Below the pieces are notes generated by a model that was not told the DNA's origin, did no database searches, and saw only the letters and a program-made list of their open reading frames with translations. A DNA stretch of 37,631 bases from Candidatus Avelusimicrobium excrementipullorum (GTDB lineage Bacteria > Elusimicrobiota > Elusimicrobia > Elusimicrobiales > Elusimicrobiaceae), in assembly GCA_019120455.1 (NCBI GenBank), contig DWVB01000002.1, positions 1 through 37,631 of the forward strand, given 5' to 3'. This document shows positions 1 through 37,631 of the stretch, one piece after another. Every line of letters begins with the position of its first letter. Within the stretch, counting starts at the first letter, position 1. The translations under genes and the position numbers were made by a program.

Positions 1-1
1 G

Positions 2-808
2 GAAAAATTTAAACTGCCCGTTTACATCAATAATGACGGAGATTTATTTACTTACGGCGAAGCCTTTGCCGGCGCCCTGCCGGAAGTAAACGAACATTTT
101 GCCAAGCTGGGCAGCCCGCGCCGCTACCACAATCTTTTCGGCGTTACGCTGGGCACCGGCACCGGCGGCGGCATTGTGCGCAACGGCGAATTATTTATGG
201 GAGACAACGGGGCGGCGGCGGAAATTTGGGTTATCCGCAACAAACGCTATCCGGAAGCTTTCTCCGAAGAAGGCGCGGCCATACGCGCCATTAAACGCAG
301 TTACCGCCTGCTGTCCGGCGACAAAAGCCCGCTGGAACCCAAAGACATCAGCCAAATTGCCGAAGGCATTAAAGAAGGCGACCAAAAAGCGGCCCTGGCC
401 GCGTTTGAAGAATTCGGCGACATTTTGGGCAATCAAATTGCCAACGTCAGCACGGTGGTGGACGGACTTATTGTGCTCGGCGGCGGAGTGGCGGCGGCGC
501 ACAAATGGTTTATGCCCGCGCTGCTTAAAGAAATGAACGGCACCCTGGCCCGCTATGACAACGGCGGTACCGTGCCGCGCACTCCGGCCAAAGCCTATGA
601 CCTGTCCGACCCGCAGCAGGCCGAACAGTTCTATCAGGGCGGCACCACGCTGGTAAAAATCCCGCACAGCAACAAGCAGGCCGTTTATAACAAAGACAAA
701 AAAGTGGGCATTGCCCTTTCCAAACTGGGCACCAGCCGTGCGGTGGCCATCGGCGCGTATTCATTTGCGCTAAACGAAATAGACAAGAAAAAACGGGAGA
801 GCAAATGA
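2..808 (+). CDS. ROK-family sugar kinase/regulator, 3' part (5' end outside window)
   Basis: The gene enters from the left edge with its reading frame starting at base 2, so the N-terminal ATP-binding part is missing. About 268 residues remain. The visible part has the ROK core: an Asn-Asp pair followed by a GEA motif (INNDGDLFTYGEA), then a glycine-rich GVTLGTGTGGGIV segment and a G-x-NG-x-AAEIW segment. ROK proteins phosphorylate hexoses such as glucose, fructose or N-acetylmannosamine with ATP, or act as sugar-responsive repressors; a repressor would need an N-terminal HTH, which cannot be seen. The usual cysteine/histidine zinc cluster after the GE motif is absent, since IWVIRNKRYPEAF follows directly. 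The stop codon overlaps the manA start as ATGA, so the two are probably translationally coupled, suggesting fructose or mannose kinase activity. The substrate is inferred from this neighbour only. Confidence 0.8.
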   Translation, partial: EKFKLPVYINNDGDLFTYGEAFAGALPEVNEHFAKLGSPRRYHNLFGVTLGTGTGGGIVRNGELFMGDNGAAAEIWVIRNKRYPEAFSEEGAAIRAIKRSYRLLSGDKSPLEPKDISQIAEGIKEGDQKAALAAFEEFGDILGNQIANVSTVVDGLIVLGGGVAAAHKWFMPALLKEMNGTLARYDNGGTVPRTPAKAYDLSDPQQAEQFYQGGTTLVKIPHSNKQAVYNKDKKVGIALSKLGTSRAVAIGAYSFALNEIDKKKRESK

Positions 809-1776
809 ATCTGTATCCTTTAAAATTTCGCCCGATTTTCAAACAAACCATTTGGGGCGGCAATAAGCTGCGTGATTACCTGCACAAGACCCTGGCGCCG
901 GAAAATACGGGCGAATCCTGGGAGCTGTCCGCCGTAAAGGGCAATGTGTCGGTGGCTAAAAACGGCCCGCTGGCCGGCAAGGATTTGGACTTTCTGTGCA
1001 AACATTTTGGGCCGGAACTGCTGGGTGAAAAAGTCTGCGCCAGAACGGGCAACGATTTTCCCCTGCTGTTTAAATTTATTGACGCGGCCAAAGATTTGTC
1101 CGTTCAGGTGCACCCCAATGACGAGTTGGCCCGTTCGCGGCACAACAGTTTCGGCAAAACGGAAATGTGGTATGTGCTTCAGGCGGACAAAGGCGCGCGT
1201 TTGATGAGCGGCTTTTCTGAAGAAACCGACAAAGCGGAATATCCCGAACTGGTACAAAGCGGGGAAATCATTGACCGGCTGGGCTCCTATGAAGTGACGG
1301 CGGGGGATTGTTTCTTTATCCCCGCCGGACGCATACACGCCATCGGCGCGGGGCTGGTGGTGGCGGAAGTGCAGCAAACCTCTGACATTACATACCGCAT
1401 TTACGATTACCACCGTAAAGGTCCTGACGGCAAGGAACGCCAGCTGCATACGGATCTGGCCCTGGACGCGGTGGATTTTACCGTACAGTCCGACGCCCGC
1501 ACACACTATATTGCGCGTTTAAATCAAGCCGTTACCGCCGTGCAATGCCCGTTTTTTACGGTCAATGTGCTGGAATTGCAGGGCACCGTACAGCGCAACC
1601 TGCAGGAGCAGAAAAGTTTTGTTGTCTATATGTGCGCCAAAGGTCAGGCGGAGCTGGAATGCGCCGGCCACAAACTGCCGCTGCAAACCGGCGAAACCAT
1701 ACTTGTTCCCGCCCGCTGTGCAGACAGTATTTTACTGCAGGCCCAGCAGGCCAAACTATTGGAAGTGTATATTTAG
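805..1776 (+). CDS. manA: Class I mannose-6-phosphate isomerase
   Basis: This cytoplasmic enzyme interconverts mannose-6-phosphate and fructose-6-phosphate. It is 323 residues long, the length of the short Firmicutes-type ManA. Zinc ligands are recognisable: Gln101 and His103 in SVQVHPND, Glu120 in GKTEMWYVL and His178 in PAGRIHAIG. The conserved QTSDITYRIYDY segment follows, and the C-terminal part is the expected second cupin. The ATG overlaps the upstream kinase stop by four bases, so the pair forms one transcription unit. It would feed mannose-6-P, made by the mannose-family PTS encoded at 24513-26810 or by the ROK kinase, into glycolysis, or run in reverse to supply mannose for glycan synthesis. 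A terminator follows at 1817-1844. Confidence 0.95.
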   Translation: MNLYPLKFRPIFKQTIWGGNKLRDYLHKTLAPENTGESWELSAVKGNVSVAKNGPLAGKDLDFLCKHFGPELLGEKVCARTGNDFPLLFKFIDAAKDLSVQVHPNDELARSRHNSFGKTEMWYVLQADKGARLMSGFSEETDKAEYPELVQSGEIIDRLGSYEVTAGDCFFIPAGRIHAIGAGLVVAEVQQTSDITYRIYDYHRKGPDGKERQLHTDLALDAVDFTVQSDARTHYIARLNQAVTAVQCPFFTVNVLELQGTVQRNLQEQKSFVVYMCAKGQAELECAGHKLPLQTGETILVPARCADSILLQAQQAKLLEVYI

Positions 1777-1816
1777 TAAATATCTGCCTCCGGGCAGGGA
1801 TTTACAGCATACCATC

Positions 1817-1844
1817 AAAAAGCCGCCCCGCAGGGCGGCTTTTT
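1817..1844. terminator. Bidirectional Rho-independent terminator (manA / msbA)
   Basis: The stem AAAAAGCCGCCC pairs with GGGCGGCTTTTT around a CGCA loop. Because the arms begin with A5 and end with T5, it works in both directions and lies between the convergent ends of manA and the seven-gene glycan operon. Confidence 0.9.
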
Positions 1845-1849
1845 AATGT

Positions 1850-3628
1850 TTAAGAGGCTTTCTTTTTAAACTGGGAAGCATACAGTGTATAATACGCGCC
1901 CTGCTTATCCAGCAATTCTTCGTGGGTGCCCATTTCGGCGATTTGTCCGTCGTTAATCACCACGATTTTATGCGCGTTCTGCACCGTGCTCAGGCGGTGG
2001 GCGATTACAATGACGGTGCGGTTTTTCATCAGATTGTCTATGGCTTCCTGCACCACTTTTTCGGACTTGTTATCCAGCGCGCTGGTGGCTTCGTCCAAAA
2101 TGACCACGGGGGCATTTTTTACAAAAGCGCGCGCAATGGCCAAACGCTGTTTTTGCCCGCCGGAGAGAAGAATCCCGCGTTCCCCAATTTCCGTATCCAG
2201 CTGTTTGGGCAGGCCGCGCACAAACTCGTCCAGGCAGGCGCTCTTTAAAGCCTGCCATATTTCTTCGTCCGTCACGGAAGGATTGCCCAGCAGGACGTTT
2301 TCGCGTACGGTGCCGGCGAATAAGAAATTATCCTGGAACACCATGGCAATATTATGGCGCAGGGAAGAAAGGGTCAGGTCCCGCACGTCCGTACCGTCTA
2401 TACGAATATGGCCGCTTTGTATGTCGTACAAACGCGGGATTAGGCTGGAAATCGTCGTTTTTCCGCCGCCGGAATTGCCCACCAGGGCCACCGTTTCGCC
2501 CACTTTGATTTCCAGATTAATGCCTTTAAGCACTTCTTTGTCTTTGGTATAGCGGAAGTGTACGTCTTCAAAGCGGATACCGTCTTTAATCTCTTTGAGT
2601 TCCTTGGCATCGGGTTTTTGTTTAATCTGGGGCTGCAGATTTAAAATATCAAAAATACGGTCAATGGCCAAAAAAGACTGCTGGATTTGCACAAAATTGT
2701 TGCCGACGGATTTCATGGGCGTATATAACATCATCAGCGCGGCAATAAACGCCACGAAATTACCGCTGGTAATGCGCCCGCTGACAATAAGGAAGCTGCC
2801 GAAACCTATCACCAGCGCCACCCCGATGGACATAATAATGTGCATGACGGGGGAAAGCCAGTTGGTGCCTTTGACCATATTCATGGCCAGCGTAAACGTC
2901 CAGTCCGTCACGTCTTTAAAACGCTGGCGCTGCTGGTCCTCCAGCGTAAAGGAATGAATGGTTTTATTGCCCGCGAACGTTTCATTGTAAATGGTCACAA
3001 TACGCGCGCCGGACACTACGGTTTTTTCCATAATTTCCTTCATTTTTTTGCGCACCAGCTGCAGCGGGAAAAAAGCCGCCCCCAGCACCAAAATAGCGAT
3101 AAACGCCAGCTGCCAGGAGTTATAAAACAGCACCACCACCAGGGAAATGGACGAAAAAACCTTGGACAGGAACATTTTTAAATTATTAATCAGGCTGTTG
3201 GACGCCTGTTCCGCATCATTGGAATAGCGAAACACAATAACGCCGGAGCTGTTCTTGTCAAAATAAGATGTATCCATGGTCAGCAGTTTGTCAAATAATT
3301 TGCGCTTAATGCCGATGGTAATTTTATTGCCCACCCAGGTGTTCATGTAGTTGGAAGCGTAATTGAGTACGCCCTGCACCACGGTAAAACCGACGATTAA
3401 AAACGGAATAGCCATGGAAAAGCGCGGCTGTTTTTCCACCATGACATTATCCATAAAAGGCTTTAAGAACATGGCAATCACCGCGTCCAGCGATCCCACG
3501 GGAATAGTCAGCAGCACCCCCAGTACGGCGCGGCCCCAGTACGGTTTCACAAAAGGCCACATCCGTTTATAGTTGCGGACAAACTGGTTTTGGGTGATCC
3601 ATTGTTTTAAGGTTGTTTTTACTTGCAT
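1850..3628 (-). CDS. msbA: MsbA-type ABC transporter (fused permease and ATPase)
   Basis: A 592-residue half-transporter of the MsbA/lipid exporter family. Residues about 30-325 form the six-helix exporter domain. The nucleotide-binding domain has Walker A GNSGGGKT (384-391), Q-loop VFQDN, signature LSGGQ (488-492), Walker B VVILDE (508-513) and H-loop His544. As a homodimer in the inner membrane it would flip lipid A core or another lipid-linked glycan. It is the last gene of the leftward glycan operon, 20 bases after the GT2 gene. That position suggests a glycolipid or lipid-linked polysaccharide cargo, but the family also includes drug exporters. The Shine-Dalgarno is weak (AAG), consistent with reliance on upstream translation. 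Confidence 0.85.
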   Translation of the reverse strand: MQVKTTLKQWITQNQFVRNYKRMWPFVKPYWGRAVLGVLLTIPVGSLDAVIAMFLKPFMDNVMVEKQPRFSMAIPFLIVGFTVVQGVLNYASNYMNTWVGNKITIGIKRKLFDKLLTMDTSYFDKNSSGVIVFRYSNDAEQASNSLINNLKMFLSKVFSSISLVVVLFYNSWQLAFIAILVLGAAFFPLQLVRKKMKEIMEKTVVSGARIVTIYNETFAGNKTIHSFTLEDQQRQRFKDVTDWTFTLAMNMVKGTNWLSPVMHIIMSIGVALVIGFGSFLIVSGRITSGNFVAFIAALMMLYTPMKSVGNNFVQIQQSFLAIDRIFDILNLQPQIKQKPDAKELKEIKDGIRFEDVHFRYTKDKEVLKGINLEIKVGETVALVGNSGGGKTTISSLIPRLYDIQSGHIRIDGTDVRDLTLSSLRHNIAMVFQDNFLFAGTVRENVLLGNPSVTDEEIWQALKSACLDEFVRGLPKQLDTEIGERGILLSGGQKQRLAIARAFVKNAPVVILDEATSALDNKSEKVVQEAIDNLMKNRTVIVIAHRLSTVQNAHKIVVINDGQIAEMGTHEELLDKQGAYYTLYASQFKKKAS

Positions 3629-3648
3629 ATCTTAAAATTTGCTGTAAA

Positions 3649-4821
3649 TTAATTTTTTATTTCTTTCGGTTCCGGTTGTCGGCCGGTTAAAACGCGGCCG
3701 GCCGGAAGCCCCAGGATAAAACGCTGACCGCCGCAGAAAGCGGCATAGCGTTTATACACCTGCAAACCAAATACATACAGTTTTTCCTGGGTCCAGCCCT
3801 GTATTTTCCGGCCGTATTTGATACCCGCATACTTCAGCGGAGTAACCGTTTCATCCGGACGGGACAGAAAAGACAGCAAACGCTGCGTATCTGCATGCAA
3901 TATGGCCTGTATAACCTGACTGACCGCCACCTGAGGCGGAAGGGTAATGCCGCTGAACAAAGCTATGGCCGTTTCCGCCATACGGGGCAAATCTTCTTGA
4001 CGCAACGTTTTACTGCACCAAAACAGCTCCTGATGCAGTTCCGCCAGAAAGGCCGCCGCCTGCGCATTCCAATAACCCCTCCGGACCAGCCACTCATACA
4101 CAAAACGCCTGGAATACAGCTGGTCCATCTCATGCCCCGTGCGGACACGGCGGTATAGGCGGCCCATCAAAGAGTCGGCGCGTAATACATAATGATATAA
4201 ACGCCGGTTTTTCAAAGCCCGCACCGTCCCCGGGAAAGAAAAATACATAAATATAAACGCATTGTCTTCATGTTCCCTTCCCTCCGGGAAAGAAATATCT
4301 TCCCTGCGGACGACATCCAAGTCAAAAATTTTGTTCCACAATACACGCTGCAGCTTCCGCCGGGCTGAAAAATAAGACATTTTCCCGCGGTATTTTAATA
4401 ACATGCCCTTTGCCGCCGCTTTATCACGGCCGTTGTTGGGTTCCGCTTCCAGGGTACAGTTGCACACGGCCATATCCGTCCCCGGACGCAATACGGCCCG
4501 AAACAGGGTTTCTATCCACTCCGGTTCCACCCAGTCGTCAGAATCACAAAACATCACATAACGCCCGCGGGCGGCTTTTAATCCCGCATTGCGGGCGGCA
4601 CCCACATCCCCGGGGCGGGAGGACAACACCCGCACGCGGGAATCTTTTTGGGCATATTTATGCAATATAGCGGCGCTGCCGTCAGCGGAACCGTTATCCA
4701 CAGCCAAAATTTCAAAATCGGAAAAAGTCTGTCCCAACAGGCTGTCTAAACAGCGCGGGAGATATTTTTCCGTATTATAAACGGGCAGAATAACGGATAC
4801 CGCCGGGGAACCCTCTTTCAT
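3649..4821 (-). CDS. Glycosyltransferase family 2
   Basis: This 390-residue protein starts with a GT-A fold: VSVILPVYNTEKYLPRCLDSL, with an acceptor/donor Asp in VDNGSADGS and the metal-binding DSDDW at 93-97. The remaining 250 residues are a variable C-terminal region without obvious membrane helices. It should transfer a sugar from a nucleotide donor to a growing surface glycan at the cytoplasmic face. The start overlaps the end of glf by four bases (ATGA) and is preceded by GAGGAA, so the two are coupled. Lying directly after the UDP-galactopyranose mutase, it is a candidate galactofuranosyltransferase, but that is inference from position only; family 2 members use many donors. Confidence 0.88.
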   Translation of the reverse strand: MKEGSPAVSVILPVYNTEKYLPRCLDSLLGQTFSDFEILAVDNGSADGSAAILHKYAQKDSRVRVLSSRPGDVGAARNAGLKAARGRYVMFCDSDDWVEPEWIETLFRAVLRPGTDMAVCNCTLEAEPNNGRDKAAAKGMLLKYRGKMSYFSARRKLQRVLWNKIFDLDVVRREDISFPEGREHEDNAFIFMYFSFPGTVRALKNRRLYHYVLRADSLMGRLYRRVRTGHEMDQLYSRRFVYEWLVRRGYWNAQAAAFLAELHQELFWCSKTLRQEDLPRMAETAIALFSGITLPPQVAVSQVIQAILHADTQRLLSFLSRPDETVTPLKYAGIKYGRKIQGWTQEKLYVFGLQVYKRYAAFCGGQRFILGLPAGRVLTGRQPEPKEIKN

Positions 4822-5933
4822 TTGATTTCCTCAAACAAGGCCAGCGCCGCCGAAACGGCCTGATCCATGTTGTAATATTTATATCCGCCCAAACGCCCGA
4901 AGAAATAGGTGCCGGGCAGTTTTTTGGTTTCTGCGGCATATTGCGCGTATAAGGCGGCGGTTTGCGCATTGGATATGGGATAATACGGCTCGTTCTCCCC
5001 GCGTTTAAAGGGCTGGGGAAATTCCACGGAAATGACCGTTGTGCTCGCTTTTTCGTTTAAAAAATATTTATGCTCGCAGATACGGGTAAAATCAAAATTA
5101 TTGGGATAATTGACCACCACGGCCGGCTGATAATACTCCGTATTTTTTTGTTCAATGTCAAAACGCAGGCTGCGGTAAGGAAGCTCCCCAAATTTATAGT
5201 CAAAAAATTCGTCTATCGGCCCCGTGTAGAACAAACGCTGGTACTCTATGTCGTTTTTTATTTTTTCAAACGGCGTTTTCAGACGCACGGTAATTAACGG
5301 GTTATGCAGCATATTTTCCACCATACGCGTATATCCCTGCGCGGGAATAGCCTGATATTTGTCCTGGAAATAGCCGTCATCGCGCCCCACGAACACCGGC
5401 ACGCGGGCCATCACTTCCGGATCTATATCTTCCGGTGAAATGCCCCATTGTTTCATCGTGTATTTTTCAAAAATTTTGTCATACACGTATTGCGCCAAGA
5501 ACTGCAAATCAGCGTCTTTTTGCTGGCGCAGCTTCATAACGGGCACTTTGACATTATAACCGTAGGTATCCACCAGTTTTTCTTCCAGCCGCGCGGCCAA
5601 ATGGCCCGGAAAAACCTGCCGCAACGTGTTCAGATTAAAAGGCAGCGTTACATAGGCATTGTCCACCCAGGCGCGCGGTTTTAAGAAGAAATAATGCCAG
5701 GAAGTAAACCGGCTTAAATAATCCCATATTTCTTTTTTATTGGTATGAAAAATATGCGGCCCGTAGCGGTGCACGGTAATGCCGGAAGAATGTTTGGAAT
5801 CATAAATATTTCCGGCGATATGTTCGCGCCGGTCAATAACCAACACCGGCTCTTGCAGCTGCGAGGCAATGCGTTCGGCCAGCACCACGCCGGAAAGCCC
5901 CGCGCCCACCACCAAATTTTTTACTTTTTCCAT
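4818..5933 (-). CDS. glf: UDP-galactopyranose mutase
   Basis: A flavoenzyme converting UDP-galactopyranose to UDP-galactofuranose. The 371-residue length is typical. The FAD-binding GAGLSG lies at residues 10-15 and is followed by the family's IASQLQEPVLVIDRREHIAGN segment. Family landmarks include GPHIFHTN, the WGISPEDIDPEV stretch, the active-site TGPIDEFFDYKFG and the late FFGRLGGYKYYNMD. It uses UDP-Gal made by the GalE encoded two genes upstream. The start codon lies 13 bases inside the DUF4422 gene end and has an AGAGGTG ribosome site. Its presence predicts galactofuranose in the surface glycan. Confidence 0.96.
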   Translation of the reverse strand: MEKVKNLVVGAGLSGVVLAERIASQLQEPVLVIDRREHIAGNIYDSKHSSGITVHRYGPHIFHTNKKEIWDYLSRFTSWHYFFLKPRAWVDNAYVTLPFNLNTLRQVFPGHLAARLEEKLVDTYGYNVKVPVMKLRQQKDADLQFLAQYVYDKIFEKYTMKQWGISPEDIDPEVMARVPVFVGRDDGYFQDKYQAIPAQGYTRMVENMLHNPLITVRLKTPFEKIKNDIEYQRLFYTGPIDEFFDYKFGELPYRSLRFDIEQKNTEYYQPAVVVNYPNNFDFTRICEHKYFLNEKASTTVISVEFPQPFKRGENEPYYPISNAQTAALYAQYAAETKKLPGTYFFGRLGGYKYYNMDQAVSAALALFEEIK

Positions 5934-6880
5934 AAAGCACCTCTGTTTTCATCATATTGGGCATAAAAACCGTCCAGCGTGTCTTTCCAAAAACCGTTGC
6001 GTATCCGGCGGATTTCTTCCAGCCGCCTGTATTTGGCGGAAAAAGGCAACAGCTTCGCCGCCAAAAAACGCCGCAGGGCTTTGCTCTTTTGTCCAAAAGA
6101 AACCGGAAAGGCCAATGCTTCTTCGTCCAGCATATCCGTCTGCATAATATGAAGGCCCTGCTCCTGCATGTGTTTTAAATACAAAGCGGTCAGAACTTCC
6201 GCGACGATTCCGACCATGCGTCCCATACCGCGAAATTGCTTTGCCAAAGGCAACACCACGGGAAACAGCCACCGGCAAAAAACAAAAAATCTGTCCCGCG
6301 GGAAAATAAACATATTCCTCATTCCCCCCGTATGCGGGCCGTCGGCCAGGCGGCGGTATTCGGCCGCATGGCGCGGGTCCGCCGTATCCAAAAGGCGCAG
6401 GGCGGCGTCCAGCACTTCTTCCCCCCCTGCTTTCCGCAAATATAGCCGCGGGGTTTTTTGTTTTTTAAAATCCAGAAAAAACAAAGAAATGCCGTCTTTT
6501 CCGTGTAACGCTTCTTCCACCACAGAACAGCGGCAACCAATCGCCTCCAAATATGACGAAGCCTGCAAATCTGTTTTTATCCAAAACTGCCGCCGGTAAT
6601 GCATCAGTCCGATATAATCTGGGTTTCCCAGTTTGTCATAATTTTTCCAGGCCCAATAGACCGCCGTCAATTCGTTTAACTGCAAATTGAGCGCGGATAC
6701 ATTGTCTCCTTCGTTATCCCCCTGCAAATACGTTTTCAGCCACTGCGCATCCCGTTCGGTCAATACACCGCCACGCACCTGTTGCGCCAGCAAAGCCCTG
6801 CCGGCATGTACGGGCACTACCACTTCATTTTTCAGAAGAGGAGCGGGCTTATGATAGACACACAGTATTTTAACTGACAT
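5921..6880 (-). CDS. DUF4422 glycosyltransferase
   Basis: A 319-residue protein of the DUF4422 family, found in capsule and LPS O-chain loci and regarded as glycosyltransferases. The N-terminus has KILCVYHKP; the family core follows as GDNVSALNLQLNELTAVYWAWKN and GLMHYRRQF, with His94-Tyr95-Arg96-Arg97. The start overlaps the galE stop by one base (TGATG) and the end overlaps glf by 13 bases, so it is firmly inside the glycan operon. No donor or acceptor can be read from sequence. A paralogue sits alone at 20805-21836 and differs at the HYRR motif. Confidence 0.85.
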   Translation of the reverse strand: MSVKILCVYHKPAPLLKNEVVVPVHAGRALLAQQVRGGVLTERDAQWLKTYLQGDNEGDNVSALNLQLNELTAVYWAWKNYDKLGNPDYIGLMHYRRQFWIKTDLQASSYLEAIGCRCSVVEEALHGKDGISLFFLDFKKQKTPRLYLRKAGGEEVLDAALRLLDTADPRHAAEYRRLADGPHTGGMRNMFIFPRDRFFVFCRWLFPVVLPLAKQFRGMGRMVGIVAEVLTALYLKHMQEQGLHIMQTDMLDEEALAFPVSFGQKSKALRRFLAAKLLPFSAKYRRLEEIRRIRNGFWKDTLDGFYAQYDENRGALWKK

Positions 6881-7860
6881 CAGTATCTCTTATTTTGTTC
6901 CCATTTCCACGCCGTGGCAATAATATCTTCAATCTGCATGTATTTGGGTTTCCAGCCCAATACGGTTTCGGCCGGACCGTGGGCCGCGGCGTACAGTTCG
7001 GCCGGATCGCCGGCGCGGCGCGGCGCGTTTTCCACGGGGCATTTTTTACCCGTCACTTTTTCCGCCGCCGCAATAATGTCTTTGACGGAAGTCTTTACTC
7101 CCGTTCCCAGGTTGACGTATCCGCTGAACGTATCCAGTTTTTCCAAAGCCAGGCGGTGGGCGGAAGCCAAATCCTCCACATGAATATAATCGCGCAGGCA
7201 GGTGCCGTCCGGCGTGGGATAATCGGTGCCGAAAATTTTAATGCAGGGCCGCTCCCCTTTAATGGCTTGCAGCACCAGCGGAATTAAATGCGTTTCGGGG
7301 TTATGAGATTCCCCGATAGAGCCGTCCGACGCCGCGCCTGCGGCATTAAAATACCGCAGAGCCGCATATTTAAGCCCGTACGCGCGGGCATAATCGGCAA
7401 ACGCCTGCTCTATCATCAGCTTGGTGCGCCCGTACGGATTAATGGGATTTTGCGGGTGCTTTTCGTCAATGGGCGTATATTTCGGTTCGCCGTATGTGGC
7501 GCAGGTGCTGGAAAATACGATTTTATTTACGCCGTGATTTTTCATGGCGGCCAGCAGGTTCAGCGTGCCGGCCACATTATTTTGGTAATATTTCTGCGGG
7601 TCGGTCACGCTTTCGCCCACATAAGCATACGCGGCAAAATGCAGCACCGCGTCAAAAGCATATTTGGAAAAAAGATTTTCCAAAGAGGCCGTATCGGCCA
7701 GATCCGCCTTTTCAAACGGCACGGCGGCGGGCACCGCTTCGCGGTGTCCGTAGACCAAATTGTCCGCCACGACGCAGTCATACCCTTCTTCCGTCAGGTG
7801 TTTGACCGTATGCGAACCAATATAGCCCGCTCCGCCCATAACCAGAATTTTCTTTGTCAT
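6880..7860 (-). CDS. galE: UDP-glucose 4-epimerase
   Basis: An SDR-family, NAD-dependent enzyme interconverting UDP-Glc and UDP-Gal, cytoplasmic. The NAD motif GGAGYIG is at 9-15, the catalytic SSTCATYG at 117-124 and the YxxxK pair at Tyr143/Lys147. I chose the ATG at 7860 (326 residues): it has GGAGGG five bases upstream and begins MTKKILV. A longer in-frame start at 7914 would add 18 residues and overlap ugd, with no ribosome site. It supplies UDP-Gal to the downstream mutase. The gene ends with a TGATG junction to the DUF4422 gene. Confidence 0.95.
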   Translation of the reverse strand: MTKKILVMGGAGYIGSHTVKHLTEEGYDCVVADNLVYGHREAVPAAVPFEKADLADTASLENLFSKYAFDAVLHFAAYAYVGESVTDPQKYYQNNVAGTLNLLAAMKNHGVNKIVFSSTCATYGEPKYTPIDEKHPQNPINPYGRTKLMIEQAFADYARAYGLKYAALRYFNAAGAASDGSIGESHNPETHLIPLVLQAIKGERPCIKIFGTDYPTPDGTCLRDYIHVEDLASAHRLALEKLDTFSGYVNLGTGVKTSVKDIIAAAEKVTGKKCPVENAPRRAGDPAELYAAAHGPAETVLGWKPKYMQIEDIIATAWKWEQNKRY

Positions 7861-7892
7861 ATTTACCCTCCGCCGCCGGCAGTTAGGCGCCG

Positions 7893-9209
7893 CTATTTGC
7901 TTTCGCTGCGGCAAACCCCGATGCCTTCATAGGAAAAGCCAGCTTTTTCCGCGTCCTCGGGACGCACGGCATTGCGCAAATCCACGATGCGTTTATGCTG
8001 CATGAGTTTGCCTAGTTTTTCCAAATCCAGCTTTTTAAAACGGTTCCATTCGGTCAAAATTACCAACACATCAGCCCCTTTGGCGGCTTCGTATTCATCT
8101 TTGGCATAGGCAATTTTGTTGCCGAAGATTTTTTTGGCGTTATCCATAGCCTTGGGGTCAAAGGCCGTAATCTGCACCTTATCCTCCACCAAAGGCTCCA
8201 AAATTTGTATAGCCGGAGATTCGCGGCAGTCGTCTGTTCCGCCCTTAAACGCCAGGCCGAGCACCGCCAAACGCGGTTTTTTAATATCTTTTACCGCGTC
8301 CATAATACGTTTGGCCATGTCTTTTTTACGCTGGTCATTGCCGTTAATGGCGCATTCTATCAGGTTCATGGTCACGCCGTTCATGCGCCCCATAAACGCC
8401 ATGGCGTTGGTGTCTTTGGGGAAGCAGGAACCGCCGTAGCCCGGGCCCGGATTTAAGAATTTGTCCCCGATGCGGCTGTCGGCGCCCATACCTTTGGCTA
8501 CTTCATAAATATCCGCTCCGGCTTTCTCGCAGAAGTTGGCCATTTCGTTAATATAGTGAATTTTCAGGGCCAGGAAAGCATTGGAAGCGTATTTAATCGT
8601 TTCGCTGGAGCGGCGTTTGACAAACAGCATATTGGTTTTGCCGCGGAAAGGTTTGTAAAGTTCTTTAATGGCTTCTTTGGCACGTTCGGTATTGGCGCCC
8701 ACCACAATGCGGTCCGGATGAAAGAAATCATGCACGGCAAAACCTTCACGCAGGAATTCCGGCAGGGACACCACGTCAAAATCCGCCTTGGGATTCTTCT
8801 TGGAAATCAGCGTTTCTATGTCATCTCCGGTGCCGACAGGGACGGTGGACTTGGTGGCGATAACGGTATATCCCGTCAGATAATCGGCCAGTTCCGTAGC
8901 AGCGGCGTGAATATATTTCATATCCGCCTCTTTGGTCACCGGATGCGGGGGCGTGCCTACGGCAATGATAACCAGATCCGCCGATTCCACGCCTTCTTTC
9001 ATATTCATGGTAAACTGCAAACGGCCCGACTGGCGGTTTTTTTGAAACAGTTCTTCCAGCCCCTCTTCAAACAAGGTAATTTTGCCTTCTTTTAAAGGCG
9101 TGATTTTGCTTTCTTCACGGTCTATACAAACTACATTATGTCCCAACTCGGCCAGCCCCACCCCCGTAGGCAAGCCGACATATCCCGTCCCGATAATCGC
9201 CACTTTCAT
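7893..9209 (-). CDS. ugd: UDP-glucose 6-dehydrogenase
   Basis: A 438-residue enzyme oxidising UDP-Glc to UDP-glucuronate with 2 NAD+. The Rossmann motif [10 protein letters not shown] is at residues 7-16, and the catalytic cysteine is Cys262 in [14 protein letters not shown]. The C-terminal UDP-binding domain has the conserved [18 protein letters not shown] stretch. The ATG is preceded by GGAGGAG and overlaps the uxs stop by four bases. Its product is the substrate of the decarboxylase encoded just upstream, so the two form a UDP-GlcA/UDP-xylose branch; UDP-GlcA may also be used directly in the glycan. Confidence 0.96.
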
Positions 9210-10162
9210 AGCTCTCCTCCAAGCACTTGCTGAAAATAGGCAATCGTCTTATCCAAGCCTTCGTCCAAAGCGATTTTCGGCTCCCAGCCCAGTTTCTCTT
9301 TAGCCAGCGTAATATCGGGCCGGCGCTGGGTGGGGTCATCTTTGGGCAGAGGTTTATACACAATATTGCCTTTACCTCCCAGTTTTTTAATGATGATATG
9401 GGCCAGTTCGCGGATGGTAAATTCCCCGGGGTTTCCCGTATTTACGGGTCCCGTAAACCCTTTGGGGGAATTCATCATGCGCACCATGGCTTCTATCAAA
9501 TCGTCCACATAACAAAAAGAACGGGTTTGGCTGCCGTCCCCGTACACGGTCATGTCTTGGCCCTGCAGGGCCTGGCAAATCATATTGCTGACTACGCGGC
9601 CGTCGTCCGGATTCATTTTGGGGCCGTAGGTGTTAAAAATGCGTATGACTTTGATATCGGCGCCTTTTTCACGGTAATAGTCAAAAAACAAACTTTCGGC
9701 GCAGCGTTTCCCCTCGTCATAACAGGCGCGTATTCCGTCGGGATTGACGTTGCCGCGGTAGCTTTCGGGCTGCGGATGCACCAGCGGTTCGCCGTATACT
9801 TCCGAGGTGGAAGCCTGCAAAATGGTGGCATGGTGCTTCAGTGCCAGCTCCAGCATATTAATCGCACCGAAGACGCAGGTTTTGGTGGTATAAATGGCGG
9901 CTTTGCCTTGATAATGCACGGGAGAGGCAGGGCAGGCCAGGTTATAAATCTGGTCCACCGGTTCCGACACATCCAGCGGACGAATAATATCATGCTCAAT
10001 AAATGAAAAAAGCGGGTTATCTGCTACTTCTTTGACATTAGCCAAACGACCCGTATAGTTATTGTCCACGCACAGCACGCGGTTCCCTTCCCGCACCAGA
10101 CGAATGCACAAATTGGACCCCAAAAACCCCGTGCCGCCGGTCACTAAAATCGTCTTGCCCAT
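9206..10162 (-). CDS. uxs: UDP-glucuronate decarboxylase (UDP-xylose synthase)
   Basis: An extended SDR enzyme of 318 residues. NAD-binding GGTGFLG is at 9-15, and the [12 protein letters not shown] segment is typical of the UXS clade. TSEVYGEP and YDEGKR (Tyr148/Lys152) form the catalytic site, and [20 protein letters not shown] is again UXS-like. It decarboxylates UDP-GlcA to UDP-xylose. The ATG at 10162 has GGAG five bases upstream; a GTG at 10168 is in frame but has no properly spaced ribosome site. It is the first gene of the leftward operon, about 95 bases after the predicted transcription start. Confidence 0.93.
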
Positions 10163-10202
10163 ATACACTCCGCAAAATATGATTAAGCATATAGAAAAAT
10201 AT

Positions 10203-10219
10203 GCGGCAGCGCATGCCGC
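10203..10219 (-). other. Hairpin in the leader of the glycan operon
   Basis: GCGGCA pairs with TGCCGC around a five-base loop. It lies in the untranslated leader between the promoter at 10264-10292 and the uxs start. There is no T-run, so it is not a terminator; it may shape mRNA stability. Confidence 0.4.
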
Positions 10220-10263
10220 CGCACTATAAATCTATATACAATGGATTATTTACCTATAGAATA

Positions 10264-10292
10264 AGTATAGAAAATACACGCCAAAGCGTCAA
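10264..10292 (-). promoter_or_regulatory. Strong sigma70-type promoter of the glycan operon
   Basis: Read on the minus strand, TTGACG is followed by exactly 17 bases and then TATACT. Both boxes match the vegetative consensus at five of six positions. The predicted start lies near 10257, giving a leader of about 95 bases before uxs. Confidence 0.85.
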
Positions 10293-10327
10293 CCGGACAG
10301 CGGCCTGCCGATCTGCCGGATAATCAC

Positions 10328-10365
10328 TTTCCCGGCTGGCCTAAAAGCCGTATAAAATATATAAT
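10328..10365 (+). promoter_or_regulatory. Candidate promoter of the autotransporter gene
   Basis: Two overlapping -10-like boxes, TATAAA (10351-10356) and TATAAT (10360-10365), stand before the gene. Neither has a good -35 at 17 bases (TTTCCC and TGGCCT), so initiation may need an activator. Upstream lies a direct repeat CTGCCG at 10305-10310 and 10313-10318, between this promoter and the divergent one; it could be an operator, which is speculation. Confidence 0.4.
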
Positions 10366-10388
10366 GCAAGACAGAAAAAGGAGGGTGC

Positions 10389-13379
10389 ATGAAGATACGG
10401 ACTATACTGATTTGCGGGTGCCTGCTGGCCGCATCTGCGGCGCAAGCCCAGGACGCGGTTGGGCAACGTACGGAATTTATCAATCAAACCGTAGACGGCC
10501 GGACGGAAGTGGTGGGCGGACACGGGGAAGAGAAGGCCATTGGAAATACGTTAATTGTTTCCGGCAGTACCATACAAAAAAATAACAGCCCGCTGCACAA
10601 TGCCGTGGCCATAGGCGGCTGGGCCAATACGAACGCGGCCAATGAAAACCGCGTAGAAGTGACCGGCTCCACCATAGACCGCAGTATATACGGCGGCTAT
10701 ACCTCTTACGGCGTGCAGGCCAATAACAATACTGTCAGCATATCCGGCTCCTCTATCAGTCCGAACTCTCCTTTGCATCAGGATACCACCCTGACCGACT
10801 ATCAGGTAATACACCGAGTGGACGAACAAACCCAGGAAGACATTTACGAACTGTCTTCTGTGACGGTAGATTCGGCGCAAATCGCCGGAGAGATGCCTTC
10901 CGACCCTCTGCTGGAAGAGTCCAATTATAATATCTACGGCGGCGCGGTAGGCCAGGGAGAGGCCGCCTACAACCGCGTGGAAATTACGGATTCGGGCACG
11001 GATACGCCCATAGGCAACAATGTTATCGGCGGCTACAGTCCGTACCTGTCGGAGACCTATTTACACGACAACACGGTGGAAATTACCGGCTCCCGTATCA
11101 GCGGGCTGGTAGCCGGCGCGGCAGGACTGGGCGCCAGCTGGGATATTACCGTACGCCAGCCGCTGCGCAATGACAATAATTCCGTTATTTTGCGCAATTC
11201 CCAGGCCAATGACGTTATCGGCGCATACGGCGGTATCAGCACGGACGGCAATTCCGTACTGCTTTCCGGATCCGAGGCCAACAACGTCTACGGCGTCTCT
11301 TTCGGACAAAATATTTTTTATTCCAACGGGCAGCCGCAGGAAATAGAAAACACCGCCCGCAACAATATCGTAACCCTACAGGACAATTCCACCGCAACCG
11401 GCAATGTATACGGGGCGCAAAGCCACAGCGTGCAGGCATCGGGCAACCGCGCACTTATTACGGATTCCAAGGCACAGGGCAATATTTTCGGTGCGCATAT
11501 TTCCAACGCGCTCGTACAACAGGATCAAAACACCGTCGGTTGGAATACCGTACAGGCCTTGGCGCAAAACAACGGCGTTATTTTGCAAAACGCCGAAGCG
11601 GGCGGCAGTTCCTCCGCCATAGCCGGAGCGCTGAATTTCAGCGGCGCGGCTAATAACAATACCGTGCAAATCACCGCATCTACCGTTACCGCCTCCGTGT
11701 TGGCCGGCGGCTGGGCCGAACATGAACGCCAAATCCTGACAGACCGCGGCCAGCAGGAATTTGCCATCGGGTTTCAGGCGGACGGCAACGGCGTCACCGC
11801 CCACAACAGCACTTTGACGGCAGATACATACGGCGGGCTGGTCACGCGGAAAGACGCGAAAAACCCCGATACGGCAGAAGATAACACCCTCTCTTCCGCC
11901 TCCTCCAACTATGTGGAACTGTATACTTCCGCCGTCACCGGCAGCGTTTACGGCGGTGCCGCCCGCGGCAATTACACGCAGGCAAACGGCAACCGCGTAT
12001 GGCTTTCCGACACCAATGTATCGGGCAGCGTATACGGAGGGCTGGCGGAAGGCACGGACTCCGTTTCCTCCAACAATGAAGTGATTTTACATAATACTGC
12101 CGTCGGCGGGGACGTATACGGCTCCTCGGCCGCGCAGGGCAGCGGGAACACCGTTACGCTGTCGGGCAAAACCACGGTATCCGGCACCGTATACGGCGGC
12201 GCGGGTACGGACAATCAGCTGACGCTGCTGGACTTTCAAAGCAGCGAAGCCTTAAAACTGGCTAATTTTGACCGCCCTTATTTAATCGTCGGAGCAGACA
12301 CGTCCGTCACGTTTGCCCAGGATGTAAAAGAAGCGCATGTGGTTATACAGGGCATAGAAGACGTGGACGGACACGTACTGGCCCGCACGCCGGACGCCAA
12401 TTCTTCCTTTATTCTGCACTCGGAGGATTCCGGCGTTTATACCTATTCGCTGACCCCGCAGGCGGAAGCAAGCGGGCTGACAGCCTGGCTGCTCTCGGGC
12501 GGATTTTCACAGCAGCGTGCGCACGGATACGCCCAAACCGGCCTGATTGCGCTGGCGCTGGCCAATGCGGGGGACGGCTTGTTAGACGGCGTCATCAACC
12601 AGGCGGCGCAAAGCGGACAGGAAACGGGCACCTTTTTAAAAACAGGGTATGAACACCTCAAACACGATACGGGCAGCGGTTTTACCCTGCGCGCCACCAC
12701 CGCGCTGGCCGGACTGTACGGCCAACATGATGCGCTGACGGGCGGCCTGTATGCGCGGTATGCCTACGGTTCCTATACGGCTTATCCGGTCCGCGCGGAC
12801 AGTTACGCCGCTTCCTGGGCCGGCGGAGCCTTCGGCGCATGGGACGCCACGGAAAATTTGCGCCTGCTGGCCGATGCGCGCCTCGGCTGGCAGAAAACCA
12901 GCTACGGCGGCTCTTCCGAAACGGGCGCCACGTTTGATTATGAGGGCGCCTTTACTTCCATGCAGGCAGGCGCGGTATACGCGTTGGACAGACAACTGAC
13001 GGCGGGAGCCAAACTGCGCTGGACACATATACAGGGCGACAGTATGCGGAACAATCTGGGAGAGTCAATCTACATCAGCGGTTCCGACAGCCTGCTGGGC
13101 ACGCTGGGGCTGACGTATACGCCGCAGGGTTTATCGCTGGGATATTTTACGCCGCTGGCCAAGGCCGAACTGCTCCATGAGTTTAACGGACGCGGCGTCA
13201 GCCGCGTGGAAGGGCATCGGCTGGACGCGCTGTCCCTGCGCGGCACTTCCGCGCGCGGCACGCTGGGGCTGGCCTATCACAATGCTGCGCGGGGGGTCAG
13301 CGCCATGCTGTCCGCTTTTGCCCAGGGAGGTCAGGCGGACGGCTGGGGCGCCAAATTAAACGCCGCACTGCGTTTTTAA
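10389..13379 (+). CDS. Autotransporter (type Va secretion) with repeat-built passenger
   Basis: A 996-residue outer-membrane protein. Residues 1-20 are a signal peptide (Lys/Arg start, hydrophobic core, AQA cleavage site). Residues about 35-620 are a low-complexity passenger made of about a dozen degenerate units of the form N-x-V-x-[IL]-x-x-S, then V/I-Y-G-G, matching a right-handed beta-helix. Residues about 730-996 form the beta-barrel, rich in alternating aromatic strands (GGLYARYAYGS, LLADARLGWQ) and ending in the terminal phenylalanine of outer-membrane proteins (AALRF). The ribosome site AGGAGGG precedes the ATG. It probably acts as a surface adhesin or shield; no protease or lipase motif was seen. 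It diverges from the glycan operon and is followed by a terminator. Confidence 0.9.
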   Translation: MKIRTILICGCLLAASAAQAQDAVGQRTEFINQTVDGRTEVVGGHGEEKAIGNTLIVSGSTIQKNNSPLHNAVAIGGWANTNAANENRVEVTGSTIDRSIYGGYTSYGVQANNNTVSISGSSISPNSPLHQDTTLTDYQVIHRVDEQTQEDIYELSSVTVDSAQIAGEMPSDPLLEESNYNIYGGAVGQGEAAYNRVEITDSGTDTPIGNNVIGGYSPYLSETYLHDNTVEITGSRISGLVAGAAGLGASWDITVRQPLRNDNNSVILRNSQANDVIGAYGGISTDGNSVLLSGSEANNVYGVSFGQNIFYSNGQPQEIENTARNNIVTLQDNSTATGNVYGAQSHSVQASGNRALITDSKAQGNIFGAHISNALVQQDQNTVGWNTVQALAQNNGVILQNAEAGGSSSAIAGALNFSGAANNNTVQITASTVTASVLAGGWAEHERQILTDRGQQEFAIGFQADGNGVTAHNSTLTADTYGGLVTRKDAKNPDTAEDNTLSSASSNYVELYTSAVTGSVYGGAARGNYTQANGNRVWLSDTNVSGSVYGGLAEGTDSVSSNNEVILHNTAVGGDVYGSSAAQGSGNTVTLSGKTTVSGTVYGGAGTDNQLTLLDFQSSEALKLANFDRPYLIVGADTSVTFAQDVKEAHVVIQGIEDVDGHVLARTPDANSSFILHSEDSGVYTYSLTPQAEASGLTAWLLSGGFSQQRAHGYAQTGLIALALANAGDGLLDGVINQAAQSGQETGTFLKTGYEHLKHDTGSGFTLRATTALAGLYGQHDALTGGLYARYAYGSYTAYPVRADSYAASWAGGAFGAWDATENLRLLADARLGWQKTSYGGSSETGATFDYEGAFTSMQAGAVYALDRQLTAGAKLRWTHIQGDSMRNNLGESIYISGSDSLLGTLGLTYTPQGLSLGYFTPLAKAELLHEFNGRGVSRVEGHRLDALSLRGTSARGTLGLAYHNAARGVSAMLSAFAQGGQADGWGAKLNAALRF
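10500..12230 (+). repeat. Degenerate VYGG-type repeats in the autotransporter passenger
   Basis: Units end in variants of S/G-V-Y-G-G: SIYGGYTSYG, NIYGGAVGQG, NVIGGYSPY, NVYGVSFG, NVYGAQSHS, NIFGAHIS, DTYGGLVTR, SVYGGAARG, SVYGGLAEG, DVYGSSAAQ and TVYGGAGTD. Each is followed by a stretch containing N-x-V and an S/T-rich turn. The units are 25-60 residues apart, and the last four are the most regular (about 11940-12200). The pattern is clear in protein but weak in DNA, so the repeats are old. Confidence 0.75.
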
Positions 13380-13397
13380 GATGTTGCTTCACACATC

Positions 13398-13430
13398 AAA
13401 ACGGCCCGCTTTTCAGCGGGCCGTTTTTTA
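13398..13430. terminator. Bidirectional terminator (autotransporter / GT8)
   Basis: ACGGCCCGCT pairs with AGCGGGCCGT around TTTC, flanked by AAA and T6. It separates the convergent autotransporter and GT8 genes. Confidence 0.92.
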
Positions 13431-13432
13431 AA

Positions 13433-14401
13433 TCACGCACGCAGTTTGCGCCGCACATACTTATACGGCCAAACCAACAAATATTTTAAAAACCGCGCGG
13501 GATGCATTTGCGGGTCCGGCGAGCGTTCAAAAAAATCAAACCGCTGCAAACGGTGTTTCTTAATAAATTTCAGCCACGCGTGTTCTTTGTCCGTATGCGG
13601 CCGTCCGCCCATATCCAGGTATTGGCGGTAATAATGCTGCCAGCGGGCATTGTATGTATACGTCCAAAAGCGCACGCCGCCGCCGGCGCAGTGATAAATC
13701 AGCACGTCCCGGCGGTCTTTGTCCAAATATTTGGGGTTGGAGGGCAGGCAGTTGCAAATGTCCGGCAGCACTTCTATAGGCACCTTAAATTCCTGCAGCA
13801 TGACATTGACCACCCCTTGGTCGGGGCAGACCAAATTTTCCAGCCACTGGGCCGTTTTGTTATAGCACCACATGCGCAGTTCTTTGCGGTGCGGGATACC
13901 GTCGGTATACAGCGTGACGCCGGCATTATAGCAGGGCACGGTCATATCATACTGCGGCAGCGGTTTGACAAAATTTTTGGTAATCAGCGTCAGCCCCTTT
14001 TGCGTGTCTTTGCACATAGCCACACCGCCTTTGGAGCCGAAATTGTCAAAAATATAGGACAAATCGCCGTTAATCATCACGTCCACGTCAATATAAAGCA
14101 CTTTGGCGTATGTATCCAGCAGGTCAAAAATTTCATAACGCGCAAAAGTAAGCTGCGTAAAGTGCTTAAAATTGATATTTTCAAAATCTGTTTCCACGGC
14201 AAATTTGTAATCGTGGATTTTGCAGGGCAAAATCCGGTTGACGAAGGCTTTGTCCTGCTCGCTGAACCCCTGCTGGTACAGCAGCACGTCCGTATTTTCC
14301 AACAGTTTGGCATTATGTTCTTTTAAACTCAAAAGCGCCACGCACAGCGTGAATAAAAAGCGTTCGTTGCAGGAGAAAAAAATGGCATTTTTCTTGGGCA
14401 T
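13433..14401 (-). CDS. Glycosyltransferase family 8
   Basis: A 322-residue GT-A glycosyltransferase. The start AIFFSCNERFLFTLCVALLSL is the family 8 beta-strand and helix, and the metal-binding DxD is Asp105-Val-Asp107 in VLYIDVDVMING. CYNAGVTLY and the late YHCAGGGVRFW (histidine and glycines contacting the nucleotide) complete the picture. Family 8 transfers glucose or galactose from UDP-sugars to LPS core and related acceptors in the cytoplasm. The ATG is preceded by AGAGGA. It is a single gene divergent from the GT9 gene, so both may serve the same core-type glycan. Confidence 0.88.
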   Translation of the reverse strand: MPKKNAIFFSCNERFLFTLCVALLSLKEHNAKLLENTDVLLYQQGFSEQDKAFVNRILPCKIHDYKFAVETDFENINFKHFTQLTFARYEIFDLLDTYAKVLYIDVDVMINGDLSYIFDNFGSKGGVAMCKDTQKGLTLITKNFVKPLPQYDMTVPCYNAGVTLYTDGIPHRKELRMWCYNKTAQWLENLVCPDQGVVNVMLQEFKVPIEVLPDICNCLPSNPKYLDKDRRDVLIYHCAGGGVRFWTYTYNARWQHYYRQYLDMGGRPHTDKEHAWLKFIKKHRLQRFDFFERSPDPQMHPARFLKYLLVWPYKYVRRKLRA

Positions 14402-14424
14402 ATGCGTCCTCTCTTACGGGCAAT

Positions 14425-14453
14425 ATGATACAATTGTAGCATAAAATCCCCAA
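14425..14453 (-). promoter_or_regulatory. Candidate promoter of the GT8 gene
   Basis: On the minus strand, TTGGGG, a 17-base spacer and TATCAT lie 24 bases upstream of the GT8 start. The -10 matches five of six positions. The divergent GT9 gene must be transcribed from the same 67-base gap, where I see only a poor match (TTACGG, 17 bases, TAGCAT). Confidence 0.5.
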
Positions 14454-14468
14454 AGTACCGGTAAACCC

Positions 14469-15701
14469 ATGAATTTAAAAGACAATCAGCTGGACTTGGC
14501 TCTCCTGCAGTTAAACGAGCTGGCCGCCCTGTACGGCAAGAACAGCGCCGTTGTACGCGCGGCCCAGGCTTTTGACCGGAAAAGACGGTCTTTAAAAAAG
14601 AATGCCAAACTATTTTTCCGGCGTCTGTTTAAAACACCCGCGCCCAAACCGGAGGGTAAATTAAAAATCCTGGTGCATGTACGCGGCGGCATCGGGGACG
14701 TATGTATGACACGGCCGCTGATAAAACGCTTGCGGGAATCTTTCCCCGCCGCGCTGATTTATTTTTGCTATGACAGCCGGACTACCGTGGACACCGTGTT
14801 CCCCGACGGGCTGACAGACGGCTTTGTACCGCGCGGCTATGATCCGAAGGAATATGACCTGGTGATAGCCGGCTGCCATGCGTTTAATTTTGATTATTAT
14901 GACTTACCGCGCCTGCAGTATTTGGCACCCCAATGGATGCCCTCTTTCCAAAAAGCATTGGCTTTGCAGCAAAAACTGCAAATCGTCATTAACAATACCC
15001 CGCATTTAGACGGCCTGTGGGCCAAAATCAGCATGGCCTACGGTTCGGCCCGCGTGGCCAATACGGGGCTGACCACAGGATTCCCCATCACCCAAAATGA
15101 ACGCGCACCGCTGAAGCTGGACCCGCAAAAACTGCACCAGACACTGGACAAATTTGGTTTAAGCGGCAAAAAATACATTACTATTCATGACGGCACCAAC
15201 ACCAATACCGACTTGCACGGCCGCCAGGCCACACGCTGCTGGCCGCGGGTGCACTGGGAAAGGTTTGGACAGCTTTTTAAACAAAAATTCCCCGATATTT
15301 TGCTGGTACAGCTGGGAGCGGGTAACAGCGCCTCTTTCGGTTTTGCCGATATCTGTCTGGTGGGCAAAACCGCCGTGCCGGATTTGCCGTATATTTTGCA
15401 GGGCGCCCTGTTGCATATAGACGGCGAAAGCGGCATGGTGCACCTGGCCCATTTGCTCCAAACACGCAGTATTGTAATGTTTGGGCCTTCTCCGCTGGAA
15501 TACCTGGCCTATGACGGCAACATAAACCTGCGCGCAGGCGGATGCCGCAACTGCATGTGCATATATGCGGACTGGATGAGCCGCTGCCCGCTCTTTGACA
15601 CCAACCGCTGCCTGCACGCCATTAAGCCGGAAAAGGTGCTGGAAGAAACGGAAAAACTGCTGGCCGCGCCGCAGGCGGATTTTTCCTCGGATAAAAAATA
15701 A
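14469..15701 (+). CDS. Glycosyltransferase family 9 (heptosyltransferase-like)
   Basis: A 410-residue GT-B enzyme. After an N-terminal basic helical extension (residues 1-64), the family 9 signature appears: ILVHVRGGIGDVCMTRPLIKRL. The C-terminal half has the nucleotide-sugar site, with LGAGNSASF and the IDGESGMVHLAHLL helix, then a cysteine-rich tail with the C-x-x-C-x-C pattern and two later cysteines, as in many family 9 members. Family 9 adds heptose or other sugars to lipid A core or similar acceptors at the inner face of the membrane. The usual Shine-Dalgarno is not evident before the ATG. The donor is unknown; no heptose pathway genes are in the window. Confidence 0.85.
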   Translation: MNLKDNQLDLALLQLNELAALYGKNSAVVRAAQAFDRKRRSLKKNAKLFFRRLFKTPAPKPEGKLKILVHVRGGIGDVCMTRPLIKRLRESFPAALIYFCYDSRTTVDTVFPDGLTDGFVPRGYDPKEYDLVIAGCHAFNFDYYDLPRLQYLAPQWMPSFQKALALQQKLQIVINNTPHLDGLWAKISMAYGSARVANTGLTTGFPITQNERAPLKLDPQKLHQTLDKFGLSGKKYITIHDGTNTNTDLHGRQATRCWPRVHWERFGQLFKQKFPDILLVQLGAGNSASFGFADICLVGKTAVPDLPYILQGALLHIDGESGMVHLAHLLQTRSIVMFGPSPLEYLAYDGNINLRAGGCRNCMCIYADWMSRCPLFDTNRCLHAIKPEKVLEETEKLLAAPQADFSSDKK

Positions 15702-15709
15702 TAAAACGC

Positions 15710-15738
15710 TTCACAAAAAAATAAAAAATTGCTATACT
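15710..15738 (+). promoter_or_regulatory. Promoter of tRNA-Ala
   Basis: TTCACA (five of six matches to TTGACA), a 17-base spacer and TATACT lie just before the tRNA. The predicted start is about 6 bases upstream of its first base. The box begins eight bases after the GT9 stop. Confidence 0.85.
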
Positions 15739-15750
15739 ATATACATAGAA

Positions 15751-15826
15751 GGGCCCGTAGCTCAGCTGGGAGAGCGCCTGCATGGCATGCAGGAGGTCGC
15801 AAGTTCGATCCTTGTCGGGTCCACCA
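15751..15826 (+). tRNA. tRNA-Ala (anticodon GGC)
   Basis: A complete 76-base cloverleaf. The acceptor stem GGGCCCG/CGGGTCC contains the G3-U70 wobble pair that marks alanine tRNAs. The D arm is GCTC...GAGC, the anticodon stem CCTGC/GCAGG encloses loop ATGGCAT with anticodon GGC, and the T loop is TTCGATC. The discriminator is A and the CCA end is encoded. It decodes GCC and GCU. Confidence 0.97.
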
Positions 15827-15830
15827 TTTT

Positions 15831-15854
15831 AAACCCCGCGAAAGCGGGGTTTTT
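15831..15854 (+). terminator. Terminator of tRNA-Ala
   Basis: AAACCCCGC pairs with GCGGGGTTT around a GAAA tetraloop, followed by more T residues. It begins four bases after the tRNA CCA end. Confidence 0.92.
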
Positions 15855-15954
15855 TATGTCCTTCAGGGGCCCTAACGTACCGCTGCCTTTGGCAGAAGGC
15901 GGCCTTTGCTTTCCAGTTTATAATTAAATTTGGCTTCGGAGAAATCTTTTTCTC

Positions 15955-15992
15955 TAAAAAAGGCGGATAAAGAGAGGTCCTCTTTATCCGCC
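15955..15992 (-). terminator. Terminator of the smc-metallophosphoesterase operon
   Basis: A perfect 13-base-pair stem, GGCGGATAAAGAG with its complement, encloses a five-base loop. On the minus strand it is followed directly by a T6 run, so it ends leftward transcription 28 bases after the metallophosphoesterase stop. Confidence 0.9.
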
Positions 15993-16020
15993 GCTCAGAA
16001 ATCCCGCCAACGATATTCTT

Positions 16021-16764
16021 TTACATTCCCCAGGCCAAACTGTCCACCAGAAATCCGGGCAGACCCGCCGCGCGCATTTTTTCCTGCGTCGGCCCGAAAT
16101 CGTACTTCTGGCGCAAAAAGCGGAAGGTGTTTCTCTCCGTGTTCCACAGGCCAAAAGACGCCCGCGCGTCATTGTCGCGCGGTTTGCCTACGGAGCCGGG
16201 ATTAATGACATAACGGCAAGAGGGCTGCAGCGGCACTTCTTCTTCCTCACGCACCACATGGGCATGGCAGGCTGCGGCGTCCCCTTCCATATAAAAAGAC
16301 AAATGGGTGTGCCCCACAAAAAGCATCTGCCCCGTCCACAGGGGGTACGCCGTGCGGTATTGCCGGCAGCTGGCAAAATATTCTTTTACCGGATCCATGG
16401 GACTGCCGTGCACCACGGTAAAATCTTCCCCGTGCGCCACTTCCGGCAGGAAAGAAACAAAACGCGTGTCTCTGTGCCCCAACTGTTGGGCGGTCCAGTC
16501 CAAGGATTTTAACGCTTCAAAATTAAAATATTCACGCAGTTCGGGATGGGTAAAAATGGCGTCATGATTGCCCAGCACACCCGTTACCAGACCGTCGGCC
16601 TGCATATTGCGGTATTTTTGTATGCATTTTTCCGGATCCGGCCCGTAACCGATCAGGTCCCCGCAGAAGATATATTTCTGCGCCCCTTCGTCTTTCATGC
16701 GCTGCAGGGCGGCGTAAAACGCCTCCAGATTGCCGTGGATATCCGAAAATACGCCGTATATCAT
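16021..16764 (-). CDS. Calcineurin-like metallophosphoesterase (YfcE/MJ0936-type)
   Basis: A 247-residue soluble enzyme. All metal-binding motifs are present: Asp8-x-His10 in SDIHGN, Gly35-Asp36 in CGDLIGYGPDP, Gly65-Asn-His-Asp68, VVHGSP and VGHTHLSF. The GYGPDPEKCI form is typical of a widespread subfamily of unknown natural substrate that hydrolyses phosphodiesters in vitro. The VINPGSVGKPRDNDARASF segment is also typical. The start overlaps the smc stop by one base (TGATG), so both are on one mRNA. No clear link with chromosome segregation follows from that. Confidence 0.88.
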   Translation of the reverse strand: MIYGVFSDIHGNLEAFYAALQRMKDEGAQKYIFCGDLIGYGPDPEKCIQKYRNMQADGLVTGVLGNHDAIFTHPELREYFNFEALKSLDWTAQQLGHRDTRFVSFLPEVAHGEDFTVVHGSPMDPVKEYFASCRQYRTAYPLWTGQMLFVGHTHLSFYMEGDAAACHAHVVREEEEVPLQPSCRYVINPGSVGKPRDNDARASFGLWNTERNTFRFLRQKYDFGPTQEKMRAAGLPGFLVDSLAWGM

Positions 16765-19700
16765 CAGCTTACCGCCAGGGCTTCCAGCTCTTCTTTTTTC
16801 GCCTGGTCGGCGCGGTCGGCCAGGTTGACCGACATGACTTTGGACACGCCGCTTTCCTCCATGGTAATGCCGTAGAGGCGGCGGGCCGATTCCATGGTGC
16901 GCTTATTGTGGGTCACCACGATAAACTGCGTGGTGTTGGAAAACTCTTTAATCAGGTTGACAAAGCGTTCCACATTGGCCTCGTCCAGCGCGGCGTCGGC
17001 TTCGTCCATAATGCAGAACGGGGCCGGATTATGCGTAAAGAACGCAAACAGCAAAGACAGCGCCGTCAGCGTTTTTTCGCCGCCGGACATGGACGAAATA
17101 TTCAGCAGTTTTTTGCCCGGGGGCTGGGCATAAATTTCAATGCCCGTTTCCAGCAGGTTTTCGGGGTCGGTCAGCACCAAATCGCATTCGCCGCCGCGGA
17201 AAAGCGTCTGGTAAATGTTTTTAAAGTGCATTTTGACCTGTTCAAAAGTATATTTGAAATTATCGCGCGTGGTGATGTTGATTTTGTGTATGGCGGAACG
17301 CAAATCCTTCTTGGCGTCCTCCAGGTCGTTGATTTGGGTTTTGAGGAAATTATGCCGCTCCGTCAGCGCGTCGTATTCTTCCGGCGCGGTCATGTTTACC
17401 GCGCCCATATTTTCAATGCGTTTGCGCATCATCTTCACGCGTTCGTAATCCACCTGTTTGTCGCCAAAGTTCAGCTGCGCTTCTTCCGGCGTGATGTTCC
17501 AGCTTTCAAACAGGTTGTTCACTACCGTGGTGCGCTGGCGGCGCGCATTGGCCAGGGCGTTTTCCAAATCATTTTGTTTAATGTGCAAATCGGAAAGCTG
17601 TTTCTTGTTGGCGTTTAAAGCCGACATTTTGTCATTGTATTCTTTTTTCAGCGCTTCCACCGATTCGCGCAGTTTGTATTCGTCGGTTTCCAGCTGGGCC
17701 AGCGTGTCGCGCTCCGTGGAAAGTTTAGCCTGGGTGGAAAGTTTTTCCTGCGCCAGGGCCTGCAGGCGCGCACTGGCCGATTTGGCCGCTTCGGCGCGTT
17801 TGCCTTCATTGGCCAGCAGGGTATTGTATTCAAATTCCGTGGATTTCAAATCCACTTCCACATTGTTTTTGCGGATTTTCAATTCGTACAATTCGCCGTT
17901 CAGCGCGTTTAAGCGGCTTTTGCTCTGCTCCGACTGTTTCTGCAATTCCGCCTTTTGCGCTTTCAGATTTTCGGTCTGCGCCTTATTTTCTTCCTGCTGT
18001 TTTAAAATATTATGTAAATCGTCCTGCAGTTTTTGTACGTTTTGTTTGCGTCTGTCCACGCGCAGCATTAATTCCTGCTTTTGCGCAGAGGCTTTGGCCA
18101 GGGCTTCCTCGGCCTGTTTGAGTTCGCGCTCTTTGGAGGATAATTCCCCCTGCACCGCGCCGGCCGCCACGGCGGCTTCCTGCGCGCTTACGCGCAGGGC
18201 GCGCAAGGCCTCGTCGGCTTTTTGCAAGGCGTCATAATTGGCAATAATTTCTTTGGAAATTTCATCTTCCCGGGCGGTCTTTTCCGCCAAGGCTTGCTTG
18301 ACGGTTTCTTCTTCGCCCCAGTACGCTTCCGGCGCAGTAACTCCGGCGGCACCGGCGCTTAAGAAAAACCCGCCCGACAGAACGCCGTCGTTTTCCGCGC
18401 TGTAACCGCCGACCAGCAAAGAAACCAAATTTTCCAGTTCCGGTTCATATTGCAGCTGCGCTTTGAGCGTGCCGGACGCGGCGGGCGCGGCAGGCACTTT
18501 GTCCAGCAAAATAAATTTGCAGCGCGCTTTGCCGTGCGCTTTGAGTTTGTCCACGGCGGCGCGGGCGGCGGCTTCATTCTCACACAGCACCGCGTCCAAA
18601 TACTTGCCGAAAGCTTCTTCCACCGCGGTGGCATTTTCGGGCGCGTACTTTAACGCTTTGCGTAGTGTGCCTTTTATACCGGCAATACCAGCTTCGCACG
18701 CCGTTTTGACGCCCACCCAGTACGGGTCATTTTCCCCCTGGGTGCGTATCATTTCCAGTTTGGCGTTCAGAGCGGCCTTTTCCGATTTTAAAGCGGAAAG
18801 CTGTTCGTTTAAGGCGGTGCGTTTTTGCTGTAATTCTTTCAAATTCGTTTCGCCCTGCGCAATTTGCGCGCGCGCCGCCTGTGCGGCGTTTTGCTTTTCA
18901 GCCAGCCGCGTGCGGATTTCTTCCAGTGCCTGGCGCACGCCTTCCACGCCGGAGTCCGCCTGGCTGCTCTTTTCCAGGGTAATTAAATCTTCGCTTTCGC
19001 GCTGTACATTGGCCTGCTCCAGCGAAATTTTATTTTGGCATTCCATCTGGCTTTGCACCAGACGCATCAAATCCGTGCTGGCACGCTGTATTTGGCCGTC
19101 TGCGTTGCGCAAATCCTGCTCCTGCTTTTGCGACCGGGCAAATTCTTCATTATATTGCTTTTGCAACGGGGCCAGTTTGCTTTCCAGCTCCGCCTGCTGG
19201 GCTTTGAGTTTGGCAATAGCGGGCTCAATTTCCTTAATGCGGTTCTGCCCGCGCTCGGACTCGCTGCCCGACGCGGCCAGCTGTGCCGTAAATTCGGCGG
19301 TTAAATTGTCGCAGTTTTTAATAGCCCCTTCCAACAAACCCACCTGGTATTTGCTGGCGGCGATTTTTTCGTTAAACTCCGCCACTTCCTTTTGCTTGTG
19401 GGTCAAATTCAAATCCATGGCCGCGGTCTGGCCTTCCTGCGCGGAAATTTGGTTTTCCAAATCTTTGGCGCGCGAAAGCACCGGCTCCAGCTCCGCGCCG
19501 TGCTTGGCAATCAGGCCGTCGGCTTCTTTAATGGAACAGAGCGAAATGGCAATTTCGCTTTCTTTGAGTTCCTCGCGGTATTTCTGGTACAGGCGGGCTT
19601 TGCGCGCCTCACCGTCCAGCTTTTTAATTTGTTCGGCAATCAGCGTGACCGTGTCGGACAGGCGCGCCAGATCCATATCCACGCGCTCCAGGCGGCGGAT

Positions 19701-20231
19701 ACATTCCTCGCGTTTGGCTTTGTATTTGGATACGCCGGCCACTTCCTCAAACATTTCACGGCGCTGCTCCGGCGTGGCGGAAAGTACGCTTTCCACACCG
19801 CCCTGGTCAATAATGGCGTAGCCTTCGCCGCCGATGCCGGTGTCCAGGAACAAATCGCGTATGTCGCGCAGACGGCACTGCACTTTGTTTAAATAGTATT
19901 CGCTTTCGCCGGAGCGGAAAATTTTGCGGCTGACGGTAATTTCATTAAAATCCAGCGGCAGGTTGCGCGTGGAATTGTCAAACACCATGCTGACCTGCGC
20001 CATATTCAGCGGGGCGCGTTTGGCCGTGCCGTTAAAAATAATATCCACCATAGAGGCAGAGCGCAGCGCCTTCCAGCTCATTTCGCCGATGGTCCAGCGC
20101 ACGGAATCTATGACGTTGGACTTACCGCAGCCGTTGGGGCCCACCACGCAGGTAATGCCGGGCTCAAAGTCCAGGCGCACCTTATCGGCAAAAGATTTGA
20201 AACCGACGATTTCTATGGCTTTTAAATACAT
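16764..20231 (-). CDS. smc: Chromosome segregation ATPase SMC
   Basis: A 1155-residue SMC of normal length. The head is built from both ends: Walker A GPNGCGKS (31-38), Q-loop region around VRWTIGEMS, signature MSGGEKTL starting at 1048, and Walker B FCIMDEAD with catalytic Glu1077. Long coiled coils (about 165-490 and 660-940) are rich in Gln, Glu, Lys and Ala. The hinge lies around 500-650 and contains NDPYWVGVKTACEAGI and LDKVPAA. As a dimer with ScpA/ScpB it organises the nucleoid. The gene is followed directly by the metallophosphoesterase gene, and its start faces the 316-base leader region upstream of the small repeat protein. Confidence 0.97.
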   Translation of the reverse strand: MYLKAIEIVGFKSFADKVRLDFEPGITCVVGPNGCGKSNVIDSVRWTIGEMSWKALRSASMVDIIFNGTAKRAPLNMAQVSMVFDNSTRNLPLDFNEITVSRKIFRSGESEYYLNKVQCRLRDIRDLFLDTGIGGEGYAIIDQGGVESVLSATPEQRREMFEEVAGVSKYKAKREECIRRLERVDMDLARLSDTVTLIAEQIKKLDGEARKARLYQKYREELKESEIAISLCSIKEADGLIAKHGAELEPVLSRAKDLENQISAQEGQTAAMDLNLTHKQKEVAEFNEKIAASKYQVGLLEGAIKNCDNLTAEFTAQLAASGSESERGQNRIKEIEPAIAKLKAQQAELESKLAPLQKQYNEEFARSQKQEQDLRNADGQIQRASTDLMRLVQSQMECQNKISLEQANVQRESEDLITLEKSSQADSGVEGVRQALEEIRTRLAEKQNAAQAARAQIAQGETNLKELQQKRTALNEQLSALKSEKAALNAKLEMIRTQGENDPYWVGVKTACEAGIAGIKGTLRKALKYAPENATAVEEAFGKYLDAVLCENEAAARAAVDKLKAHGKARCKFILLDKVPAAPAASGTLKAQLQYEPELENLVSLLVGGYSAENDGVLSGGFFLSAGAAGVTAPEAYWGEEETVKQALAEKTAREDEISKEIIANYDALQKADEALRALRVSAQEAAVAAGAVQGELSSKERELKQAEEALAKASAQKQELMLRVDRRKQNVQKLQDDLHNILKQQEENKAQTENLKAQKAELQKQSEQSKSRLNALNGELYELKIRKNNVEVDLKSTEFEYNTLLANEGKRAEAAKSASARLQALAQEKLSTQAKLSTERDTLAQLETDEYKLRESVEALKKEYNDKMSALNANKKQLSDLHIKQNDLENALANARRQRTTVVNNLFESWNITPEEAQLNFGDKQVDYERVKMMRKRIENMGAVNMTAPEEYDALTERHNFLKTQINDLEDAKKDLRSAIHKINITTRDNFKYTFEQVKMHFKNIYQTLFRGGECDLVLTDPENLLETGIEIYAQPPGKKLLNISSMSGGEKTLTALSLLFAFFTHNPAPFCIMDEADAALDEANVERFVNLIKEFSNTTQFIVVTHNKRTMESARRLYGITMEESGVSKVMSVNLADRADQAKKEELEALAVS

Positions 20232-20547
20232 GAAATTACCGCCCTTTAGAAAAAAGGATATATATTGTATTATACATTATCCCGCGCGTACGGGCCCGCA
20301 CGGAGCCAAAAGGGACCTTCTACGCGTACGGGAAAGAACGGCAAAAACCGCTCCGAAGGCAAAAAAAGATTTTCCCGAGGAAAAAAATGCTTGCAAAAGA
20401 AAAGAATATTTATTAGACTTTTTCGGTAAGGGTGCCGGACACCCCTGCGCGGGCGGCAAAGCCGCCGGGCGCACGGCAAACATTTCAGACGTTTTTAAAA
20501 ATAATCCGAACCCTGAAAAATGTTTCCTGAAAGGAGGAACAATTACC
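20232..20547. other. Intergenic region: smc promoter area and structured leader of the small repeat protein
   Basis: This is a 316-base gap between divergent genes. A minus-strand TATAAT at 20269-20274 is a plausible smc -10 box without a clear -35. On the plus strand TTGCAA, a 17-base spacer and TAGACT (20391-20419) form a moderate promoter for the small protein. Downstream are two hairpins: GGTG/CACC at 20431-20443, and a larger one at 20446-20473, where TGCGC and GGCGGC pair with GCCGCC and GCGCA around an AAA loop. Neither has a T-run. The leader would be about 120 bases. No gene is seen in the gap. Confidence 0.55.
20446..20473 (+). promoter_or_regulatory. Strong leader hairpin upstream of the small repeat protein
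   Basis: Eleven base pairs (TGCGC plus GGCGGC with GCCGCC plus GCGCA) close on a three-base AAA loop, with a one-by-two internal bulge. The element stands about 75 bases before the ATG and lacks a T-run, so it is not a terminator. It may protect the mRNA or control translation. Confidence 0.5.
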
Positions 20548-20772
20548 ATGGCAGAAAAAGTACTTAAAATCGGCGTAGAACGCGAAGACGGATTCCTGTA
20601 CTACATTGACAAAGACGGCGACGTCGCGCGCGTGCAGATGGCCCGCGGCGGCAAAAAAGGCGGCAAACCCAAAAAAGTGGAAAAAACCGGCATCAAAAAA
20701 GAAAAAGGATATCTGTACTTCCTGGACAAGAAAGGCGATATCTCCAGAGCCAAAATGGTCAACGCCAAATAA
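20548..20772 (+). CDS. Small basic protein with two copies of a 28-residue repeat, function unknown
   Basis: A 74-residue, lysine-rich, probably cytosolic protein. Residues 7-34 and 46-73 are two copies of one motif: K-x-G-x-x-x-E-x-G-x-LY-x-x-DK-x-GD-x-x-R-x-x-M. The copies are joined by a glycine/lysine linker (GKKGGKPKKVE). The alternating hydrophobic LYYID and LYFLD segments suggest a beta-hairpin in each unit. An ideal ribosome site, AAGGAGG at 20531-20537, sits ten bases before the ATG, and a strong terminator follows, so this is a monocistronic, probably well expressed gene. The open frame extends upstream into the smc region, but only this start has a ribosome site. I recall similar small uncharacterised proteins in other bacteria, but no function. 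The charge allows nucleic acid or ribosome binding; this is speculation. Confidence 0.85.
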   Translation: MAEKVLKIGVEREDGFLYYIDKDGDVARVQMARGGKKGGKPKKVEKTGIKKEKGYLYFLDKKGDISRAKMVNAK

Positions 20773-20775
20773 TTT

Positions 20776-20806
20776 AAACGCCCCGCTTGAAGCGGGGCGT
20801 TTTTTT
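20776..20806. terminator. Bidirectional terminator (small protein / DUF4422 gene)
   Basis: CGCCCCGCT pairs with AGCGGGGCG around TGA, flanked by AAA and T7. It lies between the convergent small-protein gene and the second DUF4422 gene. Confidence 0.93.
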
Positions 20807-21836
20807 ATGAACGGTTAAAATAGGCCTCGGCCCGTTCTATACGCTGTGCAAGCAAATGTTTCCGGCGCCGACAGTTCTTTTGTACCTTCCCCCAGGTAAT
20901 ATGCGTTAACAAGCGGTATTTCCACCAGCTCCGTTTCAGCCGGCCCAGCAAAACAACGTCCGTCAAAAGTTCTTCCGGCGCGGGCTCGGACAAAACCGCC
21001 GTCTTGCAGGCTTTCATCCGGTACTCTTTTTCACAGGAGCGCAGAAACACCGACGTTAAAAATTCACCCAAAAAGGCGGGGGCTCTTTTTTGTACGGCGT
21101 CGCAGCCGGACAAATCCATACCGTTCAGCACGTCCCGCAAAACATCAAATATAAACTCACAATAGCCAAAGAAAAGTTCTCTGCGCATAATAAAAAGATT
21201 GGACAAATACATTTGTGAGTTTTCTTCCAGTTCTTTCATATAAGGAACAAAACGGGGCCAGCGTTCCCGCACCGCCCGTCCGGCCAGCGCCAGCAGTTCG
21301 CGTCCGCGGCCTTCGCTGACGCGGTTTAACTGTTCGGCACAGCAGGAGGCGCCTACGGCTTTCACATCCCCTTTTTCCGTACAGAGAATATCCCAGCCTT
21401 TGATGGCTTCCAAGACACATTTTTCCGACAAATTGCCGCCGGCTGCATATTCTTGCGGCGCATAACAGTATGCCTCTCCGACCGCCGACCATTTCCGCCG
21501 CGGGATTTCCATATACGGATTTAAAATCAGATGTTTCCCGTATTGCATAAAGCCGATGTAATTCGGATCTCCCAGGGCGGCATAATTTTTCCAGGCCCAG
21601 TACACCACCGTCAGCTCATTGATATAACGGTTATAGGCAGACCAGTTATCCCCCGTATCATCGCCCAGCGTATTGTTGGCCAGCCAGGCAATGTCCGATT
21701 CGTCCAGGGCCCCGTCTTTGGTTATCTCCCGACAGCAGGCGCGGCCTCCCTGCACGGGAACTAAAATATTACTTTTAAATAACCGTGCCGGCTTGTGGTA
21801 TCCTATAAGAATTTTGACTGGGGCGGAACTTGCCAT
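20805..21836 (-). CDS. Second DUF4422 protein, divergent paralogue lacking HYRR
   Basis: A 343-residue protein using the ATG at 21836, which has AAGGAG seven bases upstream; a start at 21881 would add 15 residues without a ribosome site. It shares with the operon copy KILIGYHKP, VPVQGGRA and the core GDNWSAYNRYINELTVVYWAWKN. The family's HYRR is replaced by Gln98-Tyr-Gly-Lys in GFMQYGKHL. The middle region (residues 105-300) differs and carries several extra cysteines. It stands alone between terminators, away from the glycan genes. It may be a glycosyltransferase with altered specificity or one that has lost activity. Confidence 0.8.
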   Translation of the reverse strand: MASSAPVKILIGYHKPARLFKSNILVPVQGGRACCREITKDGALDESDIAWLANNTLGDDTGDNWSAYNRYINELTVVYWAWKNYAALGDPNYIGFMQYGKHLILNPYMEIPRRKWSAVGEAYCYAPQEYAAGGNLSEKCVLEAIKGWDILCTEKGDVKAVGASCCAEQLNRVSEGRGRELLALAGRAVRERWPRFVPYMKELEENSQMYLSNLFIMRRELFFGYCEFIFDVLRDVLNGMDLSGCDAVQKRAPAFLGEFLTSVFLRSCEKEYRMKACKTAVLSEPAPEELLTDVVLLGRLKRSWWKYRLLTHITWGKVQKNCRRRKHLLAQRIERAEAYFNRS

Positions 21837-21950
21837 ACACAGACTCCTTCTGCTTGAAAGTGATGCAGGAACATAATACAAAATGCAAACAACGGACTCT
21901 CCGGTTCGTTTGCTGCCCCTGATTTTCCATATAGTAACAAATTTTACGCC

Positions 21951-21978
21951 TTGTTTTTTGCTTGCTTCTTCTTATACT
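21951..21978 (+). promoter_or_regulatory. Promoter P1 of the hpf-PTS-lepA operon
   Basis: TTGTTT, a 16-base spacer and TATACT. The predicted start is near 21985, at the base of the hairpin at 21986-22005, giving a leader of about 165 bases. Confidence 0.65.
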
Positions 21979-21985
21979 AAAGTAT

Positions 21986-22005
21986 CGGCGCGGTTTGCCG
22001 CGCCG
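21986..22005 (+). promoter_or_regulatory. Hairpin at the predicted 5' end of the hpf operon mRNA
   Basis: CGGCGCGG pairs perfectly with CCGCGCCG around TTTG. There is no T-run. Its place at the expected transcript start suggests a stabilising 5' stem-loop. Confidence 0.5.
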
Positions 22006-22149
22006 GCAGTGCCCCGTCCGCGACGCGCCGCCACCGGCCCGCGGCCTTTTCCTTCAGGCCCCGCCCTTTGCGCCCGCCGTTGACACTGACGAGAAATTAA
22101 TGATTAAATGTGAGTACGGGTTTCCCGTCAAGACTACACGGAGGAAGTT

Positions 22150-22701
22150 ATGGAAATTAAAGTTACCGCCAAAAACATCAAACTGACGCCCGCCATTAAA
22201 CAGTTTGTACAGACCCGCGTCAGCAAAATTGAAAATTATGTGGACCACATTGTGTGGGCCCAGGTGTTGCTGTCGGTGGAGAAAAAAATCAACCAGCGCG
22301 CTGAAATTATTATTCACACGGGGGGTAAAAACCCGATAAGCGCCACCGCGGTGGAAACCGATTTGTACAAAGCCATAGACGCCGCCGCCGTCAAGGCCGA
22401 AGCGCAGCTGAAAAAAGCCAAAGAAAAAACCAAATCCAAACGCACGGCCAAAAAAGCCGCCGCGGCGGAGGACTTCGCCACGTTTACCGACCATATTCTG
22501 CTGCCGCCCAACGACGTGAAATTCTCGGTCATCAAACAGGTGGAAGTCACCCCGATGAACCCCGAAGACGCGGCCTATGAAATGGAACGCCTGGGATACT
22601 CGTTCTGGATGTTTTTGGACGAAGATTCCAAGCAGATTAACCTGATTTTTAAACGCCTGGACAGCACGTACGGGCTGATTAAACCGGTTAAGAAAAAATA
22701 A
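22150..22701 (+). CDS. hpf: Ribosome hibernation promoting factor, long form
   Basis: A 183-residue long-type HPF. Residues 1-97 are the S30AE domain that binds the 30S mRNA/tRNA channel (MEIKVTAKNIKLTPAIKQFV at the start, then ETDLYKAIDAAAVKAEAQLKK). A lysine/alanine linker follows, and residues about 122-183 are the C-terminal dimerisation domain (VKFSVIKQVEVTPMNPEDAA, MERLGYSFWMFLDE, INLIFKRLDSTYGLIKP). It would join ribosomes into inactive 100S dimers in stationary phase or starvation. The ribosome site GGAGG is ideal. It leads the ten-gene operon; hpf-hprK-rapZ order is known from Deltaproteobacteria, where rpoN usually precedes it, but rpoN is not here. Confidence 0.95.
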   Translation: MEIKVTAKNIKLTPAIKQFVQTRVSKIENYVDHIVWAQVLLSVEKKINQRAEIIIHTGGKNPISATAVETDLYKAIDAAAVKAEAQLKKAKEKTKSKRTAKKAAAAEDFATFTDHILLPPNDVKFSVIKQVEVTPMNPEDAAYEMERLGYSFWMFLDEDSKQINLIFKRLDSTYGLIKPVKKK

Positions 22702-22713
22702 GAAGGGTTTGCG

Positions 22714-23673
22714 GTGCAGGAATTTACCAAATCCGTGACGGTCAGCGAACTGCTCCAGGTGAAACGCCTTCACCTGGAGCTGGTTTGCGGCAAACGGTAT
22801 GTACACCGCGAAATCACCTCCCCCCGCATCAACCGCCCGGGCCTGGCGCTGTGCGGCTATTTGGATTATTTCCGCGCCGACGCCATACAGGTGTTTGGCC
22901 GCGGAGAATACGGCTTTTGTTTAAAAGAAAAGCCGTCCGTCTTAAAGGCCAATATCGCCAAAATGCTGGGCAAAGGGCGCGTGCCGTGCGTCATCGTCGC
23001 GGCGGATTTGGACCCGCTGCCGGCGATTAAAAAAGCCTGTCTGGGGGCGGATGTGCCCGTGTTGAAAACGGACATGGAATCGGCCGAATTTGTGGCGGAA
23101 TTTTCCCGCTTTTTGGACGAGCAGCTCTCTCCCGTCACGCATTTGCACGGGGTACTGTTAAACGTCAGTGGAATCGGCGTGCTGATCCGCGGGGAAGCGG
23201 GCATCGGCAAAAGCGAATGCGCGCTGGAGCTGATTAAGCGCGGGCACATTCTGGTGGCGGACGACGTGGTGGAAGTACAAAAACGCTGGGGGCGTTTTCT
23301 GACGGGCTCCTGCCCTGAAATGCTCAAACACTACATGGAAGTGCGGGGTTTGGGGATTTTAGACGTGGAACTTTTGTTCGGGGTGGGTTCCACCCTGGAC
23401 GAAATGAGCATTGACCTGGAAGTGGTGCTCACGCCGCCGGCAAAAAACATTGACCGCCTGGGCGTGGAACAAAACACTTCCGAAATTTTAGGGGTAGATG
23501 TTCCCTCCCTGCGTCTGCCGGTCACCCCGGGGCGCAACCTGGCGGCGCTGATTGAAGTGGCCGCGCTGAACCAGCGGTTAAAAGCACAGGGCATTTTTTC
23601 GGCCAAAGAATTCAGCCGCAAAATGCTGGACCGCATGAAACGGACGGGCAAAAACCATGCAAACCAAGCGTAA
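22714..23673 (+). CDS. hprK: HPr kinase/phosphorylase
   Basis: A 319-residue bifunctional enzyme that phosphorylates Ser46 of HPr with ATP or PPi and removes it again. The N-terminal domain is present. The catalytic domain has His145 in THLHGVLLN, the P-loop GEAGIGKS (160-167), Asp183-Asp184 in LVADDVVE, and the family signature [16 protein letters not shown]. Translation begins at GTG, 12 bases after hpf, with GAAGGG before it. The gene end overlaps rapZ by 17 bases. HPr with Ser46 is encoded in the same operon, so the regulatory loop is self-contained; no CcpA-like regulator is visible. Confidence 0.96.
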
Positions 23674-24511
23674 ACTGTTTATTATTACCGGCATGAGCGG
23701 CGCGGGCAAAAGCCAGGCGCTGAAGATTTTCGGCGATTTTGGTTTTTACTGCGTGGACAATCTGCCGCTGGCGCTGTTTGAGCAGTTTGCCGGTTACGTC
23801 AAGCAACGGCCGGAACTTAAAAACGTCGCCCTGGGCGTGGACGTGCGCGAGGGCGAACGCCTCAAAGAGCTGCCCGCCCTGCTTAAAAACCTGACCAAAA
23901 GCGACTTCAGCGCCAAAGTCATCTTTTTGGACGCTTCGGAAGAATGCCTGATACGCCGTTTCTCCGAAACCAAACACAAACACCCCATTCACAAAAAACT
24001 GGCCGCGGCCATTGCGCACGAACATGATCTGCTGACCCCCATCAAAGTGGCGGCGGACAAAGTAATAGACACCACCGATTTAAAACTGGGGGAACTGAAG
24101 GAAAAACTTTCCGCCCTGCTGGAACTGAAAAAAGAAGGCGAAATGCAGATATCCGTTGTGTCTTTCGGGTTTAAAAACGGCATTGCCAAAGAAGCCGATA
24201 TCGTCATGGACGTGCGCTTTTTGCCCAATCCGTATTATGTAAAGGGCCTGAAGAATAAAACCGGCCTGGACAAACCCGTGCAGGATTATATTTTGTCTTT
24301 TAAAGAGTCGCGCGAATTTGCCGACCGCTTTGCCGATTTGATTAAATACCTGATACCGAAATATATTAAAGAGGGAAAAAGCTACCTGACCATCGCCATC
24401 GGCTGCACTGGAGGCAAACACCGCAGCGTGTTTATGGCCCACCAGCTGGCCGAAACCCTGCGCAAACAGGGGCTCAGCGCGTCAGAATTTCACAGGGACA
24501 TAGGATTATAA
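23657..24511 (+). CDS. rapZ: RapZ-like P-loop protein (YvcJ/RapZ family)
   Basis: A 284-residue protein with Walker A GMSGAGKS (12-19), the DNLPLAL segment, and the C-terminal landmarks [11 protein letters not shown] and [10 protein letters not shown]. In enterobacteria RapZ binds GlmZ/GlmY small RNAs and senses glucosamine-6-phosphate to tune cell-envelope precursor synthesis; in Bacillus the homologue YvcJ hydrolyses GTP. Which role applies is unknown here, as no GlmZ-like RNA is evident. The start overlaps hprK by 17 bases, so the two are coupled. The stop is followed by TAATATG, giving a one-base gap to the EIIA start. Confidence 0.94.
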
Positions 24512-24512
24512 T

Positions 24513-24917
24513 ATGGTAGAACTCATTTTAGTAACCCACGGCAACCTGGCCGCGGAAATGTTGGCCACGGCGGCCCAGATTTTGGGCAAGCCCGCCGAAG
24601 GCGTAAAAACGCTTTCGGTTACCACGTCCAGCTCGGTGGAGCAGGGCGCGAAAGAACTGAGCAAACTCCTCGCCGCGGCCGAAAACGGCGCCGTGGTGCT
24701 GACCGATATTTTCGGCGGCAGCGCCACCAATATCGCCCTGACGGCCACCAAAGAATGCGCCCAATGCCATGTTATCACGGGGCTGAATTTGAGCATGCTG
24801 CTCACCGCTTTGAACAGCCGCAAAAAACTGGCTGCCAAAGAACTGGCGGAGAAAATTGAGTCCGACGGCAAACGCGCCGTCATCAACGCGACGGAGCTGC
24901 TGATTAAGGGGCTGTAA
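24513..24917 (+). CDS. PTS EIIA component, mannose family
   Basis: A 134-residue soluble phosphocarrier. The phosphorylated His9 is in LILVTHGNLAAEM, and VVLTDIFGGSATNIAL is the typical family stretch. It takes phosphate from HPr and passes it to EIIB. The start is one base after rapZ (TAATATG). Such single-domain EIIA proteins occur in PTS clusters both for sugar uptake and for pure regulation; here EIIB, EIIC and EIID follow, so transport is likely. Confidence 0.93.
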   Translation: MVELILVTHGNLAAEMLATAAQILGKPAEGVKTLSVTTSSSVEQGAKELSKLLAAAENGAVVLTDIFGGSATNIALTATKECAQCHVITGLNLSMLLTALNSRKKLAAKELAEKIESDGKRAVINATELLIKGL

Positions 24918-24918
24918 T

Positions 24919-25383
24919 ATGCCTATTGTGTTTGCACGGGTGGACGACCGGCTGATACACGGCCAAATCGTACAGGCCTGGCTGCCCGAACTCAATATTG
25001 ACGAGGTGGTTATCCCGTGTCCGCGCGAGCGGGAAAGCCGCGTCAATAAAAATTTATTACGTCTGTCATTGCCGTTTGAATATGAACTGACGGTCATGGA
25101 GCCCGCGCGCTGTGTGGGATACATGAGTACGTCCAAAAAACGTATTTTTCTGCTGATGGGGTCTTTGCAGGATTTGGACCCGCTGCTGGAAGACGGCCTG
25201 CAAATCAAATCCTTAAACATCGGCGGTATGCATTTTAAAGAAGGCGCCCAAAAGCTGGCGGAAAACGTATTTTTGGACGCCACGGACAAAAGGACGCTGC
25301 GCATTTTAACCGATTTGGGAATAGACATTGAAACGCGGGCGGTGCCCAGCTCCAAATCCGTTTCCGTAAAAGACACGTTATAA
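24919..25383 (+). CDS. PTS EIIB component, mannose family
   Basis: A 154-residue protein with phosphorylated His14 in RVDDRLIHGQ, the invariant signature of mannose/sorbose-type EIIB. IGGMHF and the late RTLRILTDLGI helix are also typical. It passes phosphate to the sugar carried by EIIC/EIID. The ribosome site AAGGGG lies inside the EIIA gene end, and the gap to EIIA is one base. Confidence 0.93.
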   Translation: MPIVFARVDDRLIHGQIVQAWLPELNIDEVVIPCPRERESRVNKNLLRLSLPFEYELTVMEPARCVGYMSTSKKRIFLLMGSLQDLDPLLEDGLQIKSLNIGGMHFKEGAQKLAENVFLDATDKRTLRILTDLGIDIETRAVPSSKSVSVKDTL

Positions 25384-25384
25384 T

Positions 25385-25990
25385 ATGACTTTGCCGCTTA
25401 TCCTGCTGTGCATTTTTGCCGCTTTGCTGGAATTGGACACGACCTATGCGTTCCAAACGCTTCTGTCGCGTCCGGTTATCGCCGGCCCCATTTTCGGCTG
25501 GCTGACCGGCGACGTGGCGGCCGGCATACAGGTGGGCATTTTCGCCGAGCTTTTGTTTTCCGACATTTCCCCGCTGGGCGGCATTATTCCCCCCAGCGGC
25601 GTGGTGGCCACCGTCATTCCGCTTCTTTTATACGCCCAGGGCATAGATTTATATTTCGGCTTCTTTTTAGGCGTATGTGCAGCGGTGCTGTATTCGTTTT
25701 TTGACGCGCTGCTGCGCAAAACCCGTTTTAAATGGCTGATTTTTTTGGAGAAGCGCATCGGACGAAGACCCTCCGACATTACGCGCATTATCGCCATTAC
25801 GTTGCTTTTGTCGTTTTTGATGACGTTTATTTTTATTTCCGTTCTGGCGTGGGCCAGCTCGCAGCTGATGTTTGTGCTGTACCCGTACCTGACGCCCAGA
25901 ATGCATTTTGCGTTCCGCCTCTCTTACCTGGCCGTACCGTGGATCGGGCTGGCGGCGCTGATTCCCGTATTCCGGCTTAAAGCGAGGTAA
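25385..25990 (+). CDS. PTS EIIC component, mannose/sorbose family
   Basis: A 201-residue, very hydrophobic membrane protein. QTLLSRPVIAGPIFGWLTGD and GIQVGIFAELLF and GGIIPPSGVVATV are the family landmarks of the sugar channel. It is shorter than the usual 250-270 residues, with the C-terminal part reduced after PWIGLAALIPVF. The start follows EIIB by one base with no ribosome site, so translation probably depends on reinitiation. Together with EIID it forms the permease for mannose, glucose or a related hexose; specificity cannot be read. Confidence 0.9.
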   Translation: MTLPLILLCIFAALLELDTTYAFQTLLSRPVIAGPIFGWLTGDVAAGIQVGIFAELLFSDISPLGGIIPPSGVVATVIPLLLYAQGIDLYFGFFLGVCAAVLYSFFDALLRKTRFKWLIFLEKRIGRRPSDITRIIAITLLLSFLMTFIFISVLAWASSQLMFVLYPYLTPRMHFAFRLSYLAVPWIGLAALIPVFRLKAR

Positions 25991-25994
25991 AAAC

Positions 25995-26810
25995 ATGTCC
26001 TTTTGGTTACGAGTAAATATGTTTTTCCGCTCTTTTTTCCTGCAGGCCGGCTGGAATTACGTCAAATACCAGAACCTGGGCTTTGCGCTGGTTATGCTGC
26101 CCTTTCTGCGGCGCCTGTACCGCCAGGACCCCGAAGCCCTGCCCAGCGTCATGAACCGCTATCTGGAGGCTTTTAACACGCACCCCGTCATGGCTTCCTT
26201 CTGTTTCGGCGCCATGGCCCGCATGGAAGAAAGCGTGGCCCGGGCCCAGTCGGTGGCTGACTACAAAGAACAGGTGGCCGAGTGGATGGGGGCGCGCAGG
26301 GGGCTGTCCATTACCGCCGCATCTATAGGGGACCGTCTGTTTTGGGGCACGCTCAAACCCCTGACGCTGCTGCTGGCCATTTTTATTTGGATGCTGTTGG
26401 GCGTGGACTTTTTGGAAATTTCCATGCATCCCGTGCCGCTTTTATATGCGTTTACGGCCGGCGCGGCGGCGTTTTTCGTTTACAATGCCGTGGCGCAGTT
26501 TGTGCGCTGGGAAGGGCTGCAAATCGGTTACGAATCCGATGACAAGTCCTGCTTCGGGCTGACGCGCTTTGACTGGAACCGTACCATTTACAATGCCAAG
26601 CGCATCGGCATTTTCTTTGCCGTAGGGCTCATCTTGTTTGGCGTATACCGCTTTTTTGAAGGCGTACGGGTGGATATACATTTCATCGCGCGCGCCATGC
26701 TGGTGTTGTTTTTTGTCATGATTTCTTTTGTTACGCGCCGCCTGCGCATCCCCAACGTATATTTGTACATCGCGGCCGTAATAATTTTTAATATCGTGTG
26801 TTTAATATAA
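25995..26810 (+). CDS. PTS EIID component, mannose family
   Basis: A 271-residue membrane protein of normal length. The N-terminal FFRSFFLQAGWNYVKYQNLGF segment, EAFNTHPVMASFCFG and IGDRLFWGTLKP are signatures of EIID. Hydrophobic segments cluster in the C-terminal half. It starts four bases after EIIC and ends 16 bases before ptsH. It joins EIIC in sugar transport. Confidence 0.93.
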   Translation: MSFWLRVNMFFRSFFLQAGWNYVKYQNLGFALVMLPFLRRLYRQDPEALPSVMNRYLEAFNTHPVMASFCFGAMARMEESVARAQSVADYKEQVAEWMGARRGLSITAASIGDRLFWGTLKPLTLLLAIFIWMLLGVDFLEISMHPVPLLYAFTAGAAAFFVYNAVAQFVRWEGLQIGYESDDKSCFGLTRFDWNRTIYNAKRIGIFFAVGLILFGVYRFFEGVRVDIHFIARAMLVLFFVMISFVTRRLRIPNVYLYIAAVIIFNIVCLI

Positions 26811-26826
26811 AAGGGGACCGTTTACC

Positions 26827-27096
26827 GTGATTACGCAAGAAATCAAAATTACCAACCGCCTGGGGCTGCACGCCCGTCCGGCCGCTATGGTCGCACAGAC
26901 GGCAGCGGATTTTGACTGCGATATCAAAATCGCCAAAGACAGGCTGGAAATCAACGCCAAAAGCATTATGGGCGTAATGATGCTGGCCGCCGAATACGGC
27001 TCCACGCTCAAACTTTGCTTTGACGGAAAAGACGAAAAAGCCGCCTGCGAAGCTATTACGCGGCTGTTTGCGCAAAATTTTAACGAGGAATATTGA
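26827..27096 (+). CDS. ptsH: HPr phosphocarrier protein
   Basis: An 89-residue HPr. His15 in LGLHARPAA receives phosphate from EI, and Ser46 in AKSIMGVM is the target of HprK, so this HPr can both transport and regulate. The GTG start at 26827 is preceded by AAAAGGGGA. The stop overlaps the ptsI start as TGATG. Confidence 0.96.
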   Translation: MITQEIKITNRLGLHARPAAMVAQTAADFDCDIKIAKDRLEINAKSIMGVMMLAAEYGSTLKLCFDGKDEKAACEAITRLFAQNFNEEY

Positions 27097-28838
27097 TGTT
27101 TGTCATTAAAGGCATTGCCGCCAGCCCGGGTGTAACCATCGGTCCCGCCGTCCTTTTGCCCACGGCGGATTTTGCCGTGGCCAACCAATATGTGGACGCC
27201 GCGGAAGTGAAGGCGGAAATAGCCAAATTCAACCGCGCGCTGGAAAAAACCCTTTCCGACCTGGACGAAAGCGAAAAGAAACTGCGCCAAACGCTGGGCG
27301 GGGAATACGCCAGCCTGATGTCCATGCATAAAATGATTTTGCAGGACCCCATGCTTAAAGACGCGGCCATATCCAAAATCAAAAACGAACACATGTCCGC
27401 GCAGGCGGCCATTTTCCATACCTTGCAGGAACTGGCGGCCTCTTTTGACAAAATAGAAGACAAATTTTTTAAAGAACGCCGCAATGATATCTTTGACGTG
27501 GGCAAGCGCATGGTCGGCAATTTGCAGGGAGATAAGGGCCAGTTCTGGCATTCCATACGCCGCCCTTCGGTACTGATTGCGCATGATTTGTTTCCGTCGG
27601 ATACCATTAATCTGCAGGAGAACCAGATTATCGGTTTTTGCACGGACTTGGGCGGAAAAACCAGCCACACGGCCATTTTGGCGCAAAGTTTAAAACTGCC
27701 GGCCGTGGTGGGGCTTTCCAACGCCGCGCGCCAGGTAAAAGAAGGCGACACCGTCATCGTGGACGGAGAAAACGGCCTGCTGATTATCAGCCCGGACAAA
27801 TACACGCTGGCCCGCTACAAAAAAACCCAGCGCGAAATTAAAAAGGCCGAATCCCTGCTGCAAACCATCAACCACCTGCCCACCGTGACGGCGGACGGAC
27901 GTTCTTTCAAATTGATGGTCAACTTTGACCCGCGCACGGACACCAAAGAAAACAAAAAACTGATTACCGACGGTCTGGGCCTGCTGCGCACGGAATTTTT
28001 ATATATGAATATTCCCCAGCCGCCCACCGAGCTGGAACAATACCAGATTTATCTGGCCACGGCCAAAAAATTTGACATGCGCCCCGTCACTATCCGTCTG
28101 GCCGATTTGGGAGCGGACAAACTGCCCGATTTCCCGCTGGACGAATTTGACAAAGACAATAACCCCTTTATGGGCTGCCGCGGCATACGCCTGTTCTTAA
28201 AAAACCCCGAGCTGATGCACACCCAGCTGCGCGCCATTGTGCGCACGGCGTGCGAGGTGCCGGCGCAGATTAAAATTATGGTGCCCATGCTGTCCTCCCT
28301 GGAGGAGCTGCGCCATGTGCGCGCGGCGCTGAACGAAGTGCTGGCCGAATTTGAAAAACAAGGCAAAAAACCCGTCAACAAAATTGCTCTCGGGGCCATG
28401 ATAGAGGTGCCGGCGGCGGCCATTGCGCTGGACGGCATGATCGGGGAAATGGATTTCCTTTCCATAGGCACCAATGACTTGATACAATATTTAATTGCGG
28501 TGGACCGCGTAAACCCCGAAGTGGCGCATATGTACGACCCGTGCCACCCCGCGGTGGTGCGCACCATACGCCAGATTATACAGACGGCACACCAGCGCGG
28601 CAGACAGGTCAGTATCTGCGGGGAAATTGCCTCCGACGTGAGAATGGTGCCCATGCTGCTGGGGCTGGAGGTGGACACGCTGTCCGTGCCGCCGCGTATG
28701 TTTCTGCGCATTAAAAACCGCATACGCAATTTAAATTTTGAAGCATGCTCCGACATGGCGCAGGCCGCTTTGCTGGCCTCCTCATCGGAAGAGATACGCA
28801 AGCTGATTGAAACGCAAAGTCAAGATGAAGATTCGTAA
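27096..28838 (+). CDS. ptsI: PTS enzyme I (phosphoenolpyruvate-protein phosphotransferase)
   Basis: A 580-residue cytoplasmic enzyme that moves phosphate from PEP to HPr. The phosphorylated His191 is in GGKTSHTAILAQ. The PEP-binding barrel has GLLRTEFLY, GCRGIRLFL, the LSIGTNDLIQY segment and ICGEIASD with its catalytic cysteine. I chose the ATG at 27096, which has GAGGA six bases upstream; an in-frame TTG at 27093 is less well spaced. The gene end overlaps lepA by 14 bases. Together with the six preceding genes it gives a complete PTS in one operon. Confidence 0.96.
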   Translation: MFVIKGIAASPGVTIGPAVLLPTADFAVANQYVDAAEVKAEIAKFNRALEKTLSDLDESEKKLRQTLGGEYASLMSMHKMILQDPMLKDAAISKIKNEHMSAQAAIFHTLQELAASFDKIEDKFFKERRNDIFDVGKRMVGNLQGDKGQFWHSIRRPSVLIAHDLFPSDTINLQENQIIGFCTDLGGKTSHTAILAQSLKLPAVVGLSNAARQVKEGDTVIVDGENGLLIISPDKYTLARYKKTQREIKKAESLLQTINHLPTVTADGRSFKLMVNFDPRTDTKENKKLITDGLGLLRTEFLYMNIPQPPTELEQYQIYLATAKKFDMRPVTIRLADLGADKLPDFPLDEFDKDNNPFMGCRGIRLFLKNPELMHTQLRAIVRTACEVPAQIKIMVPMLSSLEELRHVRAALNEVLAEFEKQGKKPVNKIALGAMIEVPAAAIALDGMIGEMDFLSIGTNDLIQYLIAVDRVNPEVAHMYDPCHPAVVRTIRQIIQTAHQRGRQVSICGEIASDVRMVPMLLGLEVDTLSVPPRMFLRIKNRIRNLNFEACSDMAQAALLASSSEEIRKLIETQSQDEDS

Positions 28839-30654
28839 TTTTTCCATCGTGGCGCATATTGACCACGGCAAAACCACCCTATCAGACAGAATACTGGAAG
28901 ACACGGGCACCGTGCCCAAACGCAAAATGCAGGCCCAGCTGCTGGACGGCATGGACCTGGAACGCGAACGCGGCATTACCATTAAAGCCAAGGCCGTGCG
29001 CATTCAGTACAAAGATTATATTTTAAACCTGATTGACACCCCGGGACATGTGGACTTTTCCTATGAAGTGGCCCGCTCCCTGCGCGCCTGCGAAGGCGTG
29101 CTGCTGCTGGTGGACGCGTCCCAGGGCGTGGAAGCGCAGACCGTAGCGCATGCGCACCTGGCACAAAGCCTGGGGCTGAAAATTATTCCCGTGATGAACA
29201 AGGTGGATTTGTCCCAGTCGGACGCGGACGCCGCCGAAGAACAGCTTTGGGATATTCTGCGCGAGCCCATTGAAGCCGAACGCGTCAGCGCCAAAACCGG
29301 TATGGGGATAGAACATTTGCTGGACCGCATTATTGCCGATGTTCCCGCCCCGCAAGGCGACCCGAATGCGCCGCTGCGCGCCCTGATTTTTGATTCTTTT
29401 TATGACCCGTTCCGCGGGGTAATTATGTATGTGCGTATCGTGGACGGCGCGGTAAAGGCCGGACAGCAGATCCGTTTTATGGCCACGGGAGCCGGTTATA
29501 AAGTGGAAGAGGTGGGTTTTATGACCCCCAAACAGCTGCACAAAGCCGCGTCACTGAGCGCCGGCGAAGTGGGCTATCTGGTGGCGGGCATTAAAGATAT
29601 TCATCAGGTCAAAGTGGGCGATACCGTTACATTGGCCGACCGCCCCGCCCAAACCCCGCTGCCCGGTTACGCCGACGCCAAACCCGTGGTGTTTGCCAGC
29701 ATTTTTCCGGTGGAAACCACCGATTTTCCGCTGCTGCGCACCGCGCTGGAAAAGCTGAATTTGTCCGATTCTTCTTTCCACTACCAGAGCGAAACCTCCA
29801 AAGCGCTGGGCTTTGGCTTCCGCCTGGGGTTTATGGGCATTTTGCACATAGAAATCGTTAAAGAACGCCTGGAGCGCGAATTTAATCTCTCGCTGATCGC
29901 TACTGCGCCCAACGTGGTGTACCACGTCAAATTTACGCCGCGCAAAAATCACCCGCAGGAGCTGGCCGCCCTGCCGGACGCGCCGGACGACCCGGGCTAT
30001 AAAATCATAGACAATCCGGCCAACTTCCCGCCGCACGGCGACATTATAGACATTAAAGAGCCCGTCATACACATCACGGTGGTTACCCCCGTGGAGTTTA
30101 TGGACGGGGTGATGACGCTGCTGAAAGAAAAACGCGGCACATTTATGAACATGGACCATTTGTCCAACCAGCGCGTGATTATTAAGTATGAAATGCCCAT
30201 GGGCGAAATGGTTATTGATTTTTACAACAAACTCAAATCCGTGTCCAAGGGATACGCGTCCTTTGATTATGAAGTGGCGGGCTTCCGCAGTGCCGACGTG
30301 GTGCTGATGGAAATCCTGCTGCACGGCACGCCGGTGGACGCCTTAAGCGTGGTGGTGCACAAAGACCGCGCCCAAAGCCAGGGCCGCGCGCTGTGCGCAA
30401 AACTAAAGGAACTTATCGGGCGGCAGCAGTTTGAAGTGGCCGTGCAGGCCGCCGTCAACGGCAAAGTCATCGCGCGTGAAACCATTCCCGCCTACCGCAA
30501 AGACGTCATCGCCAAATGTTACGGCGGCGACATTACGCGCAAACGCAAACTGCTGGAAAAACAGAAAGAAGGCAAAAAACGCATGAAGTCTATCGGCAGT
30601 CTGAACATTCCGCAGGAAGCGTTTGTAGCCATGCTGAAAATTGACGAAGAATAG
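28825..30654 (+). CDS. lepA: Elongation factor 4 (LepA) GTPase
   Basis: A 609-residue translational GTPase. The G1 motif AHIDHGKTT starts at residue 10; G2 RGITIKA, G3 DTPGHVDF and G4 NKVD follow. The C-terminal domain unique to LepA is present, with CYGGDITRKRKLLEKQKEGK and KRMKSIGSLNIPQEAF. It acts on ribosomes in initiation or back-translocation under stress. The ATG lies 14 bases inside ptsI; an in-frame TTG at 28807 is less likely. There is little Shine-Dalgarno, so translation is probably coupled. Being last in an operon that begins with hpf, it links ribosome maintenance to sugar uptake. A terminator follows. Confidence 0.96.
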   Translation: MKIRNFSIVAHIDHGKTTLSDRILEDTGTVPKRKMQAQLLDGMDLERERGITIKAKAVRIQYKDYILNLIDTPGHVDFSYEVARSLRACEGVLLLVDASQGVEAQTVAHAHLAQSLGLKIIPVMNKVDLSQSDADAAEEQLWDILREPIEAERVSAKTGMGIEHLLDRIIADVPAPQGDPNAPLRALIFDSFYDPFRGVIMYVRIVDGAVKAGQQIRFMATGAGYKVEEVGFMTPKQLHKAASLSAGEVGYLVAGIKDIHQVKVGDTVTLADRPAQTPLPGYADAKPVVFASIFPVETTDFPLLRTALEKLNLSDSSFHYQSETSKALGFGFRLGFMGILHIEIVKERLEREFNLSLIATAPNVVYHVKFTPRKNHPQELAALPDAPDDPGYKIIDNPANFPPHGDIIDIKEPVIHITVVTPVEFMDGVMTLLKEKRGTFMNMDHLSNQRVIIKYEMPMGEMVIDFYNKLKSVSKGYASFDYEVAGFRSADVVLMEILLHGTPVDALSVVVHKDRAQSQGRALCAKLKELIGRQQFEVAVQAAVNGKVIARETIPAYRKDVIAKCYGGDITRKRKLLEKQKEGKKRMKSIGSLNIPQEAFVAMLKIDEE

Positions 30655-30680
30655 CTCCGAATTCTCCGGAAAATATCACT

Positions 30681-30709
30681 AAAAACCCCGCTTTGAAAGC
30701 GGGGTTTTT
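30681..30709. terminator. Bidirectional terminator (lepA / adenosine deaminase)
   Basis: A perfect 13-base-pair stem: A5, CCCCGC and TT pair with AA, GCGGGG and T5 around a TGA loop. It ends both the hpf-lepA operon and the leftward operon ending in the adenosine deaminase gene. Confidence 0.93.
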
Positions 30710-30730
30710 AACGGCCTTTTCTAAAAAACA

Positions 30731-31945
30731 TCAGTCCAAATACTTCTTGGCCAGCTCGTCGTAACGGTTGATGACCTGGCGCACAAAGTGGCGTTTTTCT
30801 ATATAAGTTCCCGGGAAGAACGCTCCTTTAAAACCGGCAATAATGATGTTTTTAAACTCTTTGCGCGTCAGCGGAATATTTTTTACCAGCAGCTCCAGCT
30901 CTTTGCTGACGTTGGTGTTGGACACCAGCCGGTTGTCCGTGGCAATGCTGACCGAAAGCCCGCGCGCAATCATTTCCCGCACGGGGTGTTTGGCCACGGA
31001 AGTAATTTGCGGCAAGGTCTGCAAATTGCTGGTCAGACACACTTCCACGCCGATGCGTTCGCTGGCAATGTAATTGGCCAGCGCCTCCACATAAGCGTTT
31101 TTGTCTTTGACTTTGCGGTCCTTAATCATCCCCGCGTCAAACAAATGCGTGCCGTGACCGATGCGGTTGGCATAGCAGTCCGTAATGGCCTGAAAAATAG
31201 ATTCGGGCCCGTACGCTTCGCCTGAGTGTACGGTTTTGCGCATAAAATGTTTATGCACGTATTTATACGCTTCCACATGGTCGGAAGCCGGATAGCCGGC
31301 TTCTTCACCCGCCAAATCAAAGCCCACTATGGGCAGTTTTTCTTCCCGCACCAGCTTGACCACCAGCCGCGCCAGTTCCAGCGACGCCGCGCCAAACACT
31401 TCAAACTTGGAATATTGCGACAGTACGCTGAACAGCTTTTTATAGTACGGTGACATGTTGGCGTTAAAACTGCGCATGGCGCAGGTTATTACGCCGAAAT
31501 AAAACGGCAAATCTTCCCCTTTTTTGACGGCGGGCAGGGCATTGTGTTCTTTTTGCGCGCGGCGCAGGCCGGCCACCACGGCGCGCACGGCGTCAGCCAC
31601 GGTCAGTTTATCCCCCGCGTGCAGCTGCGGGGCAAAACGGACCTCTATGTAACGCACGCCTTCGGCGGCGGCGTCCTGCCCCAGCTCATAGGCGATACGT
31701 TCTATGTTCTCCGCCGAACGCATAACAGCGGTGGTGTAATCAAACCCCTTTAAATATTCCGTCAGGGAGTTATATTGTTTTTTAAATACTTTTTCGCGCA
31801 GGCCCTTTTCGGTATATGCGGGCAGCTCCACGCCGTCTTTCTGCGCCAGTTCAATCAGCGTGGACAGACGCAGGGAGCCGTCCAGGTGTACATGCAGGTC
31901 CGCTTTGGGAATAAGGCGTATAAATTCGGCGTTTATTTTTTTCAT
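30731..31945 (-). CDS. add: Adenosine deaminase family protein
   Basis: A 404-residue metal-dependent hydrolase that would deaminate adenosine (or a related aminopurine) to inosine. Zinc ligands His18 and His20 are in ADLHVHLDGSL; the catalytic HSGEAYG segment and NRIGHGTHLF are present. The late metal Asp lies in IATDNRLVSNT, where the second Asp of the E. coli-type TDDP is Asn; I recall this TDN form from some other bacterial members. The start overlaps cysS by four bases (ATGA), and it is the last gene of the YacL-ispDF-cysS operon. Purine salvage is the likely role. Confidence 0.88.
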   Translation of the reverse strand: MKKINAEFIRLIPKADLHVHLDGSLRLSTLIELAQKDGVELPAYTEKGLREKVFKKQYNSLTEYLKGFDYTTAVMRSAENIERIAYELGQDAAAEGVRYIEVRFAPQLHAGDKLTVADAVRAVVAGLRRAQKEHNALPAVKKGEDLPFYFGVITCAMRSFNANMSPYYKKLFSVLSQYSKFEVFGAASLELARLVVKLVREEKLPIVGFDLAGEEAGYPASDHVEAYKYVHKHFMRKTVHSGEAYGPESIFQAITDCYANRIGHGTHLFDAGMIKDRKVKDKNAYVEALANYIASERIGVEVCLTSNLQTLPQITSVAKHPVREMIARGLSVSIATDNRLVSNTNVSKELELLVKNIPLTRKEFKNIIIAGFKGAFFPGTYIEKRHFVRQVINRYDELAKKYLD

Positions 31946-33348
31946 TTGATTTTCTCCGTTTGCTGCCCCTGCGGCGTATCTTTGACCGCATAACCGGCGG
32001 CGGCCAGCGCGGCGCGCAGTTCGTCGGATTTTTTATAGTCCTTGGCCGCGCGGGCTTCGGCGCGGCGGGCCAGCAGGTCTTTCACTTCCTGCGGCAGTTC
32101 CTCATTATTTTCTTCCTGCGGGGCGCGGAACACGTCCAGCGCCAAGATGCCGTCCGCAAATTTTAAAAATTCCACTTTTTCCGCCGCATTCAGCTCCGCC
32201 CCGCGCAGCGTTTCCCACACCACAGCCAGGGCTTTGGGCGCGTTTAAGTCGTCCTCCATGGCGGCGCGGAACTTGTTTTTTATTTCTTCCAAGCGCGCCG
32301 TCAGCGGCAGCGGCTGGCGCGCGGCGGTCTGCACGGCCTTGGCGGCCTCGCGGCGCAAAGTTTGCAGACTTTTGCGCGACGCGTCCAAAGATTCATAGGT
32401 AAATTCCAGCTGGGTGCGGTAATGCGCCGTCAGGCACAGATAGCGGTAATCCAGCGGGTCATAGCCTTTGTCGCGCAGGGTTTGCAGGGTGACAAAAGTG
32501 CCGCCGGATTTGGACATTTTGCCCGCACGCAGCACCAAAAATTCCCCGTGCACCCAGCAGCGCACATATTTTTGGCCCGTGGCGGCCTCGCTCTGGGCGA
32601 TTTCATTGGTGTGGTGCACCGACACATGGTCTATGCCGCCGCAGTGTATGTCCACCGTCGGGCCCAAATATTTCATCGCCATGGCCGAGCATTCCACATG
32701 CCAGCCCGGGAAACCGACGCCCCAGGGGCTGTCCCACTCCATTTGGCGTTTTTTGTCTTTGGGGGAAAATTTCCACAGGGCAAAATCGGTCGGGTTGCGT
32801 TTTTCCTCGCTCATTTCCACGCGCGCGCCGCCTTTTAGCCCTTCCAGGCGGCTGCGTCCCACCAGTGCGTCATAACGCGGAAATTTGGACGTGTCATAAT
32901 AAATACCGTCAGAAGTACGATAGGTGTAACCTTTTTCTTCCAGCGTTTTGACCAGTGCAATCATTTCCGGTATATGCGCCGTGGCGCGGCTGATGACCGT
33001 GGGGCGGGTGCAGTGCAGGGCGTCAAAATCTTCAAAAAATTTCTGTTCGTAAAATTTGGCGATATCCCACGCGCTTTTGCCTTCGCGCGCCGTGGCGACT
33101 TCCATTTTGTCTTCGCCCTCGTCGGCGTCGGACACCAAGTGCCCCACATCGGTCACGTTCATCACATGTTTGAGCGGCATGCTTAAACGCAGCGTGCGCG
33201 CCAGCAAATCTTCAAAAATATAGGTGCGCATATTGCCGATGTGCGCATAATTGTACACGGTCGGTCCGCAGCAGTACATCGTCGCTTCTTTGGGGTTGAG
33301 CGGGGTAAATTCTTCTTTGCGGCGGGTTTCGGTATTATAAAGCTGCAT
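31942..33348 (-). CDS. cysS: Cysteinyl-tRNA synthetase
   Basis: A 468-residue class I aminoacyl-tRNA synthetase. The zinc/cysteine-binding Cys27 lies in YCCGPTVYN, the HIGH-type motif is HIGN (36-39), further zinc ligands are in GWHVECSAMA and HHTNEIAQSEA, and the KMSKS loop is present (GKMSKSGGTF). The C-terminal helical DALR-like part ends in EARAAKDYKKSDELRAALA. It charges tRNA-Cys. The start overlaps the lipoprotein end by 14 bases and the stop overlaps add by four. In Firmicutes the order yacL, ispD, ispF, cysS is also seen in one neighbourhood. Confidence 0.96.
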   Translation of the reverse strand: MQLYNTETRRKEEFTPLNPKEATMYCCGPTVYNYAHIGNMRTYIFEDLLARTLRLSMPLKHVMNVTDVGHLVSDADEGEDKMEVATAREGKSAWDIAKFYEQKFFEDFDALHCTRPTVISRATAHIPEMIALVKTLEEKGYTYRTSDGIYYDTSKFPRYDALVGRSRLEGLKGGARVEMSEEKRNPTDFALWKFSPKDKKRQMEWDSPWGVGFPGWHVECSAMAMKYLGPTVDIHCGGIDHVSVHHTNEIAQSEAATGQKYVRCWVHGEFLVLRAGKMSKSGGTFVTLQTLRDKGYDPLDYRYLCLTAHYRTQLEFTYESLDASRKSLQTLRREAAKAVQTAARQPLPLTARLEEIKNKFRAAMEDDLNAPKALAVVWETLRGAELNAAEKVEFLKFADGILALDVFRAPQEENNEELPQEVKDLLARRAEARAAKDYKKSDELRAALAAAGYAVKDTPQGQQTEKIK

Positions 33349-33928
33349 TATTCTGCGCCTCTTTAAGCAATGTGTTGTACTGCTGGACTAATGTATCAAA
33401 AAACAAATCGCAGGTCACCTGGCCCACTTCGTTGGCGGCCTGTTCGCCCAAAATGCAGCTGACTTCAATGTCGGAAAGCGGGTTGACCGCCCCGACGCTG
33501 GAAATGGAATAGGTAAAACCGGAAGGGCGGTAGGTGCGCAGGGCTTTTTTATAGGCCGCGTCCAACGCGTTTTGAAACAGAGCCATATTTTTGGAATTGG
33601 CCGACGCACCGAGTTTGACGCGCTTGGCCGCCGCCACTACGGTTACGTCCGTATAGCGGCCGTAAGAAGCGGCGATTTCTTCGGAAGTAAAATCCGCGCT
33701 TTCGTCTACGGGCTGTTCTTCCTGGGGCAGGCCTCCTTCTCCCAGCACGCTGGGGTCGGGCAGCTGGCCGTAGTAATTGTTGCTGTCGCTGATCCCCGTG
33801 AAAGCCGACGGATTTTCATACGCGGAATAATCAATGCCTTTTAATTTGCGGCGGGAGGTATAGTCCACGCTGCTGCAGGCGGCGCATAAAACGGCGCAAA
33901 GGGTGCAAAACAAAACAGTCTTTTTCAT
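33335..33928 (-). CDS. Putative lipoprotein of unknown function
   Basis: A 197-residue protein starting at ATG 33928, with GGAGAAG upstream. Residues 1-17 are a lipoprotein signal ending CAAC with lipidated Cys18; the -3 residue is Cys, slightly unusual. The body has an acidic low-complexity stretch (about 60-80), then a mixed domain rich in Ser, Ala and Asn with the KRVKLGASANSKNMALFQNA segment and a C-terminal FFDTLVQQYNTLLKEAQ helix. I do not recognise a family. It overlaps ispDF by four bases (ATGA) and cysS by 14, so it is a fixed member of the operon. Likely outer- or inner-membrane anchored in the periplasm. Confidence 0.75.
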   Translation of the reverse strand: MKKTVLFCTLCAVLCAACSSVDYTSRRKLKGIDYSAYENPSAFTGISDSNNYYGQLPDPSVLGEGGLPQEEQPVDESADFTSEEIAASYGRYTDVTVVAAAKRVKLGASANSKNMALFQNALDAAYKKALRTYRPSGFTYSISSVGAVNPLSDIEVSCILGEQAANEVGQVTCDLFFDTLVQQYNTLLKEAQNNAAL

Positions 33929-35079
33929 TTTTCTTCTCCGATAAGCAAGGTTGCCACGGCGTGGCACATGGCCGCTTCCCCGCGGCCGATTTCGCCCACG
34001 TGTTCGTGGCTTTTGGATTTGAAACTTACGTCTTTTTCATCTATTTCAAAAATACGGGCCAGGCTGGCGCGCACCGCCGCATAATGCGGGCTGATTTTGG
34101 GCTCCTGCGTGACAAGCGTCGCGTCTATATGCACAATGCGGGCGTGATGCTTGCGCAGCAGCTCCAAAACGCTCTTGGCTATTTTTTGGCTGTCTATGCC
34201 TTCAATGCTCGGGTCGGTCGGCGGGAAAAGCAGGCCGATTTCCCCCAGGCACACCGCGCCCAGGGCCGCGTCACACACGGCATGCAGCACCACATCGCCG
34301 TCGCTGTGGCCGGCAAAGCCTTTTTTGTGCGGAATTTCCACCCCACCGATAATAAACCGCCGCCCCTGCACCAAACGGTGCAGGTCAAAGCCAAATCCCG
34401 TGCGCTGGCACGCGCCCGCGGTTAAAAACGCTTCCGCCATGACCAAATCCTCCGGCGTGGTAATTTTCAAATTTTTGTAATCGGACGGCTCTATCTTCAC
34501 GCTCACGCCCAGCCGCTCCACCAGCTGGGATTCGTCCGTCGCGTCCTGCAAATGGGCAAATTTGTCCAGCGCGCGGCGCAAAATATCCGCGCGGTAACAC
34601 TGCGGCGTCTGCGCCGCCCACAGGCTGCTGCGCTCCAGCGTGCGCTCCACCGCGCCCGCGCGCACCTGTTTGACCGTATCCTTTACCGGCACGGCCAATA
34701 CGGCGGCCCCTTCTTCAAAACCGCGTCTTAAACAGCGGGCCACGGCCTGCGGGTCCACCAGCGGGCGGGCCCCGTCATGCACGGCCACGGCCTGTGCGCG
34801 GGGGTCCAGCGCGGCCACGCCGCTGATAACGGAGGCCAAACGCATGGCCCCAGGCTGGGCAAAACTAATTTGGGGAAAATGTTTTTTAAGGATTTCGCGG
34901 TTCTCGGGCGCGGTCACCACAACGATTTGCTTAATGCACGGCACTTTGGCCAGCGCCTGCACCGCGCGCAGGAGCACCGGTCTGCCCGCCAGGGGCAACA
35001 TTTGTTTGGGGCGGCCCATGCGTTTGCCCAGGCCGCCGGCTACCACTACAGCGCCGGCAAAAGTCAGTTCGTCCTGCAT
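33925..35079 (-). CDS. ispDF: Bifunctional IspD-IspF (MEP pathway)
   Basis: A 384-residue fusion. Residues 1-222 are IspD, making CDP-methylerythritol from MEP and CTP: the nucleotide loop AGGLGKRMGRPKQ (14-26), VHDGARPLVDP, PVKDTVKQV and ATDESQLVE are clear. Residues 227-384 are IspF, forming the cyclodiphosphate: metal ligands Asp232 and His234 in GFDLHRL and His266 in GDVVLHAVCD, plus KSKSHEHVGEIGRGEA. IspD and IspF are separate in many bacteria but fused in several lineages. Both enzymes act in cytoplasmic isoprenoid precursor synthesis. The gene lies just after the YacL-like gene and overlaps the lipoprotein start by four bases. Confidence 0.97.
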   Translation of the reverse strand: MQDELTFAGAVVVAGGLGKRMGRPKQMLPLAGRPVLLRAVQALAKVPCIKQIVVVTAPENREILKKHFPQISFAQPGAMRLASVISGVAALDPRAQAVAVHDGARPLVDPQAVARCLRRGFEEGAAVLAVPVKDTVKQVRAGAVERTLERSSLWAAQTPQCYRADILRRALDKFAHLQDATDESQLVERLGVSVKIEPSDYKNLKITTPEDLVMAEAFLTAGACQRTGFGFDLHRLVQGRRFIIGGVEIPHKKGFAGHSDGDVVLHAVCDAALGAVCLGEIGLLFPPTDPSIEGIDSQKIAKSVLELLRKHHARIVHIDATLVTQEPKISPHYAAVRASLARIFEIDEKDVSFKSKSHEHVGEIGRGEAAMCHAVATLLIGEEK

Positions 35080-35086
35080 TCGCTCC

Positions 35087-36034
35087 CTACTTTATTTTGG
35101 CAAAAATCATACGCCCCGAAGACGTCTGCAAAATGGAATAAACGGATACTTCGGTGCGTTTGCCGATAAATTTGCGTCCGTCCTCCACCACGACCATGGT
35201 GCCGTCGTCCAGGTATCCGATGCCCTGTTCCTTTTCTTTGCCGTCTTTCATAATAAACAAAGACATCGTTTCCCCGGGCAGCACCACGGGTTTTAAGGCG
35301 GTGGCCAAATCGGCGATGTTTAACACCACCACATCATACAGCGCGCCTACTTTATTGACGTTAAAATCCAGCGTCACCACTTCCGCATCAAAACTTTTGG
35401 CCAGTTTGACCACGCGTTCGGTATCGTTTTCGGCTTTGGGCGTTTTGGAAGTAATACGCACGGCAATTTCCTTGAGTTCCTGCAGGCGGGAAGCCACGTC
35501 CAGCCCGCGGCGGCCTTTGGCGCGTTCCAGCGGGTCTTTGGAGGCGGCCATTTTATTGAGCGCTTCCAGCACGAACACAGGAATAACGATAATGCCGGAG
35601 AGGAAGTTAATTTCGCACAAGTCCACAATGCGCCCGTCCATCAGGGCGGTAACGTCGGCCACTTTGAGGTGGCGGCCTTTGTAGGACAGCCCTTCCAAAT
35701 CGCGCGATTTAAACAGGCTGGCCAATACGCCGAATACAATCAGCCCGATTTCCACATACCGCCCGTTATTTACCCACCACTCCAAAGAGCCGGTACCCGA
35801 AAAATTCTGCACGGCATAATCGGTAAACACAAACAGCAAATACCCCAGCAAAAAGCCAGAGCAGGCAATCATAATTTTAATCAGGCGCAGGCGCTTAAAC
35901 ACCGCTTCGGCAATAATGACAATCAGCGCGCATAAAAGCCCCGCCGCCAGGGACACGGGGTCTTTGTCAATAAAATCATACGTCAGAAAAGGAAACGCGA
36001 TCAGCGTGGAAAAACGGAAAATCCAAATAGGCAT
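35087..36034 (-). CDS. YacL-like membrane protein with PIN and TRAM domains
   Basis: A 315-residue protein using ATG 36034, preceded by GGAGGG. Residues about 1-110 hold four hydrophobic segments. Residues about 122-235 are a PIN nuclease-like domain with conserved acids: Asp127 in VADVT, DGRIVDL, the Glu of FVLEAL, and VVTLDFNVNKVG. Residues about 255-315 are the TRAM nucleic acid-binding domain (PGETMSLFIMKDGKEKEQG, YLDDGTMVVVEDG, LQTSSGRMIFAK). The family is Bacillus YacL, membrane-bound, thought to act on RNA, with unproven substrates. It heads the leftward operon with ispDF, as yacL does in Firmicutes. Confidence 0.9.
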   Translation of the reverse strand: MPIWIFRFSTLIAFPFLTYDFIDKDPVSLAAGLLCALIVIIAEAVFKRLRLIKIMIACSGFLLGYLLFVFTDYAVQNFSGTGSLEWWVNNGRYVEIGLIVFGVLASLFKSRDLEGLSYKGRHLKVADVTALMDGRIVDLCEINFLSGIIVIPVFVLEALNKMAASKDPLERAKGRRGLDVASRLQELKEIAVRITSKTPKAENDTERVVKLAKSFDAEVVTLDFNVNKVGALYDVVVLNIADLATALKPVVLPGETMSLFIMKDGKEKEQGIGYLDDGTMVVVEDGRKFIGKRTEVSVYSILQTSSGRMIFAKIK

Positions 36035-36091
36035 GTGCCCTCCGTAAGGCCGCGGCGGTGCTCCGTCCGGCATAAAATAAAGTATATGTAT

Positions 36092-36120
36092 ATTTTATCA
36101 TTCCGCGGCGGGTTTGTCAG
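36092..36120 (-). promoter_or_regulatory. Promoter of the YacL-ispDF-cysS-add operon
   Basis: On the minus strand CTGACA, a 17-base spacer and TAAAAT. Both boxes match consensus at five of six positions. The leader to the YacL-like start is about 50 bases. The inverted repeat AGGCGG/CCGCCT touches the -35 box. Confidence 0.75.
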
Positions 36121-36151
36121 GCGGTACCCTTCCGCCTCACAAACGCAATAA

Positions 36152-36174
36152 CGCCCCGCTGGCGGAGCGGGGCG
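36152..36174. other. Orphan GC-rich hairpin resembling local terminators
   Basis: CGCCCCGCT pairs with AGCGGGGCG around GGCGG. The arms are identical to those of the terminator at 20779-20799, but there is no T-run on either strand and no convergent gene end. It may be a decayed terminator or part of a small RNA. Confidence 0.5.
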
Positions 36175-36341
36175 CGCGCTGTATGTCTGTGTTACAGCAT
36201 TCACGGGAAAACGCGGCACAAATCTTTTGGCCTGAAAGGGCCGGCAGTAAAATTCTCTGTGTGTATAAACCTTTTTCAACGGATTTTATTGCAGCGGCAA
36301 AAGCCTCCCGAAGAAAAACCGGAATTTGATATCATATATAT

Positions 36342-37208
36342 ATGATTTTGGAAGGAAAAACCCTGGCCGCTTCTTTGCGTGCGCCGCTGGCGCAGCGCGC
36401 CGATGCCGTACGACGCAAACTGGGCAGGCCGATATCTCTTTTTGCCGCCGGATCCACGGAGGATTACGGCGCGTATGTCTATTTAAAAAAAGAGGTGCAG
36501 GCCGCCGAAAAGCTGGGCGTACGCACACGGGTGCATGAACTCAACAACGCCACACGCGCGGAAGAGTTTTTAAATTTATTGCAAAAAGTATCCGCCGATC
36601 CGGACATTGACTCCATTTTAATTCCGCGGCCCCTGCCGCCGGCGCTGGCGCAAAGCGGATTTACGCGGTATATTGCGCCGGAAAAAGACATTGACGGCAT
36701 GTCCAACACGGCCATGGGCAATTTGTTTTTATGCAAGAGCTGGCAGGACGTGCAGGCCCTGCCTACTTTTGTCCCCTGCACGGCACTGGCGGTTATCCGC
36801 CTGCTGGACGCGCACGGGATAGACCCCCAGGGCATGGAAGCCGCCGTCATCGGCCGCTCTCCCACCGTGGGCCGCCCGCTGGCGCATTTGCTGACCTGCC
36901 GCAATGCCACGGTAAAAATTTGCCATACGTTTACGCGGGATTTGGCCGTCTCCCTGCAAAATGCGGATTTAATCTGCGCCGCCGCCGGACAGCCGGCCCT
37001 GCTCCATGCCGGAAACGTCAAAAAGGGCGCAACCGTCATAGACATCGCCACCAATTTGGACAAAGACGGCCGCCTCTGCGGCGATGCCTGCACCCAGCAG
37101 CTGCTGGACAAAGGCTGCCGCGTTTCCCCCGTTCCCGGGGGAGTGGGGCCCGTAACGCTTGCGTGCCTGCTGGAAAACATTATATTATCTGGGGAAAGAA
37201 AGATTTAA
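36342..37208 (+). CDS. folD: FolD-like methylenetetrahydrofolate dehydrogenase/cyclohydrolase
   Basis: A 288-residue FolD of normal length, interconverting methylene-, methenyl- and formyl-tetrahydrofolate. The N-terminal domain has the YVxxK motif with catalytic Lys49, the KDIDGM segment and a reduced PCTALAV where most have PCTPxG. The NADP domain has GRSPTVGRP and the end has PVPGGVGPVTLACLLENI. The usual VQLPLP strand reads IPRPLP, so the catalytic Gln is replaced by Pro95. No Shine-Dalgarno precedes the ATG, which follows an AT-rich stretch, so translation may be leaderless or start by another route. A lipoprotein gene follows ten bases later. Confidence 0.92.
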   Translation: MILEGKTLAASLRAPLAQRADAVRRKLGRPISLFAAGSTEDYGAYVYLKKEVQAAEKLGVRTRVHELNNATRAEEFLNLLQKVSADPDIDSILIPRPLPPALAQSGFTRYIAPEKDIDGMSNTAMGNLFLCKSWQDVQALPTFVPCTALAVIRLLDAHGIDPQGMEAAVIGRSPTVGRPLAHLLTCRNATVKICHTFTRDLAVSLQNADLICAAAGQPALLHAGNVKKGATVIDIATNLDKDGRLCGDACTQQLLDKGCRVSPVPGGVGPVTLACLLENIILSGERKI

Positions 37209-37218
37209 AGGAGAAAAT

Positions 37219-37631
37219 ATGAAAACCTTCATTCATCTGGCCGCATTATCCGTTTTCTGTCTGGGCCTGGCCGCCTGCTCTTCCGCCGACAAAAAGGAGC
37301 AAGAACCGCAGTACCAGCGCAAGATTTATCTGACGGAAGAAGATTACCTGGAGGATTTGGACCGCCAGGCCTATGCCGAACGGCGGGAAGCCAAACCCAA
37401 TGTAGAGTCCGAATATATCTTTGACGTACAGCCCGATACGCAGAAAAACGTCTATTTCTTTGACGACCGCCAGCGCCCCATGGTGCCCGGTGTGCCCAGT
37501 GAACGCGATTACCGCCAAACCAAACGCCTGTGGGAAAAACCGCGCCGCTACTCGCCGGACCAGTATTACGGCACGGCGGACGCTTCCGCGGCGGCGCCGG
37601 CGGACACCTACACCGATACCTCGTCTTCGTA
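37219..37631 (+). CDS. Putative lipoprotein, 5' part (runs off the window)
   Basis: The frame is open from ATG 37219 to the right edge, 137 codons. AAAGGAG lies five bases upstream. Residues 1-19 are a lipoprotein signal with lipobox LAAC and lipidated Cys20. The mature part is charged and Tyr/Arg/Asp-rich (KIYLTEEDYLEDLDRQAYAE, then YIFDVQPDTQKNVYFFDD), ending in an Ala/Ser/Thr-rich stretch at the edge. I do not recognise a family. It follows folD by ten bases and is probably cotranscribed. Confidence 0.8.
   Translation, partial: MKTFIHLAALSVFCLGLAACSSADKKEQEPQYQRKIYLTEEDYLEDLDRQAYAERREAKPNVESEYIFDVQPDTQKNVYFFDDRQRPMVPGVPSERDYRQTKRLWEKPRRYSPDQYYGTADASAAAPADTYTDTSSS

What the first reader, a model, noticed from the sequence alone, without database searches (positions are those of the whole stretch)
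36342..37208. FolD with a changed active-site strand and no ribosome site
The family strand VQLPLP reads IPRPLP, so the Gln used in cyclohydrolase chemistry is Pro95, and PCTPxG is PCTALAV. Lys49, KDIDGM and the NADP motifs are kept. The enzyme may be dehydrogenase only or use different residues. The start lacks a Shine-Dalgarno while the following gene has a strong one.
Basis: partly seen in the sequence, partly recalled or inferred. Interest (0 to 1): 0.5.

Follow-up and report, generated by a model that had tools for sequence, protein, structure and literature searches.

The report
Likely dehydrogenase-only FolD, leaderless gene
A gut bacterium's folate enzyme has lost the amino acids usually needed for one of its two reactions, and its relatives carry a separate gene that probably does that reaction instead; the gene lacks a ribosome site probably because its message starts right at the start codon.

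Summary
The gene is an intact, single-copy FolD of a gut Elusimicrobiota genome. In published assays, E. coli FolD K54N has no detectable cyclohydrolase but about 19% dehydrogenase; Q98H about 1% and 8%.

In 178 tabulated genomes of the phylum, FolDs with Lys54 or Gln98 changed co-occur with the FchA/cyclodeaminase domain (FTCD_C) in 139 of 144, against 4 of 34 with both intact. This genome has one stand-alone FTCD_C gene and no Fhs match. Best reading: FolD is only a dehydrogenase and the FTCD_C protein makes 10-formyl-THF. By tree, that protein groups with C-domains of fused FTCD, not with the stand-alone genes found beside folD and fhs elsewhere in the phylum.

The start is probably leaderless: an extended -10 element ends 6-9 nt before the ATG in 42 of 44 genus members read.

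Monofunctional FolD plus FchA is known from Clostridium perfringens (recalled), so this is a variant of a known kind. No activity was tested.

The parts
36342..37208 (+). folD, 288 aa, predicted monofunctional 5,10-methylene-THF dehydrogenase
   Evidence: AlphaFold2 model mean pLDDT 94.4, full-length superposition on FolD structures, best Z 37.6, rmsd 1.6 over 280 residues
36327..36335 (+). extended -10 element TGATATCAT; its hexamer TATCAT (36330-36335) ends 6 nt before the ATG, predicting a leaderless transcript
   Evidence: motif at this place in 42 of 44 genus members read
36486..36488 (+).
36489..36491 (+). Lys50 codon, aligns with E. coli Ser53, invariant in 61 of 61 family FolDs read
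36492..36494 (+). Glu51 codon at the place of catalytic Lys54 of E. coli FolD, Glu in 61 of 61 family FolDs read
36624..36626 (+). Pro95 codon at the place of Gln98 of E. coli FolD, Pro in 51 and Ala in 10 of 61 family FolDs read
36693..36695 (+). Asp118 codon, equals Asp121 of E. coli (pterin binding), kept in 61 of 61
36774..36794 (+). PCTALAV (145-151) instead of PCTPxG; the Gly145 equivalent is Ala or Ser in 144 of 144 FolDs with changed Lys54/Gln98 and Gly in 34 of 34 intact ones
37207..37213 (+).

Best explanation
The protein is a FolD that oxidises 5,10-methylene-THF to 5,10-methenyl-THF with NADP (inferred from kept Tyr47, Asp118 and cofactor motifs) but does not hydrolyse methenyl-THF, because the catalytic Lys is Glu51 and its partner Gln is Pro95 (residues shown, activity inferred). 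The hydrolysis to 10-formyl-THF is done by a separate stand-alone FTCD_C protein encoded elsewhere in the genome (presence shown, activity inferred). The product mainly feeds methionyl-tRNA formyltransferase, since the genome shows one formyltransferase-type gene and no PurH or Fhs match (searches shown, use inferred). The gene is read from a leaderless transcript that begins at or next to the ATG (motif conservation shown, start site inferred).
For: Register and residues. Glu51 is invariant in 61 of 61 family FolDs read, which looks selected rather than drifting. E. coli mutants, passages seen in PMC5688156: K54N no detectable cyclohydrolase, about 19% dehydrogenase; Q98H about 1% and 8%. PMC9173628 (passages) quotes a human K56E mutant assayed as dehydrogenase with KM over six-fold raised. 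FTCD_C present in 139 of 144 genomes with changed Lys54/Gln98 and in 4 of 34 with both intact; by family 10 of 11 against 2 of 13, Fisher p 6e-4. Own FTCD_C at G000:C41:9551-10078: best PDB relative is a methenyl-THF cyclohydrolase (7vg4, E 1e-14); PGGG and three Asp/Asn positions conserved in the 32 other domains of the set are kept in 12 of 12 family stand-alone copies. No histidine ammonia-lyase match in own and 12 other genus genomes searched, present in 8 of 8 sister-family genomes, so FTCD_C is kept without that route of histidine breakdown; G128 and G179 carry a fused FTCD with a urocanase-like gene on the same contig and a stand-alone copy as well. G019 has FTCD_C but no formiminotransferase match. 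In other families of the phylum FolD with Lys54 to Gln lies beside an FTCD_C gene, with Fhs in the same run in G002. No PurH match, one Formyl_trans_N gene in a 326-aa frame, SHMT present. Leaderless motif: 44 of 61 family starts against 1.0 expected from single-base shuffles, and in the window found at folD only.
Against: Silkworm MTHFD K53A and Q97A kept cyclohydrolase kcat/Km near wild type (0.097 and 0.22 against 0.13; PMC6443876, section 16 read), so loss of these residues does not abolish it in every FolD. In E. coli Q98H also cut dehydrogenase to about 8%. Lys50 is invariant and could supply an amino group. Four genomes with intact FolD also carry FTCD_C, and two with changed FolD show neither FTCD_C nor Fhs (G071; G149, 79% complete); three more (G122, G214, G240) have Fhs but no FTCD_C match. 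Genomes of one family are not independent points, and all changed FolDs fall on one side of a split (93/96), so the number of independent events may be small. The FTCD_C protein is far below NCBIfam's FchA cut-off (96.7 of 275 bits) and groups with C-domains of fused FTCD, which would suggest cyclodeaminase. The promoter pattern was chosen after seeing the sequences.
Confidence: 0.66

Rival explanations
1. FolD is still bifunctional with relocated residues: invariant Lys50, one place earlier in the same helix, takes over from Lys54 with Glu51 as its partner, and the FTCD_C protein does something else.
For: Lys50 and Glu51 are both 61 of 61; silkworm mutants lacking the classical Lys or Gln kept cyclohydrolase.
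Against: A one-residue helix shift turns the side chain away by about 100 degrees (general knowledge); K54N in E. coli abolishes the activity; FTCD_C co-occurrence.
Confidence: 0.14
2. FolD is dehydrogenase only and nothing replaces the cyclohydrolase: spontaneous hydrolysis of methenyl-THF covers the small need for initiator-tRNA formylation, and FTCD_C is a cyclodeaminase working with the separate formiminotransferase.
For: E. coli FolD mutants with no detectable cyclohydrolase are viable, which the authors put down to spontaneous turnover; no PurH match in 13 genus genomes; a stand-alone formiminotransferase is present; the FTCD_C protein groups with fused FTCD C-domains.
Against: E. coli K54N grows very slowly. 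Formimino donors from histidine are not expected without histidine ammonia-lyase. G019 keeps FTCD_C with no formiminotransferase match. The stand-alone FTCD_C and formiminotransferase have different tree places.
Confidence: 0.14
3. 10-formyl-THF is made by another route, so both FolD and FTCD_C are side issues.
For: Formiminotransferases can handle 5-formyl-THF (recalled); the MAG is 93% complete, so a gene could be missed.
Against: No Fhs match in any of the 46 genus genomes; a FolD match in all 46 and an FTCD_C match in all 46.
Confidence: 0.06

Closest known systems
Bifunctional FolD / MTHFD (E. coli FolD, human MTHFD1 and MTHFD2)
   Same: Fold, both Pfam domains, Tyr50 and Asp121 equivalents, cofactor motifs
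   Different: Lys54 is Glu51, Gln98 is Pro95, Pro143/Gly145 are Ala; reaches at most about 61% of the cut-off of any of the 25 NCBIfam models shown
Clostridium perfringens monofunctional FolD with FchA and Fhs (Aluri et al. 2016; title seen in the reference list of PMC7219735; content recalled, paper not held)
   Same: A FolD predicted to lack cyclohydrolase plus a separate FTCD_C-family protein
   Different: No Fhs match here; whether the substitutions or the FolD clade are the same was not tested, as that sequence was not fetched
E. coli FolD mutants K54N and Q98H (carolacton resistance, PMC5688156, passages)
   Same: Same two positions changed; dehydrogenase kept in part, cyclohydrolase lost or nearly so
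   Different: Laboratory single mutants; here both positions are changed and fixed in a family, to Glu and Pro or Ala
FchA, methenyl-THF cyclohydrolase (NF045657, PDB 7vg4), and the cyclodeaminase half of FTCD (1tt9, 1o5h)
   Same: The partner protein belongs to PF04961 and keeps the set's conserved residues
   Different: Falls among C-domains of fused Elusimicrobia FTCDs, apart from the stand-alone proteins of Bacillota and other families (99/99; no assayed FchA was in that tree)
Yeast MTD1, monofunctional NAD-dependent dehydrogenase (1edz)
   Same: Fold (Z 28.7); lacks cyclohydrolase (recalled)
   Different: 21% identity over 268 residues; NAD-dependent

Membership tests
FolD superfamily (PF00763 + PF02882) | Both domains over the gathering score | tested here: met
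   72.0 and 163.5 bits against 32.8 and 27
Bifunctional FolD (dehydrogenase/cyclohydrolase) | Catalytic Lys in YxxxK (E. coli Lys54) | tested here: not met
   Glu51; 61 of 61 family FolDs read have Glu
Bifunctional FolD (dehydrogenase/cyclohydrolase) | Gln98 in VQLPLP | tested here: not met
   Pro95; Pro in 51, Ala in 10 of 61
Bifunctional FolD (dehydrogenase/cyclohydrolase) | Tyr50, Asp121 and NADP-binding motifs | tested here: met
   Tyr47, Asp118, GRSPTVGRP, PGGVGP
Bifunctional FolD (dehydrogenase/cyclohydrolase) | NCBIfam model cut-off reached | tested here: not met
   30 models match; the 25 shown are all under cut-off, the top one 222.7 of 421 bits
Bifunctional FolD (dehydrogenase/cyclohydrolase) | Cyclohydrolase activity | not testable with these tools
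   needs an enzyme assay
Monofunctional FolD with separate cyclohydrolase | FTCD_C/FchA protein in the same genome | tested here: met
   G000:C41:9551-10078, 1.7e-43, over cut-off
Monofunctional FolD with separate cyclohydrolase | Dehydrogenase activity without cyclohydrolase activity | not testable with these tools
   needs an enzyme assay
FolD-FchA-Fhs module of clostridia | Fhs present | tested here: not met
   no PF01268 match in G000 (MAG 93% complete)
FchA (NF045657), for the partner protein | Equivalog cut-off | tested here: not met
   96.7 of 275 bits
FchA (NF045657), for the partner protein | Tree place with FchA | tested here: inconclusive
   groups with fused FTCD C-domains (99/99) and apart from stand-alone proteins beside folD/fhs, but no assayed FchA was in the tree
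Leaderless gene | -10 element whose distance puts the start of transcription at the ATG, conserved, no Shine-Dalgarno | tested here: met
   42 of 44 genus members read, spacer 6, 7 or 9 nt; pattern chosen after seeing the sequences
Leaderless gene | Mapped transcript 5' end at the ATG | not testable with these tools
   needs 5'-end sequencing

The most novel reading that the evidence does not exclude
A whole family of gut bacteria makes 10-formyl-THF with a dehydrogenase-only FolD and a stand-alone cyclohydrolase that arose from the cyclodeaminase half of the FTCD enzyme, separately from classical FchA. More widely, FolDs with Ala or Ser at the Gly of PCTPxG, annotated as bifunctional, would be a hidden dehydrogenase-only class recognisable by that motif, and insensitive to carolacton where the Lys is lost.
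Probability: 0.35. Interest if true: 0.6.

Novelty: new variant of a known kind. Interest (0 to 1): 0.45.

Why it matters
FolD genes are usually annotated as bifunctional. The co-occurrence found here, together with a simple motif that separated all 144 changed from all 34 intact FolDs in the table, offers a rule for predicting from sequence which organisms need a second gene to make 10-formyl-THF. It would also predict natural insensitivity to FolD inhibitors that bind the Lys, such as carolacton, and make the conversion of a histidine-degradation domain into a core folate enzyme testable.

Tried and rejected
Reading Lys49 as the catalytic Lys (Tyr45-Val-Tyr-Leu-Lys49): it would need a two-residue insertion in helix 42-57 and residue 49 is variable. 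Second FolD copy compensating: no match in this genome. Fhs compensating: no match. The stand-alone FTCD_C and formiminotransferase being the two halves of one split FTCD: rejected, they sit in different parts of their trees. Counting three independent losses of the catalytic residues: not claimed, because all intact FolDs form one side of a split (93/96); that one group mostly keeps Lys and another keeps Gln only suggests separate losses. A -35 element for folD: none by the simple scan.

Led nowhere or weak: the hutH query was cut in the wrong frame and is void; only its hutU part is used, and urocanase was recognised by eye, not by a search. The plasmid search gave only matches under 60% identity. 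Paper searches for Elusimicrobium with folate or FolD and for the mutants K56Q/Q100K and K54S found no paper on those points; the C. perfringens paper is not held. Rows not in the co-occurrence table: of the 247 genomes, 179 were read and 1 (G134, contig cut before the Lys) was dropped, leaving 178. Not read: 2 of 64 own-family genomes (G074, G156), 2 of 24 f7 genomes (G150, G213, whose only FolD match is of the second kind), G124 (no FolD match) and 63 of 76 f12 genomes (6 of them without a FolD match); no f12 genome has an FTCD_C match, so unread changed FolDs there would weaken the association. The model coordinates could not be read, so no distances in the active site were measured. Of the 31 window starts, the first has no upstream sequence and three (galE, lepA and, by one base, the last gene) were placed wrongly. 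For G232 the second FTCD_C place is not shown, so it is not counted as having a stand-alone copy. After this check I lowered the novel case from 0.40 to 0.35, because no assayed FchA was in the tree.

Full report
WHAT IS THERE. The window ends in an intact 288-codon folD gene (36342-37208) with both FolD domains and no second FolD match in the 1.41-Mb, 93% complete genome. Of 35 related loci in named genomes, 28 are Elusimicrobia or unnamed bacteria close to them, several with titles naming deer, yak or buffalo gut samples, and 7 are Bacillota.

ACTIVE SITE. Aligned without a gap from residue 43 to 59 to E. coli FolD and in a set of 104 distinct FolDs, Tyr47 equals Tyr50, Glu51 equals the catalytic Lys54, Pro95 equals Gln98, and Asp118 equals Asp121. 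The sister family typically reads YVKRK where this family reads YLxKE, so the register is firm. Across 61 family FolDs Glu51, Lys50, Tyr47 and Asp118 are invariant, residue 49 is not, and position 95 is Pro (51) or Ala (10). The predicted structure is confident (mean pLDDT 94.4) and superposes end to end on solved FolDs (Z 37.6, rmsd 1.6 over 280 residues).

WHAT THE CHANGES DO ELSEWHERE. In E. coli, K54N has no detectable cyclohydrolase and about 19% dehydrogenase; Q98H about 1% and 8%; such strains live, which the authors put down to spontaneous hydrolysis (PMC5688156, passages). A human K56E mutant was assayed as a dehydrogenase with raised KM (PMC9173628, passages). Against this, silkworm K53A and Q97A kept cyclohydrolase kcat/Km near wild type (PMC6443876, passages, section 16). 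Two structure papers give the Lys an acid-base or proton-transfer role in the cyclohydrolase (PMC3368264; PMC3338484; passages). From recall only: E. coli K54S is reported to keep dehydrogenase and lose cyclohydrolase, and C. perfringens FolD is reported monofunctional with FchA doing the second step.

A SEPARATE CYCLOHYDROLASE. The genome has one FTCD_C match, a stand-alone gene (189 aa, contig C41). Its nearest solved relative is a methenyl-THF cyclohydrolase (7vg4, E 1e-14), then FTCD. All 64 own-family genomes sampled have FTCD_C. In the 178 tabulated genomes, FolD with Lys54 or Gln98 changed goes with FTCD_C in 139 of 144, and with FTCD_C or Fhs in 142 of 144; with both intact FTCD_C is present in 4 of 34. 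By family the counts are 10 of 11 against 2 of 13, p 6e-4. The 7 Bacillota relatives have both positions changed in this alignment, and all 7 of their genomes have an FTCD_C match. The Gly of PCTPxG is Ala or Ser in 144 of 144 changed and Gly in 34 of 34 intact FolDs. In a tree of 75 FolDs the intact ones form one side of a split (93/96), so these counts are not independent events. Within the changed side, one group mostly keeps Lys54 (f2 36 of 36, f7 17 of 22, f8 4 of 4; Gln changed in all), another keeps Gln98 in part (f13, f20, f21, f25; Lys to Gln), and the window's family has lost both.

WHERE THE PARTNER CAME FROM. In a tree of 44 FTCD_C domains, the family's 12 stand-alone proteins lie inside the group of Elusimicrobia FTCD fusion proteins (99/99), apart from a second group that holds stand-alone proteins of Bacillota and of f13, f19 and f20 and a second kind of fused FTCD. 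No assayed FchA was in the tree, and its root is a midpoint, so the descent from FTCD is an inference. In sister-family genome G057 the fused FTCD lies on the same 18-kb stretch as histidine ammonia-lyase and a urocanase recognised by eye. The own genus has no histidine ammonia-lyase match (0 of 13 genomes) yet keeps FTCD_C. G128 and G179 have a fused FTCD with a urocanase-like gene on the same contig and a stand-alone gene too. This argues for a job outside histidine breakdown; cyclohydrolase is the obvious one, but no activity was shown. The stand-alone formiminotransferase has a different tree place, so a simple split of one FTCD is not the story.

WHAT IT FEEDS. SHMT is present, MTHFR, PurH and Fhs gave no match, and a single Formyl_trans_N gene in a 326-aa frame, fitting Fmt, did. 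I infer a short line: serine carbon to methylene-THF, FolD to methenyl-THF, FTCD_C to 10-formyl-THF, Fmt to formyl-methionyl-tRNA.

THE MISSING RIBOSOME SITE. In 42 of 44 genus members read a TGnTAnnnT element ends 6, 7 or 9 nt before the ATG; in the family 44 of 61 against 1.0 expected from single-base shuffles; in the window it was found at folD only, among 31 starts listed, four of them unusable. Sequence upstream of the element varies between species. This is what a leaderless transcript would show; the pattern was chosen after seeing the sequences. In the two genus exceptions (G215, G241) the start follows a stretch ending in the codons for KIDEE, like the LepA end in this window, with AGGA in one and AGGAG in the other.

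VERDICT. Probably a dehydrogenase-only FolD with a separate cyclohydrolase, a variant of a known arrangement, with an unusual likely descent of the partner enzyme. Shown: residues, conservation, gene content, trees, promoter motif. Inferred: activities, flux, descent, transcript start.

Noticed in passing
L241-L249 (second FolD-like genes of f7 genomes): A divergent FolD-like gene with Ile, Val or another residue at Lys54, FYP in place of QLP, and DNRxG or ENRxG in place of GGVG; in G150 and G213 it is the only FolD match.
   Followed up: partly
G124 (f9, 100% complete): Neither a FolD nor an FTCD_C nor an Fhs match in a complete-looking genome.
   Followed up: no
G000 and 12 other genus genomes: No PurH match in any of 13 genus genomes searched, so probable purine auxotrophs; the window holds an adenosine deaminase (30731-31945, -), which would suit purine salvage.
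   Followed up: partly
G106:C56, G057:C48, G045:C13, G086:C42, G082:C35, G030:C7: In the sister family a PurN-type formyltransferase and PurH lie in one open frame of 725-773 aa, a probable PurN-PurH fusion.
   Followed up: no
G002:C46:58784-62015: Fhs, FTCD_C (FchA-type) and FolD (Lys54 to Gln) genes in a row on one strand.
   Followed up: partly
L066, L068-L071, L075: In several genus members folD starts right after a frame ending in the LepA-like sequence KIDEE, whereas in the window lepA lies about 5.7 kb upstream.
   Followed up: no
G168:C9:824-1345: A sister-family genome with both a fused FTCD and a stand-alone FTCD_C that is sister to the own family's copies (87/90), hinting at an early duplication.
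   Followed up: partly
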